Positions 1 through 64,000 of a stretch of 64,000 nt of DNA are shown piece after piece. Every line of letters starts with the position of its first letter. Within the stretch, counting starts at the first letter, position 1. Below the pieces are notes generated by a model. That model ran no database searches. It was not told where the DNA came from and saw nothing but the letters and a program-made list of their open reading frames with translations. Source of the stretch: Sporomusa termitida (GTDB taxonomy: Bacteria; Bacillota; Negativicutes; Sporomusales; Sporomusaceae); NCBI RefSeq assembly GCF_007641255.1, contig NZ_CP036259.1:1488001-1552000 (forward strand), read 5' to 3'. A program made the position numbers and the translations under genes.

Positions 1-801
1 CGAATCAGCCGTGATCCGCGTGAACTGCTGATCGCCGAATATGCTGCCGGTGTTATTGAGCATTCGGGGTACTTTAAAGAGGGCTGGTCGCTGCAACTCG
101 GCAGCGGCGGGGCCTCATTGGCGGCGGCTAAGTTTATTAAGGAGAAAATGCTGGCTCAGGGGATTGCTGCCAGCTTTGGTGTGGGCGGCATTACGGCACC
201 ATTTGTTGATATGCTGGAGCAGGGACTTATTAAAACAATATTTGATGTTCAGGATTTCGATCTCCCTTCGATCGAATCATTGAAGAATAATCCCAACCAT
301 CTCGAAATGTCAGCCTCATATTACGCTAATCCGCATAGCGGCGGGCCTATTGTCAATAACCTGGATGTGGTTATTCTGAGCGCGACAGAGGTGGATGTTG
401 ATTTTAATGTTAATGTTATTACTGATTCCAATGGTGTGATCATGGGGGCCTCGGGTGGTCACTCTGATACGGCCGCAGGCGCTAATCTGGCCATTGTTGT
501 TGCGCCGCTGCTGCGGGGCCGGCTGCCGATGGTGCTGGACAAGGTTAATACAATTGTTACTCCAGGGGAAACGGTTGACGTTATCGTCACTGAACGCGGG
601 ATTGCCGTTAACCCGCGCCGTACAGACCTGACGGAGAATTTTAAGGGTATCGGCTTACCGGTTATGAGTATTCATGACCTGCAGAGGTTAGCCTATGATA
701 TGGCGGGTAAGCCGGAACCAATTGCCGTGAGCGATGAGGTTGTGGCTGTTATTGAGTATCGTGATGGTACGATTATTGATGTTGTGCGGAAACCGTTATA
801 G
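1..801 (+). CDS. citF: Citrate lyase alpha subunit, C-terminal part (5' end outside window)
   Basis: Reads open from base 1 in frame 1, so the true start lies upstream; about 266 codons of a roughly 510-residue family are seen. Citrate lyase alpha is the citrate:acetyl-ACP transferase subunit that swaps acetate for citrate on the prosthetic group of the acyl carrier subunit, in the cytoplasm. Recognisable stretches are the glycine-rich LQLGSGGASLAAAKFI segment, the ASGGHSDTAAGANL segment and the VTERGIAVNPRR segment near the C-terminus, all typical of CitF and related CoA transferases. It is followed at 81 bases by the citX-citG fusion that makes and attaches the citrate lyase prosthetic group and by an oxaloacetate decarboxylase subunit, which confirms a citrate fermentation operon. 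Any ATG inside the window is internal to the gene. Confidence 0.93.
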   Translation, partial: RISRDPRELLIAEYAAGVIEHSGYFKEGWSLQLGSGGASLAAAKFIKEKMLAQGIAASFGVGGITAPFVDMLEQGLIKTIFDVQDFDLPSIESLKNNPNHLEMSASYYANPHSGGPIVNNLDVVILSATEVDVDFNVNVITDSNGVIMGASGGHSDTAAGANLAIVVAPLLRGRLPMVLDKVNTIVTPGETVDVIVTERGIAVNPRRTDLTENFKGIGLPVMSIHDLQRLAYDMAGKPEPIAVSDEVVAVIEYRDGTIIDVVRKPL

Positions 802-881
802 AAATGGCATAGGTAATTTCTATTTTGGGAAAAGTATGGTAAAATTGAAGAGAAAATGACAGAGGGAGATGGAACAGAGCC

Positions 882-2276
882 TTGGATCAAGTAACCTTAG
901 CGGCGATTCTGGCTGCTAAAGAACGGCTGGCTTTCCTCCAGGCTGAAATTAGAAGCGGGTATAAATTGCCTGTGGTCAGCTTTACCACCAACATCCCCGG
1001 CCCTGTCAAAAACAGCACCAATATCCAAAAGCTGCTGCAAGCCGCGGTTGACCGTTTCCGGATTGCTGCCCGGGACTGTGGTTTTACCATTGTGGAAGAG
1101 CGCTTTATTTATCCGCTGACCGGGCCTGCGGCTATTCTGGCTGTTAACGGTGCTGCAGATAAGCTTAAACTGGCTTGTATGGCTATTGAGGAGTCCGGCT
1201 TTTCTACAAGGCTGTTTGATATTGATGTATTTGATGCTGCCGGCCGGCAGATCGCCCGCAGCAGTCTGGGATACCCGGAACGTTCCTGCTTTTTGTGCAA
1301 TCAGCCGGCCGTATTGTGCCGGCGGCTGGGCCGGCACAGCAGTACGGAGCTCGGTGACAATGTTGCCTGGCGGTTAAGTGCTTTTGCCGCTGCTGCTACG
1401 AATCCCTGGCCGGCAATTGTCTGGAATATAGGGTCATGGGCGATTGAAGCCATGCTGCTGGAAGCCGCGTGTACACCGGCCCCGGGGCTGGTAGACCGCG
1501 ATAATGCCGGTGCCCATCAGGACATGGATTTTTTTAGTTTTCTGATGAGCAGCAGCGCGCTGGCAGGCAGTATGTTCCGCTGCGCAGCTGCCGGGTGGGG
1601 GCACCAGGGAACGCCGGCGGAGTTACTGCCTGTTTTGCGCTGTATCGGCCAGGAGGGTGAGCAGCAAATGCTGCAGGCCACCGGCGGGGTTAATACGCAA
1701 AAAGGACTGCTGTTTTTGCTTGGTATTCTTACCGCGGCAGCCACTTACACCTTACAGCAGACGAATATTGCCACTGCCGATCAAATACTGGCCACCGCAG
1801 CTGCCATGGCCAGTGGTCTTGTAGCGCGTGAACTGGCCGTGCTTAAGGCAGGACAAGCAACCGGCAGGCTGACAGCCGGTGAAAAATTATATGTTAAATA
1901 TGGTGTTACCGGTATACGGGGTGAAATAGAAGCAGGTCTACCCAGCATAAAAGCACAGGGTCTGCCGGTATTGAAGGCTGCGTTAGGACAGGGGCTGTCA
2001 CTCAATGATGCCCTGGTACATACGCTTTTGAGTTTGATGACAGTTGTCCAGGACACCACGATTTTAAATCGTCATGGCCTGGAGATTTTAGATGAGGTGC
2101 AAAATAATGCCCGGAGGGTCATGGATTATGGTGGAATGCTGACAGCTGCCGGCAGAGCACTGATTGGTGCGCTGGATACAGCCTTTATTAAACGTAATAT
2201 TAGTCCCGGCGGTGTTGCCGACTTATTAGCTGCCACATATTTCCTATATTTGGTTGAGACTAACCATGAAAAATAA
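882..2276 (+). CDS. citXG: CitX-CitG fusion: holo-ACP synthase / triphosphoribosyl-dephospho-CoA synthase
   Basis: A 464-residue two-domain protein. Residues 1 to about 175 match CitX, the apo-citrate lyase phosphoribosyl-dephospho-CoA transferase (motifs SFTTNIPGPVKN near 30 and a cysteine-rich CFLCNQPAVLC near 137). Residues from about 180 match CitG, which makes the 2'-(5''-triphosphoribosyl)-3'-dephospho-CoA precursor; the AATNPWPAIVWN and VKYGVTGIRGE segments are typical of that all-helical family. Together they build the prosthetic group of citrate lyase and load it on the acyl carrier subunit. The start is TTG at 882 preceded by AGGGAG at 863-868; the spacing is a little long. Fused CitX-CitG proteins are known in several bacteria. 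It lies between citF and oadA on the same strand. Confidence 0.92.
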   Translation: MDQVTLAAILAAKERLAFLQAEIRSGYKLPVVSFTTNIPGPVKNSTNIQKLLQAAVDRFRIAARDCGFTIVEERFIYPLTGPAAILAVNGAADKLKLACMAIEESGFSTRLFDIDVFDAAGRQIARSSLGYPERSCFLCNQPAVLCRRLGRHSSTELGDNVAWRLSAFAAAATNPWPAIVWNIGSWAIEAMLLEAACTPAPGLVDRDNAGAHQDMDFFSFLMSSSALAGSMFRCAAAGWGHQGTPAELLPVLRCIGQEGEQQMLQATGGVNTQKGLLFLLGILTAAATYTLQQTNIATADQILATAAAMASGLVARELAVLKAGQATGRLTAGEKLYVKYGVTGIRGEIEAGLPSIKAQGLPVLKAALGQGLSLNDALVHTLLSLMTVVQDTTILNRHGLEILDEVQNNARRVMDYGGMLTAAGRALIGALDTAFIKRNISPGGVADLLAATYFLYLVETNHEK

Positions 2277-2300
2277 AGTGTTATGGGAAGGAGCTAAACA

Positions 2301-3650
2301 ATGAATAATAATCAACCTGTAAAAATTGTGGAAACAGTCCTGCGGGACGGCCACCAGTCGCTTGCCGCCACACGTATGCGTATTACCGATATGATCCCTA
2401 TGCTGGAACAACTTGATGAGGCTGGCTTTCACGCCCTGGAAGCCTGGGGCGGGGCAACTTTTGACAGCTGTCTGCGTTTTCTGGGGGAAGATCCCTGGGA
2501 ACGTCTGCGCACCCTAAAGCAATATCTGAAAAAGACTCCCCTGCAAATGTTGCTGCGCGGTCAAAATGTTCTCGGCTATAACCATTATGCCGATGATGTT
2601 GTGCGTGAATTTGTCAACCGCGCGGTTGATAATGGTATCGGTGTTATCCGGATTTTTGATGCCTTAAACGATGTCCGTAATCTGGAGGTGGCTATGCAGG
2701 CCGCCAAGGCCGCCGGGGCGCATGTGCAGGGAGCATTTGTGTATACGATCAGTCCCTATCACAATCAGGACAGCTTTATCAAAGTAGCCAAAGATCTGGT
2801 TGCGCTTGGGGCAGATTCGATCTGCATTAAAGATATGTCAGGCCTGCTGGCGCCATATGCGGCCTATGATCTGGTCAAAGCACTCAAAGCCGATATTGCC
2901 ATTCCCATTCAACTGCATAGCCACTATACCAGCGGCATGGCTTCCATGACCTATCTCAAGGCTATCGAAGCCGGTGTTGATATTATTGACTGTGCTTTGT
3001 CTCCCTTTGCCCTGGGTACTTCGCAACCGGCCACCGAAGCGATTGTTGCCGCTTTGGAGGGTACTGCGCGCGATACCGGTATTAAAAAAGAAAACCTCTA
3101 TCCGATTGCCGACCATTTCCGGGCTGTAAAAAAAGCTCTGGCCGGGGATTTTAATCTGAATACTGCGATAGACATCGATACCAAGGTGTTATCGTTCCAG
3201 ATACCGGGCGGTATGTTGTCCAATCTGCTGAATCAGATGAAAGAACAGGGGATGGCTGATAAATATCCTGATTTGCTGGAAGAGATGCCCAAGGTGCGGG
3301 CGGAGCTTGGCTACCCGCCGCTGGTTACGCCGACCAGTCAGATTACCGGCTCGATGGCGGCCTTCAATGTTATGCTGGGGCGTTATAACGTAATTCCCCG
3401 CGAGATTAAGGACCTTGTCCGGGGCAAGTACGGGCGGACGCCGGCACCGATCGACCCTGAATTCAGAAAGATGATCGTTGGTGATGAACCTATTATTACT
3501 CACCGCCCGGCTGATGACATTGCGCCACAGATGGACGCACTGCGTCAGGAACTGGCAGGAAAAGGTTACCCTAACGCTTCGACTGAGGATGTATTGTCCT
3601 ACGCTCTGTTTCCGGAAATTGCGCTGGACTATTTTGGGAAGTATCGCTAG
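2301..3650 (+). CDS. oadA: Oxaloacetate decarboxylase / pyruvate carboxylase carboxyltransferase subunit, no biotin domain
   Basis: 449 residues with a TIM-barrel carboxyltransferase domain: ETVLRDGHQSLAATR near residue 11 carries the metal-binding Asp, SICIKDMSGLL near 174 the lysine that is carboxylated in this family, and IQLHSHYTSGM near 205 the His-x-His metal ligands. The usual C-terminal biotinyl domain with its (A/V)MKM lysine is absent, so the biotin carrier must be a separate protein. Given its place after citF and citXG it most likely decarboxylates the oxaloacetate released by citrate lyase to pyruvate. A pyruvate carboxylase B subunit cannot be excluded from sequence alone. Start ATG 2301 has GGGAAGGAG at 2285-2293. 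A strong terminator follows, making this the last gene of the operon. Confidence 0.85.
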   Translation: MNNNQPVKIVETVLRDGHQSLAATRMRITDMIPMLEQLDEAGFHALEAWGGATFDSCLRFLGEDPWERLRTLKQYLKKTPLQMLLRGQNVLGYNHYADDVVREFVNRAVDNGIGVIRIFDALNDVRNLEVAMQAAKAAGAHVQGAFVYTISPYHNQDSFIKVAKDLVALGADSICIKDMSGLLAPYAAYDLVKALKADIAIPIQLHSHYTSGMASMTYLKAIEAGVDIIDCALSPFALGTSQPATEAIVAALEGTARDTGIKKENLYPIADHFRAVKKALAGDFNLNTAIDIDTKVLSFQIPGGMLSNLLNQMKEQGMADKYPDLLEEMPKVRAELGYPPLVTPTSQITGSMAAFNVMLGRYNVIPREIKDLVRGKYGRTPAPIDPEFRKMIVGDEPIITHRPADDIAPQMDALRQELAGKGYPNASTEDVLSYALFPEIALDYFGKYR

Positions 3651-3659
3651 AATAATGAC

Positions 3660-3698
3660 AAAAAGCACTATTTGCAGGCTTAGCAAATAGTGCTTTTT
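3660..3698 (+). terminator. Rho-independent terminator of the citrate operon
   Basis: GCACTATTTGC (3665-3675) and GCAAATAGTGC (3683-3693) form a perfect 11-bp stem with a 7-base loop, flanked by A4-5 and a T5 run. It sits 10 bases after the oadA stop. Confidence 0.95.
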
Positions 3699-3785
3699 GA
3701 TCAAGGGGAGGACTCCTTTTTTTCCATGATCAGAAAAGATAAAACCGAGTCAGGGTACTAGGCTACAGGGCACAGGCGGCTTCTA

Positions 3786-3807
3786 CCGGCGTCCTAACGG
3801 ACTGGGC
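3786..3807 (+). repeat. 22-bp motif shared with the region upstream of lonB
   Basis: The 22 bases match 24023-24044 at 20 positions, and GGCGGC precedes the motif in both places. The core contains the short inverted repeat GTCC-TAAC-GGAC. The surrounding stretch 3699-3941 has no gene; it holds this motif and the upstream region of the ABC-F gene. Confidence 0.55.
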
Positions 3808-3941
3808 AAGCTCAATACGGGAGCTACATGGATTTTAAGACCTGAGCTTACTGTTTTGGCGAGCTTAGACTTTATTTCTGGGCAAAACTATGGTACAATT
3901 ACACTTCGTAAGTAATATTTAGGAAAGATGGGTAATTAACG

Positions 3942-5561
3942 ATGATTAGTACTAATAAGCTGACGCTGCAATTTGGCAAGCGCATTCTGTTTAAGGATGT
4001 CAATATAAAGTTTACTCCCGGCAATTGCTATGGCCTCATTGGCGCTAACGGCACCGGTAAATCGACTTTTCTCAAGGTATTGTCCGGTGAAATTGAGCCA
4101 ACCGCGGGCGAGATTGCCATTTCCTCAGGGGAACGTTTGGCCGTACTTAAACAAAATCACTATGAATTTGATGAGTTTGAGGTTCTAAAAACAGTTATCA
4201 TGGGCCATGCCCGTCTGTATGCCATTATGGAAGAAAAGGACAGCCTGTATGCCAAACCGGATTTTTCGGATGAGGATGGTATCCGGGTATCGGAACTGGA
4301 GTGCGAGTTTGCTGAATTGAACGGCTGGGATGCGGAAACCGAAGCCGCCAAGCTCTTAAACGGCCTGGGTATTAAGGACGACCTCCATCAGCTAAAAATG
4401 GGGGAAATCAGCGGCAACGAAAAAGTCAGGGTGCTGTTAGCGCAGGCACTGTTTGGCAACCCTGATATTTTACTGCTGGACGAGCCTACAAATCACCTGG
4501 ACATTGATTCCATTTCCTGGCTGGAAGATTTTCTGGCCGATTTTCCGAACATTGTCATCGTCGTATCCCATGACAGGCATTTTTTAAACCAGGTATGCAC
4601 CCATATTGCCGATATTGATTTCCAGAATATTCAGCTCTATGTGGGCAACTATGATTTCTGGCTGGAATCAAGTCAGCTTGCCCTGCAACTGGCCAAGGAA
4701 GCCAATAAGAAAAAAGAAGAAAAGATTAAAGATCTGCAAAACTTTATCCAGCGCTTTAGTGCCAATGCCTCTAAGTCCAAGCAGGCGACTTCCCGCAAAA
4801 AACTGCTGGAAAAAATTACGCTTGACGACATCAGGCCTTCTTCCCGCAAATATCCGTATGTGGCCTTTAAGCCTGACCGCGAGGCAGGGGCTCAGTTGCT
4901 GACTGTCGAAAACATCAGCAAAAAAATCGAAGGTGAGCAGGTCTTAAATGATGTTAGTTTCCTGGTAAATAAAGGCGACAAAATTGCTTTTGTCGGTCCG
5001 GCAGGAGCGGCTAAAACTTTGCTGTTCAAAATTCTAATGGGAGAAGCAGAGGCTGACAGCGGCTCTTTTAAATGGGGTGTAACAACAAGTCAGGCCTACT
5101 TCCCCAAAGATAACTCCCCGTATTTCGACGGTGTTGCCCTGAATCTTGTTGATTGGCTGCGCCAGTTTTCCCGTGACCAGGAAGAATCCTTTATCCGGGG
5201 TTTTTTAGGGAGAATGCTGTTTTCCGGCGAGGAGAGCCAAAAAGAAGCCAGTGTCTTATCCGGTGGGGAGAGAGTCCGGTGCATGTTAGCCAGAATGATG
5301 TTAAGCGGCGCTAATGTGCTGTTGCTTGATGAGCCGACAAATCACCTGGACTTAGAGTCAATTACCTCGTTAAATACTGGACTGACAAACTATGAGGGTA
5401 CACTCTTGTTTGTATCCCATGACCATCAGTTTATTCAAACAATTGCCAATCGTATTATTGAGATTACACCCAATGGTATAGTTGACCGCACCATGACTTA
5501 TGACGAATATCTGGCCAATGCTGATGTCAAAAAACTACTGGCAGCCATGTACGGCAAGTAA
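3942..5561 (+). CDS. ABC-F family ATPase (YkpA/YbiT-like)
   Basis: 539 residues with two ABC ATPase domains joined by a charged linker and no membrane segments, which defines the ABC-F group of ribosome-acting translation factors. Domain 1 has Walker A GANGTGKS near residue 34, a signature written EISGNEK rather than SGGEK, and Walker B LLLDEPTNHLD. The linker at about 250-310 is rich in Lys and Glu, as expected for the arm that reaches toward the peptidyl-transferase centre. Domain 2 has a changed Walker A, GPAGAAKT, where Ala replaces the Gly before Lys, with intact LSGGE signature and LLLDEPTNHLD. The start ATG has AGGAAAGATGG about 15 bases upstream. It is monocistronic, between two terminators. 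Exact cellular role is not known from sequence. Confidence 0.9.
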   Translation: MISTNKLTLQFGKRILFKDVNIKFTPGNCYGLIGANGTGKSTFLKVLSGEIEPTAGEIAISSGERLAVLKQNHYEFDEFEVLKTVIMGHARLYAIMEEKDSLYAKPDFSDEDGIRVSELECEFAELNGWDAETEAAKLLNGLGIKDDLHQLKMGEISGNEKVRVLLAQALFGNPDILLLDEPTNHLDIDSISWLEDFLADFPNIVIVVSHDRHFLNQVCTHIADIDFQNIQLYVGNYDFWLESSQLALQLAKEANKKKEEKIKDLQNFIQRFSANASKSKQATSRKKLLEKITLDDIRPSSRKYPYVAFKPDREAGAQLLTVENISKKIEGEQVLNDVSFLVNKGDKIAFVGPAGAAKTLLFKILMGEAEADSGSFKWGVTTSQAYFPKDNSPYFDGVALNLVDWLRQFSRDQEESFIRGFLGRMLFSGEESQKEASVLSGGERVRCMLARMMLSGANVLLLDEPTNHLDLESITSLNTGLTNYEGTLLFVSHDHQFIQTIANRIIEITPNGIVDRTMTYDEYLANADVKKLLAAMYGK

Positions 5562-5599
5562 CGGAACAGCAGCTTCAAAACCTCAGGCGATGGTGATCT

Positions 5600-5626
5600 G
5601 CCACACCCGGCATGTGGCGGTTTTTC
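5600..5626 (+). terminator. Terminator after the ABC-F gene
   Basis: GCCACA (5600-5605) pairs with TGTGGC (5613-5618), loop CCCGGCA, followed by GG and a T5 run at 5621-5625. Distance to the stop codon is about 40 bases. Confidence 0.75.
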
Positions 5627-5709
5627 AGAGTAAGAAGGTGCTTTTATTACTATTCCCGACAGTCGCATGCCATCGGCAGCAGGGGTAGAAAACGGTGATA
5701 CACTGCTAT

Positions 5710-5787
5710 AAAAAGAGATTGTCATACTATTGCTTGTGATGACGGAGTACAGTAATTATCCAGGCTAAAAGTAAGCAGTCTCTTTTT
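5710..5787 (+). other. Long-range inverted repeat ending in a T-run (possible structured RNA or terminator)
   Basis: AAAAAGAGATTG at 5710-5721 pairs with CAGTCTCTTTTT at 5776-5787; the only mismatch is a G-U pair. The 54 bases between are not coding. The T5 run at the 3' end resembles a terminator with a large apical domain. It lies in the 362-base gap between the ABC-F and GNAT genes, which otherwise holds only the terminator at 5600. Confidence 0.45.
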
Positions 5788-5923
5788 GTACTACCGGTAA
5801 GCTATTTTTTGTTTAAGAAAAAACAGGATTTGAGGATAGATGATAGAATGCTTATCTGTAATAATTATGAAATCTTTAGAGGATACTCTATATAGTTGAA
5901 TAAGCTAATATAGGAGAAAAAAC

Positions 5924-6988
5924 ATGTCTGCTAACACCTTTGAGCATATGACAATTGAAAAGGTACAGCGTCCGGATTTGGCACAATTGGAACAATTATT
6001 TGCCAGTGCTTTTGGCGAGGAGATTGATGCTGAGCAGATTAGGCGCCGCATTCACCGTACCAGGCAGTTTTACTATATTTTGCACCCGTTGAGCAAGTTC
6101 TCAACCTGGGTTAAAAATCATTTTACTATTTATGTTGTAAAAATAGCAGGCCAGGTTATTGGTTTTATTCAGCTGTCCAGCCTTAACCCCACCCAGCTGC
6201 ATGTGGACTATATAGCCTTCAGCAAGCAGTACCGGGGTTTGGGACTGGGGACCTGGGTTTTAACAAAACTGCTGAATGATGTGGCTGATGTTAATGATTA
6301 TGATGTTGTGCTTGAGGTCCGGGTTGATAATCCGGCTTACAGCTTTTACCAGCGGCTGGGGTTTGGACAAGTCACGCAAATACTGCATTATGAAAAACCT
6401 TTGCGTTCAGGCTGCTCTTGGCCGGAGCAACAGACGGAGACTATAAGCGGCTTTCGCGAACTCCGGGGAGGAGACAGGGCCAAACTCTACCGTTTATACC
6501 TGGAATCGGTTCCATTAACGCTGCGGCGGGTGATTAAGCGGACTTATGGTGAATTTAACCCCAGTATGATGGTTAGAGGCCTGGAATGGATTAAAAATAA
6601 TCTGATGCGGAAGCAGCAAAAAGACTATGTCGTGGAGCAGCAGGGTAAAATCGTGGCTTTGCTGACAATAAACAGTTATTTTAAAGCCAACAGCCATATT
6701 TTCAGCCTTATCCTTCATCCGGCGCATGAGCAGCTGCGGCGGGCGATCATCGAGAAAGCCGGCAGTATTCTCATGGCCAATGGTTGCCAGGGGGTTATTA
6801 GTACCACTATCTACAGCGACGATTCTGCTAAACAGATCACATTGGCGGACCTGGGTTTTAAAAATAACTTGGCTTATTATCTGATGTTCCGGCCATCGGC
6901 ACTAAGGCAAAAGGAGCTAAGCCGGGTTTTAATCCCGGCCGGTCAGCCGGTGTTGACCGGCCGGAAACCACTGGGAAACCAAAATTAG
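5924..6988 (+). CDS. GNAT-family N-acetyltransferase, two-domain
   Basis: 354 residues. Residues about 8-160 form a full GNAT fold with the acetyl-CoA pyrophosphate-binding segment YRGLGLGTWVLTKLL near 106 and the typical late segment NPAYSFYQRLGFGQV near 143. The second half (about 180-330) looks like a second, degenerate GNAT unit: VVEQQGKIVALLTINSYF would be its central strands, but the R/Q-x-x-G-x-G loop is not recognisable. The substrate cannot be told. Start ATG 5924 has TAGGAGAAAA 10 bases upstream. The mutM-like gene follows after 14 bases, so the two are probably cotranscribed. Confidence 0.82.
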   Translation: MSANTFEHMTIEKVQRPDLAQLEQLFASAFGEEIDAEQIRRRIHRTRQFYYILHPLSKFSTWVKNHFTIYVVKIAGQVIGFIQLSSLNPTQLHVDYIAFSKQYRGLGLGTWVLTKLLNDVADVNDYDVVLEVRVDNPAYSFYQRLGFGQVTQILHYEKPLRSGCSWPEQQTETISGFRELRGGDRAKLYRLYLESVPLTLRRVIKRTYGEFNPSMMVRGLEWIKNNLMRKQQKDYVVEQQGKIVALLTINSYFKANSHIFSLILHPAHEQLRRAIIEKAGSILMANGCQGVISTTIYSDDSAKQITLADLGFKNNLAYYLMFRPSALRQKELSRVLIPAGQPVLTGRKPLGNQN

Positions 6989-7002
6989 GGAAGGGATATT
7001 TT

Positions 7003-7821
7003 ATGCCTGAAATTCCTGAGATTGAAACTGTCAGAGTCCATCTTGAGCACAAGGTACAGGGGCAGGCCATTGAACAAGTGATTGTTAACCGCGAAAAAGC
7101 TCTTAATGTGCCGGTTGCGGAATTTAGTGCCCTAACAACCGGCCGGCAGATCACTACTATCCGCCGGCGGGCAAAGCAAATCATCATCAGCCTTGGGCAG
7201 GAGCGCTCGCTGATTGTCCACTTTATGCTTGAAGGCCATGTGCGGCTGTTGTATCCCGGCGAAGAGCCGGCGGGGAAGCCCACGGTTATGCTTATGCTGA
7301 ATTCAGGCCAGCGCTTAGCCTTTTTTAAACTCAATCTGGGCTATCTGCATCTGGTGCCTACTGTAAACCTAACGGCTATGCCGGAATTGGCCGGGCTGGG
7401 GCCGGAACCGCTGGCAGCGGATTTTACCCTGAAAAAATTTCTGGAATTGCTCGCACCGCGTAAAGGGATGATCAAACCGCTGCTGCTGGATCAGGCGTTT
7501 ATTGCGGGCATTGGTAATGTGTATTCGAATGAAGCGCTGTTTTGCAGCCGGATTAGGCCTGAACGCAAGGCTTCACACCTTACTGCCGCAGAACGGCAGC
7601 AGCTATATCACTGTATCAGAGCAATCTTGACCGAGGCGATAAAATTTGGCGGTGTGTATGAAGAGAAGTTTGCTTCAGACGACAATTTTACTGGCGGCTT
7701 CGAGCCTTACCTCCAGGTCGCTTACCGGACAGGCCGGCCATGTACAGTCTGCAGCCACCTGATTGAGACAAAACGTGTGGGCGGCAGAAACGCTTTTTAT
7801 TGCCCTGTCTGCCAAAAATAG
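7003..7821 (+). CDS. Formamidopyrimidine-DNA glycosylase family protein (Fpg/MutM-like, divergent)
   Basis: 272 residues. The N-terminus MPEIPEIETVR provides Pro2 (the Schiff-base nucleophile after Met removal) and Glu3; the conserved Lys is at about 58 in RRRAKQII. The helix-two-turn-helix segment GIGNVYSNEALF is near 167, and the C-terminal zinc finger has Cys 247, 250, 267 and 270. The family removes oxidised purines in base excision repair. What is odd is that the DPRRFG segment, which supplies the Arg and Phe that fill the hole left by the flipped base, is replaced by FFKLNLGYLHL near residue 107, and the preceding HxGMTGR reads HFMLEGH. Function in DNA repair is likely but substrate preference may differ. 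RBS AGGGA at 6988-6992. Confidence 0.85.
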   Translation: MPEIPEIETVRVHLEHKVQGQAIEQVIVNREKALNVPVAEFSALTTGRQITTIRRRAKQIIISLGQERSLIVHFMLEGHVRLLYPGEEPAGKPTVMLMLNSGQRLAFFKLNLGYLHLVPTVNLTAMPELAGLGPEPLAADFTLKKFLELLAPRKGMIKPLLLDQAFIAGIGNVYSNEALFCSRIRPERKASHLTAAERQQLYHCIRAILTEAIKFGGVYEEKFASDDNFTGGFEPYLQVAYRTGRPCTVCSHLIETKRVGGRNAFYCPVCQK

Positions 7822-7858
7822 TTTCTTTCAGTAAGCTAATCAACGGGAGAGTGAGACT

Positions 7859-8041
7859 ATGGTTAACCAAAGGCGGCGCTGTGACCGGCAAGCTGCTGTT
7901 GCAGATTCTGTCAGTATGCTGGCGAAATGCGAGGGTGGTGTTTTGGCAACGGTAAATCAGGACCGGGTTCCCTATGGGGTAACGTTCAGTTATATTTTAA
8001 AAATTGTGATAAAATATATGGCCGGCAAGGTGCGGTTATAA
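7859..8041 (+). pseudogene. Remnant of a pyridoxamine 5'-phosphate oxidase-like flavoprotein gene
   Basis: A 60-codon reading frame with its own GGGAGAG ribosome site at 7844-7850. Residues 8-46 resemble the N-terminus of the small PPOX/NimA-type flavin-binding family: a basic start, then MLAKCEGGVLATVNQDRVPY, then GVTFSYIL. After that the match continues only in the next frame (CDKIYG), and the rest of the usual 140-160 residue protein is missing, running straight into the aldolase gene. I read it as a frameshifted, deleted relic. The alternative, a real 60-residue protein, is less likely because the family core is absent. Confidence 0.55.
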
Positions 8042-8046
8042 CTGCG

Positions 8047-8754
8047 ATGAACGAAAATGTGATTAAACAGCAAATATGCGGGATTGGTAAACGCATGTAT
8101 GACAGTGGCTTTGTCGCCGCCAATGACGGCAATATTACAGTAAAACTGAACGGGCGTGAGCTTATTACGACGCCGGCCGGGGTAAGCAAGGGGTTTATGA
8201 CGCCGGAGATGATGATCAAGGTTGATCTGGCCGGCAACGTGATTATGTCCCACTCTGACTGGCAGCCTTCCTCAGAACTGAAAATGCATCTGCAGGTTTA
8301 TCAAGACCGCCCTGATGTCGGGGCTGTTGTGCATGCTCATCCGCCGTATGCCACCACATTTGCTATTGCCCATATGCCGCTCAATAAGCCGTTAATTGCC
8401 GAAGCCATTGTTGCCCTGGGCTGTGTCCCGGTAGCCGGGTACGGAACCCCTTCTACCCAGGAAATACCGGAGGCTGTTGCCCCTTACCTGAAAAAATTTG
8501 ACGCCGTGCTGTTGGCAAATCATGGCGCATTGGCCTGGGGCGCCGATTTGATTACGGCCTATCATAAACTGGAATCGGTGGAGTTTTATGCCAAACTGAC
8601 TTTTTTGTCAATGCAATTAGGCTGTTCACAGGAATTGACCGCCGGTCAGATCAAAAAACTTTATGCACTGAAAAAACAGCCGGCAAACATCTGCGGCGTA
8701 GAGTGCCCGTTACAGTGCAGCCGGAATAATATAAAAAAACAAGATGAAATGTAA
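8047..8754 (+). CDS. Class II aldolase/adducin family protein
   Basis: 235 residues when started at ATG 8047. The frame is open further upstream, but there it lies over the flavoprotein remnant and does not look like aldolase sequence. The family (fuculose-phosphate aldolase, ribulose-5-phosphate 4-epimerase and relatives) uses a zinc ion held by three His: VVHAHPPYATTFA near 97 gives HxH and LANHGALAWG near 158 the third. ANDGNITVKL near 22 and TPAGVSKGFM near 40 are typical phosphate-binding segments. It probably cleaves or epimerises a sugar phosphate or acts in methylthioribulose-phosphate dehydration; sequence does not decide. The ribosome site is weak (AAGGTG at 8027-8032). No terminator is seen before the T-box promoter. 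Confidence 0.85.
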   Translation: MNENVIKQQICGIGKRMYDSGFVAANDGNITVKLNGRELITTPAGVSKGFMTPEMMIKVDLAGNVIMSHSDWQPSSELKMHLQVYQDRPDVGAVVHAHPPYATTFAIAHMPLNKPLIAEAIVALGCVPVAGYGTPSTQEIPEAVAPYLKKFDAVLLANHGALAWGADLITAYHKLESVEFYAKLTFLSMQLGCSQELTAGQIKKLYALKKQPANICGVECPLQCSRNNIKKQDEM

Positions 8755-8763
8755 CAAATGCTC

Positions 8764-8792
8764 TTGACATTGGGCTCTGACTTTGGGATAAT
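8764..8792 (+). promoter_or_regulatory. Sigma-A promoter of the ilv T-box transcript
   Basis: TTGACA at 8764-8769, a 17-base spacer, and GATAAT at 8787-8792. It lies immediately upstream of the T-box leader. Confidence 0.8.
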
Positions 8793-8829
8793 GTATACAA
8801 AGTTTAGTTGTGATGCAATGATGTGTATG

Positions 8830-9135
8830 CAGTAAGAACATAAATCCAATATTGTACTCAGAACAGTGATGACTGGGAGCGGAATACCCGCAAAGTCCGT
8901 TACAGAGAGCCGGTGGTTGGTGTGAACCGGTGCGGTGCGGCTATTCTAAATCACCCATGAACTCCCTGCCCAACGTGATCCGCAGTTCAACTGCGGAGCA
9001 TTCTAAGCCGGGGCGTAGGCTCTACGTTAACAGAGCAACCGGTGATAGCCGGTGGATGAGTGTAAAAGCAGGGTGGTACCGCGGATATTTCCGCCCCTGT
9101 TGTGTAGGTTTACCTATACAACAGGGGCGGTTTTT
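8830..9135 (+). promoter_or_regulatory. T-box riboswitch leader of ilvN-ilvB
   Basis: Contains the stem I apical segment AGAGAGCC...GGTTGGTG (about 8905-8924) and the T-box AGGGTGGTACCGCG (9070-9083). It ends in a long terminator stem, CCGCCCCTGTTGTGTAGG (9091-9108) with CCTATACAACAGGGGCGG (9113-9130), followed by T5. Uncharged tRNA would pair with GGTG/UGG of the T-box and favour the antiterminator. A candidate specifier is CTC (Leu) in ATGAACTCC at about 8957-8965, which would fit branched-chain amino-acid control, but I cannot fix the stem I register by eye. Confidence 0.93.
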
Positions 9136-9160
9136 AATTGGAAAGGGGCGTTGGCGTATT

Positions 9161-9400
9161 ATGAAACAGGGGATTTCAATTATACTGAAAAGACAGGGAG
9201 ATTCACTTGTGCGGCTGACAGGGCTTTTATACCGGCGCGGTTATGTCATTGAGAGCCTTTCGGTGGAACCTGACAGCTGTCAGGGGCATGTTCAGGTTAC
9301 GGCGGTGGTTACCAGCCAGGCTGCGCCCCGTCAGTTACTGAGTCATGTTGCTAAGCTGGTTGATGTAGTCAAAGTTGAGGATCGCTGTATGGGGGGCTAA
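9161..9400 (+). CDS. ilvN: Acetolactate synthase small (regulatory) subunit, short form
   Basis: 79 residues, a single ACT domain. Start ATG 9161 follows GGAAAGGGGCG. Reading frames opening upstream run through the T-box leader and are rejected. ISIILKRQGDSLVRLTGLLYRRGYVIESLSV matches in parts the ACT regulatory domain of IlvN/IlvH, which binds valine and activates the catalytic subunit. It is shorter than the usual 160-residue IlvH type and like the short IlvN/IlvM type. It ends 6 bases before ilvB, with which it must be cotranslated, and both lie behind the T-box attenuator. Confidence 0.88.
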   Translation: MKQGISIILKRQGDSLVRLTGLLYRRGYVIESLSVEPDSCQGHVQVTAVVTSQAAPRQLLSHVAKLVDVVKVEDRCMGG

Positions 9401-9406
9401 CTATTA

Positions 9407-11071
9407 ATGCGAACAACAGGGAGTAAAATAATCGTTGATAGTTTGCTCAGCCTGGGGGTTGATACGGTGTTCGGCTACCCCGGCGGGGCGATCATGCCCT
9501 TGTATGATGCTTTGTATGATGCGCCGTTACGTCATATTCTGCCGGTACATGAACAGGGGGCGGCCCATGCTGCCGACGGTTATGCCCGGGCTACCGGCCG
9601 CGTCGGGGTTTGTATTGCCACATCCGGGCCCGGGGCGACCAATCTTGTTACAGGCCTGGCCACCGCGTTTATGGATTCTTCACCGGTGGTGGCCATTACC
9701 GGGCAGGTAGCCACCTCTTTGCTGGGAAGGGATGCGTTTCAGGAGATTGATATTACCGGGATTACGATGCCGGTCACTAAACATAATTTTCTGGTCAGAG
9801 ACATTAACATGCTGGCTGAGACTATACAGCAGGCCTTTGCTATTGCCGTGAGCGGACGTCCCGGCCCGGTGCTTGTCGATGTTCCCCGCGATATCCTGTT
9901 AGGTTCAACTGATTATTGCCCGGAAATAGCTGCTGCCCCTTGGCCGGCGCCGGCCCCAGCCAGCCCGCCGGCAGAGCAGGTGCAGGCCGCTGGCAGGATT
10001 TTGGCGGCGGCCCGGCAGCCGGTGCTGATTATTGGCGGCGGTGTTAAAGCCGCACAGGCCGAGCAGCAAGTTCTGCAGCTTGCTGATTGCTGTGGTATGC
10101 CGGTAGTCAGCACTCTAATGGGTCTGGGGGTAATTCCCTCCGGCCACCCCCGGCTGCTGGGACTGACAGGGATGCATGGGCATAAAACCGCTAACCTGGC
10201 AGTAACGCATGCTGATGTTATTGTGGCGGTGGGAACCCGCTTTAGCGACCGGGTAACCGGCGATCCCAAGCAGTATGCGACAGGGAAGACGGTCATTCAT
10301 TTTGATATTGATATGGCCGAATTTGATAAGAATATAACGGCTGATATTACTATTGCCGGCGACCTGAGGCAGGCGCTGACACAACTGGCAGCTTGCCTGA
10401 CAATTAACAAGCGGCAGCTGGTGGCCTGGCAGCAGCAGATTTATACTTGGCAGCAGCAGTTTCCACAGCTCGATGACTGTCAAGGACTGACCCCGCCCTG
10501 GATTATGCGGCATATGTCGGAAACAACAGCCAAGCTGGCGGTTGCCTGGGTTACTGATGTCGGCCAGAACCAGATGTGGGCGGCCCAGCATCTTAAAATC
10601 GACGGCGCGCGCAACTGGGTAACCTCCGGCGGCCTGGGGACGATGGGGTTTGGTTTACCGGCGGCAATGGGGGCCCAGGCCGGCTGTCCGGATAAAAAAG
10701 TAGTGCTGATTGCCGGCGACGGTGCTTTTAAAATGACCGGGATGGAGCTCTATACTGTCGTCAATCAGCAGCTGCCATTAACCTGTGTGCTGCTGAATAA
10801 CCGGTCTCTGGGGATGGTGCGGCAATGGCAGCAGTTGTTTTTTGATAAGCGTTATTCCTCCACCCTCCTGCCGGAATTTGATTTTGCCGGGTTTGTCAGG
10901 GCCTGCGGGGCAGTGGCTTTGGCAGCGTCTACCCGGGAGCAATTCCGGGCCGCATTTAAACAGGCGCTGGCGTCGGCGGTGCCAACAGTAATTCTTGTTG
11001 ATATTGAGACAGACCTGATTGTTAAGCCGATGGTTTATCCCGGCCAGCCAATTGACCGGTTTATTGATTAA
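9407..11071 (+). CDS. ilvB: Acetolactate synthase large (catalytic) subunit
   Basis: 554 residues, the thiamine diphosphate enzyme that condenses two pyruvates to acetolactate (or pyruvate with 2-oxobutyrate) at the head of Val, Leu and Ile synthesis. The N-terminal Pyr domain has the catalytic Glu in PVHEQGAAHAADGYARATG near residue 47. A central FAD/transhydrogenase-like domain covers about 190-330. The C-terminal PP domain has the ThDP motif GDGAFKMTGMEL...LNN near 437-464. Length is normal for IlvB. The pair ilvN-ilvB in this order, with the small subunit first, is less usual than large-first. A DUF815 gene follows after 29 bases. Confidence 0.96.
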   Translation: MRTTGSKIIVDSLLSLGVDTVFGYPGGAIMPLYDALYDAPLRHILPVHEQGAAHAADGYARATGRVGVCIATSGPGATNLVTGLATAFMDSSPVVAITGQVATSLLGRDAFQEIDITGITMPVTKHNFLVRDINMLAETIQQAFAIAVSGRPGPVLVDVPRDILLGSTDYCPEIAAAPWPAPAPASPPAEQVQAAGRILAAARQPVLIIGGGVKAAQAEQQVLQLADCCGMPVVSTLMGLGVIPSGHPRLLGLTGMHGHKTANLAVTHADVIVAVGTRFSDRVTGDPKQYATGKTVIHFDIDMAEFDKNITADITIAGDLRQALTQLAACLTINKRQLVAWQQQIYTWQQQFPQLDDCQGLTPPWIMRHMSETTAKLAVAWVTDVGQNQMWAAQHLKIDGARNWVTSGGLGTMGFGLPAAMGAQAGCPDKKVVLIAGDGAFKMTGMELYTVVNQQLPLTCVLLNNRSLGMVRQWQQLFFDKRYSSTLLPEFDFAGFVRACGAVALAASTREQFRAAFKQALASAVPTVILVDIETDLIVKPMVYPGQPIDRFID

Positions 11072-11100
11072 GATACTTTGCAATTACGGGAGGAGTTATT

Positions 11101-12372
11101 ATGACAGAAAGCGGCAGCAGGCTGGAGAATCTGTTGATTTACCGGAACATACTGAATGATAATATTGTAAAGGGGCTTCGATCACCCGGCGGCCAGGGAA
11201 CTCCCGGCAATCAGTATGCCATTGGCGCCCGGTTAATTGAATGGGCTGAAATAAATCAGGTGGCCGGCAATATCCCGGAAAACTATCTGTTAACACTAAT
11301 CGGGACTGATGAAAATATATTCAGCCGCGTTGCCGGCCAAGCCGGGGTCCGGGCCGGCAGCAGCCTGGTGCAGGCTGCTGCCCATGATGTTGTTATTTTA
11401 AAGGAGATGTTTAAGGCCGGCATTGCCAGGGGGTTAGGGGCTGAAGTCAATGCCGTTATTGAAGACTACCGGCCTGTAAGCGGGGTGCAGGGCAGCCGGC
11501 AGGCAGGACTTCAGAATCTGAGTTTGCTCAGGGCCCTGTTTCTGGACGTTGCGGCAAGCCCGGCACCGGCGGCTGTCGTTAAGGCTCTCAGCGGGTATTA
11601 CAACCGTTACGGCTGTGGCCGGTTAGCCGGCTATTATGCTTTTAAATGGGATGCGGAACAACGGGAGCTTGCCGGTATCGGTCATACTGATCCTGTCCAG
11701 TTAAGCGATATCATCGGCTATGAATATCAAAAAGCCGAACTTGTGCGAAACACCGAGGCTTTTATGAGCGGTAAACCGGCTAATAATGTGCTGCTGGTCG
11801 GTGCCCGGGGGACGGGCAAGTCATCCTCGGTAAAAGCAGTGGTCAACCGTTATGCTGATCAGGGTCTCAGGATTATTGAAATAGCGAAAGCTGATTTTAA
11901 ACAAATTCCTGAGATTATGAAAATTCTGCGGCAGTGGGGCCAAAAATTCATCGTTTTTATTGATGATTTATCATTTGAAGAGTATGAGGCTGAATATAAG
12001 ATTCTAAAATCGCTTATTGACGGCGGGGTCGAGGTGAGGCCGGACAATGTTTTGATTTATGCGACTTCCAACAGGCGGAATCTGATCAAAGAGACCTGGG
12101 ATGACCGGGACGGCAGTGAACTGCACCGGCAGGATACGGTTAATGAAAAGATTTCGCTGGCCGACCGTTTTGGGGTTACCCTGTTCTACGCATTACCCAA
12201 TCAGGAAGAGTATTTTAAGATGGTGGAAGCGATTGCCCGGAAGAACCGTATTGACCTGCCCCGGGAGGAGCTGCGGAGTGCGGCATTGCGCTGGGAAATG
12301 TCGCACTCCGGGCGTTCAGGCCGGCTTGCCCAACAATTTATTGACTATCTGGGAGGAAATATTGCCAATTAG
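11101..12372 (+). CDS. DUF815-family AAA-type ATPase
   Basis: 423 residues, function unknown. The N-terminal 190 residues are poorly conserved. The ATPase core begins near 195 with IGYEYQKAELVRNTEAF, then Walker A VGARGTGKSSS near 236, Walker B KFIVFIDDLSF near 283, sensor-like YATSNRRNLI near 320 and the family segment DRFGVTLFYALPNQEEY near 356. These are diagnostic of DUF815. Start ATG 11101 has GGGAGGAG at 11089-11096. It is 29 bases after ilvB and may ride on the same transcript, though no link to amino-acid synthesis is evident. The gene ends at a clear terminator. Confidence 0.88.
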   Translation: MTESGSRLENLLIYRNILNDNIVKGLRSPGGQGTPGNQYAIGARLIEWAEINQVAGNIPENYLLTLIGTDENIFSRVAGQAGVRAGSSLVQAAAHDVVILKEMFKAGIARGLGAEVNAVIEDYRPVSGVQGSRQAGLQNLSLLRALFLDVAASPAPAAVVKALSGYYNRYGCGRLAGYYAFKWDAEQRELAGIGHTDPVQLSDIIGYEYQKAELVRNTEAFMSGKPANNVLLVGARGTGKSSSVKAVVNRYADQGLRIIEIAKADFKQIPEIMKILRQWGQKFIVFIDDLSFEEYEAEYKILKSLIDGGVEVRPDNVLIYATSNRRNLIKETWDDRDGSELHRQDTVNEKISLADRFGVTLFYALPNQEEYFKMVEAIARKNRIDLPREELRSAALRWEMSHSGRSGRLAQQFIDYLGGNIAN

Positions 12373-12394
12373 TTAACTGTCGGCTATACATTTG

Positions 12395-12420
12395 GACTTG
12401 GTCTAAACCAAGTCTTTTTA
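12395..12420 (+). terminator. Terminator of the ilv-DUF815 transcript
   Basis: GACTTGGT (12395-12402) pairs with ACCAAGTC (12407-12414), followed by T5, 23 bases after the stop codon. Confidence 0.92.
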
Positions 12421-12870
12421 TTGTTGTAATTTGCAGATAAAAAGAATTTATATTCATGTAAACGATTTGGGACAGGGCCCATGTTCTGGCCTGCGCGGAC
12501 AAAATTCGCCAGGCTTTGCGGTGGCAGCCCGGGTATACCGATATCAGAAAGATCATTGCCACAGCCTGGCGGTGGCATAAAGGCAATCCGGTAGGCCGGT
12601 TGTGCCTGCATAGCAGCTTAAGGGGGAGCAATTTTTGACATAATGGCGACAGGGCCAGGTGAAGTTGGATACCGCCATTGAGGCTGACGGTCCGCTCTGC
12701 TGTTGTGGTAACAGCCGAGACAAGCAGCGCCTAATTTGCAGAAATGCAAATCAGGCGCTGACTGTTTAGTCTCCGATTTACATCTGGCTTTTTTGTGGTA
12801 TTATATAGTAGTGGGTATAAGAACCAGCTAATATATCCAGCCTTTAAAAGTCGGAGGAGGAAGAATTTAC
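12421..12870. other. 450-base non-coding stretch with one strong hairpin
   Basis: No convincing gene. AGCGCCTAATTTGCA (12726-12740) and TGCAAATCAGGCGCT (12745-12759) form a 15-bp stem with one mismatch and no clear T-run. On the minus strand a 75-codon frame exists at 12384-12611, but it has no ribosome site and runs through the terminator. GTGGTATTATATAG at 12795-12808 could contain a -10 for the next gene. Confidence 0.5.
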
Positions 12871-13530
12871 TTGAAAAAGATCATAGCAGCAACAGTGGGC
12901 CTCGTTTTCGCAGGCACTGCGGCATTGGCATCGCCGGCGGTTGATTATACTCCGGGGGCAGTAACCGTTGAGTTTGGCAGCACATTAAATTCAACTTTTA
13001 ATGGCAAAGGCGCAATCGATGATTCGGTTGATGGCAAATCCGGCTTTAAGTACGGGGTTGCTGCCGGTCTGGGCGACAATTTTGCGCTGCAGTACAAAGG
13101 CGGGCATTTTGTATCAGAAGACTTTGCGGCGCTCGGCCGCACGATTCACGGTGTTTCGGATTTACAGGAAGTTAACCTTCTGTACAGGCTGAGTCCCGAA
13201 GTCTCTATTGTTGCCGGCTGGGTGCAGAATAAGGTATCTTATAGCAGCCTGATTAGTGATGCGAAAGTCTCAGGCCTGCATTTTGGCTTAACGGGGTCCA
13301 GGCAGCTTGATGATAAGTCGGCTCTGTTTGCCGCCTACATTGCCGGCAGTGACACTTTATTCTGGGAAGCCGGGGTTAGCCGCAAGCTGGGAAAAGCTAC
13401 ATACTTAAATGTCTCTTATGCTGTGCGTGAGTTCAGGGAGGTTGATCTGTATGTGCCGGCTATTAATCAGGGGAGCAAAGAGGATTATACGCTCAAAGGC
13501 ATCAGTTGTGTAGTTGCGACTAAACTTTAA
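12871..13530 (+). CDS. Small outer-membrane beta-barrel protein
   Basis: 219 residues starting with TTG at 12871 behind GGAGGAGG (12853-12860). The N-terminus is a signal peptide: KK, a hydrophobic stretch IIAATVGLVFAGTAALA, and cleavage expected at ALA-SP near residue 21. The mature part has alternating polar and hydrophobic residues with strand-like stretches (FALQYKGGHF, EVNLLYRL, LHFGLTGSR, ATYLNVSYAVREF) and repeated glycine turns, as in small 8-10 strand porin-like barrels. The last residue is Leu rather than Phe. This supports a diderm cell envelope. Ligand or pore function is unknown. Monocistronic, with a terminator after it. Confidence 0.78.
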   Translation: MKKIIAATVGLVFAGTAALASPAVDYTPGAVTVEFGSTLNSTFNGKGAIDDSVDGKSGFKYGVAAGLGDNFALQYKGGHFVSEDFAALGRTIHGVSDLQEVNLLYRLSPEVSIVAGWVQNKVSYSSLISDAKVSGLHFGLTGSRQLDDKSALFAAYIAGSDTLFWEAGVSRKLGKATYLNVSYAVREFREVDLYVPAINQGSKEDYTLKGISCVVATKL

Positions 13531-13538
13531 GCAGAGAG

Positions 13539-13582
13539 TAAACCGTACAGCCGTAAAAGTGGTTTGTACGGTTTAATTTTTC
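13539..13582 (+). terminator. Terminator after the beta-barrel gene
   Basis: TAAACCGTAC (13539-13548) pairs with GTACGGTTTA (13566-13575), followed by ATTTTTCC. Confidence 0.85.
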
Positions 13583-13630
13583 CGCTATAATAATAAATAA
13601 CATTACTTGTTCATACTTATGAGGTGACAA

Positions 13631-16138
13631 ATGAACCGGCTTCCTATTGAAGATATACTGCCTGATCTTAAGGCCGCACTTACTGCCCAGGCCAGCGCTG
13701 TGCTGGTGGCGCCGCCGGGATCAGGCAAGACGACCCGTATTCCGCTGGCCCTGATGAACGAAGAGTGGCTCCGGGGCCAGCGCATCCTGATGCTTGAGCC
13801 CCGGCGGCTGGCGGCCCGGGCGGCTGCCCGCTATATGGCGCAATTGCTGGGCGAACAAGTGGGAGAAACAGTGGGGTACAGGGTCCGGCTGGACAGTTGT
13901 GCCGGACCCCGAACGCGCATTGAGGTGATTACCGAAGGCATACTTACCCGCATGCTCCAGGCTGACCAAGCCTTGGCCGGGGTAGGGCTTATTATATTTG
14001 ATGAATATCATGAGCGCAGTCTGCAGGCGGACCTGGGGCTGGCACTGGCGGTAGAAGCACAAGCTGTACTGAGAACGGATCTGCGGTTATTGATCATGTC
14101 GGCAACCCTGGCGGCGGAAGCCGTGGCTGAGCTGCTGGGCGGCGCCCCTGTAATCTGCGGCAGTGGCCAGGCTTATCCTGTAACGACTCATTATCTGGAG
14201 CAGCGCAGGGAAGAACGGTTGGAAGCTGCTGTTGTGAAAGCTGTAGGCAGAGCTCTCGCTGCCGGTTCAGGCGATCTATTGGTATTTTTGCCTGGCGCCG
14301 GCGAGATCCGGCGTGTCCAGGCCGGGCTGATGCGGGCAGGAATCGGCAAATATGCGCAGGTTGCCCCCCTGTATGGCGGATTATCGCTGGCCGCCCAGGA
14401 TTTGGCTATATTACCAAGTACGCAGGGGGGGCGTAAGATTGTTCTGGCGACCTCCATTGCCGAGACAAGCCTTACCGTAGAAGGGGTCCGCATTGTTATT
14501 GACAGCGGTTTAATGCGTGTGCCGCGTTTTTCAGCCCGTACCGGCCTGACGCGCCTGGAAACCGTGCGGGTATCGCGGTCGTCTGCCGATCAGCGGCGGG
14601 GCCGGGCCGGGCGGCTGGGACCGGGGGTATGTTTCCGGCTTTGGACCAGACAGGAGGATTTATATTTAGAGACTGCTGCTACGCCGGAAATTTTGGCTGC
14701 CGATCTGACAGCACTGGCACTGGAACTGGCAGCCTGGGGCGTTTCTGACCCCGGACAGCTGCAATGGCTGGATGCACCGCCGGCAGCCGCATTCCTCAAG
14801 GCCTGCGAGCTGCTTAACCGGTTGGGCGCGATGGACAATGGCATTATCACCGGCCATGGGCGGCAAATCGTCCGCAGCGGTTTACACCCGCGCCTGGCGC
14901 ATATGATCCTTAAGGCTGCAGAGCTTGGTTTGGGCGGCTTGGCCTGTGAGCTTGCGGCGATTCTCAGTGAACGGGATTTTTTCAGCGGAGCTGACATTGA
15001 TTTGCGTCTGCGTGTTGATATGATCCGCAAGCTGGCAAATAACAAAAACGATACGGCCTGGCTGGCCGCGCAAAATATAGATGCAGCTGTATGCCGGCGG
15101 ATTATGCAGGCAAGCAATCAGCTTAAACAGCAATTCGGGATTGCCGCTGACTGTCGGGAGGATATTGAAGCCTGCGGCCTGGTCGTGGCTATGGCCTATC
15201 CGGACCGAATCGGGCAGCAGCGGGACAATGGCCGGTTTTTGTTAGAGAACGGGCGTGGTGCCATAATCGCTGAGACGCAGCCGCTGGCGCACAACGCCTA
15301 TATAGTGGCCGCAGATCTTGATGGCCAAGGAAGCGACAGCCGTATTTTTCTTGCTGCGCCTGTAACATTGGAGGAGCTGAGGTGTTATCTGGCCCCGCAA
15401 ATCGTCACTGAGACAACCGTTGCTTGGGATGAGTCGGTGCAGGCGGTGCGGGCCAAGGTAGGCGAACGGTTAGGGACACTGATTCTAAAAGAAAGTCCTG
15501 AGCCTGAGCCTGATCCAGCCGCCGTGTTAGAGGCTTTGCTAGCGGGAATCGCCGGTGAGGGACTGAGCATTTTGCCCTGGACAAAGGCCGCGCGGCAGTT
15601 GCGTCAACGCCTGCTGTTCATTCATCAGCAGGAACAGAACTGGCCGGATGTTGCCGATGAAGGGCTGCTTGCTACTCTTGCAAACTGGCTGGGTCCGTAT
15701 GTGTATGGATTAACCGCCCGGGCTCAGCTGGCGCAGTTAAACCTTGCGTCTATATTAGAAGCCATGCTTAGCCGGGAGCAGCTACGGGAGCTTAATGCCT
15801 ACGCGCCGGCTCAGTTGACTGTGCCCAGCGGGCAAAGAATTTCTATAGATTACAGCAATCCCGAGCAGCCGGTACTGGCGGTAAAAATTCAGGAAATGTT
15901 CGGACTTAGTGAAACGCCGCGTATTGCCGGCGGCAAGGTTTGTTTAACCTTGCATTTGCTGTCGCCGGCCCAGCGGATTGTGCAGGTTACGCAGGATTTG
16001 GCTAATTTCTGGTCTAAAACCTATTTTGAGGTAAAACGGGATTTACTGGGACGATATCCGAAACATCCCTGGCCTGATGAACCAATGAAGGCTGTCCCGA
16101 CAAGACGCGCCAGGCCAAAACCGATTAAAGCGGAGTGA
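13631..16138 (+). CDS. hrpB: ATP-dependent RNA helicase HrpB
   Basis: 835 residues, matching the length of the HrpB group of DExH helicases. Motif I is APPGSGKTTRIPLAL near 27, motif II is IIFDEYHERSLQADLG near 121 (DEYH in place of the commoner DEFH or DEAH), motif III is LIMSATL near 155, and motif VI is QRRGRAGRLGPGVCFRLW near 318. The C-terminal third contains the HrpB-specific region with PKHPWPDEP near 814, a typical ending. The family is best known in proteobacteria and other diderms; its RNA role is not well defined. Start ATG follows GAGGTGA at 13621. It is monocistronic, with the tRNA promoter downstream. Confidence 0.93.
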   Translation: MNRLPIEDILPDLKAALTAQASAVLVAPPGSGKTTRIPLALMNEEWLRGQRILMLEPRRLAARAAARYMAQLLGEQVGETVGYRVRLDSCAGPRTRIEVITEGILTRMLQADQALAGVGLIIFDEYHERSLQADLGLALAVEAQAVLRTDLRLLIMSATLAAEAVAELLGGAPVICGSGQAYPVTTHYLEQRREERLEAAVVKAVGRALAAGSGDLLVFLPGAGEIRRVQAGLMRAGIGKYAQVAPLYGGLSLAAQDLAILPSTQGGRKIVLATSIAETSLTVEGVRIVIDSGLMRVPRFSARTGLTRLETVRVSRSSADQRRGRAGRLGPGVCFRLWTRQEDLYLETAATPEILAADLTALALELAAWGVSDPGQLQWLDAPPAAAFLKACELLNRLGAMDNGIITGHGRQIVRSGLHPRLAHMILKAAELGLGGLACELAAILSERDFFSGADIDLRLRVDMIRKLANNKNDTAWLAAQNIDAAVCRRIMQASNQLKQQFGIAADCREDIEACGLVVAMAYPDRIGQQRDNGRFLLENGRGAIIAETQPLAHNAYIVAADLDGQGSDSRIFLAAPVTLEELRCYLAPQIVTETTVAWDESVQAVRAKVGERLGTLILKESPEPEPDPAAVLEALLAGIAGEGLSILPWTKAARQLRQRLLFIHQQEQNWPDVADEGLLATLANWLGPYVYGLTARAQLAQLNLASILEAMLSREQLRELNAYAPAQLTVPSGQRISIDYSNPEQPVLAVKIQEMFGLSETPRIAGGKVCLTLHLLSPAQRIVQVTQDLANFWSKTYFEVKRDLLGRYPKHPWPDEPMKAVPTRRARPKPIKAE

Positions 16139-16218
16139 AGTTTATTCTGGCTTAAAAACAGGTACCGGGGCAGCTGATAATACAGCAATAGCGGGGGATT
16201 TCTTGATAGAAATGATGC

Positions 16219-16247
16219 TTGACATATTGAATTTGGCATGATAGAAT
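16219..16247 (+). promoter_or_regulatory. Promoter of the tRNA cluster
   Basis: TTGACA at 16219-16224, 17-base spacer, TAGAAT at 16242-16247, 30 bases upstream of tRNA-His. Confidence 0.85.
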
Positions 16248-16276
16248 AAACTCTGTCGTTAAACGATGTTTCACAT

Positions 16277-16353
16277 GGTGGCTATGGTGAAGTGGTTAAC
16301 ACGGCGGATTGTGGCTCCGTTATTCGAGGGTTCGAACCCCTCTAGTCACCCCA
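16277..16353 (+). tRNA. tRNA-His (GTG)
   Basis: 77 bases including encoded CCA. Anticodon GTG lies in GGATTGTGGCTCC. The extra 5' G (G-1) faces C73, the tRNA-His identity element. Acceptor stem and T-arm (GAGGGTTCGAACCCCTC) are intact. Confidence 0.97.
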
Positions 16354-16369
16354 ATTCAAATTTATTTGT

Positions 16370-16445
16370 AGGGGCGTCGCCAAGTCGGTAAGGCAACGGA
16401 CTTTGACTCCGTCATGCGTTGGTTCGAGTCCAGCCGCCCCTGCCA
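16370..16445 (+). tRNA. tRNA-Gln (TTG)
   Basis: 76 bases including CCA. Anticodon TTG in GGACTTTGACTCC; acceptor stem AGGGGCG/CGCCCCT is perfect; T-arm TTGGTTCGAGTCCAG. Confidence 0.97.
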
Positions 16446-16571
16446 ACTTATTCTATTGCATAAGGAGCTGCCAGCGCAGCTTTGCGTTTTCTCCTGTTGC
16501 TGCTGAATGCAGGCGGAGTGGTTCATCAATATGCAGGGTTACAGTATACTGTTTATCGGTATTTATACGTC

Positions 16572-16647
16572 GACCTACTAGCTCAGTCGGTAGAGCACCT
16601 GACTTTTAATCAGGGTGTCCCGCGTTCGAGTCGCGGGTGGGTCACCA
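16572..16647 (+). tRNA. tRNA-Lys (TTT)
   Basis: 76 bases including CCA. Anticodon TTT in CTGACTTTTAATCAG; acceptor GACCTAC/GTGGGTC; T-arm CGCGTTCGAGTCGCG. The 126 bases before it carry no gene; TTCATC-17-TATACT at about 16521-16549 could be a weak promoter. Confidence 0.97.
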
Positions 16648-16654
16648 AATGGTA

Positions 16655-16683
16655 TTGACATAGTACTACTACTATGATAATAT
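16655..16683 (+). promoter_or_regulatory. Second promoter, for tRNA-Leu
   Basis: TTGACA at 16655-16660, 17-base spacer, TAATAT at 16678-16683, 30 bases upstream of tRNA-Leu. Confidence 0.7.
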
Positions 16684-16713
16684 AGCTTTTGCAGCGTAAG
16701 CTGCTGATTTAAT

Positions 16714-16798
16714 GCGGGAGTGGCGGAACTGGCAGACGCACTAGACTTAGGATCTAGCGCCGTGAGGCGTGCAGGTTCAATTCCTGTCTCCCGCACCA
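16714..16798 (+). tRNA. tRNA-Leu (TAG)
   Basis: 85 bases with the long variable arm typical of tRNA-Leu and encoded CCA. Anticodon TAG in AGACTTAGGATCT; acceptor GCGGGAG/CTCCCGC. Confidence 0.97.
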
Positions 16799-16811
16799 AA
16801 ACTTTGATATG

Positions 16812-16847
16812 AAAAAAGAGGCTGCCCATAGCGGGCGGCCTCTTTGC
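16812..16847 (+). terminator. Terminator of the tRNA cluster
   Basis: AAAGAGGC and GCCTCTTT arms with an inner GCCC/GGGC pairing and T-run, just after tRNA-Leu. Confidence 0.88.
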
Positions 16848-16961
16848 ATATAGGCCGGCAAGGTTCTACAGCTGAAGGCACGCCCGCCTGCAGGCAGCGA
16901 ATATAACCTGGCGGGATAAAGTATGCTATAGCTAAATAATGGCATGGAGAGGGTTTTTATT

Positions 16962-17507
16962 ATGGCCGGATTACCCAATGTGCTTTCATGTTTGCGGATT
17001 GTGCTCGCTTTATTGCTAGTGCTTCTTTCAGAATCACCTGCTTTATTTACAATAACTTATATTGTATGCGGCATCACCGACATTGCCGATGGCTATATCG
17101 CGCGGAAGTACAACGCGGCAACAAAATTAGGCTCTAAGCTAGACAGCCTGGGGGATTTCATTTTTTGGGCTGTTGTCGTAGCCGTGCTTTTCTTTCGGAC
17201 CAGTATATATACAGATAGCCTGGTCCTAACAGGCGGCTTGGTTGTAACAATAATGCGCGCAGCCAATTTTTTGATAACAAAAATCAAATTTAAGCAATGG
17301 GGTATGTTGCATTCTACCGGGAATAAAGCAGCAGGGCTGGCCCTCTACCTTGCTTTACCTATTTGTGTTTTATTGGGCTACATGCCGCTTTATCTTGCAA
17401 TTCCTGTATTTATCATCGCCCTGCTATCTGCCTTGGAAGAAATGGCGATATTGGTTACTTCCAATAAATACAACGCTAATAGAAAGAGCCTGGCCACAAA
17501 AGATTAA
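16962..17507 (+). CDS. CDP-alcohol phosphatidyltransferase family membrane protein
   Basis: 181 residues. The family signature D-G-x2-A-R-x8-G-x3-D-x3-D is complete: DGYIARKY near residue 43 continuing to LGSKLDSLGDF. These Asp residues bind the divalent metals used to exchange CMP for an alcohol in phospholipid head-group synthesis. Several hydrophobic segments span the membrane (about 5-22, 27-40, 68-85, 91-110, 124-160). It is related to PgsA-like enzymes, but the acceptor alcohol cannot be told. I choose ATG 16962 because GGAGAGGG at 16946-16953 is a good ribosome site for it; the in-frame ATG 16944 lies inside that site. Confidence 0.85.
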   Translation: MAGLPNVLSCLRIVLALLLVLLSESPALFTITYIVCGITDIADGYIARKYNAATKLGSKLDSLGDFIFWAVVVAVLFFRTSIYTDSLVLTGGLVVTIMRAANFLITKIKFKQWGMLHSTGNKAAGLALYLALPICVLLGYMPLYLAIPVFIIALLSALEEMAILVTSNKYNANRKSLATKD

Positions 17508-17530
17508 ACCTGAAAATTCCGGTAAAAACT

Positions 17531-17566
17531 AAAAAATAGCTGGCGCAATTTTGCACCAGCTATTTT
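17531..17566. terminator. Bidirectional terminator between convergent genes
   Basis: AAATAGCTGG and CCAGCTATTT arms around GCGCAATTTTGCA, with A-run before and T-run after, so it serves both the phosphatidyltransferase and the minus-strand gene. Confidence 0.85.
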
Positions 17567-17573
17567 CCTTCCA

Positions 17574-17822
17574 CTACTTTAAGCTGATAATGTCCATGCT
17601 GGCCGGCCAATTTTGGACTCTGGCCAGCAGGCTGCACCATTCGGCTGTGTTAAGAATCACCTGCCCGGGTTCCAATACATGAGCCGGTATCCGGAAATTT
17701 TCCGCACTGCCTAAACCGGTGCCGAATAAATCACCGCCATAGGCCGAGATTGCGATGCGGTCAATCTTTTTAATGGGGAGTGTCTGACTGAGAAAAAAAT
17801 CTTTGCTTACAATTGCCCTCAT
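17574..17822 (-). CDS. Small hypothetical protein
   Basis: 82 residues, not recognised. No signal peptide, membrane segment or cysteine pattern (a single Cys near residue 63). It is predicted soluble with mixed alpha/beta character. The case for a real gene is a ribosome site GGGAGGG on the minus strand 8-9 bases before its ATG, and a bidirectional terminator placed exactly after its stop. Function cannot be inferred. Confidence 0.6.
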   Translation of the reverse strand: MRAIVSKDFFLSQTLPIKKIDRIAISAYGGDLFGTGLGSAENFRIPAHVLEPGQVILNTAEWCSLLARVQNWPASMDIISLK

Positions 17823-17992
17823 TAAACTGCCCTCCCGGGAAATGAGATGTTTTGTAGCCGTAACCCTCTGGAATTATCATACCATATACTTCTCCGGCTA
17901 CGGAAGAGGCGGCTGGCATTAGTCCTGGCAGCAGGGCCTGCTGATTATAGTTTCCCTAAACTGGACAATAATAAGAGCAGGGAGGTGTCTCG

Positions 17993-18577
17993 TTGACAGA
18001 CCATAACAAGCTTCTTTATTTCCTCACAGGCCTATTTCTCTTGAGCATGATTGCCATTATTGTTGCCTTGGCAGTACAGGAGCGATATGAGTTTGCGCAA
18101 AACATAACGGTAAAAACCTGCTTGCTGACAGTGCTTACCTGGCTGGAGGTAAAATATACCGTTAAAATTCCCCATACCATACGCATACTGGTGTTAACAG
18201 CAATTCTTAGTGATAGTTTCTTTGGGCTGTATATGAATTTATACACTACGTCGGCAATCTTTGATAAATTGCAGCATGTTTTCGGCAGCTATACATTTTC
18301 CTTATTTTTTTATAATCTGATTTGTCAGCTTACCCAACCGGCAATAAGCCGCACATTTAGCTTTATCTTTGTTATATCGCTGGGGTTAAGTATCGGGGTT
18401 TTCTATGAAATTGGTGAATTTATCGGCGACTTGACGATTAAGCCCAGTGTTCCCAGTCAACCCAGTTTATTGGACACAAACCTTGATTTAATTGCCGATG
18501 TGATCGGGGCGTTTATTGCTGCTGTGCATCTGATAATTGTGTTGCAAATTAATGATAATCGGTTTGATAAGAAATAG
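17993..18577 (+). CDS. DUF2238/YjdF-like integral membrane protein
   Basis: 194 residues starting at TTG 17993 behind AGGGAGGTG (17978-17986). About five or six hydrophobic segments (residues 9-27, 40-52, 62-80, 98-113, 120-140, 168-186). Family landmarks visible are FDKLQHVFGSY near 88, the acidic YEIGEFIGDL near 141 and DTNLDLIADVIGAF near 161, which together resemble the DUF2238 (YjdF) family. No function is known. It converges on the peptide gene at 18647, so it is not obviously part of that system. Confidence 0.65.
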   Translation: MTDHNKLLYFLTGLFLLSMIAIIVALAVQERYEFAQNITVKTCLLTVLTWLEVKYTVKIPHTIRILVLTAILSDSFFGLYMNLYTTSAIFDKLQHVFGSYTFSLFFYNLICQLTQPAISRTFSFIFVISLGLSIGVFYEIGEFIGDLTIKPSVPSQPSLLDTNLDLIADVIGAFIAAVHLIIVLQINDNRFDKK

Positions 18578-18646
18578 CCAGAGAGTATAGAACGACACAG
18601 AGGCGTTTGCTTTCGCCCAGATGCGGCCCGGCCGCGTTTGCTTTAT

Positions 18647-19003
18647 TTACAGAGGCATGCAGGGACGATTGGGTTTGCATTTACGGGGCCAGCAAAAGCG
18701 TGGTGAGCATGCATTCGGCTGGCAGGGAGTCGAGGAGGGGCGGCAGCCGATTGGCTGGTTAGGCCGGCAGGGAGACCAGGAAGGGCGGCAGCCGATTGGC
18801 TGGCTGGGCCGGCAGGAAGACGAGGAGGGGCGGCAGCCGATTGGCTGGCTGGGCCGGCAGGGAGACCAGGAGGGGCGGCAGCCTATATTATTTACCCGCT
18901 CATCAAACTCTTCGTCATCAAACTCGTCATCAGTAAAATCATCATTCCACTCTTCGATATTAGGGGCTTCCCATTTAGGTTTTTTGTATTTTTCATCAGA
19001 CAT
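18647..19003 (-). CDS. Candidate RiPP precursor: acidic leader plus four 15-residue Cys repeats
   Basis: 118 residues. Residues 1-40 are a charged, strongly acidic leader without Cys (DDFTDDEFDDEEFDER). From residue 41 come four tandem 15-residue units of the form G-C-R-P-S-x-S-x-C-R-P-x-Q-P-I, followed by a Cys/Pro/Arg-rich tail. All 12 Cys (42, 49, 57, 64, 72, 79, 87, 94, 99, 104, 109, 115) are in the second part, alternating at 7 and 8 residues in the repeats. The ATG overlaps the stop of the radical SAM/SPASM gene (TAATG), and GGAGG for it lies inside that gene, so the two are translationally coupled. By analogy with ranthipeptide and sactipeptide systems I infer a post-translationally modified multi-core peptide. 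I do not recognise the family. Confidence 0.72.
   Translation of the reverse strand: MSDEKYKKPKWEAPNIEEWNDDFTDDEFDDEEFDERVNNIGCRPSWSPCRPSQPIGCRPSSSSCRPSQPIGCRPSWSPCRPNQPIGCRPSSTPCQPNACSPRFCWPRKCKPNRPCMPL
18735..18885 (-). repeat. 45-bp tandem repeat coding for the peptide units
   Basis: The block CGGCAGCCGATTGG recurs at 18741, 18786 and 18831, with a partial copy at 18876, an exact 45-base period (15 codons). There are no spacers, so this is not a CRISPR array. Copies differ by only a few bases, most of which change the residues W/S, P/S and S/N in the peptide. Confidence 0.95.
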
Positions 19004-20241
19004 TAATTATCCTCCTCCCATTTTCCGGTGTAAGGGTTATACAGACAGTCGGCAGGTGCGGCCTGCCACGACTTTTGCGGGTCGGTACCCTGAGCCAGCG
19101 GCCGGCAGTCATAACAGGCATAACGATACTCACAGGCCTTGCATTTATTTACACAATCTTTAGTCGTACACCAGCACTCGGCCAGCAATTGTCCATTAAG
19201 GATGTCAGCCAGTGAACTTTTCAATATATTTCCACAGATTTGATCGCGGGCAAATATGCAAGGGATAACGTCGCCGTTGGCGGTAATAGCAACCCGGCCG
19301 GCCAAGCAGCTGTGAAACTTCCGGGATTTATCAAACGTTTCCGCATCAGTAAAAAACGGCGGTTTAATCATTGGTTTACTGTAGGTAAGCGGCAGCAGGG
19401 CCTGATCATCGCCCCGCCCGGTGGGGCGTACTACATCAGGCGGAGCCGGTTCCAGCCCGAGCCGGGCGTATAAATTCATGATGTTTTCCACTTCATGCTC
19501 ATTGGCTTGCATAATAATTGACGCAATGCGCAGGGGGATATCGTTAGCTAATAGCTTTTTAACAGCGGCCATGGTTTTTTCGAAGCTGCCCTCATGAAGT
19601 GTCACGGTGTCGTGAACCAAAGCATTGTCGGCGTAAATGGTCGTAGCAATGCTGATATTATGCTGTTTAAAAAAATCAATACAGTCGTCATTGACAAGCG
19701 TAGCATTCGTGAAAATTTCAATTAATTCGTAGTTTTCCTGACGGGCTTTAACAATAAGTTCCTGCCAGCGGGGATACAGCAATGGTTCGCCCCCAATAAG
19801 CTGGATACTGTTTGCCCCTTGCCGGCGGGCCTCGCTAATGAGGTCAAGCCAGCGGTTATGCGGCACCAAACCCGCAGGGGTATGGGGGCTGCTTGCCGAG
19901 TAGCAGTGCAGGCAGCGATTGTTGCAGCTGGTAGTAAGTTCCAGCCAAAGAAATTCTAGCTGGGGCTTATAATCTGACAGCGCTCTCTTCTGGTCAGGGG
20001 GGGGATCAGTATAACCGGCTCCTAGCCCGAGCGCTGTCAGTCTATCAAGAAATGACAGATAGAGTTTGTTATCAGATAAAGTAAGGTCCATTATGTCTTC
20101 CAGAGCCGCTTGCCGGCAGGCCTGCAATAAATTTACTGCACCCTGATTAATTGAATATACCCGGCCTGTGGTTAATGCATAAATAGCTCCCCGGGCCTGG
20201 CCTTCTACTAGCACGCAGTCTTTGTTCAGCCGGTAATGCAA
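19003..20241 (-). CDS. Radical SAM/SPASM peptide maturase with N-terminal PqqD-like domain
   Basis: 412 residues. The first 80 residues resemble a PqqD-like peptide-recognition domain (VEGQARGAIYAL...RVYSINQGAVNLL). The radical SAM core has the cluster-binding Cys 106, 110 and 113 in SCNNRCLHCYS, then QLIGGEPLLYP near 147. The C-terminal SPASM domain carries Cys 312, 328, 336, 356, 358, 363, 367, 370, 376, 379 and 399, enough for two auxiliary [4Fe-4S] clusters. Such enzymes form thioether or C-C crosslinks in ribosomal peptides. The start is TTG behind GAAGGAGG on the minus strand. The stop overlaps the peptide ATG by one base. No transporter or protease gene is adjacent. Confidence 0.88.
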   Translation of the reverse strand: MHYRLNKDCVLVEGQARGAIYALTTGRVYSINQGAVNLLQACRQAALEDIMDLTLSDNKLYLSFLDRLTALGLGAGYTDPPPDQKRALSDYKPQLEFLWLELTTSCNNRCLHCYSASSPHTPAGLVPHNRWLDLISEARRQGANSIQLIGGEPLLYPRWQELIVKARQENYELIEIFTNATLVNDDCIDFFKQHNISIATTIYADNALVHDTVTLHEGSFEKTMAAVKKLLANDIPLRIASIIMQANEHEVENIMNLYARLGLEPAPPDVVRPTGRGDDQALLPLTYSKPMIKPPFFTDAETFDKSRKFHSCLAGRVAITANGDVIPCIFARDQICGNILKSSLADILNGQLLAECWCTTKDCVNKCKACEYRYACYDCRPLAQGTDPQKSWQAAPADCLYNPYTGKWEEDN

Positions 20242-20346
20242 CTGGCCAGCCTCCTTCAGGATATTGTTTCGTTGTATATCCCTGATACATAATATGCAGG
20301 CTGTCAGGCAGGTGTTAGCTGAGAATTAATTAGCAAATTTTTCAGG

Positions 20347-20375
20347 TTGACAAATAATTGATTATGGTATAAGAT
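20347..20375 (+). promoter_or_regulatory. Promoter of tRNA-Gly
   Basis: TTGACA at 20347-20352, 17-base spacer, TAAGAT at 20370-20375, 25 bases before the tRNA. Confidence 0.8.
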
Positions 20376-20400
20376 AAATAATGTTCTTGACGAGGTAAAC

Positions 20401-20475
20401 GCGGAAGTAGCTCAGCGGTAGAGCATCGCCTTGCCAAGGCGAGGGTCGCGAGTTCGAATCTCGTTTTCCGCTCCA
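20401..20475 (+). tRNA. tRNA-Gly (GCC)
   Basis: 75 bases including CCA. Anticodon GCC in GCCTTGCCAAGGC; acceptor GCGGAAG/TTTCCGC with one G-U; T-arm GCGAGTTCGAATCTCGT. Confidence 0.97.
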
Positions 20476-20485
20476 TATTACACAT

Positions 20486-20514
20486 AACCCAGCACAGAAC
20501 TGCTGGGTTTTTTG
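20486..20514 (+). terminator. Terminator after tRNA-Gly
   Basis: AACCCAGCA and TGCTGGGTT arms, loop CAGAAC, then a T-run. Confidence 0.95.
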
Positions 20515-20522
20515 CTCATATC

Positions 20523-20551
20523 TTGTCTTTGTTATTTACTTGTGTTATGAT
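20523..20551 (+). promoter_or_regulatory. Candidate promoter of the tig-clpP-clpX genes
   Basis: TTGTCT at 20523-20528, 17-base spacer, TATGAT at 20546-20551. The leader to tig is about 165 bases. No CIRCE or CtsR-type repeat is visible in it. Confidence 0.5.
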
Positions 20552-20720
20552 ATTATCCATGACATTGCTACAAATTATGGACACTGGCCAAAAAAAATAT
20601 TGGTTAATCCAAGAACCCCATAAAATTTATGTCAATAATGGGAATACTATTTACGGGAGAACTATGTTGACAATTAATAAGCTGTGTCAGCAGTTAATTT
20701 AATAAGGAGGAAATACATAA

Positions 20721-22010
20721 ATGAAGGTAACAGCGGAAAGAATAGACAATCATAAAACGGTGCTTAATCTTGAGGTACCCCAGACTGAGGTGGTTAAGGC
20801 TGTTGAAAAAGCATACCGCAAGCTGGCTAATCAGGTCAACATACCCGGCTTCCGTAAAGGTAAAGCTCCCCGTAAAGTAGTGGAAATGCGTGTTGGCAAA
20901 GAGGCACTGCTTGACGAGGCCTTCGAAATTCTGGCTCCTCAGGCCTATGCCAAAGCATTGGAGGAACAAGCAATTGATCCTGTGGGTCGTCCGGAAATTG
21001 AAGTTGTTACGCTAGCGGAAGATCAACCGTTAGTGTTTAAAGCTACTGTCGTTAAAAAACCTGAAGTTACTTTAGGTCAATATAAAGGTCTGACAATAGA
21101 AAAGACGGCTGCCGAGGTTACTGATGCAGACGTGGATAGTGAACTGGAAAAAAACCGCAGCCGCAATGCCAAAATGGTAGTGGTAGAGGACGCTGAACTT
21201 AAACAAGGTGATTTGGCCATTATTGATTTTAAAGGTTTTGTGGACGGCGTTCCTTTTGATGGCGGCGAAGGCAAGAGTTATCCGCTTGAAATCGGGTCTG
21301 GCAGCTTTATTCCCGGCTTTGAAGAACAACTGATTGGGGCTAAGTCGGGGGATGAGCGGGAGGTAAGTGTTTCTTTTCCGGCAGATTATTTTGTGGCCGA
21401 ATTAGCTGGCAACGAGGCTAAGTTTACGGTTAATATCCACGACATCAAACGCAAGGAAATGCCGGAGCTTGATGATGAGTTCGCTAAAGAGACCGGGGAA
21501 TTTGATACGCTGGCGGAATTAAAAAGCGATATTAAGAATAAGTTAGAACAGACTGCTGCCGACAAAGCCGAACGTGAGTTCCGGGCTGCTGCCATCAAAG
21601 CTGTAGTTGATGGGGCTGAACTTGATGTTCCGGACGTAATGGTTGAGAATCAAATTGATAACATGATTCAGGACCTGGATGTAAATTTACAGCAGCGCGG
21701 CATGCAACTTGCAAAATATCTTGAATATACTAAAATGGATATGGCAGCCCTGCGGGAAAACTACCGTACTGCGGCCTTATATAATGTAAAGACCGACCTG
21801 GTGCTTGAGGCTATTGTCAAAGCGGAAGGCTTTACTGCTGCGCCTGAAGACCTGCAGCGGGAGATTGAATCCATGGCGCAAAACTATCAAACAACAGTGG
21901 AAGAGATTGTCAAAGTGATTCGTGAAACAAACCGTTTTCAGGCGCTTAACGACTCAGTCCTGCGTAAAAAAGCTGCACAATTAGTAATTGATAGTGTTGC
22001 AGCCCAATAA
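20721..22010 (+). CDS. tig: Trigger factor (ribosome-associated chaperone, prolyl isomerase)
   Basis: 429 residues, normal length. The N-terminal ribosome-binding domain contains the signature IPGFRKGKAPRKVVE near 41. The FKBP-type prolyl isomerase domain starts near 155 (LKQGDLAIIDFKGFVDGVPFDGG and GSGSFIPGFEEQLIG follow in this part). The C-terminal helical cradle covers about 250-429. It binds nascent chains at the exit tunnel. Start ATG has AAGGAGG at 20703-20709. It heads the tig-clpP-clpX group, the same order found in many bacteria. Confidence 0.98.
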   Translation: MKVTAERIDNHKTVLNLEVPQTEVVKAVEKAYRKLANQVNIPGFRKGKAPRKVVEMRVGKEALLDEAFEILAPQAYAKALEEQAIDPVGRPEIEVVTLAEDQPLVFKATVVKKPEVTLGQYKGLTIEKTAAEVTDADVDSELEKNRSRNAKMVVVEDAELKQGDLAIIDFKGFVDGVPFDGGEGKSYPLEIGSGSFIPGFEEQLIGAKSGDEREVSVSFPADYFVAELAGNEAKFTVNIHDIKRKEMPELDDEFAKETGEFDTLAELKSDIKNKLEQTAADKAEREFRAAAIKAVVDGAELDVPDVMVENQIDNMIQDLDVNLQQRGMQLAKYLEYTKMDMAALRENYRTAALYNVKTDLVLEAIVKAEGFTAAPEDLQREIESMAQNYQTTVEEIVKVIRETNRFQALNDSVLRKKAAQLVIDSVAAQ

Positions 22011-22046
22011 TTTAGATAAAAAATTTAGATATTGAGGTGATTTTTT

Positions 22047-22652
22047 ATGCCCTATGTGCCAATTGTAGTAGAGCAGTCTAACCGCGGTGAGCGAGCTTAT
22101 GATATTTACTCCCGGCTATTAAAGGACCGTATTGTATTTATCGGCGGACCGATTGACGACAATGTGGCAAATTTGTTTATTGCTCAGCTGCTGTTTTTGG
22201 AGTCGGAGGATCCGGAGAAAGATATTCATGTATATATTAACAGCCCGGGGGGAGTGGTAACGGCGGCAATGGCTATGTATGATACCATGCAATATGTCAA
22301 GCCGGACGTAACGACTACCTGCATGGGGCAAGCCGCCAGTGCGGGTGCATTGCTGCTTGCAGCCGGCGCGAAAGGTAAACGCTATGCCCTGCCTAATTCA
22401 CGCATTATGATTCATCAGCCTCTTGGTGGTACGCAAGGGCAAGCTACCGATATTGAAATTCATGCTCGGGAAATTCTCCGTATGCGGGAACATTTAAATG
22501 GCATCCTTGTCCATCATACCGGTCAGCCGTTAGAAAAAATTCAGCGTGACACGGAGCGTGATTTTTTCATGTCCAGTGAGCAGGCGAAAGACTACGGCCT
22601 TATTGACTCAGTTGTGGTGCGGGGTGACAGACACAAGGAGACTCCCAAGTAG
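22047..22652 (+). CDS. clpP: ATP-dependent Clp protease proteolytic subunit
   Basis: 201 residues. Catalytic triad Ser in [12 protein letters not shown] near 98, His in [10 protein letters not shown] near 123 and Asp near 172 (the D of [16 protein letters not shown] region). N-terminal [25 protein letters not shown] is typical and carries the short propeptide-like start. It forms the 14-subunit barrel that degrades proteins fed by ClpX. RBS TTGAGGTGA at 22032. It lies 36 bases after tig and 12 bases before clpX. Confidence 0.98.
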
Positions 22653-22664
22653 AGAGGTGGTAAT

Positions 22665-23927
22665 ATGTTGAAATTCGGTGATGACAGGGGTCAACTAAAG
22701 TGTTCGTTTTGCGGTAAACTGCAAGAGCAGGTAAAGAAACTTGTTGCCGGCCCAGGAGTGTATATTTGTGATGAATGTATAGAACTTTGCAATGAGATCA
22801 TTGAAGAAGAACTGAGCGAAGATATGGATGTTGAGCTCAGGGATGTTCCTAAACCCAAAGAGATCAAAGACATTCTTGACCAGTATGTCATTGGTCAGGA
22901 GGAAGCTAAGAAATCTCTGGCTGTAGCTGTGTACAATCATTACAAGCGAATTAATCTGGGGGCTAAAATGGATGATGTTGAGCTGCAAAAATCCAACATC
23001 ATTATGCTTGGTCCAACTGGCAGTGGTAAAACGTTGTTAGCACAAACGCTGGCTAAAATTCTCAATGTTCCCTTTGCCGTAGCCGATGCCACCTCGTTAA
23101 CTGAAGCCGGTTATGTAGGTGAGGATGTAGAGAATATTCTCTTAAAACTTATCCAGGCTGCTGATTACGATGTGGAAAAAGCCGAAAAGGGCATTGTGTA
23201 TATTGATGAAATTGATAAAATTGCCCGTAAATCAGAAAACCCCTCAATCACCCGCGATGTTTCCGGCGAGGGTGTACAGCAGGCCTTGCTTAAGATACTG
23301 GAGGGTACGGTAGCCAGTGTGCCACCGCAGGGTGGGCGTAAGCATCCCCACCAGGAGTTTATTCAAATTGATACCACAAATATTCTTTTTATCTGCGGCG
23401 GTGCTTTTGATGGCATTGACAAGCTGATCAGCGCCAGAACCGGTAAAAAATCTATGGGGTTTGGGGCTGAAGTCCGCAGTAAGGAAAAGAAGCTTCTGGG
23501 TGAGATTCTTAGAAATATTCTGCCTGAGGATCTGCTTAAATTTGGGCTTATTCCCGAGTTTGTCGGGCGTTTGCCTGTTATTGTCACCTTAGACGCACTT
23601 GATGAAGAGTCATTGGTGCGGATCTTAATCGAACCCAAAAATGCTTTGGTAAAACAGTATCAGAAGTTCCTGGAAATCGACAATGTTCAGCTTGAATTTA
23701 AAGATGAGGCGTTAAAAGCGATTGCGGCTGAGGCCTTGAAGCGCAACACCGGTGCCAGGGGCCTGCGGGCTATTATCGAAGGCATCATGCGAAACGTAAT
23801 GTATGATATTCCGTCACGGACGGATGTTGCCAAATGCATTGTCACCAAAGAGGTTATTGTTAACAAAGAGGAACCGGTGCTGGTGACTGCGGAACGAAAA
23901 ACAAAGAAAAAAGAAGAATCTGCTTAA
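22665..23927 (+). CDS. clpX: Clp protease ATP-binding subunit ClpX
   Basis: 420 residues. N-terminal zinc-binding domain with CSFCGK near 15 and CDECIELC near 37; Walker [14 protein letters not shown] near 117; Walker [12 protein letters not shown] near 180; the RKHPHQEF pore/RKH segment near 225; and sensor 2 [10 protein letters not shown] near 365. It is an AAA+ unfoldase that delivers substrates to ClpP. Start ATG 22665 has AGAGGTGG upstream. The gene ends in a Lys/Glu-rich tail and is followed by a terminator. Confidence 0.98.
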
Positions 23928-23930
23928 CAA

Positions 23931-23957
23931 AAGGAGCCGGCCGGCTCCTTATTTTTT
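23931..23957 (+). terminator. Terminator after clpX
   Basis: AAGGAGCCGG/CCGGCTCCTT is a perfect 10-bp stem with no unpaired loop bases outside the centre, followed by ATTTTTT. Confidence 0.95.
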
Positions 23958-24022
23958 ACCCCAGCAAAAATCATAAAATTTTGAGGTCCGGATCTAAGGA
24001 TAAGAAAAATCTCAGGCGGCTG

Positions 24023-24058
24023 CCGGCGTCCTAAAGGACTTGGCACAAGCCAAGTTTT
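24023..24058 (+). promoter_or_regulatory. Possible attenuator upstream of lonB, carrying the shared 22-bp motif
   Basis: The motif CCGGCGTCCTAA...GGACTTGGC (24023-24044) matches 3786-3807. GTCC-TAAA-GGAC can form a small hairpin that overlaps a terminator-like hairpin ACTTGGC-ACAA-GCCAAGT with T5 (24038-24057). Two mutually exclusive hairpins suggest an attenuation device, but the RNA class is not recognised. The rest of 23958-24206 shows no gene. Confidence 0.45.
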
Positions 24059-24206
24059 TAATGCCAGGTATTTAATGGTACCCGCTTTTTTTGCAATGTG
24101 CCTGCCGGGTTTTGCCAGGATAAAATCATGTTCATTGCCTATACTAGACACATGGTAATTTAAAAACACTCAAATCTTTTGCTCGGGAAAGGAGGTTCAT
24201 TGAATT

Positions 24207-25901
24207 TTGGATTATGCTGTAAATATTATCAGTGTGATTCAGTTGTTTTTTGCCGTGGTGATCGGGCTCTATTTTTGGAACCTGCTAAAATCGCAGCAAG
24301 GCAACAAGATGGCGGTGGAGCGCGAATCCAGAAAAGAAATGGACAAATTGCAAAAAATGCGAGAGATATCCTTAACTGAACCGCTAGCTGAAAAGACCAG
24401 GCCCACCGACTTTTCTGAAATTGTCGGTCAGGAAGAAGGTCTTAAAGCGCTCCGTGCCGCTCTGTGCGGTCCCAACCCGCAGCATGTTCTTATTTACGGA
24501 CCCCCTGGTGTAGGCAAAACTGCGGCAGCGCGTCTGGTACTTAATGAAGCCAGGCGTAATGGTTATTCACCTTTTCGGGTTGCGGCTAAATTTATGGAAC
24601 TAGATGCCACAACCGCCAGATTCGATGAGCGTGGTATAGCCGATCCATTGATCGGCACGGTCCATGATCCTATTTATCAAGGGGCCGGACAAATGGGGAT
24701 GGCCGGAATTCCCCAGCCCAAACCGGGCGCTGTAACCAAAGCGCATGGTGGCGTGCTGTTTATTGATGAAATCGGTGAACTCCATCATATCCAGATGAAT
24801 AAACTATTAAAGGTGCTGGAAGACCGGAAAGTATTTTTGGACAGTTCATACTATAATAGTGAAGATACTAATATACCACAGCATATCCATGACATATTTC
24901 AAAATGGACTGCCGGCAGATTTCAGACTGATTGGGGCAACAACCCGCATGCCCCAGGATATTCCTCCGGCCATCCGCTCCCGGTGTGTGGAAATATTTTT
25001 CCGGCCGCTGCTGGCCGACGAGATTGCTAAAGTAGCTCTTAACGCTACCAAAAAAATCAACTATACCCTTGATGATGGTGCTTTAGAAGTCATTAAGCGT
25101 TATGCCACAAACGGGCGTGAGGCTGTGAACATCATCCAGATTGCTGCGGGTATTGCCCAAAGCAGTTGTAAAAATGATAACCTCCTTACCCAAGCTGATG
25201 TTGAGTGGGTAATCAATTTTGGCCAGTATAGTCCGCGCCCGGAGAAAAAGATTCCCGCCAAATCTCAGGTAGGTGTAGTAAACGGGTTGGCTGTGTATGG
25301 AGCCAATATCGGTATGCTAATGGAACTGGAGGTAACGGCCGTACCCAACAATTATGGTACCGGGAAAATGACGGTTACCGGGGTTGTTGATGAAGAGGAG
25401 ATAGGCTCGCCGGGGCGTACCATGCGCCGCAAGAGTATGGCCAAAGGCTCGCTTGACAATGTACTTACCGTCTTGGCCAAGGAATTTGGCATTGATTATA
25501 CCAAATATGACATACATGTTAACTTCCCAGGCGGCGTGCCTGTTGACGGACCATCAGCCGGTGTGACGGTCGCAACTGCGATTTACTCGTCGATTTTCAA
25601 TCTGCCAATTGATAATACTGTGGCCATGACCGGTGAAATCTCTATCCGCGGCCTGGTAAAACCTGTCGGCGGTGTAAGTGCGAAGGTAACTGCTGCCAAG
25701 CAGGCCGGAGCACGCCGGGTCATTATCCCCAAGGAAAACTGGCAAGAGTTGTATGCCGATATGGATATTGAGGTTATACCGGTGGAAACTCTGCAGGAAG
25801 TGCTGAAACATGCAATGGTTAAAAACGGTGAAGTTCTGCGGAAGGATATACCGGTGGCCATGCCGGAGGTGCTTGCTGCTGCCGGTATTGATAAAGTATG
25901 A
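24207..25901 (+). CDS. lonB: ATP-dependent protease LonB (membrane-anchored type)
   Basis: 564 residues from TTG 24207 behind AAAGGAGG (24188-24195). An N-terminal hydrophobic segment (about residues 4-25) suggests a membrane anchor, followed by a charged linker. The AAA+ module has Walker [14 protein letters not shown] near 97 and Walker B GGVLFIDEIGEL near 186. The C-terminal Lon protease domain has the catalytic Ser in DGPSAGVTVA near 450 and Lys near 493 in VGGVSAKVTAAK. This matches the LonB of sporulating Firmicutes, which lacks the large Lon N-terminal domain. A terminator-like hairpin follows, then lon. Confidence 0.93.
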   Translation: MDYAVNIISVIQLFFAVVIGLYFWNLLKSQQGNKMAVERESRKEMDKLQKMREISLTEPLAEKTRPTDFSEIVGQEEGLKALRAALCGPNPQHVLIYGPPGVGKTAAARLVLNEARRNGYSPFRVAAKFMELDATTARFDERGIADPLIGTVHDPIYQGAGQMGMAGIPQPKPGAVTKAHGGVLFIDEIGELHHIQMNKLLKVLEDRKVFLDSSYYNSEDTNIPQHIHDIFQNGLPADFRLIGATTRMPQDIPPAIRSRCVEIFFRPLLADEIAKVALNATKKINYTLDDGALEVIKRYATNGREAVNIIQIAAGIAQSSCKNDNLLTQADVEWVINFGQYSPRPEKKIPAKSQVGVVNGLAVYGANIGMLMELEVTAVPNNYGTGKMTVTGVVDEEEIGSPGRTMRRKSMAKGSLDNVLTVLAKEFGIDYTKYDIHVNFPGGVPVDGPSAGVTVATAIYSSIFNLPIDNTVAMTGEISIRGLVKPVGGVSAKVTAAKQAGARRVIIPKENWQELYADMDIEVIPVETLQEVLKHAMVKNGEVLRKDIPVAMPEVLAAAGIDKV

Positions 25902-25909
25902 TTAATTTT

Positions 25910-25940
25910 AGCCGGGTTAACTAACCCGGCTGTTATTATT
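25910..25940 (+). terminator. Terminator-like hairpin after lonB
   Basis: AGCCGGGTTA (25910-25919) and TAACCCGGCT (about 25922-25931) arms, then GTTATTATT. The T-run is imperfect, so read-through to lon is possible. Confidence 0.6.
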
Positions 25941-26046
25941 GGCAAATAAAAGGATTTTTTGCTAATCACTCAGAATATTTTACATAGCGGTGTTGAAACT
26001 ATTATTAACTACTGATACCGCGGGTTACCGAAGGGAGGAAATAATT

Positions 26047-28365
26047 TTGGCGGAAAAACGGCGTACAATACCACTCTTGCCGCTCAGAGGCATATTAGTT
26101 TTCCCATATATGATTATTCATCTGGATGTTGGCCGGGAAAAGTCAATCAGCGCCTTAGAAGAAGCCATGGTTCAAGACCGGCTGATCATGCTGGCAACAC
26201 AAAAAGATGCTCAAAATGACACACCTCAGCCTGAAGATATTTTTTCAGTGGGCACTGTCGCTGAAATTAAACAGTTATTGAAGCTGCCAGGCGGCACTAT
26301 CCGGGTGCTGGTAGAAGGTCTGCACCGGGGGGAGATTGAAGAATTTATCAGTTTTGATCCCTATTATCAGGTGCAGATTCGCGAGTTTTCCGACGTGGAA
26401 CCGAAGACACCGGAAACGGAAGCACTTACCCGTACGGCAATTAACCAGTTTGAACAATGGGTCAAACTGAGTAAAAAAATTCCCCCGGAAACCCTGGTTT
26501 CGGTGGTGGTAGTGGAAGAGCCCGGGCGTTTGACCGACCTTATCGCCAGCCATTTATCGCTGAAAATTGAAGATAAACAGATACTGCTGGAGGCTGTTGG
26601 TGTTAATGCCCGGCTGGAACGCTTGTGTGAAATTTTAGGACGGGAAATGGAGATTCTTGAACTTGAGAAAAAAATTCACGTCCGGGTTCGCAAGCAGATG
26701 GAAAAAACACAAAAAGAGTATTACTTGCGGGAACAGCTTAAAGCCATTCAAAAGGAATTAGGCGAGAAAGACGAGCGTACGGCTGAAGTGGAAGAATACC
26801 GTCAGCGGGTCAAAGAACAGAATTTGCCTAAGGATGTAGCGGAAAAGATAAATAAAGAAATCGACCGTCTGGAAAAGATGCCGCCCATGGTGGCTGAAAG
26901 CGGTGTAATCCGTACGTACCTGGACTGGCTGCTGACATTGCCGTGGACTGTGGAGACCGATGACCGCCTTGATATTACTGTGGCCGAGAATATATTGGAT
27001 GAAGATCATTACGGGCTGGAAAAAGTCAAAGAGCGTATTTTAGAATACCTCTCCATCCGTAAGCTGACGGAAAAAATGAAAGGTCCGATTTTGTGCCTTG
27101 TGGGGCCGCCAGGTGTTGGTAAAACGTCGCTGGCCCGTTCGATTGCCCGCGCTATGGAGCGGAAATTTGTCCGTGTTTCCCTCGGCGGCGTTAGAGATGA
27201 AGCCGAAATCAGAGGCCATCGGCGGACTTATGTTGGCGCGTTACCAGGCCGGATTATTCAGGGGATGCGTACGGTTGGCTCGAAAAACCCGGTATTCCTC
27301 TTAGATGAAATTGATAAGATGAGTGCTGATTTTAGGGGTGACCCCTCATCTGCCCTGCTGGAAGTGCTTGATCCTGAACAAAACAATTCCTTCAGCGATC
27401 ATTATGTGGAGCTGGCGTATGACTTATCCCGGGTGCTGTGGGTGGTTACTGCTAATGTGATGCATAATATTCCCCGGCCATTGCTGGATCGTATGGAAAT
27501 CATCACAATTGCCGGTTATACCGAGGAGGAAAAGGTCGAGATTGCCAAGCGTTATCTTATCCCTAAGCAGACAACCGACCATGGCTTGTCGGGCAAACAG
27601 ATTTCCTTTTCGGAAGGAACAATCCAAAAAGTTATCCGCGAATATACCCGGGAAGCGGGTGTAAGAAACCTGGAACGCAATATTGCCAATCTCTGCCGTA
27701 AAGCCGCCCGCAAAATCGTGCAGGACCAGGGGCCGGTTATTAAAATCACTGCCCAGAACCTGCATACATTCCTGGGGGCGACAAAATATCGTCATGCCCA
27801 GGCTGAAGAAACCAGCCAGGTAGGTGTAGCTACCGGTCTGGCCTGGACCGAAGTAGGCGGTGATGTATTGGCTGTTGAAATTTCCACGATGAGAGGCAAA
27901 GGCAAATTAACCCTGACCGGACAATTGGGCGATGTTATGCAGGAATCAGCGCAGGCCGGGTTCAGCTACATCCGCTCCCGGGCTAAGGACCTGGGCATTG
28001 AAGAAGACTTTCATGAAAAACTGGATATCCATATTCATTTACCGGAAGGCGCTATTCCGAAAGACGGACCGTCGGCAGGCATCACCATGGCTACCGCCGT
28101 AGCCTCAGCCCTGACCGGCAAGCCGGTCAGAAGCGACATCGCCATGACGGGAGAGATTACTCTGCGCGGCCGGGTATTGCCCGTCGGGGGAATAAAAGAA
28201 AAAGTGCTTGCCGCTCACCGGGCCGGTATCCGGAAGGTTATGCTGCCTAAAGAGAACAAGCGTGATCTTGATGAAATCCCGGCTAATGTTAAACGCAGTC
28301 TGGAGTTTGCTCTTGTCGAGCATATGGATGAAGTGCTTAAAACAGCATTGGTGACCACGGAATGA
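26047..28365 (+). CDS. lon: ATP-dependent protease Lon (LonA)
   Basis: 772 residues from TTG 26047, chosen because AAGGGAGG (26031-26038) sits at the right distance and the family N-terminus ([14 protein letters not shown]) starts just after it; an upstream ATG at 25990 would add 19 unsupported residues. N-terminal substrate domain about 1-300; Walker [14 protein letters not shown] near 352; Walker [11 protein letters not shown] near 418; protease Ser in [10 protein letters not shown] near 675 and Lys near 718 in [10 protein letters not shown]. It degrades misfolded and regulatory proteins. Its stop overlaps the engB start (ATGA). Confidence 0.97.
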
Positions 28366-29000
28366 CCGCTGTTGCCGCGTTTAATATTGTCAAGGCCAGC
28401 TATGTAGCTACGGCTGTGAATGCCGGTCAGTACCCGGAGAGTGAATTAACCGAGATTGCTTTTATTGGCAGGTCTAATGTCGGCAAGTCTTCATTGATTA
28501 ACTCACTGTGCCGCCGGCATGGTTTGGCCCGCACCAGCGGGACACCGGGCAAGACGCAGACCATTAATTTTTTTAGTCTTACCGGTAAACTGCCTGATGA
28601 GTCGCGCCTGGATTTTATGCTTGTGGATCTTCCCGGTTACGGGTATGCCAAACGGGCGCAGACGGCACGGGCAACCTGGTCTAATTTTATAGAAGAGTAC
28701 TGGCTGAAATCAACCCGGCTGAAGCTGGTGTGCCAATTAATTGATGTCCGCCATCCGCCCATGGAGAGTGATATAAACGTTTATCAATGGCTGGTGGAGC
28801 ATGGCCTGCCTGTTCAGGTAGTGGCTACTAAAGGTGACAAAATTCCCAAAAGCCGTATTCAACAGCATGCACAGGCAATCAGCACAGGCCTTAATATGCC
28901 TGTGCTTGCTCCCGGCGGCCGCGTTATTACTTATTCAACCGTTACCGGTGCCGGACGGGATGAACTCCTTGACGTAATCAGAATTATTTTGCTAAAATAA
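28362..29000 (+). CDS. engB: Ribosome biogenesis GTPase EngB/YsxC
   Basis: 212 residues. G1 [14 protein letters not shown] near 31, G2 Thr in [14 protein letters not shown] near 63, G3 DLPGYGYAK near 88, G4 TKGDK near 155. Small GTPase needed for large-subunit assembly. The start overlaps the lon stop in ATGA, and lon-engB pairing is common in Firmicutes. A terminator follows. Confidence 0.96.
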
Positions 29001-29014
29001 TAGTGCTACACTGA

Positions 29015-29042
29015 GGAGACAGTCGGCAGGCTGTCTCTTTTG
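29015..29042 (+). terminator. Terminator after engB
   Basis: GAGACAG (29015-29021) pairs with CTGTCTC (29031-29037), followed by TTTTGC. Confidence 0.85.
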
Positions 29043-29072
29043 CTTAATTACAAATTCAATTAGGAGGCATGC

Positions 29073-29522
29073 ATGCTAAGTACCTTTGATAAAGCACTGC
29101 TTAATATTATCCAGACAGGGTTGCCTCTTGAGCCGCGGCCTTTCGCCAAGGTGGCTGCCTGTCTGGCGGTTGATGAAGCTACGGTGCTTAAACGGTTGGT
29201 TTGGCTTAAAAAACATAATTATGTACGGCGAATAGGTGCTTTCTTTGATTCCGCTTATTTGGGGTATGTCAGTACTCTGGCGGCAGTTAAAGTACGTGAC
29301 GGCTATACAGAGGCAGTTGCCGAGGCTATTAACACTTATCCTGGTGTTACCCATAATTATGAGCGTGAGGGCGAATATAACCTTTGGTTTACACTCCTTA
29401 CCGCCGGTCAGGACGAGCAGGAAAAAACGCTGGCAGCTATAGCGCAATTAGCAGGGGTTGACAGCCTGATTAGCCTGCCGGCCACTGAAAAATACAAAGT
29501 CAGTGTCGAGTTTACCCTGTAA
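29073..29522 (+). CDS. ahbA: Siroheme decarboxylase subunit AhbA (Lrp/AsnC-like)
   Basis: 149 residues with an N-terminal winged helix and a C-terminal AsnC-type alpha/beta domain. The segment VTHNYEREGEYNLWFTLL near 95 is the hallmark of siroheme decarboxylase subunits, separating them from amino-acid-responsive Lrp regulators. AhbA-AhbB removes acetate side chains of siroheme to give 12,18-didecarboxysiroheme in the alternative haem route used by sulfate reducers and some anaerobes. Start ATG has AGGAGGC at 29061. ahbB follows after about 55 bases. Other haem-route genes are not in the window. Confidence 0.85.
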   Translation: MLSTFDKALLNIIQTGLPLEPRPFAKVAACLAVDEATVLKRLVWLKKHNYVRRIGAFFDSAYLGYVSTLAAVKVRDGYTEAVAEAINTYPGVTHNYEREGEYNLWFTLLTAGQDEQEKTLAAIAQLAGVDSLISLPATEKYKVSVEFTL

Positions 29523-29577
29523 GAAATAAATTAAGCTGCTTTCTGAAAAGATAATAGCGGTTGGCGAGGTGTGTCTG

Positions 29578-30075
29578 ATGTTAGATAGCCTGGATAAAAA
29601 AATTATTGCCGTCATGCAAGGCGAGTTTCCTCTGGTAGCGGAACCTTATAAGGAGCTGGCGCAGCAAATTGGCATTACCGAGGAGGAACTGCTGGCAAGG
29701 CTGAACAAATACCGGCTGTCGGGGCAACTGCGCAAGATGGGAGCCGTATTACGGCACCGGGAGGTTGGCTATGCAGCCAATGCGTTGTGCGCCTGGGTAG
29801 TTCAGGAATCGCAGTTGGACAAAGTCGGCCGGATAATGTCCGGCTTTAGGGTGGTTACTCATTGTTATGCCCGTATTCCCCAACCAGGCTGGCCTTATAA
29901 TTTTTATACCATGCTGCATGCCCATACCCGGGACGAATGCCGCCGATTGGCCGCAGAACTGGCAAAGACAGCCGGGCTTGAGACATACACCCTGTTATTT
30001 AGCACCCGGGAGTGGAAAAAGACCAGTATGAGTTATTTCCCTGAATACGCGAAAGGAGAGGAAGCTTTTGACTGA
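29578..30075 (+). CDS. ahbB: Siroheme decarboxylase subunit AhbB
   Basis: 165 residues from ATG 29578, which has GCGAGGTG upstream; a GTG at 29569 lies inside that site. It is a paralogue of the preceding gene, with a winged-helix start (LDSLDKKIIAVMQGEFPL) and the AhbB signature VTHCYARIPQPGWPYNFYT near 100. It is the partner of AhbA in siroheme decarboxylation. Its stop region overlaps the start of the phosphotransacylase gene by 8 bases, so the three genes are cotranscribed. Confidence 0.85.
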   Translation: MLDSLDKKIIAVMQGEFPLVAEPYKELAQQIGITEEELLARLNKYRLSGQLRKMGAVLRHREVGYAANALCAWVVQESQLDKVGRIMSGFRVVTHCYARIPQPGWPYNFYTMLHAHTRDECRRLAAELAKTAGLETYTLLFSTREWKKTSMSYFPEYAKGEEAFD

Positions 30076-30976
30076 CAAGCTGCTGAAAAATTTTGCTGAT
30101 GTGCTGGCGGCGGTACAGAATAAGGCGCCTAAGCGGGTTGCTGTGGCTGCCGCCCAGGATGATGCCGTGCTTGAGGCTGTTCAGGGAGCGCAGGCCCAGC
30201 AACTGGCCGAGTTTATTCTGGTAGGCGATACGGATAAGATTAAAGCTGTTGCCGGCAAAATTGGCGTTACGCTCGACACTGTCAGGCTGATCAATGAACC
30301 TGACGACCGCAAAGCCGCCTACCGGGCGGTAGCCCTTGTATCCAGCGGCGAAGCCGATGTGCTTATGAAAGGCATAATTAATACGGCCGATTTTCTTAGG
30401 GCAGTGCTTGATAAGGAAATTGGCTTAAGAACAGGCAGGGTGCTCAGCCATACTGCCGTCTACGATCTCCCGGGTTTTAACCGGCTTATTATGATTACTG
30501 ACGGGGGGATGAACATTGCGCCGTCGTTACAGCAAAAAGCCGATATTATTCAAAATAGTGTTCAATTAGCTACCGTACTGGGAATCAGACCTGCCAAAAT
30601 AGCCATCCTGGCGGCTGTCGAGGTGGTTAATCCTGATATGCCGGTAACGCTGGAAGCGGCGGCTCTGGCCAAAATGGCGGACCGGGGCCAGATTAAAGGG
30701 GCTATTGTTGATGGTCCGTTAGCGCTTGATAATGCAATCAATATGGAGGCAGTGAAACATAAAGGCATTACCAGCCCTGTGGCCGGTATGGCCGATATCC
30801 TGGTTGCACCTGATATTGAAGCCGGCAATATCCTTGGCAAATCATTAGTCTACATTGCCAATGGTAAAATGGCCGGCTTGGTATTAGGTGCCGCTAAGCC
30901 TGTCATAGTAACATCACGGGCCGATACTTACGAAGCAAAAATTATGTCAATAGCACTGGGAGCATTACTTGGTTAG
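30068..30976 (+). CDS. Phosphate butyryl/acetyltransferase family protein
   Basis: 302 residues from TTG 30068 behind AAAGGAGAGG (30051-30060). The family exchanges CoA for phosphate on short acyl-CoAs. Typical segments are SGEADVLMKGIINTADFLRAVL near 93-115 and ITDGGMNIAPSL near 142, and VDGPLALDNAI near 215. By length and sequence it resembles phosphate butyryltransferase rather than classical Pta. In an acetogen it could be a phosphotransacetylase for ATP production from acetyl-CoA; this is inference, as no acetate kinase is adjacent. It overlaps ahbB and is followed by a terminator. Confidence 0.82.
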   Translation: MTDKLLKNFADVLAAVQNKAPKRVAVAAAQDDAVLEAVQGAQAQQLAEFILVGDTDKIKAVAGKIGVTLDTVRLINEPDDRKAAYRAVALVSSGEADVLMKGIINTADFLRAVLDKEIGLRTGRVLSHTAVYDLPGFNRLIMITDGGMNIAPSLQQKADIIQNSVQLATVLGIRPAKIAILAAVEVVNPDMPVTLEAAALAKMADRGQIKGAIVDGPLALDNAINMEAVKHKGITSPVAGMADILVAPDIEAGNILGKSLVYIANGKMAGLVLGAAKPVIVTSRADTYEAKIMSIALGALLG

Positions 30977-30980
30977 TCAT

Positions 30981-31012
30981 AGGGGCAGCTTTCGGCAGGG
31001 CTGCCCTTTTAT
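30981..31012 (+). terminator. Terminator after the phosphotransacylase gene
   Basis: GGGCAGC and GCTGCCC arms, loop TTTCGGCAG region, followed by TTTT. Confidence 0.85.
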
Positions 31013-31122
31013 GACTTTTATTAAGATATATAGAAAATTACCAAAAAGATAAAAAGTTATAAATATTTGGATTTTACAAGCAGGATTTTGTTAGTACAAG
31101 TAGAATAACATCAGAGGTAAGA

Positions 31123-31133
31123 TGGTCAGACCA
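31123..31133. promoter_or_regulatory. GntR/LldR-type operator upstream of lldP
   Basis: TGGTCAGACCA is a perfect TGGT-N3-ACCA palindrome, the core bound by PdhR/LldR-type FadR-family regulators. It lies about 195 bases before the lactate permease start, in the 351-base gap 30977-31327. A regulator of that family is encoded at 37385. Confidence 0.65.
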
Positions 31134-31192
31134 CCAGTCCTCTAGGGCGGCCAATTTTGCTTACATCTGCAGGTGCCCGGACGGGTGGTTTA

Positions 31193-31217
31193 TGCAAAAA
31201 GGTTAGTAACTTTTGCA
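31193..31217. other. Palindromic element in the lldP leader
   Basis: TGCAAAA (from 31193) and TTTTGCA (to 31217) flank an inner GTTAGTAAC. It can be a hairpin or a second protein site; no T-run follows. Confidence 0.4.
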
Positions 31218-31327
31218 ACTTTACTGGAAAGCGAGGGGGTATAAGCAGCGTCTTAACTTGCAGACTATTCAAACAAATTAATTTAGAGAGAAAGCGTTAA
31301 TGCTAAAAAAGAGGGGTGTAAAATTTC

Positions 31328-32956
31328 ATGACGTGGACACAAATATATGACCCAATGGGAAATTTAGCTTTATCGGCATTTATGGCAGCAATCCCGATGA
31401 TTATAATTTTTTATCTGCTTGCCATTCGCCGGACACCTGGTCAAATTGCCGGCGCAGCCGCTGTAACCTCGGCTGTGCTTGTGGCTATACTGGTATATAA
31501 GATGCCTGTGGCAACAGCGCTTACGGCTACCGGTATGGGGGCAATGTATGGTGTATTCCCCATCTTTTGGATCGTTATTACCGCAATTTTCATTTACAAT
31601 ATGACCGTTGAGACCGGTCAGTTCGAAATTATTAAAAACTCAATCGCTTCTATTACCGATGACCGCCGCCTGCAGGCGCTGCTGATTGCGTTCGCTTTCG
31701 GCGCATTTCTGGAGGGGGCTGCCGGTTTTGGCACGCCTGTTGCTATATCGGCAGGCATGCTGGTAGGCCTTGGCTTTAACCCACTCTATGCAGCAGGTCT
31801 TTGCCTGATCGCAAATACGGCCCCTGTTGCTTTCGGTGGTATTGGTATTCCAATTATAGTAGCTGGACAGGTAACCGGTTTGGATACGATGAAGATCAGC
31901 CAAATGGTAGGGCGCCAACTGCCATTCCTCTCGGTAATTATTCCAATTTGGCTTGTTGTCCTTATGTCGGGCTGGAAGTCGGCAATGGAAGTGCTGCCTG
32001 CCTGTCTGGTAGCAGGTATTTCGTTTGCCACGGTTCAATATCTTTCATCTAATTTCATTGGTCCGGAACTTCCCGATATCCTCTCGGCGTTAGCTACAAT
32101 TGTAGCTTTAACAGTATTCCTGAGATCGTGGAAGCCTGCTAAAATCTGGCGGTTCGCCGATGAAAAAGCTGCAGCTACCGCCACAAAAATTCCTGTGTAT
32201 TCATTGGGAACAATTATTAAGGCCTGGTCACCCTTTATTGTTCTTACCGTTATGGTTATTTTATGGGGCTTAAAGCCGATTCAGGCTGTAATTGATGCAG
32301 TTTCACTCAAGATATTGGTGCCTGGTTTGGATAAAGCGGTTATGCAGGTTGCACCGATTGCGAAACAGTCAACAGCGATGGCGGCCTTGTACAAAGTTAA
32401 CTGGCTGAGTGCCGCCGGCACGGCTCTGTTTATTGCCAGCATTATTTCAGCCGCTATTTTGGGTGTTGGTCTCAGCCGTTTCTGTAATATTTTTGTCAAG
32501 ACCTTTAAACAGTTAACAAAACCGTTAATTACTATCCCCTGTGTGCTGGGGCTTGCTTATGTTATGAATTATTCCGGCATGAGTTCCACTTTAGGTTTGT
32601 TCCTGGCAGGAACAGGCAGCTTTTTCCCCTTTTTCTCAGCCTTCCTGGGCTGGCTGGGTGTATTCCTGACCGGTTCGGATACTTCTGCTAACGCTTTATT
32701 TGGCAATCTGCAGGCTGTCACCGCTCAGCAAGTGGGCATGGATCCGGTCCTGGCTGTGGCCGCAAACTCCTCCGGTGGTGTAACCGGTAAGATGATTTCA
32801 CCGCAGAGCATTGCTGTAGCTACTGCTGCTACCGGCCTGGTCGGCAAAGAGGGAGATCTTTTTAACTTTACTGTATTGCACTCCCTTACTCTGGCTGTTA
32901 TGGTCGGGCTTATGACCTATGCCCAGGCGTATATTCTGACCTGGATGATTCCTTAG
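31328..32956 (+). CDS. lldP: L-lactate permease
   Basis: 542 residues, many hydrophobic segments (about 12-14), full length for the LctP family. Family landmarks are FGAFLEGAAGFGTPVAISA near 118, NTAPVAFGGIGIP near 163, YSGMSSTLGLFLAGTG near 414, GSDTSANALFGNLQ near 449 and SSGGVTGKMISPQSIAVA near 479. It imports lactate with protons at the cytoplasmic membrane. Start ATG has GAGGGGTG upstream at 31310-31317. With the operator upstream, lactate-dependent control is likely. A GC-rich hairpin follows the gene. Confidence 0.95.
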   Translation: MTWTQIYDPMGNLALSAFMAAIPMIIIFYLLAIRRTPGQIAGAAAVTSAVLVAILVYKMPVATALTATGMGAMYGVFPIFWIVITAIFIYNMTVETGQFEIIKNSIASITDDRRLQALLIAFAFGAFLEGAAGFGTPVAISAGMLVGLGFNPLYAAGLCLIANTAPVAFGGIGIPIIVAGQVTGLDTMKISQMVGRQLPFLSVIIPIWLVVLMSGWKSAMEVLPACLVAGISFATVQYLSSNFIGPELPDILSALATIVALTVFLRSWKPAKIWRFADEKAAATATKIPVYSLGTIIKAWSPFIVLTVMVILWGLKPIQAVIDAVSLKILVPGLDKAVMQVAPIAKQSTAMAALYKVNWLSAAGTALFIASIISAAILGVGLSRFCNIFVKTFKQLTKPLITIPCVLGLAYVMNYSGMSSTLGLFLAGTGSFFPFFSAFLGWLGVFLTGSDTSANALFGNLQAVTAQQVGMDPVLAVAANSSGGVTGKMISPQSIAVATAATGLVGKEGDLFNFTVLHSLTLAVMVGLMTYAQAYILTWMIP

Positions 32957-33024
32957 CTTAATTAGGATTACTTGTCAGTAACGCCAGATACAGGCGCTGC
33001 ATATAGAACTGCCGGATGCTGGGT

Positions 33025-33064
33025 ATGATATGAGGGGGGGGGAAATATCCCCGCCTCATATCAT
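33025..33064 (+). terminator. Hairpin after lldP
   Basis: TGATATGAGG...GGGG and CCCC.GCCTCATATCA form a long stem. The following T-run is poor, so termination is probable but not certain. Confidence 0.65.
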
Positions 33065-33095
33065 TATCTGTATATAGGCCAACCATTTTTTGAAA

Positions 33096-33331
33096 ACTAG
33101 TGTCTTGGCAAAGTTAGATGTTAGTTTTAGACAACGTAGATTTTTTCGCAATGCAAGGCGGAGGACGCTAACTGATTCATTAAAATCTGCTTTAATGAGA
33201 CCTGTATGATATGGGCCTCTTATTACTTGCACGGGCCGCGCAGATCGGCAATCTGTAAGGCGACGACAACGAAGCAGTGCGGGAAAAGATGCGTTGTATA
33301 ACCGAACATTTGACTTTGTCAAGATACTAGT
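33096..33331. repeat. Foldback (MITE-like) element with 27-bp terminal inverted repeats
   Basis: The left arm 33096-33122 (begins ACTAGTGTCTTGG) pairs with the right arm 33305-33331 (ends GATACTAGT) at 23 of 27 positions. All four mismatches are G-U pairs if transcribed on the plus strand. Pairing continues inward in patches (ACAACG with CGTTGT; CGCA and TGC blocks). About 236 bases long, no coding capacity. It sits in the 504-base gap between lldP and the oxidoreductase genes. Confidence 0.7.
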
Positions 33332-33339
33332 ACATGAAT

Positions 33340-33395
33340 CTATAGCTTGACCAGTGTCCGGGACGAACCCGCCGCGGGTGCTGGTCAGGCTATAG
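33340..33395 (+). other. Strong stem-loop in the leader of the 2-oxoacid oxidoreductase operon
   Basis: CTATAGCTTGACCAG (33340-33354) pairs with CTGGTCAGGCTATAG (33381-33395) with a single G-U. An inner CCCG-CCG-CGGG hairpin lies at 33368-33378. It ends about 65 bases before the start codon. No known riboswitch consensus is recognised. Confidence 0.55.
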
Positions 33396-33460
33396 CCTGA
33401 GTAAGGCCCGGCCGCAAGGCTGATCGTAAGCAAGGCTATATATTTTCAGGAGGTGCTCTT

Positions 33461-34537
33461 ATGGCCGAAGTTTCACTGAAAGGTGAACAAAGAGTATTCA
33501 TGACAGGCAACGAGGTGTGTGCCTGGGCTGCAGTGGCGGCTAAAGCCGATATTATGTACGGCTACCCAATCACACCGCAAAATGAGATTATGCATTATTG
33601 GACAAGGCTGGCGCCTAAATACGGCAAACGCTTTCTGCAGACGGAAGATGAGATTTCTGCCGGTTTTACCACTCTTGGCGGCGTAATTTCAGGCCGCAAG
33701 GCATTTACGGCAACGGCAGGGCCTGGCAATGTTTTAATGCAGGAATCCGCCGGCATGGCCGAAATGATGAGGCTGCCGATTGTGTACATTATTCAGCAGC
33801 GGGGCGGCCCCTCGACCGCCACCGTTATCTATGCCCAGCAGGAAACGACCCTGACTACCTTCGGCGGCAACGGCGAGGGCCATCGTATCGTATATTCCAC
33901 TGCCACTCACCAAGAATTATTTGATTATACGATTAAATCATTTAATGCGGCCTGGACTTACCGCTTTCCGGCCTTTGTGCTGGGCGACGGTTATCAGGCG
34001 AAAATGCGTGAACCGCTCACTATTTATGATCCTGAAGAAAAAGGAATGGAATTGGTTAAGCCAGCACCGATCCTGGGGGATACTGAAAAACCGGACCGTC
34101 AGATTAAGCATATTCGCAATACTTACAACACGGAAGATGAATTATATGAAGTAGTGATGAACCATCAGCGCGACTGGGAAAAGATGGCGGCTGAGATTGT
34201 GGAATGGGATGCCAAAGGGTGTGAAGATGCCGAGGTGATTTTTGTTACCCATGGCATTGTGTCCCGCGCGGCTTTGACCGCTTACAACCAGTTGCGGTCT
34301 GAAGGCAGGAAAGTAGGTTATTTCCGGCCGGTCACGCTTCGCCCTTTCCCTGGCAAACAGCTTACAGCTGCCAGCAAAGGCGCTAAGAAACTGCTGGTGG
34401 CTGAATCGGCCTATGGTCAACTGCTCAAACTTGTTCAGCATGAAATCTTCGGCAGCACCATTGAAATTGTCCCGATGCTCCGGCCTGGGGTCGGGATTAC
34501 GACCGAAGAAATTATCGAAGAATATAACAAACTGTAA
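33461..34537 (+). CDS. 2-oxoacid:ferredoxin oxidoreductase, alpha subunit (KorA/VorB type)
   Basis: 358 residues. The N-terminal pyrimidine-binding part shows YGYPITPQNEIMHYW near 29 and QTEDEISAGFTTLGG near 60; FTATAGPGNVLMQESAGMAEMMRLPIV is the conserved core, seen in pieces from 86. The C-terminal swivel domain begins near 255. The enzyme oxidatively decarboxylates a 2-oxoacid to acyl-CoA, reducing ferredoxin. The four-gene form with separate alpha, beta, gamma and delta chains is shared by 2-oxoglutarate, 2-oxoisovalerate and some pyruvate enzymes; substrate is not decided by sequence. Placement after the lactate permease favours pyruvate but is only context. RBS CAGGAGGTG at 33447-33455. 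Confidence 0.9.
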   Translation: MAEVSLKGEQRVFMTGNEVCAWAAVAAKADIMYGYPITPQNEIMHYWTRLAPKYGKRFLQTEDEISAGFTTLGGVISGRKAFTATAGPGNVLMQESAGMAEMMRLPIVYIIQQRGGPSTATVIYAQQETTLTTFGGNGEGHRIVYSTATHQELFDYTIKSFNAAWTYRFPAFVLGDGYQAKMREPLTIYDPEEKGMELVKPAPILGDTEKPDRQIKHIRNTYNTEDELYEVVMNHQRDWEKMAAEIVEWDAKGCEDAEVIFVTHGIVSRAALTAYNQLRSEGRKVGYFRPVTLRPFPGKQLTAASKGAKKLLVAESAYGQLLKLVQHEIFGSTIEIVPMLRPGVGITTEEIIEEYNKL

Positions 34538-34556
34538 ACCAGAAAGGAGGACTAAC

Positions 34557-35327
34557 ATGCAAGACCTGAAACAAAACGATGTTTTGCAGCCGGCCATGCC
34601 TGCCAGCTGGAACCAAGATACGAAGGCGCATAAGTTCTGTCCGGGCTGTGGGCATGGTATTATTCTGAAATGTCTGGGTGAGGCTATTGATGAACTAGGG
34701 ATAAAAGATAAGATGGTGTTCGGCTGTGACATTGGCTGTTCACTTCTGGCCTGGGATTTCTTTAACGTTGATACGGTGCAAACCCATCACGGACGCACGA
34801 CGCCGGTAATAACAGGCATGAAGCGGGCCAATACGGACATTATCGGCGTTGCCTATATGGGGGATGGCGGCGGCTATGCCATTGGTTCCCAGCATCTGTT
34901 CAATGCCGCTGTCCGGGGTGAAAAAATCACAATTTTCCTGTGTAATAACTGTAACTATGGTATGACCGGCGGGCAGATGGCACCGACCACACTGCCGGGA
35001 ATGAAAACGGAAACTACACCTTACGGACGTGATGTGGAACAGGCCGGATATCCGACTAAAGGACCGGAAATGGTTGCGGCAGTGGCCCCCGCCGGCGCGT
35101 ATGTGGCCCGTGGTACTGTTGCTAATCCCCGGCAGTTGAAAGGCTTTATTAAAAAAGCCCTGCAGAACCAAATCGAGGGTAATGGCATCTCCTTTGTGGA
35201 ATGTCTGGCCGGCTGCCCGACCAACTGGCGCACTAACGCCAAACAAACCTGGCAATTTATTGAAAAAGATATGGCTCAATACTTTAAAGTCGGCGAGCTC
35301 CGCACGCCGCAAGCGAAGGAGGGCTAA
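34557..35327 (+). CDS. 2-oxoacid:ferredoxin oxidoreductase, beta subunit (ThDP-binding)
   Basis: 256 residues from ATG 34557 behind AAAGGAGG (34543-34550); the longer open frame from 34413 overlaps the alpha gene and is rejected. HKFCPGCGHGII near 26 supplies two of the cluster Cys, and FGCDIGCS near 57 a third. The ThDP/Mg motif is GDGGGYAIG near 103 with FLCNNCNYGMTGGQ near 128. It carries the thiamine cofactor and a [4Fe-4S] cluster that passes electrons to the ferredoxin-like subunit. 19 bases after the alpha gene. Confidence 0.93.
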   Translation: MQDLKQNDVLQPAMPASWNQDTKAHKFCPGCGHGIILKCLGEAIDELGIKDKMVFGCDIGCSLLAWDFFNVDTVQTHHGRTTPVITGMKRANTDIIGVAYMGDGGGYAIGSQHLFNAAVRGEKITIFLCNNCNYGMTGGQMAPTTLPGMKTETTPYGRDVEQAGYPTKGPEMVAAVAPAGAYVARGTVANPRQLKGFIKKALQNQIEGNGISFVECLAGCPTNWRTNAKQTWQFIEKDMAQYFKVGELRTPQAKEG

Positions 35328-35331
35328 ACCA

Positions 35332-36048
35332 ATGGCAAAAGTCATTAAAATAGCGATTGCGGGTGAAGGTGGTCAAGGCGTTCAGTCCATTGCCGAAATT
35401 TTAGCGGAAGCTGCTAACGCAGAAGGTAAAAATGCCTTGTATATTCCGAATTTCGGGGTCGAGCAGCGGGGCGGTGTTTCCATTGCTTTTGTTCAGGTTA
35501 GCGATGGTGCCATTGGGGCGCCAAAATTCCAGAAAGCCGATATTCTTATTCCCGTAAGTCCCCGCGCTGTTGACCGGACCCAAATGTATGCCGGGAAAGA
35601 GACTGTATACATATATGATAATTCGCTGATTCAGGAGGGTGAGGTTAACGACAGTATCATCGGCCTGCAGTACTTTGATGTAACCCCGCCCTGTCCGACC
35701 GCGGAACATCCCAATGCCGATTTGCCGCAGGACCTGATTGCCGGCGAACCCAAGACCTGTTCGTTTACCAAACCCGGACCGGGGGTAGACCCGGCATCGA
35801 TTCCGGAAGTTAAGAAAATTGTAGCCATCCCTGCCAATGACATTGCGAAAAATGAACTGCATCCACGCGTGTTCAATATCATTATTTTGGGTGCCGTCAT
35901 TGCCGCAACTGAGGTTTTGCCAATGGACAGTATTAAAAAGGCGCTGGAGACTAAGCTGGGCGATAAGTTTAAAGCAAATCCCGCACTCCGAGACATGAAT
36001 TTTAAGGCTCTCGAACGCGGCTATCAACTCATTAAGAGTGCAATGTAA
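35332..36048 (+). CDS. 2-oxoacid:ferredoxin oxidoreductase, gamma subunit
   Basis: 238 residues from ATG 35332 with AAGGAGGG just upstream. IAIAGEGGQGVQSIAEILAEAA near 6 is the gamma-subunit signature, and NFGVEQRGGVSIAFVQVS near 40 follows. This subunit helps form the CoA-binding region. It is 4 bases after the beta gene and 12 before the ferredoxin-like gene. About 50 residues longer than the common 180-190, owing to an insertion at about 120-165 rich in Pro. Confidence 0.9.
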   Translation: MAKVIKIAIAGEGGQGVQSIAEILAEAANAEGKNALYIPNFGVEQRGGVSIAFVQVSDGAIGAPKFQKADILIPVSPRAVDRTQMYAGKETVYIYDNSLIQEGEVNDSIIGLQYFDVTPPCPTAEHPNADLPQDLIAGEPKTCSFTKPGPGVDPASIPEVKKIVAIPANDIAKNELHPRVFNIIILGAVIAATEVLPMDSIKKALETKLGDKFKANPALRDMNFKALERGYQLIKSAM

Positions 36049-36060
36049 GGAGGGGCTGCA

Positions 36061-36309
36061 ATGGCTAAAGTTAACTGGGAATCTGTAAAATCTGACGGCG
36101 AAAAAGGCTTTTGGGCTGTTTTTCCTAACCTGTGCAAAGGCTGTGGCTTGTGTACGGAAAAATGTCCGGTAAAGTGCATTACCTGGTCAGAAGAGCTGGG
36201 AGTATATGGTACACCGCGCGTCGAAGCCGACATGGAAAAATGTATCGTGTGTGGTATTTGCCAGATGGTTTGTCCTGATTGTGCTATCCGCGTGGAAAAA
36301 AATAAGTAA
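36061..36309 (+). CDS. 2-oxoacid:ferredoxin oxidoreductase, delta subunit (2x[4Fe-4S])
   Basis: 82 residues with two ferredoxin motifs: Cys 25, 28, 31, 35 and Cys 61, 64, 67, 71, each CxxCxxCxxxCP. It transfers electrons from the beta subunit to free ferredoxin. AGGAGGGG at 36048-36055 precedes it. Last gene of the four-gene group; no clear terminator is seen before the polyprenyl synthase. Confidence 0.93.
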   Translation: MAKVNWESVKSDGEKGFWAVFPNLCKGCGLCTEKCPVKCITWSEELGVYGTPRVEADMEKCIVCGICQMVCPDCAIRVEKNK

Positions 36310-36387
36310 AGGTCTGCCAATATTGTAGACTACTGCCGGTATATGGTGTATTATAGAGACAGATTTTGTCTTGTAGGTGATTATTGA

Positions 36388-37362
36388 GTGAGCAAATTTC
36401 CAAACAACATATTTGGCATAGTTCAAGATGATCTGGCTGCTGTGGAAAAAGAACTGTATTCTATTATACAATCACCGGTTGATTTGGTTAACGATATTAG
36501 CGTGCACCTGGTACAGGCGGGCGGTAAGCGTTTACGGCCCGCTTTGTATCTGTTATGTGCCCGGGGCGCTACTCCTAATCAGTCTGAGCTTTTACCCCTG
36601 GCAGTAGCCATTGAATTAATTCACATGGCTACCCTGGTACATGACGATGTGATTGATAATGCCGCAACCCGGCGCGGGAGCCCGACAGCTAACGCCCGCT
36701 GGGGTAATCATAGCTCGGTTTTGACTGGCGATTATTTGTTTGCCAAGGCGTTTTCGGCGGTAACCGCCGGTGCTGATAACCACATGCTGAGGATTCTGAC
36801 TGATGTCATTTGCACAATGTGTGAAGGTGAAATCATTCAACTAAAAGAATCTTTTAACCCCGAGCAGGATGAAGCTGATTATCGTCTGCGAGTGGCGCAG
36901 AAGACAGCAGAGTTTATTGCGGCGAGTTGTGAACTGGGGGCTTTGTCCGGGCGGATGGAACACAGCGAGGTGGTGCAGTTACGGGAGTACGGCTATTCAA
37001 TTGGCATGGCTTTTCAGATTACTGATGACATTTTGGATATTACAGCCTCGGCCGAACAAATTGGTAAACCGGTTGGGAATGATTTGCGGCAGGGGATAGT
37101 TACTTTGCCGGTTATCTATGCGTTAAAAAACAGCCCTGATCATGCTGAACTCAGACAAATAGTTGTAAACCAGGTTATGTCGGACGAGGATGTTAAACGT
37201 GGGCTGGAAATAGTCCATGGGACTGACGCCATAGAATATAGTTATGCTCAGGTCCATAAATACCTGCAACATGCTCGTAATAGTTTGCCAGTAACACTCA
37301 ACAGCCCTGTGAGACAATCCTTATTGGCTGTAGCCGATTTCGTAGGTCTGCGTAAGTACTGA
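36388..37362 (+). CDS. Polyprenyl diphosphate synthase (heptaprenyl/octaprenyl type)
   Basis: 324 residues from GTG 36388. Two aspartate-rich motifs bind the Mg-diphosphates: VHDDVIDNAATRRG near 84 (first DDxxD) and ITDDILDITAS near 210 (second). GGKRLRPALYLL near 44 is the substrate Lys/Arg segment. It extends isopentenyl units into the side chain of menaquinone. Product length depends on residues I cannot score by eye. Its role fits the ubiD-ubiA genes 2 kb downstream. The FadR-type gene follows after 22 bases. Confidence 0.92.
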   Translation: MSKFPNNIFGIVQDDLAAVEKELYSIIQSPVDLVNDISVHLVQAGGKRLRPALYLLCARGATPNQSELLPLAVAIELIHMATLVHDDVIDNAATRRGSPTANARWGNHSSVLTGDYLFAKAFSAVTAGADNHMLRILTDVICTMCEGEIIQLKESFNPEQDEADYRLRVAQKTAEFIAASCELGALSGRMEHSEVVQLREYGYSIGMAFQITDDILDITASAEQIGKPVGNDLRQGIVTLPVIYALKNSPDHAELRQIVVNQVMSDEDVKRGLEIVHGTDAIEYSYAQVHKYLQHARNSLPVTLNSPVRQSLLAVADFVGLRKY

Positions 37363-37384
37363 CGGCATTGCCGCGGAAGGTGCT

Positions 37385-38170
37385 ATGTTTAAGCCGGTTA
37401 AGACAAAAAAAGTTTATGAAGAAATTATTGGCCAAATCAAAAAACTTATTATTGACGGTAAATTACATCCTGGTGACAAATTGCTGTCTGAGCGGGAGCT
37501 GGCCGACACCCTAAACGTCAGCCGCGCGTCGGTGCGTGAGGCGTTTAGCGCGCTTGAGATTATGGGGATTATTACCATTCGCCCGGGGGAAGGCAGCTTT
37601 GTCAGACAGGTTTCTTATGAAGGCATGATGGAGCCCTTATCTTTTCTTTTACAGATTGAAATTGATGATATTGTGCAGTTGCTGGAAGTAAGGAAAATTT
37701 TAGAGATTGAAGCAGCGGCCCTTGCGGCCTCACGCTCCAGTCCGGAAGATCTGGAGAATATAAAACACGCGCTTGTCAGCATGCTTGAGGAGGTAAACGC
37801 CGGCGGTATCGGGGAGATTGGTGATGCATCTTTTCACTTTTCAATTGCTAAGGCAGCCCATAATCCCATACTGATCAAATTAATGAATGCCATTTCAGAC
37901 CTGCTGACAAATACGTTCCGCACATCAAGGCAAAAACTATTTTTAATTGATAATATGCCGACTTTATTGCATCAATCACATTATGAAATATATGAGGCGA
38001 TAGCGGCCCGTAATCCGCGTTTGGCAAAACGGAAGATGCAGGAGCATCTCAACCTGGTGGAAGATGTTCTCATTAAGATTAAAACAGGCAAAGTCCATAC
38101 CATTAATAAACGCAAGAGCAATAAAGAGCTGCTGCAAATTCCTAACGAAGATTACGGCTTTCCTTCGTAA
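37385..38170 (+). CDS. GntR/FadR-family transcriptional regulator with FCD domain
   Basis: 261 residues. N-terminal winged helix: VYEEIIGQIKKLIIDGKLHPGDKLLSERELA, seen in pieces, with the recognition segment LNVSRASVREAFSALE near 47. The FCD ligand domain (about 88-235) keeps the metal-binding pattern Asp/His in GDASFHFSIAKAAHNP near 143, then HQSHYEIYEAI near 197 and MQEHL near 218. FadR/LldR-type members respond to lactate, pyruvate or other carboxylates and bind TGGT-N3-ACCA palindromes, one of which lies before lldP in this window. The ligand is inferred, not shown. AAGGTGC precedes the ATG. Confidence 0.88.
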   Translation: MFKPVKTKKVYEEIIGQIKKLIIDGKLHPGDKLLSERELADTLNVSRASVREAFSALEIMGIITIRPGEGSFVRQVSYEGMMEPLSFLLQIEIDDIVQLLEVRKILEIEAAALAASRSSPEDLENIKHALVSMLEEVNAGGIGEIGDASFHFSIAKAAHNPILIKLMNAISDLLTNTFRTSRQKLFLIDNMPTLLHQSHYEIYEAIAARNPRLAKRKMQEHLNLVEDVLIKIKTGKVHTINKRKSNKELLQIPNEDYGFPS

Positions 38171-38231
38171 TGTGTCTTGACAGGACATAACATAACAGGG
38201 TTAGCCGTATTTTGCTATTCGTTTTGATGGA

Positions 38232-38260
38232 TTGTATTTTGCGGGACGGGCAGGTATAAT
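38232..38260 (+). promoter_or_regulatory. Promoter of tatA-tatC
   Basis: TTGTAT at 38232-38237, 17-base spacer, consensus TATAAT at 38255-38260. Confidence 0.75.
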
Positions 38261-38300
38261 ATAGCTGTATATTAATATGCAGAAAAAGGGGCTGGTTTTG

Positions 38301-38516
38301 ATGTTTAGTTTCAGCATGCCGGAATTAGTGTTAATTTTAGTTATTGCACTGGTCGTTTTTGGGCCGGGGAAACTGCCGGAGGTTGGTAAGGCGATTGGCA
38401 AAGGGATCCAGGAATTCCGCCGGGCCAGCAGCGATATTGTAAATAAGGATGAACCGTCCAAAGTTGAAGCCACAGCCGATAACAAACAGCCTGATGAGAA
38501 AAAGAAGGATATTTAA
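38301..38516 (+). CDS. tatA: Sec-independent translocase subunit TatA
   Basis: 71 residues. A short N-terminal membrane helix (PELVLILVIALVVFGPGKLPE) seen here in pieces, the FGPGKLP hinge, then an amphipathic helix (VGKAIGKGIQEFR) and a charged tail. It forms the pore-like part of the twin-arginine system. I choose ATG 38301, which has AAAGGGG at 38285-38291; ATG 38277 would put eight extra residues before the helix. The stop overlaps tatC (TAATG). Confidence 0.92.
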   Translation: MFSFSMPELVLILVIALVVFGPGKLPEVGKAIGKGIQEFRRASSDIVNKDEPSKVEATADNKQPDEKKKDI

Positions 38517-39346
38517 TGCCAGATCGCACGCAAAATGAACCGAATCAGCCGGCAGTGACGCCAGCTGAAAATAGTGTAATATACAGTGACAAAGTGGCTA
38601 GAGATGAGCCGTACCGGGCAGAAAACGATGAAGTTGCTGCTGAAGATCAGCCGCAGGGGGGAATGTCTTTAATCGGTCATCTTGAAGAGCTGCGCCGCAG
38701 AATCATTATTATGATCGTTGCCATTGCTGCCGGTAGTTTAATTTGCTATTTTTACGCCACCGAGATTACGGGCCTGATTACCGCCCCGGCGGGGAAGTTA
38801 TATTATATGAATCCGGCCGAGGCTTTTTTTACCTACTTAAAAGTTTCTGTTTTTGCCGGATTTTTGTTGGCACTGCCTATTGTTATGTATCAGATATGGT
38901 CGTTTGTTATGCCGGCATTGACCAATAATGAACGGACGGCAGGGGTCTTTCTGGTACCGGCCTCAATTATTTTATTTTTTATTGGCCTGTTTTTTTCTTA
39001 TTATCTGGTCTTGCCGGCCGGGATTAAGTTTTTTATGGGCTTTGCCAATGAAAGCCTGCAGCCCATGTTTTCCATCAGTCAATACATATCATTCGTAATT
39101 TCTTTTTTATTGCCTTTTGGCTTTATTTTCGAGTTGCCGCTGTTTATTCTGGTTATGGCCAGAGTCGGCCTTATTAGTTCTGCCTTTTTGACCGCCAAAC
39201 GCAAAATCGTTTTGGTTATGTCTTTTGTTATTGGCGCTTTAATTTCCCCGACACCCGACGTTTTTTCCCAGACAATGGTGGCTGTTCCCATGATTTTGTT
39301 ATATGAGGTCAGCCTCCTGATTGTAAAATATATATTGCGCAAATAG
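38516..39346 (+). CDS. tatC: Sec-independent translocase subunit TatC
   Basis: 276 residues. After an unusually long polar N-terminal tail (about 50 residues, acidic) comes the family start GMSLIGHLEELRRRIII with the conserved Glu, then six membrane segments (about 66-85, 110-133, 150-172, 192-215, 220-235, 250-270). ISPTPDVFSQT near 241 is a TatC landmark. TatC recognises twin-arginine signal peptides of folded, often metal-containing exported proteins. It starts within the tatA stop. Confidence 0.95.
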   Translation: MPDRTQNEPNQPAVTPAENSVIYSDKVARDEPYRAENDEVAAEDQPQGGMSLIGHLEELRRRIIIMIVAIAAGSLICYFYATEITGLITAPAGKLYYMNPAEAFFTYLKVSVFAGFLLALPIVMYQIWSFVMPALTNNERTAGVFLVPASIILFFIGLFFSYYLVLPAGIKFFMGFANESLQPMFSISQYISFVISFLLPFGFIFELPLFILVMARVGLISSAFLTAKRKIVLVMSFVIGALISPTPDVFSQTMVAVPMILLYEVSLLIVKYILRK

Positions 39347-39378
39347 TGGTTTTTTTCTTGGGAAAGGAGCATTTTACT

Positions 39379-40839
39379 TTGGCCTATAACGATCTGCGGG
39401 AATTTATTGCGGCACTGGAGTCGCGGGGCTGGCTTAAGCGGATCAGCCAGCCTGTGGAATGCGAGCTTGAAATTACTGAGATTACCGACCGGGTTTCAAA
39501 AATGCAAGGCGCAAAAAACGTTGCTTTGCTGTTTGAGAATGTTAAGGGGTATGATATGCCTGTGCTGATGAATGCTTTTGGCAGCATGGACCGTATGGCT
39601 CTGGCCCTGGGGGTTGAACATATCGATGATATAGCCCGTGAAATCAGGCAAATTCTGAAGCTGCCCTATATCTCGCTCCAGAATAAAATGGATTTGGTTA
39701 GGATCATCCCCGCCGCCAAGCGGGCCATTAATTTTCCAAAATATGTAAAAAATGCTCCCTGCAAGGAAGTGATTATTAAGGACAAGCCGTCACTGGCCAA
39801 GTTCCCAATCTTAAAATGCTGGCCGGGTGATGCAGGGCGGTTTATTACCCTGCCGCTGGTCTTTACCAAAAATCCGCTTACAGGCAAACGCAATGTCGGT
39901 ATGTACCGGCTACAGGTGTTTGACAATCAGACAACAGGTATGCACTGGCATATCCATAAAAACGGGGCCGAGAACTACCGCGCCCACCGGGAACTGGGGA
40001 GGGACAGAATCGAGGTTGCTGTTGCCATCGGCGGCGATCCGGCGATAACCTATTCCGCAACAGCCCCGTTGCCCCGTGATATTGATGAAATGGTTTTTGC
40101 CGGCTTTTTACGCAAGAAAGCGGTGGAAATGGTTAAATGTGAAACCATTGATGTTGAAGTACCGGCAGGCTCGGAGATTGTGCTTGAGGGTTATGTGAAA
40201 ATAGATGAACTCAGGGTGGAAGGTCCCTTTGGCGATCATACCGGTTATTATTCGTTAGCCGATAACTACCCTGTTTTTCATATCACCTGTATTACCCATC
40301 GCCAAAACCCTGTGTACCCGGCGACAGTTGTCGGCAAACCGCCAATGGAAGACTGTTTTTTGGCCAAAGCCACGGAACGGATTTTTTTGCCTGTATTACA
40401 GACCCAGTTACCGGAGATTGTGGATATAAACCTGCCCCTGGAAGGTGTATTCCATAATTGTGCCGTGGTGGCAATCAAAAAAAGCTACCCGCAGCAAGCG
40501 AAGAAAGTCATGCATGCCATCTGGGGGATGGGGCAGATGATGTTTACAAAAATGATTATTGTTGTCGATGAGCATGTCAATGTCCAGGATATGAACGAGG
40601 TCTGGTGGCGGGTGTTTAATAACATTGATGCCCGCAGGGACATAACAATGGTCGATGGTCCGCTTGATGTCCTTGATCATTCTTCGCCCCTGCCGAACTG
40701 GGGGACCAAAGTCGGCATTGATGCGACCAAGACCTGGCGGGAAGAAGGTCAGACCCGTGAATGGCCTGATGAAATTATTATGTCGGCTGATATAAAACAA
40801 ATGGTCGATGCCAAATGGAAGGAATTAGGTCTTGAGTAA
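39379..40839 (+). CDS. UbiD-family decarboxylase (menaquinone-type)
   Basis: 486 residues from TTG 39379 behind AAAGGAG (39363-39369); a GTG at 39346 would add 11 residues containing that site. UbiD enzymes decarboxylate unsaturated acids with prenylated FMN. Family segments: DLREFIAALESRGWLKRI at the start in part, YRLQVFDNQTTGMHWHIHKNGA near 185, the GDHTGYYS active-site segment near 283 with its Glu/Asp, and MGQMMFTKMIIVVDE near 382. Together with the UbiA-like gene overlapping its end it is probably the aromatic acid decarboxylase of the futalosine menaquinone route. Confidence 0.88.
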   Translation: MAYNDLREFIAALESRGWLKRISQPVECELEITEITDRVSKMQGAKNVALLFENVKGYDMPVLMNAFGSMDRMALALGVEHIDDIAREIRQILKLPYISLQNKMDLVRIIPAAKRAINFPKYVKNAPCKEVIIKDKPSLAKFPILKCWPGDAGRFITLPLVFTKNPLTGKRNVGMYRLQVFDNQTTGMHWHIHKNGAENYRAHRELGRDRIEVAVAIGGDPAITYSATAPLPRDIDEMVFAGFLRKKAVEMVKCETIDVEVPAGSEIVLEGYVKIDELRVEGPFGDHTGYYSLADNYPVFHITCITHRQNPVYPATVVGKPPMEDCFLAKATERIFLPVLQTQLPEIVDINLPLEGVFHNCAVVAIKKSYPQQAKKVMHAIWGMGQMMFTKMIIVVDEHVNVQDMNEVWWRVFNNIDARRDITMVDGPLDVLDHSSPLPNWGTKVGIDATKTWREEGQTREWPDEIIMSADIKQMVDAKWKELGLE

Positions 40840-41683
40840 GTTAAAAGCCCATATGGATAATATTGCCTTGTCCCACTCTATTTTTGCGTTGCCGTTTGCC
40901 TATATGGGGGCTTTCCTGGCGGCTGGCGGCCTTCCCGACGGACATGATCTCCTGTGGATTACGGTCGCTATGATCGGTGCCCGCAGTGCCGCGCTGGCGC
41001 TCAATAATCTTATCGACTTAAAATATGACCGGCTGCACCCCCGGTTTACCCAAAGGCCGATGGTTACCGGCCTGGTTAAACCCTGGGAGGCGGTGGCTTT
41101 AATTGCCGGCAGTCTGTTACTGTTTCTGCTGGCTGCCGCCCGGCTGCAGCCGTTGTGCTTACAGCTGTGGCCGCTGGCGCTTATACCGCTGGTACTATAT
41201 CCTTATATGAAACGGTTTTCCTGGACCTGCCACCTGGTTTTAGGGGGGGCGTTAGCGGCAGCGCCTGTCGGGGCCTGGATTGCTGTCAGGGGTGATATAT
41301 CACCTGCTGTCTTGATTCTGGGGTTGGCGGTGGCAGTATGGATTGCTGCCTTTGATGTCATTTATGGCTGTCAGGATGTGGAGTTTGATAAAGCCCAGGG
41401 TCTGCATTCGATGCCTGTGCGCTTTGGGGTAGCGGGAGCATTATGGTTAGCCAGATGTATGCATCTAGTAAGCATTGCCGGTTTTGTTATTGTCGGGTTT
41501 TGTTTAAAATTGTCCAGCCTTTATTACGCCGGGGTGGCCCTGGCGGCAGCCGTACTTGTCTATCAGCACTTGATTGTGAGTCCGGCGGATTTGAGTAAAG
41601 TGACCCAGAAATATTTTATGCGCAATGGCCTGGTAGGGATGGCAATGCTCTTATTTACTGCATTGGCCCTGCTTTACAAGTAA
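40832..41683 (+). CDS. UbiA-family prenyltransferase (menaquinone-type)
   Basis: 283 residues from TTG 40832, overlapping ubiD by 8 bases. Eight or nine membrane segments. First Asp motif LALNNLIDLKYDRLHPR near 65 (NxxxDxxxD), second DVIYGCQDVEFDKAQGLHS near 171. It attaches the polyprenyl chain to an aromatic acid at the membrane. The coupling with a UbiD homologue and the polyprenyl synthase upstream points to menaquinone synthesis by the futalosine route (MqnP-like). No terminator is visible after it. Confidence 0.9.
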   Translation: MSKLKAHMDNIALSHSIFALPFAYMGAFLAAGGLPDGHDLLWITVAMIGARSAALALNNLIDLKYDRLHPRFTQRPMVTGLVKPWEAVALIAGSLLLFLLAAARLQPLCLQLWPLALIPLVLYPYMKRFSWTCHLVLGGALAAAPVGAWIAVRGDISPAVLILGLAVAVWIAAFDVIYGCQDVEFDKAQGLHSMPVRFGVAGALWLARCMHLVSIAGFVIVGFCLKLSSLYYAGVALAAAVLVYQHLIVSPADLSKVTQKYFMRNGLVGMAMLLFTALALLYK

Positions 41684-41828
41684 AACATTTGGTCCGGATT
41701 TACACTTAAATACTGAAGGTCCTAGATAAATAACTAGCTTACGCTGTCTGTAAAGAAGGTAAGGTAGTTTATTTTTATACGGAAGCTTCGACAATATTAG
41801 ACAATAAAATTTTTTTTGAATAATTAAA

Positions 41829-41834
41829 AACTAG
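41829..41834. repeat. Recurrent AACTAG hexamers in the fchA upstream region
   Basis: AACTAG occurs at 41732-41737, 41829-41834 and 41891-41896 within 165 bases. CTAG is usually a rare tetramer in bacterial DNA. The third copy is part of the palindrome AAACTAGTTT. Confidence 0.4.
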
Positions 41835-41879
41835 CAGGAATTTCAGAATAAAAAGCGAATTTTTTCCATTGGAATGTAT

Positions 41880-41927
41880 GTGAAATAACAAACTAGTTTA
41901 CACGGAATATAAGGCGTGTTATTTTAC
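41880..41927 (+). promoter_or_regulatory. Probable promoter/operator of the Wood-Ljungdahl operon
   Basis: Candidate -35 TTTACA (41897-41902), 17-base spacer, -10 TATTTT (41920-41925). The -35 overlaps the 10-bp palindrome AAACTAGTTT (41890-41899). An inverted repeat GTGAAATAACA (41880-41890) / TGTTATTTTAC (41917-41927), one mismatch, encloses the promoter. The gap 41684-41976 holds no gene. Confidence 0.5.
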
Positions 41928-41976
41928 AACCAAATTGTACAGCAAATAACAAAGCAGATGGGAGGAGAAAACATTA

Positions 41977-42609
41977 ATGAGTATGCTGGATAAGTCCTGT
42001 ACGGATTTTCTGGATGTACTGGCCTCAAAGGCCCCGGTGCCGGGCGGCGGCGGGGCTGCAGCTCTGGGCGGTGCGATTGGCATGGCTCTTTCCAACATGG
42101 TAGGTAACCTTACCGTTGGCAAAAAGAAGTATGCTGAAGTTGAGGATGAGGTCAAGGAGCTGATTGTTAAAGGGGATAAGGTAATTGCGGAATTAAGAGC
42201 TTTAGTGGATGAGGACGCTGCGGTTTTTGAACCTCTGTCCAAGGCTTATGGCCTGCCTAAAGATACGCCGGAACAGATTGCCTATAAAGAAAAAGTGATG
42301 GAAAAATGCTCTAAGGATGCCTGTGAAGGCCCTATGCAGATTATGCGTAAGTGTTATGAAGGCATCAAGATTCATGAGCGTATGGGCCAGATAGGAACAA
42401 ATCTGGCTATTTCTGATGTCGGCTGCGGGGTCGTCTTCTTGAAATCGGCGCTGATCAGCGGGATGCTTAATGTTGTCATTAATCTTAATACCATCAAAGA
42501 TCAGGAATATGTCAGCAAAAACCGGGCGGAGATGGAACAACTCCTGGCTGCCGGTTCGCAGATCGCCGATGCGACGTTGGAATTGGTTTTAAATAAAATA
42601 AAGAAATAG
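41977..42609 (+). CDS. fchA: Methenyltetrahydrofolate cyclohydrolase (FchA type)
   Basis: 210 residues of the cyclodeaminase fold. [32 protein letters not shown], present in pieces from residue 21, is the family hallmark. It interconverts formyl-THF and methenyl-THF, the second folate step of the methyl branch. RBS GGGAGGAG at 41960-41967. First gene of the 22-kb locus; folD follows after 16 bases. The dedicated cyclohydrolase explains the altered FolD next door. Confidence 0.93.
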
Positions 42610-42625
42610 GAGGGGATGTTGGATA

Positions 42626-43489
42626 ATGGCTGAGAGATTAGCCGGTAAAGCAGTTGCCGATGCCATGAAGGAGGAACTCTCCCAGAAAGTGGCAGCAATT
42701 AAAGCCAAAGGCATTACGCCCAAATTAGGAATTATCAGGGTTGGAGCCCGGCCGGACGACCTGTTCTACGAGGGCGGTGCCAAGAAAACCTGTGATTCCG
42801 TCGGTATGGCTTATCAGGTCTTTGAGTATCCGGCCGATATTGACCAGGCTGCGTTTGAACAAGCAGTGACTGCTGTTGGCGCGAATAAAGAAATAAACGG
42901 TATTTTGATGTTTGCCCCGCTCCCCAAGCAATTGGACGAGAAGAAGATCCGTAATCTGATCCCGGTGGAAAAAGATGTTGATTGCATGACAATTGGCAGT
43001 GCTGCCAAGGTGTATACCGATGATCCCACCGGTTTCCCGCCCTGTACGCCCACGGCCTGCATGGATATCCTCAAATTTTATAATATCCCGCTGAAAGGCA
43101 AAAAGGCAGTTGTGCTGGGCCGCTCCCAGGTTGTTGGCAAGCCTGTGGCGATGTTGTTGCTCAGAGAACATGCCACCGTTACCATTTGTCATTCCCGTAC
43201 TGACAACCTGCCGGCAGTATGTGCTGAGGCCGATGTCCTGATTGCTGCCGTCGGCCGTGCTAAAATGGTGAAGGCCAATTATGTCAAGCCAGGCCAGATT
43301 GTCATTGATGTAGGTATCAATGAAGATCCCGCTAACCCCGGTAAATATTGTGGTGATGTGGATTATGCCGAGGTTGAGCCCATTGTCGGTAAAATTACGC
43401 CGGTTCCCGGTGGTGTCGGGTCTGTAACTACGGTGGTTCTCTGTAAACAGACCATTCAGGCCTGCGAAATGCAAAACGGACTGGCATAG
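42626..43489 (+). CDS. folD: Methylenetetrahydrofolate dehydrogenase, probably monofunctional
   Basis: 287 residues. C-terminal NAD(P)-binding domain with [18 protein letters not shown] near 158 and [12 protein letters not shown] near 258. In bifunctional FolD the active site has Tyr-x3-Lys and a Gln in the VQLPLP strand. Here Tyr48 is kept, but the Lys position is Ala52 (YEGGAKK in place of YVxxKxK) and the Gln position is Phe96 (LMFAPLP). Both changes affect residues known to be needed for cyclohydrolase activity, so this enzyme is likely only a dehydrogenase (methylene- to methenyl-THF). AGGAGGGG precedes the ATG. Confidence 0.92.
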
Positions 43490-43541
43490 TTTTCTGATAA
43501 TCGTTAGTTTCACTTATCTATCGCGCTAGGAGGCACAGCTG

Positions 43542-44189
43542 ATGCAAACTGGTAACATTATTCCGCAGCATCTGCAGAACGGCTATTTATTAGCGTATGA
43601 AAAAGCCTGTACAGACCTGTCTGCTAAAAATCCGGCAGCAATGGCCGCCCGCAGTGGCGCTGGATTTGATAGTGCCAACAAGCTTTTTACCCTTAACTAT
43701 CTCAATGAAGTATATACTGTCAGCTATCCTGAAGGGGAAGTAAGCTATGCCTGCCGGCAGGAGCAAGTGCCGCTGGCGGCAAAGGTAGTCATCCTGCATT
43801 ATTTGGTGACCGCCGGCGGTCAGCTGTTAAGCGGACAATTGATATCCTTTAAAGAAATACCGGGCGGTATGATTTATTTACAGCCTTTTAATGGCCGCGT
43901 TCTCGGCGGCTTTAAAGCAATATTTGGCAAGAAAGCCGGACTCCTGGTTAAAGCCGGGGAAAAGCTGGACGGCCGGATTGTAAAGTATGGTGATGCTGCT
44001 GTTACTGTGGATGTCTTGCCCAGGGTTCCTGTTACCTATGTGATCTGGGAAGGTGACGAAGAGTTTCCGGCCAACGCCACGGCGCTGTTTGACGCTACGG
44101 CCTCCGATTACCTGCCTACGGAGGATCTCGTTGTAGCTGCCGCCGCCGGCGCCAGTTTGCTGGGGAAGACGGCCCGGGCACTTGCCTGA
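43542..44189 (+). CDS. DUF3786-family protein in the Wood-Ljungdahl locus
   Basis: 215 residues, function unknown. FDSANKLFTLNYLNEVYTVSYPEGEV in part near 43, ILHYLVTAGGQLLSGQLISFKEIPGG in part near 86 and VLPRVPVTYVIWEGDEEFPA near 165 identify DUF3786. No Cys cluster motif, signal or membrane segment; two Cys only. DUF3786 genes are often seen near corrinoid or CODH/ACS genes in anaerobes, which fits its place between folD and cooC here. RBS AGGAGGC at 43528-43534. Confidence 0.75.
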   Translation: MQTGNIIPQHLQNGYLLAYEKACTDLSAKNPAAMAARSGAGFDSANKLFTLNYLNEVYTVSYPEGEVSYACRQEQVPLAAKVVILHYLVTAGGQLLSGQLISFKEIPGGMIYLQPFNGRVLGGFKAIFGKKAGLLVKAGEKLDGRIVKYGDAAVTVDVLPRVPVTYVIWEGDEEFPANATALFDATASDYLPTEDLVVAAAAGASLLGKTARALA

Positions 44190-44284
44190 TGCAATGGCAG
44201 ACTGTCTGAATTTGGCAGATAATTTAGTCAATAACAAAATAACCAGTTTTACTGGTCCGCGTACGTGGGAAAGGAGGTGAAATT

Positions 44285-45049
44285 TTGAAAATCGCAGTCT
44301 CCGGCAAAGGCGGCGTCGGTAAAACGTCTGTCTCTGCCAGTTTAGCCAAATTATTTGCCCGTGATGGTCGTCGCGTTTATGCAGTGGATGCTGACCCGGA
44401 TGCCAGTTTAGGTCTTGCTCTGGGAATTTCTGATGATATCTTGGCTAAAGTAATTCCGTTAATTGATATGGAAGAAGTGATTAAGGAAAAAAGTGCCGGT
44501 GGTGGCCTGTTCTACACCCTTAATCCTGATGTTGACGACATTTTAGACGAGTATTCCATTAGCGTGGGTAACATCAGATTTTTAAGAATGGGTGCCGTTA
44601 AACCCGGTGGTTCAGCCTGTTACTGCCGCGAAAATGCTTTTTTGTTTTCAGTTGTGGATTCCCTGATCCTTGAAAAAGATGATGTCGTTATTCTTGATAT
44701 GGGTGCCGGCATTGAGCACTTAACGCGGGGAACATCGAAAGGTGTAGACCTGATGATTGTGGTAACAGAACCCAGTAAAACCAGTGTGCAAACTGCAAGG
44801 GTGGTCATGCAGCTGGCAAAGGATTTAGGCATTGAAGTTGCAAAAGTAATCGCTAATAAAATACGTTCTCCTAAAGAAGAAGCATTTATCCAGGAACAGT
44901 TTGCATCTCATGAACTGTTAGGCGTCATTCGTTTTGATGATGAACTGCTGGATGTTGCTCTCGGAAATGGAGGGGACATACTTACCGGAGCCTTCAAAAC
45001 GACAATGGAGGAAATTTATGCGCGGCTGGCCGCCAACTCCAAACCCTAG
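44285..45049 (+). CDS. cooC: CooC-type nickel-insertion ATPase for CODH
   Basis: 254 residues, MinD/NifH-like. Deviant Walker A SGKGGVGKTS near 6, DADPD near 35, and a CxC pair at Cys 112 and 114 (SACYCREN) that in CooC proteins binds the metal at the dimer interface. ATP hydrolysis drives nickel insertion into the C-cluster of CODH (or the A-cluster of acetyl-CoA synthase for AcsF). TTG-like alternatives are not needed; start is TTG at 44285 behind AAAGGAGGTG. A second homologue lies at 54659. Confidence 0.9.
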   Translation: MKIAVSGKGGVGKTSVSASLAKLFARDGRRVYAVDADPDASLGLALGISDDILAKVIPLIDMEEVIKEKSAGGGLFYTLNPDVDDILDEYSISVGNIRFLRMGAVKPGGSACYCRENAFLFSVVDSLILEKDDVVILDMGAGIEHLTRGTSKGVDLMIVVTEPSKTSVQTARVVMQLAKDLGIEVAKVIANKIRSPKEEAFIQEQFASHELLGVIRFDDELLDVALGNGGDILTGAFKTTMEEIYARLAANSKP

Positions 45050-45091
45050 GTTTTAAAGAGCAAAGCTCGAAAATATTGGAGGTAAGGATGA

Positions 45092-46765
45092 ATGTCTTTT
45101 AAAAGTGACGTAGAAATCGCTCAAGAGGCGAAGATGTCCAAAATCATTGATGTTGCCAATGAACTCGCGATCCCTGCAGAAGAGCTGGAACTCTACGGTA
45201 GTTACAAAGCTAAGGTTTCCCTGAAAACCTGGGAACGCATTAAAGAACGGCCGGATGCCAAGCTGATTCTTGTAACCGCCATCAATCCGACCCCGGCCGG
45301 TGAAGGCAAAACCACGACTACGGTCGGACTTGGCGATGCTTTGCGGAAAAAAGACAAAAAGGTTGTTATTGCCCTGCGTGAACCATCCCTTGGACCCTGT
45401 TTTGGCGTTAAAGGCGGCGCTGCCGGCGGCGGCTATGCCCAGGTAGTGCCAATGGAAGATATTAACCTGCATTTTACCGGTGATTTCCATGCGATTACCA
45501 CTGCCCATAACCTCCTGGCAGCAATTATTGACAATCACCTGCATCACGGCAATGCTCTGGGGATTGATCCCCGCCGTGTAACCTGGCGCCGGGTGCTGGA
45601 CCTTAACGAGCGGGCCCTGCGTTTTATCGTTTGCGGTCTGGGCGGCAAAGCCAACGGCGTACCGCGGGAAAATGGCTTTGATATTACGGTTGCGTCGGAA
45701 ATGATGGCTATTCTGTGTTTGGCTAAAGATCTTGATGATATGAAAGCCCGTATCGGCAAGATTATTGTTGCTTATACGCTGGACGGCAAACCGGTGACTC
45801 CGAACGACCTGAAAGTAACCGGGGCTTTGACTTTGCTCTTCAAAGATGCCATTAAGCCGAATCTGGTGCAAACCCTGGAAAACACACCGGCTTTCGTCCA
45901 TGGCGGCCCGTTTGCAAACATTGCTCACGGCTGTAACAGTGTATCTGCCACCAAATATGCCATGAAGCTTGCCGATGTTGTTGTAACTGAAGCCGGTTTC
46001 GGTGCTGACCTGGGGGCGGAGAAATTCCTGGATATTAAATGCCGTTTTGCCGGCTTTACGCCTGCTGCAGTTGTGATAGTCGCCACAGTTCGGGCCCTCA
46101 AGATGCATGGCGGCGTACCTAAAACCGAACTGGTCGGCGAAAATATGGCGGCACTGGAAAAAGGGCTTGCCAATCTTACCAAACACATTGAAAATATGCA
46201 GAAATTCGGACTGCCCACGGTTGTTGCCATCAATGCCTTCCCGACTGATACGGATAATGAACTTGCATTTGTTGAGGAAAAATGCAATGCTATGGGGGCA
46301 GAAGTCGCCTTATCCGAGGTTTGGGCCAAGGGCGGCGAGGGCGGCCTGGTACTTGCCGATAAAGTTCTGGCAGCTTGTGAAAAGCCCAACAACTTTAAAT
46401 TTATCTACGACGAAAAAGCTGGTATTAAAGATAAGATCAGTGCTATTGCCACCGAAATCTATGGCGCTGACGGTGTAAACTATACCCCGGCGGTGGAAAA
46501 GACCATTCAGGAGCTGACTGCTCTTGGTTATGATAAAACGCCGATTTGCATGGCGAAAACCCAATATTCCCTGAGTGACGACATGGCTAAACTGGGGCGT
46601 CCGTCCGGATTTAGCATCACTGTCCGTGAACTGCGGGTTGCCGCCGGTGCCGGTTTCCTGGTGGCAATCACCGGCGAAATTATGACAATGCCCGGTTTGC
46701 CGAAAGCCCCTGCCGCCGAAAGAATGGATATTGATAATACCGGTAAAATTATTGGTTTATTCTAA
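45092..46765 (+). CDS. fhs: Formate-tetrahydrofolate ligase
   Basis: 557 residues, normal length for Fhs. P-loop [18 protein letters not shown] near 70; [15 protein letters not shown] near 106; [10 protein letters not shown] near 129; and [12 protein letters not shown] near 329 are family landmarks. It activates formate to formyl-THF with ATP, the first folate step of the methyl branch. RBS GGAGGTAAGG at 45079. It is 42 bases after cooC; a hairpin with no T-run separates it from acsA. Confidence 0.98.
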
Positions 46766-46813
46766 TTCTACAAAAAATACTAATATATCAAAAATTTTTC
46801 GCAATCCTTGCAG

Positions 46814-46839
46814 GTATTCGCCCGATATAGGGCGAATAC
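46814..46839 (+). other. Intercistronic hairpin between fhs and acsA
   Basis: GTATTCGCCC (46814-46823) and GGGCGAATAC (46830-46839) form a perfect 10-bp stem with a 6-base loop. There is no T-run after it, so it looks more like a stability or processing element than a terminator. Confidence 0.6.
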
Positions 46840-46953
46840 TGAAGATAGAGTTTGTGAAAAAAACCTCATAATCGTAAAAACCTGAGTAGCCAGCTCCTTT
46901 GTAAGTGGACTCACTGAAAAACAACTATGAAGAACATAGGGAGGAAAAGAAGA

Positions 46954-48891
46954 ATGTCCGACAAAAGAACAATCGACGTGGCAGCCACCCCAATGCTGGA
47001 TAGGGCTAAAGAAATCGGCTTTTTAACAACATTTGACCGCGCCAAAGCGCAAGAGCCCCGTTGTACTTTCGGGAACACAGGTATCTGCTGCCGTATTTGC
47101 CTGCAAGGCCCCTGCCGTATTCTGCCTAAGAAACCGGGTGGAAATAAAGGCATCTGCGGTGCTATGGACTACACTATTGTTGCCCGTAACATTGTCCGTT
47201 ATATCGCCGGTGGTTCCGCTGCTCACTCTGACCATGGCCGTCACATTGCGGAAACCGTTCTGCATGTTGCCGAAGGCAAACTGAAGGATTATCAGATCAC
47301 TGATGCTGTAAAACTAATAGCTGTTGCTAAAAAGATTGGTGTCGAAACGGAAGGCCGCGATGTACTGGCTGTTGCCAAGGATGTTGCCACAGCTGCTCTG
47401 GATGAGTTTGGCCGCGTTAATGAAGACGAGATTACCTGGCTTACTGCCAATAGCAATGAAAGCACATTGGACGTCCTCCGTAAAACCAACATCATGCCCA
47501 GCGGGATCAATCTGAGTCTGGCCCAATTATTGCACCAAACCCATGCGGGTAATGACGCCGATCCTGTTAATATTATTTTCGGCGGCCTGAAGGCTGCTCT
47601 GTGCGACTATGACGGTATGGCGCTGGCTACCGATCTTTCCGATATTCTGTTTGGTACCGGTGTACCTGTAGTGACTGAAGCAAACCTTGGCGCCATCAAA
47701 GCTGACAAGGTTAACATTGCTCTTCATGGCCATAACCCGCTGCTCTCGCAAATGGTAGTTAAAGCTGCCAAAGAGATGCAGGGAGAAGCTAAAACTGCTG
47801 GCGCTGCAGGCATCAACCTTGTTGGTATCTGCTGTACTGGTAATGAAGTCTTGACTCGTGAAGGTGTCGCTATTGCCACTAACTTTGCTACTCAAGAATT
47901 GGCTATCCTTACAGGAGCTATGGACGCGATGGTTGTTGACGTACAGTGCATTATGCCGAGCTTACGCAGCCTGGCTGAGTGCTATCATACCAAGATTATT
48001 ACTACCATGCCGATTATGAAAATTCCTGGATCCTATCACCTGGCCTTTGATGAGCACCGTGCCCTGGACAGCGCCAAAGAGATTATCCGTCTGGCTATTG
48101 ATGCTTACAAGGTTCGCGATACTGAAAAGGTTTGCATTCCGGATGTCAGAAACACGGTTGTTGCCGGTTTTACGCTGGAATCACTGCTTAATATCTTTAA
48201 GAAGATAAATGCCGATGCGCCAATCCGGGTTCTGACCGATGCCATTGAGGCTGGTGAAATAAAGGGAGTTGCCCTGTTTGCCGGTTGCAACAACCTTAAG
48301 GGCACTCACGATGAAAACCATTTCACTATCGCTACCGAGCTGGCTAAAAACGACGTATTTATTGTCGCTACCGGTTGCGCAGCCCAGGCATTTGGTAAAG
48401 AAGGCCTGCTAAACGGTGACGGTGTGCAGAAATATGCCGGTGAAGGACTTAAGAAATTCATTGCCCGTTTGAATGCAGCTGCCGGTTTAACAGCTGAGCT
48501 GCCACTTATATTCCATATGGGCTCTTGCGTTGACAACAGCCGTGCCCAGGACCTGGCCAATATGATGGCGAAGGAAATGGGCCTGGATAACCGTGATGTG
48601 CCTTATGTTGCCTCAGCGCCGGAAGCAATGTCGGAAAAAGCTGTTGCCATCGGTTCCTGGAATGTTGCTCTTGGCAATCCTGTGCATGTGGGCGTTGTTG
48701 CTCCTACTGTTGGCAGTACCCTTGTCAATGACGTTGTTACTAAGGTTGCGGAAGACGTGTTTGGCGGCTTCTTCTTCTGGGAGACTGATCCGGTTAAAGC
48801 AGCGACAAGACTGGTAGACATCCTTGAAGAACGCAACTGGAAGAATGCCATGCGCAAGAAAGCCAATCAAGCAAGAGAAGAAGCTAACTAA
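46954..48891 (+). CDS. acsA: Carbon monoxide dehydrogenase, CODH/ACS beta subunit
   Basis: 645 residues from ATG 46954 behind GGGAGG (46939-46944); the in-frame ATG 46927 lies upstream of that site. The N-terminal Cys-rich segment CTFGNTGICCRICLQGPC near 42 ligates the B and D clusters, then GNKGICGA. HSDHGRH near 89 is the conserved His track. C-cluster ligands lie in the segments around GVALFAGCNNLK near 430, VATGCAAQAFG near 475 and HMGSCVDNSRA near 515. It reduces CO2 to CO for acetyl-CoA synthesis. Confidence 0.97.
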   Translation: MSDKRTIDVAATPMLDRAKEIGFLTTFDRAKAQEPRCTFGNTGICCRICLQGPCRILPKKPGGNKGICGAMDYTIVARNIVRYIAGGSAAHSDHGRHIAETVLHVAEGKLKDYQITDAVKLIAVAKKIGVETEGRDVLAVAKDVATAALDEFGRVNEDEITWLTANSNESTLDVLRKTNIMPSGINLSLAQLLHQTHAGNDADPVNIIFGGLKAALCDYDGMALATDLSDILFGTGVPVVTEANLGAIKADKVNIALHGHNPLLSQMVVKAAKEMQGEAKTAGAAGINLVGICCTGNEVLTREGVAIATNFATQELAILTGAMDAMVVDVQCIMPSLRSLAECYHTKIITTMPIMKIPGSYHLAFDEHRALDSAKEIIRLAIDAYKVRDTEKVCIPDVRNTVVAGFTLESLLNIFKKINADAPIRVLTDAIEAGEIKGVALFAGCNNLKGTHDENHFTIATELAKNDVFIVATGCAAQAFGKEGLLNGDGVQKYAGEGLKKFIARLNAAAGLTAELPLIFHMGSCVDNSRAQDLANMMAKEMGLDNRDVPYVASAPEAMSEKAVAIGSWNVALGNPVHVGVVAPTVGSTLVNDVVTKVAEDVFGGFFFWETDPVKAATRLVDILEERNWKNAMRKKANQAREEAN

Positions 48892-48962
48892 GTAACTTTA
48901 AATATATATTGCACCTTTTTGATACTGAGAAATTGACTCTATGAAGGAGGACGAAAAATAAT

Positions 48963-51092
48963 ATGTCTATGGAGCTTTTTAAAGGCGCCTACGAAGGTGC
49001 TGTTACAGCTACTAGCTATGCGGAAATTCTTCTGGCCAAAGCCATCAAGGAACATGGTGCCGATTGCCCGGTAAAATATCCTGATACTGCCTACAGACTG
49101 CCGGTAATTACAGCTTTGAGCGGTGAAGAGGTTAATACCATTGGTGACCTGGCCCCTATTCTAAACCGGATCCGGACGACTAACATCAGGGAAGGATTAA
49201 CTTTTGAAAACGCTAAACTGAACGGGGAAGCAACCCTGTATGCCGCTGAAGTTATTGAGGCCTTGCGTTATCTTAAAGGTGTTAAACCTGATAAATTTCC
49301 TTACTGTGGGTTCATTGCTGACCCTATTCTGCGTAAGTTCGGTGTGCCACTGGTTGACCAGACGATCCCCGGTGTTGCCGTTATTGTCGGCAAAGGCAAG
49401 GACAGCAAGTCAACTGCCAAGCTGGTAAAAGACCTCCAGTCTAAAGGGATAATGATCTTCTTATGCAATGAGGTTATCGAGCAGTGTATTGAGGAAAACG
49501 TTAAAATCGGCGCCGATTTCATTACCTTCCCGCTCGGTAACTTTACTCAGGTTATCCATGCTGTTAACTTTGCTTTCCGTGCCGGTCTGGCCTTCGGCGG
49601 CATTCCTGCCGGTCAGCGTGAACGGGCCATTGAATACCAGGGTAAACGCGTACTGGCCTTTGTCGTTCAGCTTGGACCCAATGATATTGTTAAATTTGCC
49701 GCCGAATTCGGCGCCATCTTTATGGGCTTCCCCATTGTCACCGACCAGCCGGTGGCCGAGGAAATTCCCGACTGGTATCAATCTGAACCGGACTATGAGA
49801 AAATCGGCAAATTGGGTCTTGAAATGCGCGGCATCAAAATCAAGATCGTTGATATCCCTGTACCAATCACCATTGGACCTGCTTTCGAAGGCGAAACCAT
49901 CCGCAAAAAAGATGCTCATGTTGAGTTCGGCGGCGGTCGTTCCACCAGCTTCGAGCTTGTTCGGATGTGTGAGGCCGATGAGGTGGAAGACGGCAAAATT
50001 CAGGTTATCGGACCGGAAATTGATGAAATGCCGGAAGGCAGCGTCTTCCCGCTCGGTGTCATGGTTGATGTCTATGGCCGTAAGATGCAGGAAGACTTCG
50101 AAGGCGTGCTTGAGCGCCGTATCCATTACTTCGTTAACTACGGCGAAGGTTTATGGCACGTAGCTCAACGTAATATGATGTGGGTGCGTATTGGCAAAAA
50201 TGCTAAAGAGCTAGGCTTCAAAATTAAAGATATTGGCGAGATTCTTATTGCTAAATTCAAATCTGACTATCCGGCTATTATTGACCGTGTACAAGTCACT
50301 CTTGTTACCGATAAGGATGTCATTGAAGAAAAAATCAAACTGGCAATCGCCAAATACTCTGCCCGTGACGCCCGTCTCAAAGGCCTCACTGACGAAGCAG
50401 TCGAAACCTGGTACACATGCACACTCTGCCAGTCCTTTGCACCTAACCATGTGTGTATTGTAACGCCAGAACACGTAGGCTTGTGCGGTGCTGTTAGCTG
50501 GCTGGATGCCAAAGCCTCCAATGAAATTACCCCAACCGGCCCCAATCAGCCGGTTACAAAAGGCGATTGCATAGATCCTGTAAAAGGTCAGTGGCAAAAC
50601 CTTAATGAATTCTTCTACTCAGGCTCCAACCGGACGATAGAAAAGGTTAATTTTTATACCATGATGGAAGATCCGATGACTTCCTGCGGATGTTTCGAAG
50701 CTATTATGGCGATACTACCGTTGTGTAATGGTGTCATGCTTACCACTCGTGAACACACTGGTGATACCCCTTGCGGCATGACCTTCTCGGCTTTGGCCGG
50801 TACTTGCGGCGGCGGTGTTCAAACCCCTGGTTTCATGGGAATGGGCCGTCGTTACCTCTGCAGCGCTAAGTTTATTCCAGCAGATGGTGGTTTGGCACGT
50901 GTTGTCTGGATGCCGAAAGAACTTAAGGAATTCCTGGGTCAGGATTTGATTGATGCGGCTGTAGCGGCCGGACTGGGCGCTGATTTTGTCGATAAAATTG
51001 CCGACGAAACTGTTGGCACCGATGAAGAGGCAATCCTGCCGTTCCTGGAAGAAAAACAACATCCGGCAATAACTATGGATCCCATGATGTAA
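48963..51092 (+). CDS. acsB: Acetyl-CoA synthase, CODH/ACS alpha subunit
   Basis: 709 residues, close to the usual 720-730. A-cluster ligands: Cys 486 and 489 in CTLCQSF with further Cys in NHVCIVTPEHVGLCGA, and Cys 575 and 577 in DPMTSCGCFE; the 89-residue spacing equals that of the characterised Moorella enzyme. It joins CO, the methyl group from the corrinoid protein and CoA into acetyl-CoA. ATG 48963 has AAGGAGGA at 48943-48950. A 13-bp hairpin lies between it and acsC. Confidence 0.98.
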   Translation: MSMELFKGAYEGAVTATSYAEILLAKAIKEHGADCPVKYPDTAYRLPVITALSGEEVNTIGDLAPILNRIRTTNIREGLTFENAKLNGEATLYAAEVIEALRYLKGVKPDKFPYCGFIADPILRKFGVPLVDQTIPGVAVIVGKGKDSKSTAKLVKDLQSKGIMIFLCNEVIEQCIEENVKIGADFITFPLGNFTQVIHAVNFAFRAGLAFGGIPAGQRERAIEYQGKRVLAFVVQLGPNDIVKFAAEFGAIFMGFPIVTDQPVAEEIPDWYQSEPDYEKIGKLGLEMRGIKIKIVDIPVPITIGPAFEGETIRKKDAHVEFGGGRSTSFELVRMCEADEVEDGKIQVIGPEIDEMPEGSVFPLGVMVDVYGRKMQEDFEGVLERRIHYFVNYGEGLWHVAQRNMMWVRIGKNAKELGFKIKDIGEILIAKFKSDYPAIIDRVQVTLVTDKDVIEEKIKLAIAKYSARDARLKGLTDEAVETWYTCTLCQSFAPNHVCIVTPEHVGLCGAVSWLDAKASNEITPTGPNQPVTKGDCIDPVKGQWQNLNEFFYSGSNRTIEKVNFYTMMEDPMTSCGCFEAIMAILPLCNGVMLTTREHTGDTPCGMTFSALAGTCGGGVQTPGFMGMGRRYLCSAKFIPADGGLARVVWMPKELKEFLGQDLIDAAVAAGLGADFVDKIADETVGTDEEAILPFLEEKQHPAITMDPMM

Positions 51093-51130
51093 TAAAGCAG
51101 CTCTTGGTTATTTAATTTAAGGAAGAATGA

Positions 51131-51178
51131 GTGGCACATCTTGGTACTGAGTATTATATAGGGTTCAAGATGTGTCAC
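51131..51178 (+). other. Intercistronic hairpin between acsB and acsC
   Basis: GTGGCACATCTTG (51131-51143) pairs with CAAGATGTGTCAC (51166-51178), 13 bp with one G-U; loop of 22 bases. Followed by AATTCTCATATTTATTT. It may protect or process the mRNA, or attenuate transcription. Confidence 0.55.
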
Positions 51179-51226
51179 AATTCTCATATTTATTTAAAGT
51201 GCTTATAATCGAAAGGAGAAGAGAAA

Positions 51227-52573
51227 ATGGCATTAACAGGTTTGGATATCTTTAAACAACTACCAAAGACAAACTGTAAAGACTGTGGTTCACCTACCTG
51301 CCTGGCTTTTGCAATGGCAATGGCTAACGGCAAAGCATCCCTAGATATGTGTCCGCACGCAACGGAGGCGGCGAAAGAAACCCTGGGCGCGGCTACTGCT
51401 CCGCCTGTACGCACTGTAAAGGTCGGCGTCGGCGAACAAGAGGTTGTAATGGGCGATGAAACTGTCCTGTTCCGTCATGACAAAACCTTCTATCATCCGA
51501 CTGCTTTGGCAATTCAGATTTCCGACACCCTGTCCGGTGCGGAACTGGATGCTAAGATTGAAAAAATCAACGGTCTGGTCATGGACCGCGTAGGCCAAAA
51601 AATAGCCATTGATATGGTTGCTGTCACCAACTGCTCCGGCAATGCGGCTACTTTTAAAGCTGCCGTTGAAGCTGTTGCTGCCAAAGCTAATTTTGCGCTC
51701 CTGCTGGTAGCCAATCTGGAAGGCCTGGAAGCAGCTGTGCCTGCAGTAGCTGCCAAGAAACCGCTGCTCCATGCGGCAACTGCTGAAAACTGGGAAAAGG
51801 TCGTAGCTCTGGCCAAAGCCAATAACTGCCCGGTAGTAGTAAAAGGTGACGGCCTTGACGACACAGCCGCCCTGGTTGAAAAAGTGGCTGCCCAATATAA
51901 AGAGCTTGTTATTGATTTCGGAAATAAGCAACAGGCGAAAACGTTAGCCGAATTGATTAATGCCCGCCGGCTGGCGATCAAGAAAAAATTCCGGCCTTTC
52001 GGCTACCCGCTGCTTGCTTGCACAGTAGCCACCGATTCCAAAGAAGAAATTGTCGAAGCGGCTACTTATGTCGCTAAATATGCCAGTATTGTCTGCTTGA
52101 AGGTTGATGAAAAAGCTCAATTGCTGCCTTTGATGGCCTGGCGCATGAATATCTATACAGATCCGCAGAAGCCAATGGCTGTTGAGTCCAGTAAGGTTTA
52201 TGAAATTGGCAATGTTGGTCCTGACTCGCCTGTGTATGTATGCACAAACTTCGCTCTGACCTATTTTGCTGTTGAAGGTGAAGTGGCAGCAAGTAAAATT
52301 CCCGGCTATATCGTAGCTGTTGATACCGACGGTGCTTCAGTTCTTACTGCCTGGGCCGCAGGGAAGTTTGTTGCTGAACCTATTGCTGAATTCATTAAAA
52401 ATATCGGCATTATGGATAAAGTGAATCATAACAGCATTGTTATTCCCGGTTATGTTGCTATTATCAGTGGTAAACTGAAAGAAAAATCCGGTTTAGACGT
52501 AATCGTTGGACCGCAGGAAGCTGCTGGCATTCCGGCTTTTGCCAAAGCACGTTACCCGCACCTTGTGAAATAA
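51227..52573 (+). CDS. acsC: Corrinoid iron-sulfur protein large subunit
   Basis: 448 residues. The [4Fe-4S] motif is Cys 17, 20, 25 and 42 (TNCKDCGSPTC...CPH). A TIM-barrel middle and a C-terminal B12-binding domain follow (DTDGASVLTAWAAGKF near 365, IPGYVAIISGKL near 406). It receives the methyl group from AcsE on its cobamide and gives it to the A-cluster. AAAGGAGAAG at 51211-51220 precedes ATG 51227. Its partner AcsD is three genes downstream. Confidence 0.97.
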   Translation: MALTGLDIFKQLPKTNCKDCGSPTCLAFAMAMANGKASLDMCPHATEAAKETLGAATAPPVRTVKVGVGEQEVVMGDETVLFRHDKTFYHPTALAIQISDTLSGAELDAKIEKINGLVMDRVGQKIAIDMVAVTNCSGNAATFKAAVEAVAAKANFALLLVANLEGLEAAVPAVAAKKPLLHAATAENWEKVVALAKANNCPVVVKGDGLDDTAALVEKVAAQYKELVIDFGNKQQAKTLAELINARRLAIKKKFRPFGYPLLACTVATDSKEEIVEAATYVAKYASIVCLKVDEKAQLLPLMAWRMNIYTDPQKPMAVESSKVYEIGNVGPDSPVYVCTNFALTYFAVEGEVAASKIPGYIVAVDTDGASVLTAWAAGKFVAEPIAEFIKNIGIMDKVNHNSIVIPGYVAIISGKLKEKSGLDVIVGPQEAAGIPAFAKARYPHLVK

Positions 52574-52641
52574 TCACCCCTGTAACTGTTGGCTGAATGC
52601 TAATAGCAGCCTTGCTCAACGAATCAGGAGGGTAGTTTAAG

Positions 52642-54612
52642 ATGAACAAACGGTTCGTAACATTTCTTCCCGCAGGAGTCAAAGTTGAGGTGGTTGCAGG
52701 CACTGATCTTCTCACTGCCGCCGGTAAAGCCAATATCGAAATGAAAGCACCTTGCGGCGGCGACGGTACTTGCGGTAAATGCACAGTACACATTAAGAGC
52801 GGTGCTGTTAAAGCCAAACGGGACAGCCATTTGGCAGCTAAGATTGCAGAGCAGGGCTTCAATTTAGCCTGCCAGACTTTGGTTCAGGACGAGGATTTGG
52901 TGGTAGAGATCCCTAAAACCTCGGTCATGAGCAAAAATCAGGTGCTTGTTGCTGACAATAAGCTTAATAGTGGAATTTCCGAAGCCTTAAGCAACTATTT
53001 GCTGCATGTATGGCAGCTTAAAGAATTGTTGCTCGAGAAACAGGAAAGCCCACTGAACGGCTATCCGCTCAACCCGCTCTGCCGGTGTATCAGGCTGACC
53101 CTGCCTGCAGCTAACCTGCAGGACAATCGTGACGACCTTAATCGTTTGACTTTGGCTCTTAAGAAAGAAACTAAGTGTACGGATATTAATATTTCCCTCC
53201 CGATTATTCGGAATTTGGGAGAAACCCTCAGGGCTGCCCAATTTAAAGTGACTGTACTGGTGTCTGAGGTTGGTGGCAAGGCGGAAATAATTGCTGTTGA
53301 GCCAGGCCATAGTCAACAGCCTCTGTATGGTATTGCCGTCGACATCGGTACTACTACCGTAGTGGCCTATCTCCTGGACCTGGAGAAGGGCCGGGTTGTT
53401 GAAACTGCAGGTACTCATAACCGGCAAGCCCGTTTTGGTGATGATGTCATCAGCCGTATTGTTTATGCAGTAGATGAGCCTGATGGCTTGAAGACTGTCT
53501 ATCAATCAATTATTGATACGATAAACACTTTGATTACAGACTTATTGATTAAGCAAAAGCAGATTAAAGAAGCTGATATCCGGGTAATGATGGCCGCCGG
53601 TAACACTACCATGGCTCATTTGTTCCTGGGGATTAGCCCCAAATTCATCCGCCTCGAGCCGTATATTCCGACCGCTAACTTCTTTCCTGTGGTTAAGGCG
53701 CAGGCATTGGGGCTTAGAGTGAATCCTGATGCCTTGGTGTTCAGCTATCCGTCAGTGGCTAGTTATGTTGGTGGCGATATTGTATCAGGCACTTTGTTTA
53801 CCGGTATGGGCAATGAGGATGCACCAATCTCCCTGTTGATTGATATTGGAACAAACGGCGAGATGGTCTTAGGTTCCGGTGACTGGCTGGTAACCTGTTC
53901 CTGTTCAGCCGGTCCGGCCTTTGAAGGGTCGGGGATAACTTTTGGTATGCGGGCTATGTATGGTGCGATTGAGCGCGTGGAAATAGACTCGCAAACCTAT
54001 GAGGCATCTTATTCGACGATCAATAACGGCAAACCAATCGGCATCTGCGGTTCCGGGCTGATTGACTGCCTGGCTAAACTTCGGCGTACCGGCATCATTG
54101 ACAGGGCCGGAAAATTTCAGACCAGTCTGCCGACTGAACGCATCCGCATTGGTGATACCGGGCCGGAATATGTCCTGGTTTGGCAGGAAGAAACGGATAT
54201 TGACCGTGATATTGTCATTAGTGAAGCCGATGTCAAAAACCTGCTCAGAGCGAAAGGTGCAGTTTTTGCCGGTATTCGCACTTTGCTGAATGTAGTGGGT
54301 TTCGAGCTTGAGAGTATTGAAAACATCTATGTGGCCGGCGGCTTCGGTAATTACCTTAATATACCTGATGCAATCGCTATTGGCTTATTACCGGATATAC
54401 CTATAGAAAAATACAAATATGTTGGCAATACCTCGGCCAAAGGTGCCTGTATGGCCCTGTTATCGCAAGAAGCCTGGCTTGAAGCCAACAGTCTCGCCGG
54501 AAAAATGACATATATTGAATTATCGGTTGGTAATCTGTTTATGGATGAATTTGTCTCATCCTTGTTTATTCCACATACTGATTTGACCTTATTTCCCAAT
54601 ATCAGTCTTTGA
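52642..54612 (+). CDS. Corrinoid activation protein (RACo-like, [2Fe-2S] plus ASKHA ATPase)
   Basis: 656 residues. The N-terminal ferredoxin domain has Cys 38, 44, 47 and 77 (CGGDGTCGKC...C), a plant-type [2Fe-2S] motif. A linker domain leads to the ASKHA ATPase part (DUF4445): GIAVDIGTTTVVAYLLD near 230, LLIDIGTNGEMVLG near 400 and GGFGNYLNIPDA near 563. Such proteins use ATP to lift the Co(II)/Co(I) barrier and reactivate oxidised corrinoid protein, here AcsCD. It lies directly after acsC, consistent with this. RBS CAGGAGGG at 52626. Often called AcsV in acetogen clusters. Confidence 0.88.
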   Translation: MNKRFVTFLPAGVKVEVVAGTDLLTAAGKANIEMKAPCGGDGTCGKCTVHIKSGAVKAKRDSHLAAKIAEQGFNLACQTLVQDEDLVVEIPKTSVMSKNQVLVADNKLNSGISEALSNYLLHVWQLKELLLEKQESPLNGYPLNPLCRCIRLTLPAANLQDNRDDLNRLTLALKKETKCTDINISLPIIRNLGETLRAAQFKVTVLVSEVGGKAEIIAVEPGHSQQPLYGIAVDIGTTTVVAYLLDLEKGRVVETAGTHNRQARFGDDVISRIVYAVDEPDGLKTVYQSIIDTINTLITDLLIKQKQIKEADIRVMMAAGNTTMAHLFLGISPKFIRLEPYIPTANFFPVVKAQALGLRVNPDALVFSYPSVASYVGGDIVSGTLFTGMGNEDAPISLLIDIGTNGEMVLGSGDWLVTCSCSAGPAFEGSGITFGMRAMYGAIERVEIDSQTYEASYSTINNGKPIGICGSGLIDCLAKLRRTGIIDRAGKFQTSLPTERIRIGDTGPEYVLVWQEETDIDRDIVISEADVKNLLRAKGAVFAGIRTLLNVVGFELESIENIYVAGGFGNYLNIPDAIAIGLLPDIPIEKYKYVGNTSAKGACMALLSQEAWLEANSLAGKMTYIELSVGNLFMDEFVSSLFIPHTDLTLFPNISL

Positions 54613-54658
54613 TGCAGAGACTGTTTAAGCCGGGTGTTATTGAAAGGAGTTTCAAGAT

Positions 54659-55414
54659 ATGGCAAAGCATATAGCAGTGGCAGGGAAAGGCGGTACCGGA
54701 AAAACCACATTTGCGGCGTTACTGATTCGGTATCTTGTTAAAAACAATAAAGGCTCCATTTTGGCAGTTGACGCAGATGCCAACGCTAATTTGAATGAAG
54801 CGTTGGGTATGGATGTTGACCAAACGATATCGGAAATGATAACAAGTACCAAAAATCCCAAGAACATTCCTGCCGGTATGACCCAGGAAACTTATATTGA
54901 ATATAAACTCCAAGCTTCATTAGTCGAATCAGACAATGTTGATATGCTCGTGATGGGTGGACCTGAAGGCCCAGGTTGTTATTGTTTTCCTAATAACCTT
55001 CTTAAAGGCTATATGGATAAGCTGAGCAAGAACTACAGCTATGTGCTGATGGATAACGAGGCCGGTTTGGAGCATATCAGCCGCCGCGTAACCCAGGATA
55101 TTGACTATATGTTCGTGGTGAGTGACGCCTCAGCCCGCAGTATTCGTTCGGCCGGACGTGTGCGGCAGCTTGTTGACACACTAAAATCGGACGTGAAAAA
55201 AATCTATTTAATCGTTACTAAAACCCAAAGCGATGAGGATCTCCTTACCCTGCAGGGAGAGATTGACAAAACCGGTCTGGAATTAATCGGCGTAATCCCC
55301 AATGACCCTTTGGTAGCTAAATATGATTTGCTTAGTCAGCCCCTGTTCGATTTACCAGACAGTTCAGTGGCTGTACAGGCGGTAAACGCCATTTGTAAAA
55401 AAGTAGAAATCTAA
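54659..55414 (+). CDS. Second CooC/AcsF-type maturation ATPase
   Basis: 251 residues. Walker A AGKGGTGKTTF near 8, DADANANL near 38, and the CxC pair Cys 107 and 109 in GPGCYCFPNN. It is clearly homologous to the ATPase at 44285 but diverged (GTGKTT versus GVGKTS; different segments before CxC). One may insert nickel in CODH and the other in acetyl-CoA synthase; which does which is not visible. AAAGGAG precedes the ATG. Its place between the corrinoid activator and acsD resembles that of acsF in other acetogens. Confidence 0.88.
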   Translation: MAKHIAVAGKGGTGKTTFAALLIRYLVKNNKGSILAVDADANANLNEALGMDVDQTISEMITSTKNPKNIPAGMTQETYIEYKLQASLVESDNVDMLVMGGPEGPGCYCFPNNLLKGYMDKLSKNYSYVLMDNEAGLEHISRRVTQDIDYMFVVSDASARSIRSAGRVRQLVDTLKSDVKKIYLIVTKTQSDEDLLTLQGEIDKTGLELIGVIPNDPLVAKYDLLSQPLFDLPDSSVAVQAVNAICKKVEI

Positions 55415-55435
55415 AAGTTTGGAAGGAGCGTAACT

Positions 55436-56404
55436 ATGGCAACTAATATATTGAAAGAAAGATATTCCGGTAAAATCAATACCGTTACCCTCGGTGCAAC
55501 CAAAGAAGAGGGCGGCACCCGTACCAGCACCGTAACTGTTGGCGGCGAAACGACAATGCCGTTCCTTCATTTTGAAGGTGACATGCCGTTAAAGCCTGTA
55601 GTTGCAATGGAAATTCAGGACATTAATCCTGGCTGGCATCCTGTTCTGAATGAGGTTTATGCCGATGTAATCGACAACCCTGTTGCCTGGGCCAAGAAAT
55701 GCGTCGAAGCCGGCGCCGACCTGATCTATCTGAAACTGGCCGGTGCCCATCCTGACAATGGCGATAAAAGCCCCGAAGACTGCGCAAAAATCGTTAAGGA
55801 AGTACTGGCTGCAGTGGGTGTGCCGCTTATTGTTGTAGGCTGCGGCGAGGATGAAAAGGATAATGCGGTTTTGCCTGTTGTTGCTGAAGCCGCTGCCGGT
55901 GAGAACCTGCTTATCGGTTTGGCTAAACAGGACAGCTATAAATCCGTGGCTGCCGCAGCGATGGTGCATAAGCACAAAGTGCTGGCCCAAAGCCCGCTTG
56001 ATATCAACATTTGCAAACAGCTGAACATCCTTATCTCCGAGCTGGGCCTGTCTGCTGAAAACGTTCTGATTGATCCAAGTACGGCAGCGCTTGGTTATGG
56101 TATTGAGTATACCTATTCTATCCTTGAACGCGGCCGCCTGGGCGCTCTGGCCGGCGATAAAATGCTGTCCCAGCCTGTAATCTGTCAGGTTGGCTATGAA
56201 GCATGGCGGGCCAAAGAGGCAGTGGCTACCGAAGAAGACTTCCCCAACTGGGGCAACCAGGCTGACCGTGCCATCCTGTGGGAAGCCATGACTGCGGCCG
56301 GTTTGTTGCAAGGCGGCGCTCACATTATGGTTCTCCGTCATCCGGAAGCGGTTCGTCTCTTCAAGAAAAATTCGGAAGAATTAATGGTTAAACCTGAAAT
56401 CTAA
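55436..56404 (+). CDS. acsD: Corrinoid iron-sulfur protein small subunit
   Basis: 322 residues, a TIM-barrel protein. [23 protein letters not shown] in part near 24 and [20 protein letters not shown] in part near 57 are AcsD landmarks, with [14 protein letters not shown] near the end. It pairs with AcsC to hold the cobamide. GGAAGGAGCG precedes ATG 55436, 21 bases after the ATPase gene. Confidence 0.97.
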
Positions 56405-56503
56405 TTCTTATACACAATGCCGCGCTATACAGGGACTTGGTGAGACACTTTCTTTAATTGCGATTTCCCTTAATATAATTAATAAAATCGAGGAGGATTA
56501 CTA

Positions 56504-57295
56504 ATGCTTATTATTGGCGAGAGAATTAATGGTATGTTCAAGGACATCGGTTTAGCAATTCGGGAGCATGACCCGAAACCGCTCCAGGAATGGGCTGCAA
56601 AACAAAAAGAAGGCGGTGCTCACTACCTGGACGTAAACACCGGCCCTAACTCGGAAGATCAAACAATTGACCTTCCCTGGATGGTAAGTGTGTTAAAAGA
56701 GTGCACTGATCTGCCGCTGGCTATCGATACTACGAACTATGATGCTATGGAAGCCGCTCTTATCGCTTATGGTAAACCGGGCGCTATCATCAACTCTATC
56801 GGTTGCGAGCAGGAAAAAATTGACCGTGTATTCCCGATGGCTGCAAAATACCAGGCTGATGTTGTTTGCCTCTGTATTAATAAAGTCGGTATTCCGAAGA
56901 GCGCTGAAGACCGGGTAGCAATGGCAATGGAGTTTGTCGCTAATGCTGAAGCTTATGGTCTGCAGCCGGATAACCTTTTCATTGACCCGATTATTTTGCC
57001 GGTTAACGTTGCCCAGGAACATGGCATTGAAGCTTTAGAAACAATTCGCCAGATTAAGATGATTTCTAATCCTCCTCCCAAAACCACTGTCGGCCTTTCC
57101 AATATCTCGCAAAAAAGCCCGCATCGTCCGCTGATCAACCGCACCTTTGCCGTAATGGCGATGACTGCCGGTCTGGACTCCGCAATCTGCGACGCTAATG
57201 ATGACGCGCTGGTGGATGCTATCGCCACTGCCCGCTTAATCCTGAATCAGGACATTTACTGCGACTCCTACGCTAAGGTGTTCAGACAGCGTTAA
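56504..57295 (+). CDS. acsE: Methyltetrahydrofolate:corrinoid protein methyltransferase
   Basis: 263 residues, the usual length for AcsE (pterin-binding TIM barrel). LIIGERINGMFKDIG at the start, HYLDVNTGPNSEDQ near 44, LPLAIDTTNYDAMEAAL near 71, and TTVGLSNISQKSPHR near 197 (the conserved Asn and Ser around the pterin). It transfers the methyl group from methyl-THF to Co(I) of AcsCD. GAGGAGG at 56492 precedes the ATG. The redox genes hdrC onward follow after 35 bases. Confidence 0.97.
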   Translation: MLIIGERINGMFKDIGLAIREHDPKPLQEWAAKQKEGGAHYLDVNTGPNSEDQTIDLPWMVSVLKECTDLPLAIDTTNYDAMEAALIAYGKPGAIINSIGCEQEKIDRVFPMAAKYQADVVCLCINKVGIPKSAEDRVAMAMEFVANAEAYGLQPDNLFIDPIILPVNVAQEHGIEALETIRQIKMISNPPPKTTVGLSNISQKSPHRPLINRTFAVMAMTAGLDSAICDANDDALVDAIATARLILNQDIYCDSYAKVFRQR

Positions 57296-57330
57296 TACCG
57301 CTGGGTTTACGCCAGGAAAGGAGGTCAATG

Positions 57331-57921
57331 ATGTCAACGGTGAACGAACCCGTAAAGGGAAAAGCTTCTTTCTGCCAGGAAATCGAAGAAAAATCTCATC
57401 AGCCAATCACTTCATGCTATCATTGCATGAAGTGTGCTGGTGGCTGTCCGATAAACTTTGTCATGGAGCATAACAATTACGAAATCTTGCGGATGATTCA
57501 GCTGGGAGAAAAGGATAAGGTTTATCAATCCAATACTCCATGGCTCTGCGTTGGTTGTAAAACCTGCGCAGTACGCTGTCCAAACGGAATTGACACATCC
57601 AAGGTCATGGACACGATTAAGATGGAGACCATTGCTGAAAACAAAATTCCGGCCAGCCATTATAATGTCAAGTTGTTTTACGAATTGTTTCTTGACTCCA
57701 TGAAAGGGTTTCCGGTGATCGGCGGCGAAGGCCGGGGTTATGAACTTGGTCTCATGGGACTTTACAAATTGTGCACAGGCACTTATTTGGCGGACATGAA
57801 TCTCGGCAAAGAAATGACTAAACGGGGCAAAATGCCGTTTTTGCCACATAATGCCCTTAAGCGGCGCAAGGGTGAAGTCAAGAAAATATTTCAGAGAGCA
57901 AAGGAGAAAAAGGCGCGATGA
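57331..57921 (+). CDS. hdrC: HdrC-like iron-sulfur subunit
   Basis: 196 residues from ATG 57331; AAAGGAGG at 57318-57324 is 6 bases away, better than for ATG 57328. Two [4Fe-4S] motifs, CYHCMKCAGGCP near 30 and CVGCKTCAVRCP near 71, typical of heterodisulfide reductase subunit C. It carries electrons between HdrA and HdrB. The gene overlaps hdrB at ATGA. In acetogens such HdrABC-MvhD sets lie beside metVF and are thought to be part of the methylene-THF reductase complex. Confidence 0.92.
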   Translation: MSTVNEPVKGKASFCQEIEEKSHQPITSCYHCMKCAGGCPINFVMEHNNYEILRMIQLGEKDKVYQSNTPWLCVGCKTCAVRCPNGIDTSKVMDTIKMETIAENKIPASHYNVKLFYELFLDSMKGFPVIGGEGRGYELGLMGLYKLCTGTYLADMNLGKEMTKRGKMPFLPHNALKRRKGEVKKIFQRAKEKKAR

Positions 57922-58781
57922 AACTAGGCTATTATCCAGGCTGTTCGCTGCACTCCACTGCGGCTGAATACAATATGGCTACCGAGGCTGTATTTAATGC
58001 GCTAGGGCTGGAGTTAGACGAACTGCCCGAGTGGAATTGCTGTGGCGCTACCGCCGGTCACTCCACTGACAAATTTCTTGCGCTTGCCTTGCCGCTGAGG
58101 AATCTCGTTATTGCTGAAGCCGAACAGCAAAAAGAACTGGTCCTGCCATGTGCTGCCTGTTATAATCTTGTGAAAGGCGCGGACCATTATTGCCGTGAAG
58201 GTACTCCGGAAGCCAGGGATGCTAACGAAGAACTGAAAAGTATAATGGGATCAGCCTACAATGGCACTGTTCATGTCACCCACCCGCTGGAAGTCATTAT
58301 GAGGAAAGAATATATCAGTAAGGTTGGCGCGCAGGTTAAAAAACCGCTTAGCGGTCTTAAGCTTGCACCTTATTATGGCTGTCTTCTTACCAGACCTACG
58401 TATGTGGCTTTTGATGACGTAGAGCAACCGCAGGCGATGGACCAACTGATGAAACTGGCCGGTGCCGATGTCAAGCGGTGGTCATATAAAACTGACTGCT
58501 GCGGCGGCAGTTTAACGGTGCCACGTACCGATGTTGTTTACGAGATAACGAAAAATCTGGTGACTGCCGCGCAACGGGCAGGGGCCGATGCGATCGTAAC
58601 AGCATGTCCATTGTGTCAGATGACTTTAGAAACCCGGCAGAAAGAAATACAGAAACCCATACCAGTCTTTTTCTTCACCGAATTGCTGGGGATTAGTTTC
58701 GCTCATCCTGAAGCAAAAAAATGGATGAAGAAACATATTATTAATCCCATACCGCTCTTGACATCATTGCAGTTGTTGTAA
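57918..58781 (+). CDS. hdrB: HdrB-like CCG-domain subunit
   Basis: 287 residues with two CCG domains: YYPGCSLHSTAAEYN near 4 and WNCCGATAGHST near 39 with PCAACYNLV near 78, then YYGCLLTRP near 154 and KTDCCGGSLTVP near 194 with ACPLCQMTLETRQ near 233. These Cys hold the non-cubane [4Fe-4S] clusters of HdrB. In methanogens it reduces CoM-S-S-CoB; an acetogen lacks that substrate, so here it likely passes electrons to another acceptor. Starts within the hdrC stop. Confidence 0.93.
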   Translation: MKLGYYPGCSLHSTAAEYNMATEAVFNALGLELDELPEWNCCGATAGHSTDKFLALALPLRNLVIAEAEQQKELVLPCAACYNLVKGADHYCREGTPEARDANEELKSIMGSAYNGTVHVTHPLEVIMRKEYISKVGAQVKKPLSGLKLAPYYGCLLTRPTYVAFDDVEQPQAMDQLMKLAGADVKRWSYKTDCCGGSLTVPRTDVVYEITKNLVTAAQRAGADAIVTACPLCQMTLETRQKEIQKPIPVFFFTELLGISFAHPEAKKWMKKHIINPIPLLTSLQLL

Positions 58782-58789
58782 CCTATCCA

Positions 58790-58831
58790 GAGAAACCGGC
58801 AGAACTATTATATAGCTATGTCCGGTTTCTC
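58790..58831 (+). other. Intercistronic hairpin between hdrB and hdrA
   Basis: GAGAAACCGG (58790-58799) and CCGGTTTCTC (58822-58831) form a perfect 10-bp stem, loop 22 bases. No T-run follows. It starts 9 bases after the hdrB stop. Confidence 0.6.
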
Positions 58832-58899
58832 GGCGGTTATACCACCTAATTTGCAATGATGGTGAAGATAAGATATTTTAGCGAAAGGCAGTGAGAGCC

Positions 58900-61743
58900 A
58901 TGCAAAAGGATGTGCTCGTTATTGGCGGTGGCATTGCCGGTCTGCAGGCGGCTCTGGAATTAGCTGGGGCAGGATACCCGGTTCATCTGGTAACAGATGA
59001 AGCAAATCTTGGCGGCAAACTAATCGACTCCTCCGGACAGGGCAACCAGTCGGCCTGTATCTGGGGTGAGCAGGTAAATATTTCCGCTTTGTATTTGGGT
59101 GGTAATCTCCATGCAGCCAGTACGGTGTTGGGGTCACTCATTATCCGGGCCTGCAACAACCCGCTTGTTCATGTTTATACCAGCAGCAGGCTGGTGGAAT
59201 TACAAGGGGATGTAGGCCATTTCCAGGCTACCATCAGCGATGTTGCCGCAGGCAAGCGCAGCCAAAAACTCGTCGTCGGAGCGGTTATTCTGGCAGCAGG
59301 TTTCAGCATGTATGATGTATCCCAAAAAGGCGAATACGGATATGGGTATTATAAAAATGTCATTACCAGTTTAGAGTTTGAACATTTATTATCCGAAAGC
59401 CGTTATCGCTCAGACTGTATCAGACGCCCGTCAGACGGAAACTGTGCCGAAAAAATTGCTTTTATTCAATGTGTCGGCTCCCGGGATGTAGTATCCAAAG
59501 GGGAATATTGTTCAGCTATTTGCTGTATGTTTACGGCCAAAGAAGCTATTTTGGCCAAAGAGTTTGCTCCCAAGACTGATGTTACTGTGTATTATCTAGA
59601 CCTAAGAGCCTGCGGCAAGAACTTTGATACCTTTTTAGCGCGGGCGCAGGAATTAGGCACTAACTATGTACGGACTATGATTTCTGAGGTTAAAGAAGAC
59701 CCTGTAACGGAAAAATTATCAATTAACTATGCTGCGGCTAGTAGACCAGTGAAAGAAGAGTTTGATCTGGTTGTACTGGCGGCAGGTATTCGTCCGTCTA
59801 CCCGTTTGCAAGAAACTGCCGCAATTTTGCAAATTCAGTTAAACCAGTTTGGTTTTGTTCAGGTTGACCCACTTGAACCGGTAACTACCAAACGGCCTGG
59901 TATTTTTTCAGTTGGTGGCAGTCAAGGCCCGCTTGACGTCCCGGAAACAATGGCCCTGGCCAGCGCAGCAGCTGCTGCCATTACGCGGGCCTTAGGGAAG
60001 CCGGAAGGCCGTCCAGGCCGGAGGCCGGCGGCTGAGCGTGATATCAGCCAGGAACCTGTCCAGGTTGGCGTATTCCTTTGTAAAAGCGGTCTAGCTACTA
60101 TGGGGGCGGATGCCGATGCTGTAGCTGCAGCAGCGAAAGGTCAGGCCGGTGTAACTGTAGTTGAATGTGATCAGGCGGTTTGTCAGCCTGAAGCCATAGC
60201 GAAGATTCAGAGGCTGATTGCCACGCAGGGACTGAACCGTATTGTTGTTGCTCCCTGTGTTTTAAAACATAACCTAAATCTTTTCCAGGAAACAGCACAA
60301 ACGGCGGGTTTAAACCGGATGCTTGTTGAACTGGCAGAGGTGCCGGCCAGGGTTTGGGATAAGAATGCCGAAAAGGCCACGAAAGCGGCCACGGCGGTAA
60401 CTGTCCGCGCTGTAAATGATGTCAAAGCCTTTAAGCCGCTTAGGTGGCATGCTGAACCGGTGACCCCCCGGGCCCTGGTGGTCGGCGGCGGCGTCAGCGG
60501 CCTGGCGACAGCGCTGGCACTGGCAGATCGTGGTTATGGCTGTACTATTGTGGAGAGAGCGGCTGTACTTGGCGGATATGTTAATAATTTCACCGGCAGT
60601 TTAGAAACTGAGGATCTTAAACAAACTGTTCAGAATCTGACTAAAGAGGTGCAGCAAAACGACAAGATTCAAATACTGCTTAATTCAGAGGTAACGGAGC
60701 TTAGCGGCCGCCAGGGGAATTTTATCACCACTGTTGCCACCGGTCAAGGTCCTGTTAAAGCCGTTAAGAAGGTTGAACACGGAGTGGTTATTCTGGCTAC
60801 CGGCACGACCGCTTATGTTCCGTCAGATTATTTATATGGTCAGGATCAACGGGTGATTACCGGGGTTGAGGCCATGTACCGCCTGATTGACGGCCGCTTA
60901 CCGCTTAAGGGCGAGGCTACGTATGTCTTTGTGCAGTGTGTTGGTTCGCGGAATGAGGAACATAAGTATTGCAGCCGTACCTGCTGTGGTGAGACAATTT
61001 ATGCAGCCACAAAGATAAAAGAACAAAAGCCTGAGGCCCAGGTCTATGTACTATCACGTGATATTCGCACACCAGGCTATCTTGAGTTGAAATATCGTGA
61101 TGCCCGTAAAGCCGGTGTCATCTTTATCCACTATGATGAAACTGCCCAGCCTGTCCTGGAAAAAGACAATGCCGGCAACCTGTCGATGGCTGTCTGTGAT
61201 CCCCAGTCAGGCCTGACACTGACACTGAAGCCGGACCAGGTGATTTTGGCAGTTGCCCAGACAGCATCACCGGCGGCCCGGCAAATGGCTGAGATATTCA
61301 AAATTCAGGTCAATGCCGATGGTTTTCTGTCAGAAACGCATTCTAATTTCGGTACAATTGCCTTCCCCGGCGGTGGTATTTTTATTGCCGGTGCCGCCCA
61401 TGGTCCCAAATCAGTTGTGGACTGCCTGATTCAGGCCAAGGGGGTAGCAGGTCGTGCCGCCCGTATTCTGGCTCAGCCCGCGCTGATGATGGGCGGGATG
61501 GTGGCAGAGGTGGAGTGGGATAAATGTGCCGCCTGTTTGACCTGTGTACGGACTTGCCCGTACACCATTCCGCAGATTACCCGGGAGAAAAAGGAAATGG
61601 GGGCTGCTTATATTCCGCCGGCCGATTGCCGCGGCTGTGGAATGTGCGCGTCTGAATGCCCGAATAAAGCAATTTTTGTCCATCATTATCAGGATGATGA
61701 GGTCCTCGCCCGGGTTGAGACCGCGTTGACGGAGGTAGGTTAA
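58900..61743 (+). CDS. hdrA: HdrA-like flavoprotein with two fused HdrA modules
   Basis: 947 residues from ATG 58900 (GTG 58891 is 4 bases from the AAAGG site and less likely). Module 1: FAD-binding IGGGIAGLQAALELAG near 8 and cluster motif CVGSRD...YCSAICC near 191. A middle domain (about 385-515, VGVFLCKSG... and VVAPCVLKHN) resembles the HdrA N-terminal domain. Module 2: VVGGGVSGLATALALA near 525 and CVGSRNEEHKYCSRTCC near 680. The C-terminus has two ferredoxin motifs, CAACLTCVRTCP near 875 and CRGCGMCASECP near 910. Normal HdrA has one FAD module, so two flavins are predicted. It links HdrBC with MvhD and could bifurcate electrons. Confidence 0.92.
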   Translation: MQKDVLVIGGGIAGLQAALELAGAGYPVHLVTDEANLGGKLIDSSGQGNQSACIWGEQVNISALYLGGNLHAASTVLGSLIIRACNNPLVHVYTSSRLVELQGDVGHFQATISDVAAGKRSQKLVVGAVILAAGFSMYDVSQKGEYGYGYYKNVITSLEFEHLLSESRYRSDCIRRPSDGNCAEKIAFIQCVGSRDVVSKGEYCSAICCMFTAKEAILAKEFAPKTDVTVYYLDLRACGKNFDTFLARAQELGTNYVRTMISEVKEDPVTEKLSINYAAASRPVKEEFDLVVLAAGIRPSTRLQETAAILQIQLNQFGFVQVDPLEPVTTKRPGIFSVGGSQGPLDVPETMALASAAAAAITRALGKPEGRPGRRPAAERDISQEPVQVGVFLCKSGLATMGADADAVAAAAKGQAGVTVVECDQAVCQPEAIAKIQRLIATQGLNRIVVAPCVLKHNLNLFQETAQTAGLNRMLVELAEVPARVWDKNAEKATKAATAVTVRAVNDVKAFKPLRWHAEPVTPRALVVGGGVSGLATALALADRGYGCTIVERAAVLGGYVNNFTGSLETEDLKQTVQNLTKEVQQNDKIQILLNSEVTELSGRQGNFITTVATGQGPVKAVKKVEHGVVILATGTTAYVPSDYLYGQDQRVITGVEAMYRLIDGRLPLKGEATYVFVQCVGSRNEEHKYCSRTCCGETIYAATKIKEQKPEAQVYVLSRDIRTPGYLELKYRDARKAGVIFIHYDETAQPVLEKDNAGNLSMAVCDPQSGLTLTLKPDQVILAVAQTASPAARQMAEIFKIQVNADGFLSETHSNFGTIAFPGGGIFIAGAAHGPKSVVDCLIQAKGVAGRAARILAQPALMMGGMVAEVEWDKCAACLTCVRTCPYTIPQITREKKEMGAAYIPPADCRGCGMCASECPNKAIFVHHYQDDEVLARVETALTEVG

Positions 61744-61744
61744 A

Positions 61745-62176
61745 ATGAGTGATGTTAAAGTAGTTGGGTTTGTTTGCCGCTTGTGCGCGCTGATCAGCTC
61801 TGACCTAGGTCCTCCGGCCGACGTTACTATTAAAATCGAGACTGTTGAGTTGCCTTGCGCTGGTAAAGTTGACGGCAGACTGCTGTTAGAAGCGTTTGAA
61901 AAAGGCGCTGATGCCGTATTTGTAGCTGGCTGTCCTGAGCATGAGTGCATGAACGTGAAAGGTAGTTCCCGTGCCCGGAAGCGTTTAGAGCATATTAAGG
62001 AAATGCTGGATCAGGTTGGGGTTGGCGGCGACCGTTTGGTTATGTATAACGTGTCCGGCACACATGGCCCGCGTTTTGCCCAGATCGCCCGGGATATGGC
62101 CGGACTGCTTGAAAAATTAGGTCCGAGTCCGTTAAGGCCCGGAAGGCCTAGAAAGGAGACGAGTCAAGCGATATGA
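61745..62176 (+). CDS. mvhD: MvhD-like [2Fe-2S] electron-transfer subunit
   Basis: 143 residues. Cys 11 and 14 (VCRLC), Cys 38 (LPCAGKVDGRLLLEAF) and Cys 63, 68 (AGCPEHECMN) are the MvhD cluster ligands. In methanogens MvhD connects hydrogenase to HdrA; here no hydrogenase gene is adjacent and it probably connects MetFV to HdrA. It starts one base after the hdrA stop codon, and its end overlaps metV in ATGA. The last 20 residues (PLRPGRPRKETS) form a basic Pro-rich tail. Confidence 0.92.
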   Translation: MSDVKVVGFVCRLCALISSDLGPPADVTIKIETVELPCAGKVDGRLLLEAFEKGADAVFVAGCPEHECMNVKGSSRARKRLEHIKEMLDQVGVGGDRLVMYNVSGTHGPRFAQIARDMAGLLEKLGPSPLRPGRPRKETSQAI

Positions 62177-62841
62177 TAGTTGCAGAAATAAAGCCGATTG
62201 AGGAAATTGCCGAGGCGATAAAAGGCGCAAAAAAAGTATTGGTTGCCGGCTGTGGCGGCTGTGTTACCGTGTGTCTGTCCGGTGGGCAGAAGGAAACTGA
62301 TATTATGGCCAGTGCTCTCCGGATGAAAATGAAAGTTGACGGTCAGCCTCTGGAAATTGAAACGGCAACGTATGAACGTCAGTGCGACCCTGAATATGTA
62401 ATCAGATTTAAAGAGCATTTGCAAGACGTAGATGCGGTTGTGTCTATGGCCTGTGGTGTTGGTGTACAGTTTATGGCCGAGAATTATCCTGAAATCATTT
62501 TTGTGCCCGGTCAGAACACTAAATTTGCCGGTGCTGCCATTGAACACGGGATCTGGGAAGAGCGCTGTATGCTATGCGGTGAGTGTGTACTTGCCAAAAC
62601 CGGCGGTGTCTGCCCGGTTATCCGCTGTTCCAAGAGCCTCATGAACGGACCGTGCGGCGGCTCGCAAAACGGCGTGTGCGAGATCAGCAAAGACACTCCC
62701 TGTGCCTGGCAGCTTATTTATGACCGCCTCAAAGGTCAAGGACGTCTGGATATGATGACCGAAGTACTGCCGGCTAAAAACTGGTCTAAGAACAGAGACG
62801 GCGGTCCCCGCAAAATTGTGAGGGAGGATGTGCGGTTATGA
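62173..62841 (+). CDS. metV: MetV, zinc/iron-sulfur subunit of methylene-THF reductase
   Basis: 222 residues. CGGCVTVC near 26, ACGVGVQF near 94, then a Cys-rich end CMLCGECVLAKTGGVCP near 134 and GPCGGSQNGVCE near 158, matching the MetV (methylene-THF reductase C-terminal-like) family. It binds a cluster and zinc and partners MetF. It overlaps both mvhD and metF (ATGA junctions), showing tight coupling of mvhD-metV-metF. Confidence 0.93.
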   Translation: MIVAEIKPIEEIAEAIKGAKKVLVAGCGGCVTVCLSGGQKETDIMASALRMKMKVDGQPLEIETATYERQCDPEYVIRFKEHLQDVDAVVSMACGVGVQFMAENYPEIIFVPGQNTKFAGAAIEHGIWEERCMLCGECVLAKTGGVCPVIRCSKSLMNGPCGGSQNGVCEISKDTPCAWQLIYDRLKGQGRLDMMTEVLPAKNWSKNRDGGPRKIVREDVRL

Positions 62842-63794
62842 GTGAAGCAGTAGCCCTTGATAAACAAGCTGAATTAAAGACCGACAGCAAACTAGAGAAG
62901 CTGTACTCCTTAGGTCATTTTGTCGTCACCGGTGAGCTTGGTCCGCCTCAGCATGCCGAAGGCCATGAACTGGAGCACCATGCCCATGAACTGAAAGACA
63001 TCGTGGACGGGTTTAACCTGACTGACAATCAGACCGCTATTGTACGTTTGTCCAGTATTGCTGCCGGTATTCATGTTCTCAAAGGCGGCGGTGTTCCCAT
63101 TATCCAGATGACATGCCGGGACCGGAACCGGATTGCGATGCAAAGTGATTTGCTTGGTGCCTACAGCCTGGGGATTCGTGATGTTTTGTGTTTGAGCGGC
63201 GACCACCAGTCTTTCGGTAATCACCCGACCAGTAAGAATGTATATGATGTTGACTCAGTGCAATTGATTGCCATGGTCAAAAAGATGCGGGATGATAAAA
63301 AATTCCTGTCAGATGCTGTCATAAAAGCTAACGAGCCGCGGTTTTTTATCGGCGCGGTAGAAAATCCATTTGGTGATCCCTTTGAATTCCGGGCAATCCG
63401 TCTGGAAAAGAAAGTGAACGCCGGCGCCGATTTTATCCAGACGCAGGCAATATTTGATCTGGAAAAGTTTGCCCGTTTTATGGAAATGGCTGTAGCACGC
63501 GGGATTCATGAAAGAACCAAGATTACAGCCGGTATTCTGCCGGTACGTTCGGTAAAAGCGCTGCAGTATATGAAAAAAGACGTTGCCGGTATGGAAATAC
63601 CTGACAGTCTCATTGAGCGGATGAAAAAAGCCGAGGATCCGAAAAAAGAGGGTATCCAGGTTGCTATCGAAATGTGTAACGAGCTCAAAAAAATCCCTGG
63701 TGTTGCGGGTATTCATATTATGCCTGTTGGCTGGGAAGCCGCACTACCTGAGATTGTCAAAGGTGCTGGATTCCTGCCTCGCCCTAAAGTTTAA
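62838..63794 (+). CDS. metF: 5,10-Methylenetetrahydrofolate reductase, catalytic subunit
   Basis: 318 residues, FAD/FMN-type TIM barrel. VVTGELGPPQHAEG near 31 contains the catalytic Glu of the family, IIQMTCRDRNR near 88 the folate-binding segment, GIRDVLCLSGDHQSFG near 113 and GADFIQTQAIFDLEKF near 197 are further landmarks. It reduces methylene-THF to methyl-THF, the step before AcsE. With MetV, MvhD and HdrABC it probably forms one complex. The metV stop overlaps its ATG. Confidence 0.96.
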   Translation: MSEAVALDKQAELKTDSKLEKLYSLGHFVVTGELGPPQHAEGHELEHHAHELKDIVDGFNLTDNQTAIVRLSSIAAGIHVLKGGGVPIIQMTCRDRNRIAMQSDLLGAYSLGIRDVLCLSGDHQSFGNHPTSKNVYDVDSVQLIAMVKKMRDDKKFLSDAVIKANEPRFFIGAVENPFGDPFEFRAIRLEKKVNAGADFIQTQAIFDLEKFARFMEMAVARGIHERTKITAGILPVRSVKALQYMKKDVAGMEIPDSLIERMKKAEDPKKEGIQVAIEMCNELKKIPGVAGIHIMPVGWEAALPEIVKGAGFLPRPKV

Positions 63795-63858
63795 ATAATA
63801 GACAATTTCAAAAGTAGCGGATCAAGTATTAGCTTGTCCGGAGCAAATGCAGTGTATG

Positions 63859-63895
63859 GGGTCAGCTGGAATACTGGCTGATCCTGTATTGTTTT
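63859..63895 (+). other. Hairpin after metF
   Basis: GGGTCAGCT (63859-63867) pairs with GGCTGATCC (63876-63884) with two G-U pairs, followed by TGTATTGTTTT. A weak terminator or processing site in the 165-base gap before the next gene. Confidence 0.45.
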
Positions 63896-63959
63896 AAGAT
63901 TATAACAGCCTTATTCTCCGTAGCCTTAAGAGGTCATAGGAAAGGGTGAGATAAAAAGC

Positions 63960-64000
63960 ATGTGTTCAAAAGTGACAAAAGATCAGGCATTAGAAATTAT
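63960..64000 (+). CDS. Start of an unidentified gene (cut by the window end)
   Basis: ATG 63960 behind GGAAAGGGTGAG (63938-63949). Only 13 codons (MCSKVTKDQALEI) are present, too few to identify. It is on the same strand as the Wood-Ljungdahl genes. Confidence 0.5.
   Translation, partial: MCSKVTKDQALEI

Follow-up and report, generated by a model that had tools for sequence, protein, structure and literature searches.

A radical SAM/SPASM enzyme and C-x-P repeat peptides of Negativicutes: a proposed late-sporulation modification system

The window analysed here, a stretch of 64,000 nucleotides from Sporomusa termitida, carries a gene for a radical SAM/SPASM enzyme and, overlapping it, a gene for a Cys-rich repeat peptide; that the two form a RiPP-type pairing is well supported. 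We consider it probable that they belong to a late-sporulation system of the mother cell, in which C-x-P proteins are modified by the enzyme and end up in the spore coat or exosporium. The sequence-only reading of this DNA had suggested an intracellular, metal-binding or otherwise exported product. The purpose now looks different, and the connection with spore formation, the sigma-K-like promoter and the unlinked substrates all go beyond what had been noted before. We infer sigma-K control, binding of the leader, modification of the Cys residues and location in the spore; thioether chemistry and the identity of the partner residues are guesses.

The enzyme and the repeat peptide beside it

The enzyme gene lies on the minus strand at 19003..20241 of the window (stop included) and encodes 412 residues from a TTG start, with an AAGGAGG ribosome-binding site 8 nt upstream (20250..20256, minus strand). 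Pfam recognizes Radical_SAM (7.2e-19, stretch 101-257) and SPASM (8.5e-8) in the product, which has orthologues across the class. The radical SAM core spans residues 97-260 (19462..19953, minus strand), and the three Cys of its CX3CX2C motif, C106, C110 and C113, are invariant in 53 aligned sequences, paralogues included. The same alignment delimits the SPASM domain, residues 312-408 (19018..19308, minus strand): the last 101 residues hold 11 Cys, and the seven that form the pattern CX10GX4CX38CX2CX5CX2CX19C are invariant throughout the 53. The radical SAM enzyme that had been read from the letters, with Cys 106/110/113 and an 11-Cys SPASM end, is thus real by open reading frame, Pfam and alignment. 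Among the best 25 of 72 NCBIfam matches none reaches its cut-off, the highest being heme b synthase (97.5 bits vs a cut-off of 500), with grasp-with-spasm at 87 vs 175.

The last pair of the SPASM pattern is CX2C rather than CX3C, as in the RumMC sactisynthases, which have the same arrangement of Cys (CX13GX4CX36CX2CX5CX2CX18C; PMC8188230). Seven SPASM Cys are conserved in peptide-modifying SPASM enzymes, and eight only in the anaerobic sulfatase-maturating enzyme, anSME (PMC5491770). With seven, three Cys of the protein would coordinate the Aux I cluster of the window enzyme, which may also have an open site, by analogy with the open Aux I site of CteB (PMC6231123).

A putative RRE/PqqD-like domain is assigned to the N-terminus (residues 1-78; 20008..20241, minus strand). 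The PqqD-like start claimed earlier is weak by sequence, since the Pfam PqqD model matches 4 of the 53 relatives (best E 0.005) and not the window enzyme itself. The predicted structure, however, supports it: the AF2 model places strands within residues 2-31 and three helices within residues 33-70, with pLDDT mostly 84-96, and its best structural relatives over the full length are the RRE-bearing SkfB, CteB and SuiB, with anSME and PqqE also matched. This model was built from 53 sequences, including paralogues (pLDDT 90.6, pTM 0.86); one built from 26 sequences only was poor in the SPASM region (pLDDT 74.8).

The putative substrate, a peptide of 118 residues with 12 Cys, is encoded at 18647..19003 on the minus strand, and its homologues adjoin orthologues of the enzyme. 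Its ATG overlaps the enzyme stop by one base (TAATG), and residues 1-41 are acidic and free of Cys, so that the open reading frame confirms both the overlap and the leader described earlier. Within the leader, residues 9-19 (PKWEAPNIEEW; 18947..18979, minus strand) correspond to a motif conserved over 54 leader stretches. In the core, residues 41-118 (18650..18883, minus strand), all 12 Cys occur as C-x-P, compared to a mean of 2.9 and a maximum of 8 in 20,000 shuffles of the 78-residue core. Much of the core is encoded by 3.7 tandem copies of a 45-bp unit at 18717-18883. Four G-C-R-P units had been described; three are complete (GCRPSWSPCRPSQPI, GCRPSSSSCRPSQPI and GCRPSWSPCRPNQPI), while the fourth, GCRPSSTPCQPN, diverges. 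The repeat family had not been recognised, and the profile searches concur in finding no model that covers the peptides: Pfam has no family matching either the window peptide or a second, unlinked substrate (see below), and none of the substrates tested reaches an NCBIfam cut-off, SCIFF/ranthipeptide precursor models included. One CFPRQ repeat gave an NCBIfam match to 'elgicin' (29.7 bits vs a cut-off of 40), which was rejected because it looks like an effect of composition.

Might the enzyme carry out an anSME-like oxidation, in which the C-x-P Cys become formylglycine and the resulting aldehydes cross-link the coat through amines? The C-x-P unit does recall the sulfatase motif C-x-P-x-R, and anSME is itself a radical SAM/SPASM enzyme and one of the fold matches. 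However, anSME lacks an RRE and works without a leader, and in the repeats Arg usually stands directly after Pro, not two residues on. Considering in addition that the seven-Cys SPASM domain lacks the eighth Cys conserved in anSME (PMC5491770), we regard this scheme as very improbable indeed, and prefer a RiPP-type modification of the Cys residues.

Conservation of the pair and of the C-x-P core

A search for the same gene pair in other genomes, as the sequence-only reading had proposed, finds it conserved across Negativicutes, with orthologue identities of 48-76%. Matches to the enzyme occur in 41 of 60 relatives, from 76% identity within the genus (the value for the nearest named relative, S. 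malonica) down to about 49% in other members of the class. Of the first 30 orthologue loci, 23 have an intact leader-type C-x-P gene directly behind the enzyme gene, and in one locus (L023) a C-x-P gene lies upstream of the enzyme. In S. silvacetica (L011, also L039) and P. fermentans JBW45 (L035, also L051) the frame of the adjacent C-x-P gene is disrupted and the enzyme gene intact, as expected if other substrates are present, or as would result from sequencing error in the repeat. The same tRNA-Gly sequence adjoins many orthologues in several genera (here at 20401-20475), which argues for vertical inheritance rather than a mobile cluster. In a search for orthologues beyond the class, 299 genomes of the phylum yielded one match besides the own genome, a distant homologue, and viral contigs yielded no relative.

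Two elements stay constant in the substrates. Over the 54 leader stretches the consensus is [KR]PKWExPE[IM]x[DE]WDDD, and over 59 leader-type ORFs 655 of 684 Cys lie in C-x-P; the form of the repeat around these Cys varies widely (CYPRQ, CWPRQQ, CNPNCRPR, CSPNT). An extreme variant is seen downstream of one orthologue (L064 8018-8834), where two tandem genes encode CWPWRGGGGG and CWPRRRPPCSP repeats.

The most likely chemistry, which we put forward tentatively and by analogy, is a thioether at Cys, since Cys is the reactive residue that never varies and enzymes that form thioethers are among the nearest folds. A rival scheme invokes other bonds, such as carbon-carbon bonds of the cyclophane type through the aromatic residue or Arg of C-[FYW]-P-R, the Cys being used for disulfides or metal and the role in the spore being the same. 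In the leader-type ORFs the residue between Cys and Pro is indeed often Phe, Tyr or Trp and that after Pro mostly Arg, a pattern reminiscent of the three-residue cyclophane motifs known from other radical SAM RiPPs, and one of the best fold matches, SuiB, forms carbon-carbon links. For the window peptide and for several genera, however, the intervening residue is mainly Arg, Asn or Ser, so there is no conserved aromatic partner, whereas every unit keeps Cys and Pro. We therefore judge carbon-carbon linkage unlikely, if worth keeping in mind, and retain the thioether at Cys as our working choice.

Independent evidence that the enzyme family acts on the C-x-P unit comes from a second enzyme subfamily, about 30-35% identical to the first, whose genes lie next to those of several small C-x-P precursors. 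The precursors of three genomes (L085-L087) have a classic double-glycine leader (NVEKLTDEKLDKVSGGK) and cores such as IGCQPSWSPCEPKGKVGCMPTATPCEP, so that a core almost the same as that of Sporomusa stands behind an unrelated leader. These paralogues, the conserved leader and the SkfB, CteB and SuiB folds together bear out the earlier proposal of a RiPP-type maturase and precursor with the C-x-P repeats as core units. At least one C-x-P precursor lies beside each of the paralogous radical SAM enzymes (L085, L086 and L087, about 4300-6920; L084 713-1289; L088 2134-2310); the L085-L087 precursors have the double-glycine leader LTDEKLDKVSGG, and no transporter is apparent among their listed neighbours.

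Promoter block, unlinked substrates and sporulation

Alignment of upstream regions shows a block, GCATATTATGTA, at 20286..20297 on the minus strand of the window, which is shared with unlinked substrate genes and has a similar counterpart in yabG. It lies mostly 35-55 nt before the orthologue starts, and up to 144 nt in a few. The sigma-K -10 consensus is CATANNNTA, and since the block matches it at 8 of 9 positions we term it a sigma-K-like -10 region. An AC-type -35 element, AACACC, lies at 20311..20316 (minus strand). The block is found by a loose pattern in 41 of 47 distinct regions upstream of enzyme genes, and by a strict pattern in 37 of 47, against 0.075 expected by shuffling; a permissive pattern finds an AC-type -35 element in 36 of those 37. 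Most of the orthologues that diverge furthest are among the ten enzyme genes that lack the strict block.

As a sigma-K control we used yabG, chosen after DpaA (dipicolinate synthase A) gave no match in 41 genomes. In the same genomes yabG is mostly preceded by CATAGTATGTAATA or a near match to it, and by GTGGCA upstream of that, whereas spoIVA, a sigma-E gene in B. subtilis, in many of them has CATATATTTATAAT instead, unlike both the enzyme block and yabG. Sigma-K controls bclA1-3 and a yabG-like gene in C. difficile, where AC marks the -35 element of sigma-K promoters and ATA that of sigma-E promoters, the -10 elements being similar for both (PMC3789822). To judge from these motifs, the promoter appears to fit sigma-K, the late mother-cell factor.

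How specific is the block within the genome? GCATATNATGTA has four occurrences in the whole 5.3 Mb, one being the enzyme promoter and another lying before an unlinked 91-aa protein. CATANTATGTANNA has seven, equal to the reversed control, and most of these matches therefore need not be functional; they include the enzyme gene, yabG and the gene for a collagen-repeat protein beside other collagen-repeat genes. The latter cluster (GATGATG repeats; L201 948-9123, near G000:C1:4498000-4507500) encodes proteins similar to spore surface proteins of the BclA type, and one of its genes has the block. A gene for a DUF3793 protein (L194 1539-2162, near G000:C1:5025122) has a CATACTATGTA block just upstream and is a possible further member of the regulon. 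The yabG loci (L142, L158) encode proteins with Asp-, His- and Cys-rich tails, which we take to resemble SipL/DUF3794 coat proteins.

The unlinked 91-aa protein was found by a motif search alone and had not been sought beforehand. Its gene (G000:C1:4582408-4582680; L107 1139-1411, minus strand) lies 3 Mb from the pair and encodes a leader, KKPYWDPPEIDEWDDEEDEW, and C-x-P-R repeats, behind the same promoter block. Relatives of this second substrate occur in 28 of 46 genomes, several of which have more than one. Of 25 unlinked substrate genes, 21 are preceded by the block, compared to 0.03 expected by shuffling, and their -35 element is typically GTAACA, GTAGCA or CAC; no consistent partner gene was seen among their neighbours. 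The presence of such genes in enzyme-bearing genomes indicates that one enzyme appears to serve several substrates in trans. Homologous peptides conserved without any radical SAM partner, named by the sequence-only reading as evidence that would count against the pairing, have largely been looked for: across the 46 genomes the unlinked peptides always accompany an orthologue, except in G027 (87% complete), the only orthologue-free genome with such a peptide, which has the paralogue.

If substrate genes occur away from the enzyme gene, perhaps the peptide is simply an unmodified or disulfide-linked coat protein rich in Cys, of a kind known in other spore-formers, or else a metal binder, and the enzyme has a different target. 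Against this view stand the adjacency of the two genes in most genera, their co-inheritance, the common promoter block, the shared leader motif, the RRE-like domain and the paralogous enzyme whose neighbouring precursor couples the same core to a RiPP leader. We think it quite unlikely that the peptide escapes the enzyme, and continue to treat the two as maturase and precursor.

The enzyme profile matches 52 of 300 genomes of the class, and 50 of these have true orthologues (G027 and G124 have a distant paralogue only). SpoIVA is found in 51 of the 300, and together with an orthologue in 46; the four orthologue genomes without a SpoIVA match all have YabG, such that a sporulation marker (SpoIVA or YabG) is present in 50 of 50. 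Neither the orthologue nor SpoIVA occurs in 245 of the 300. The orthologue is missing from five SpoIVA-positive genomes (G012, G027, G032, G050 and G089), and the enzyme is thus not needed for sporulation in general. The association partly reflects shared ancestry, yet several families of the class lack both. Many of the 41 genomes without a DpaA match have SpoIVA and YabG, and dipicolinate may be made another way in them.

The neighbours of the pair encode HrpB helicase, a CDP-alcohol phosphatidyltransferase, a DUF2238-like membrane protein, trigger factor, ClpP and ClpX. No transporter, peptidase, export or immunity gene was seen near the pair, and the listed neighbours of the paralogues likewise include no transporter or peptidase; the examined neighbours thus agree with the earlier remark that no transporter lies nearby. 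A mother-cell protein laid onto the forespore would need none, which could explain the absence. Could the product instead be a secreted signalling or antimicrobial RiPP that acts outside the cell, for example in timing sporulation? The nearest folds are sactipeptide and ranthipeptide maturases, and there are precedents in SkfB, which makes the sporulation killing factor (PMC6231123), and in C. beijerinckii, where loss of the ranthipeptide (SCIFF) system lowers sporulation gene expression (PMC8102284). Such a role is nevertheless hard to reconcile with the missing transporter and peptidase, with long substrates of highly variable repeat number encoded at several loci, with a promoter that resembles a late one, with a main family that has no double-glycine site, and with a locus inherited in one place beside tRNA-Gly. 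We accordingly give secretion little credence and return to deposition in the spore.

Proposed mechanism and comparison with known systems

In the mechanism that we propose, a sigma-K-type promoter would drive transcription of the enzyme gene, with the adjacent substrate following through the TAATG overlap, and promoters of the same type would control the substrate genes at other loci. The RRE-like N-terminal domain would bind the substrate leader (PKWExPE[IM]xxWDD), and the C-x-P units would then pass the active site in turn, the radical SAM and SPASM clusters modifying successive Cys. Each Cys sulfur would be joined to a nearby residue, most likely by a thioether bond, and this would yield a rigid protein with many modifications, which would enter the coat or exosporium with no transporter of its own. 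A bolder version, conceivable but somewhat short of an even chance in our estimation, is that of a structural RiPP: one enzyme acting in trans on several C-x-P repeat proteins would generate covalently stapled coat material as part of the spore envelope of sporulating Negativicutes, with a linkage that may lie outside the known RiPP bonds.

Most peptides known to be modified by radical SAM enzymes are secreted small molecules, cofactors or signals. The proposed system, if true, would extend radical SAM peptide chemistry to a cell structure, would give molecular access, for the first time, to the poorly understood spore coat of diderm Negativicutes, and would represent a way to cross-link the coat without oxygen. 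Because its unit is short and repeated many times, the enzyme would also be of interest for peptide stapling.

How does the pair compare with systems already described? The sactipeptide maturases SkfB (PDB 6efn) and RumMC1/2 combine an RRE, which is predicted for the window enzyme, and likewise a radical SAM domain and a SPASM/Twitch domain with a Cys-containing precursor gene nearby, and RumMC shares the CX2CX5CX2C spacing of the window enzyme (PMC8188230). They differ in that identity is about 20%, their products are secreted antimicrobials without C-x-P repeats, and no sigma-K control of unlinked substrates has been reported for them. The SCIFF/ranthipeptide maturase CteB (PDB 5wgg, 5why) has the same predicted domain order and a seven-Cys SPASM domain with an open Aux I site, belongs to a conserved core system of a bacterial class, and gives the best TM-score of the enzyme model (0.58, with 5why_A); identity is about 16%, however, and the SCIFF precursor is short with six Cys, in contrast to the many repeats and several substrates here. 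The TvgA/TvgB system resembles the present one in that a radical SAM enzyme modifies each unit of a repeated core (TVGG), but it converts Val to cyclopropylglycine, involves no Cys, and its cluster has transporters and an oxidase (PMC9062424). The radical SAM/SPASM enzyme anSME (PDB 4k36-4k39) acts on Cys in C-x-P-x-R, yet it has eight SPASM Cys rather than seven, no RRE, and a single site in a large enzyme substrate.

On the side of the spore coat, CotH modifies CotB and CotG in Bacillus. Tgl cross-links the coat protein GerQ (PMC3533761). Their parallel with the role proposed for the window enzyme is that they act in sporulation by cross-linking or modifying proteins of the coat, repetitive ones among them, but they use transglutaminase or kinase chemistry and are unrelated in sequence. 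No radical SAM coat enzyme was found in the literature searched, the open-access papers yielded no account of radical SAM RiPPs from Sporomusa, Pelosinus or the Negativicutes, and the enzyme-peptide system is apparently undescribed. A radical SAM system with a repeated core and the cross-linking of a spore coat are each known; joining them would be new, and there is a fair chance that a structural role would raise the novelty of the system beyond the known kinds.
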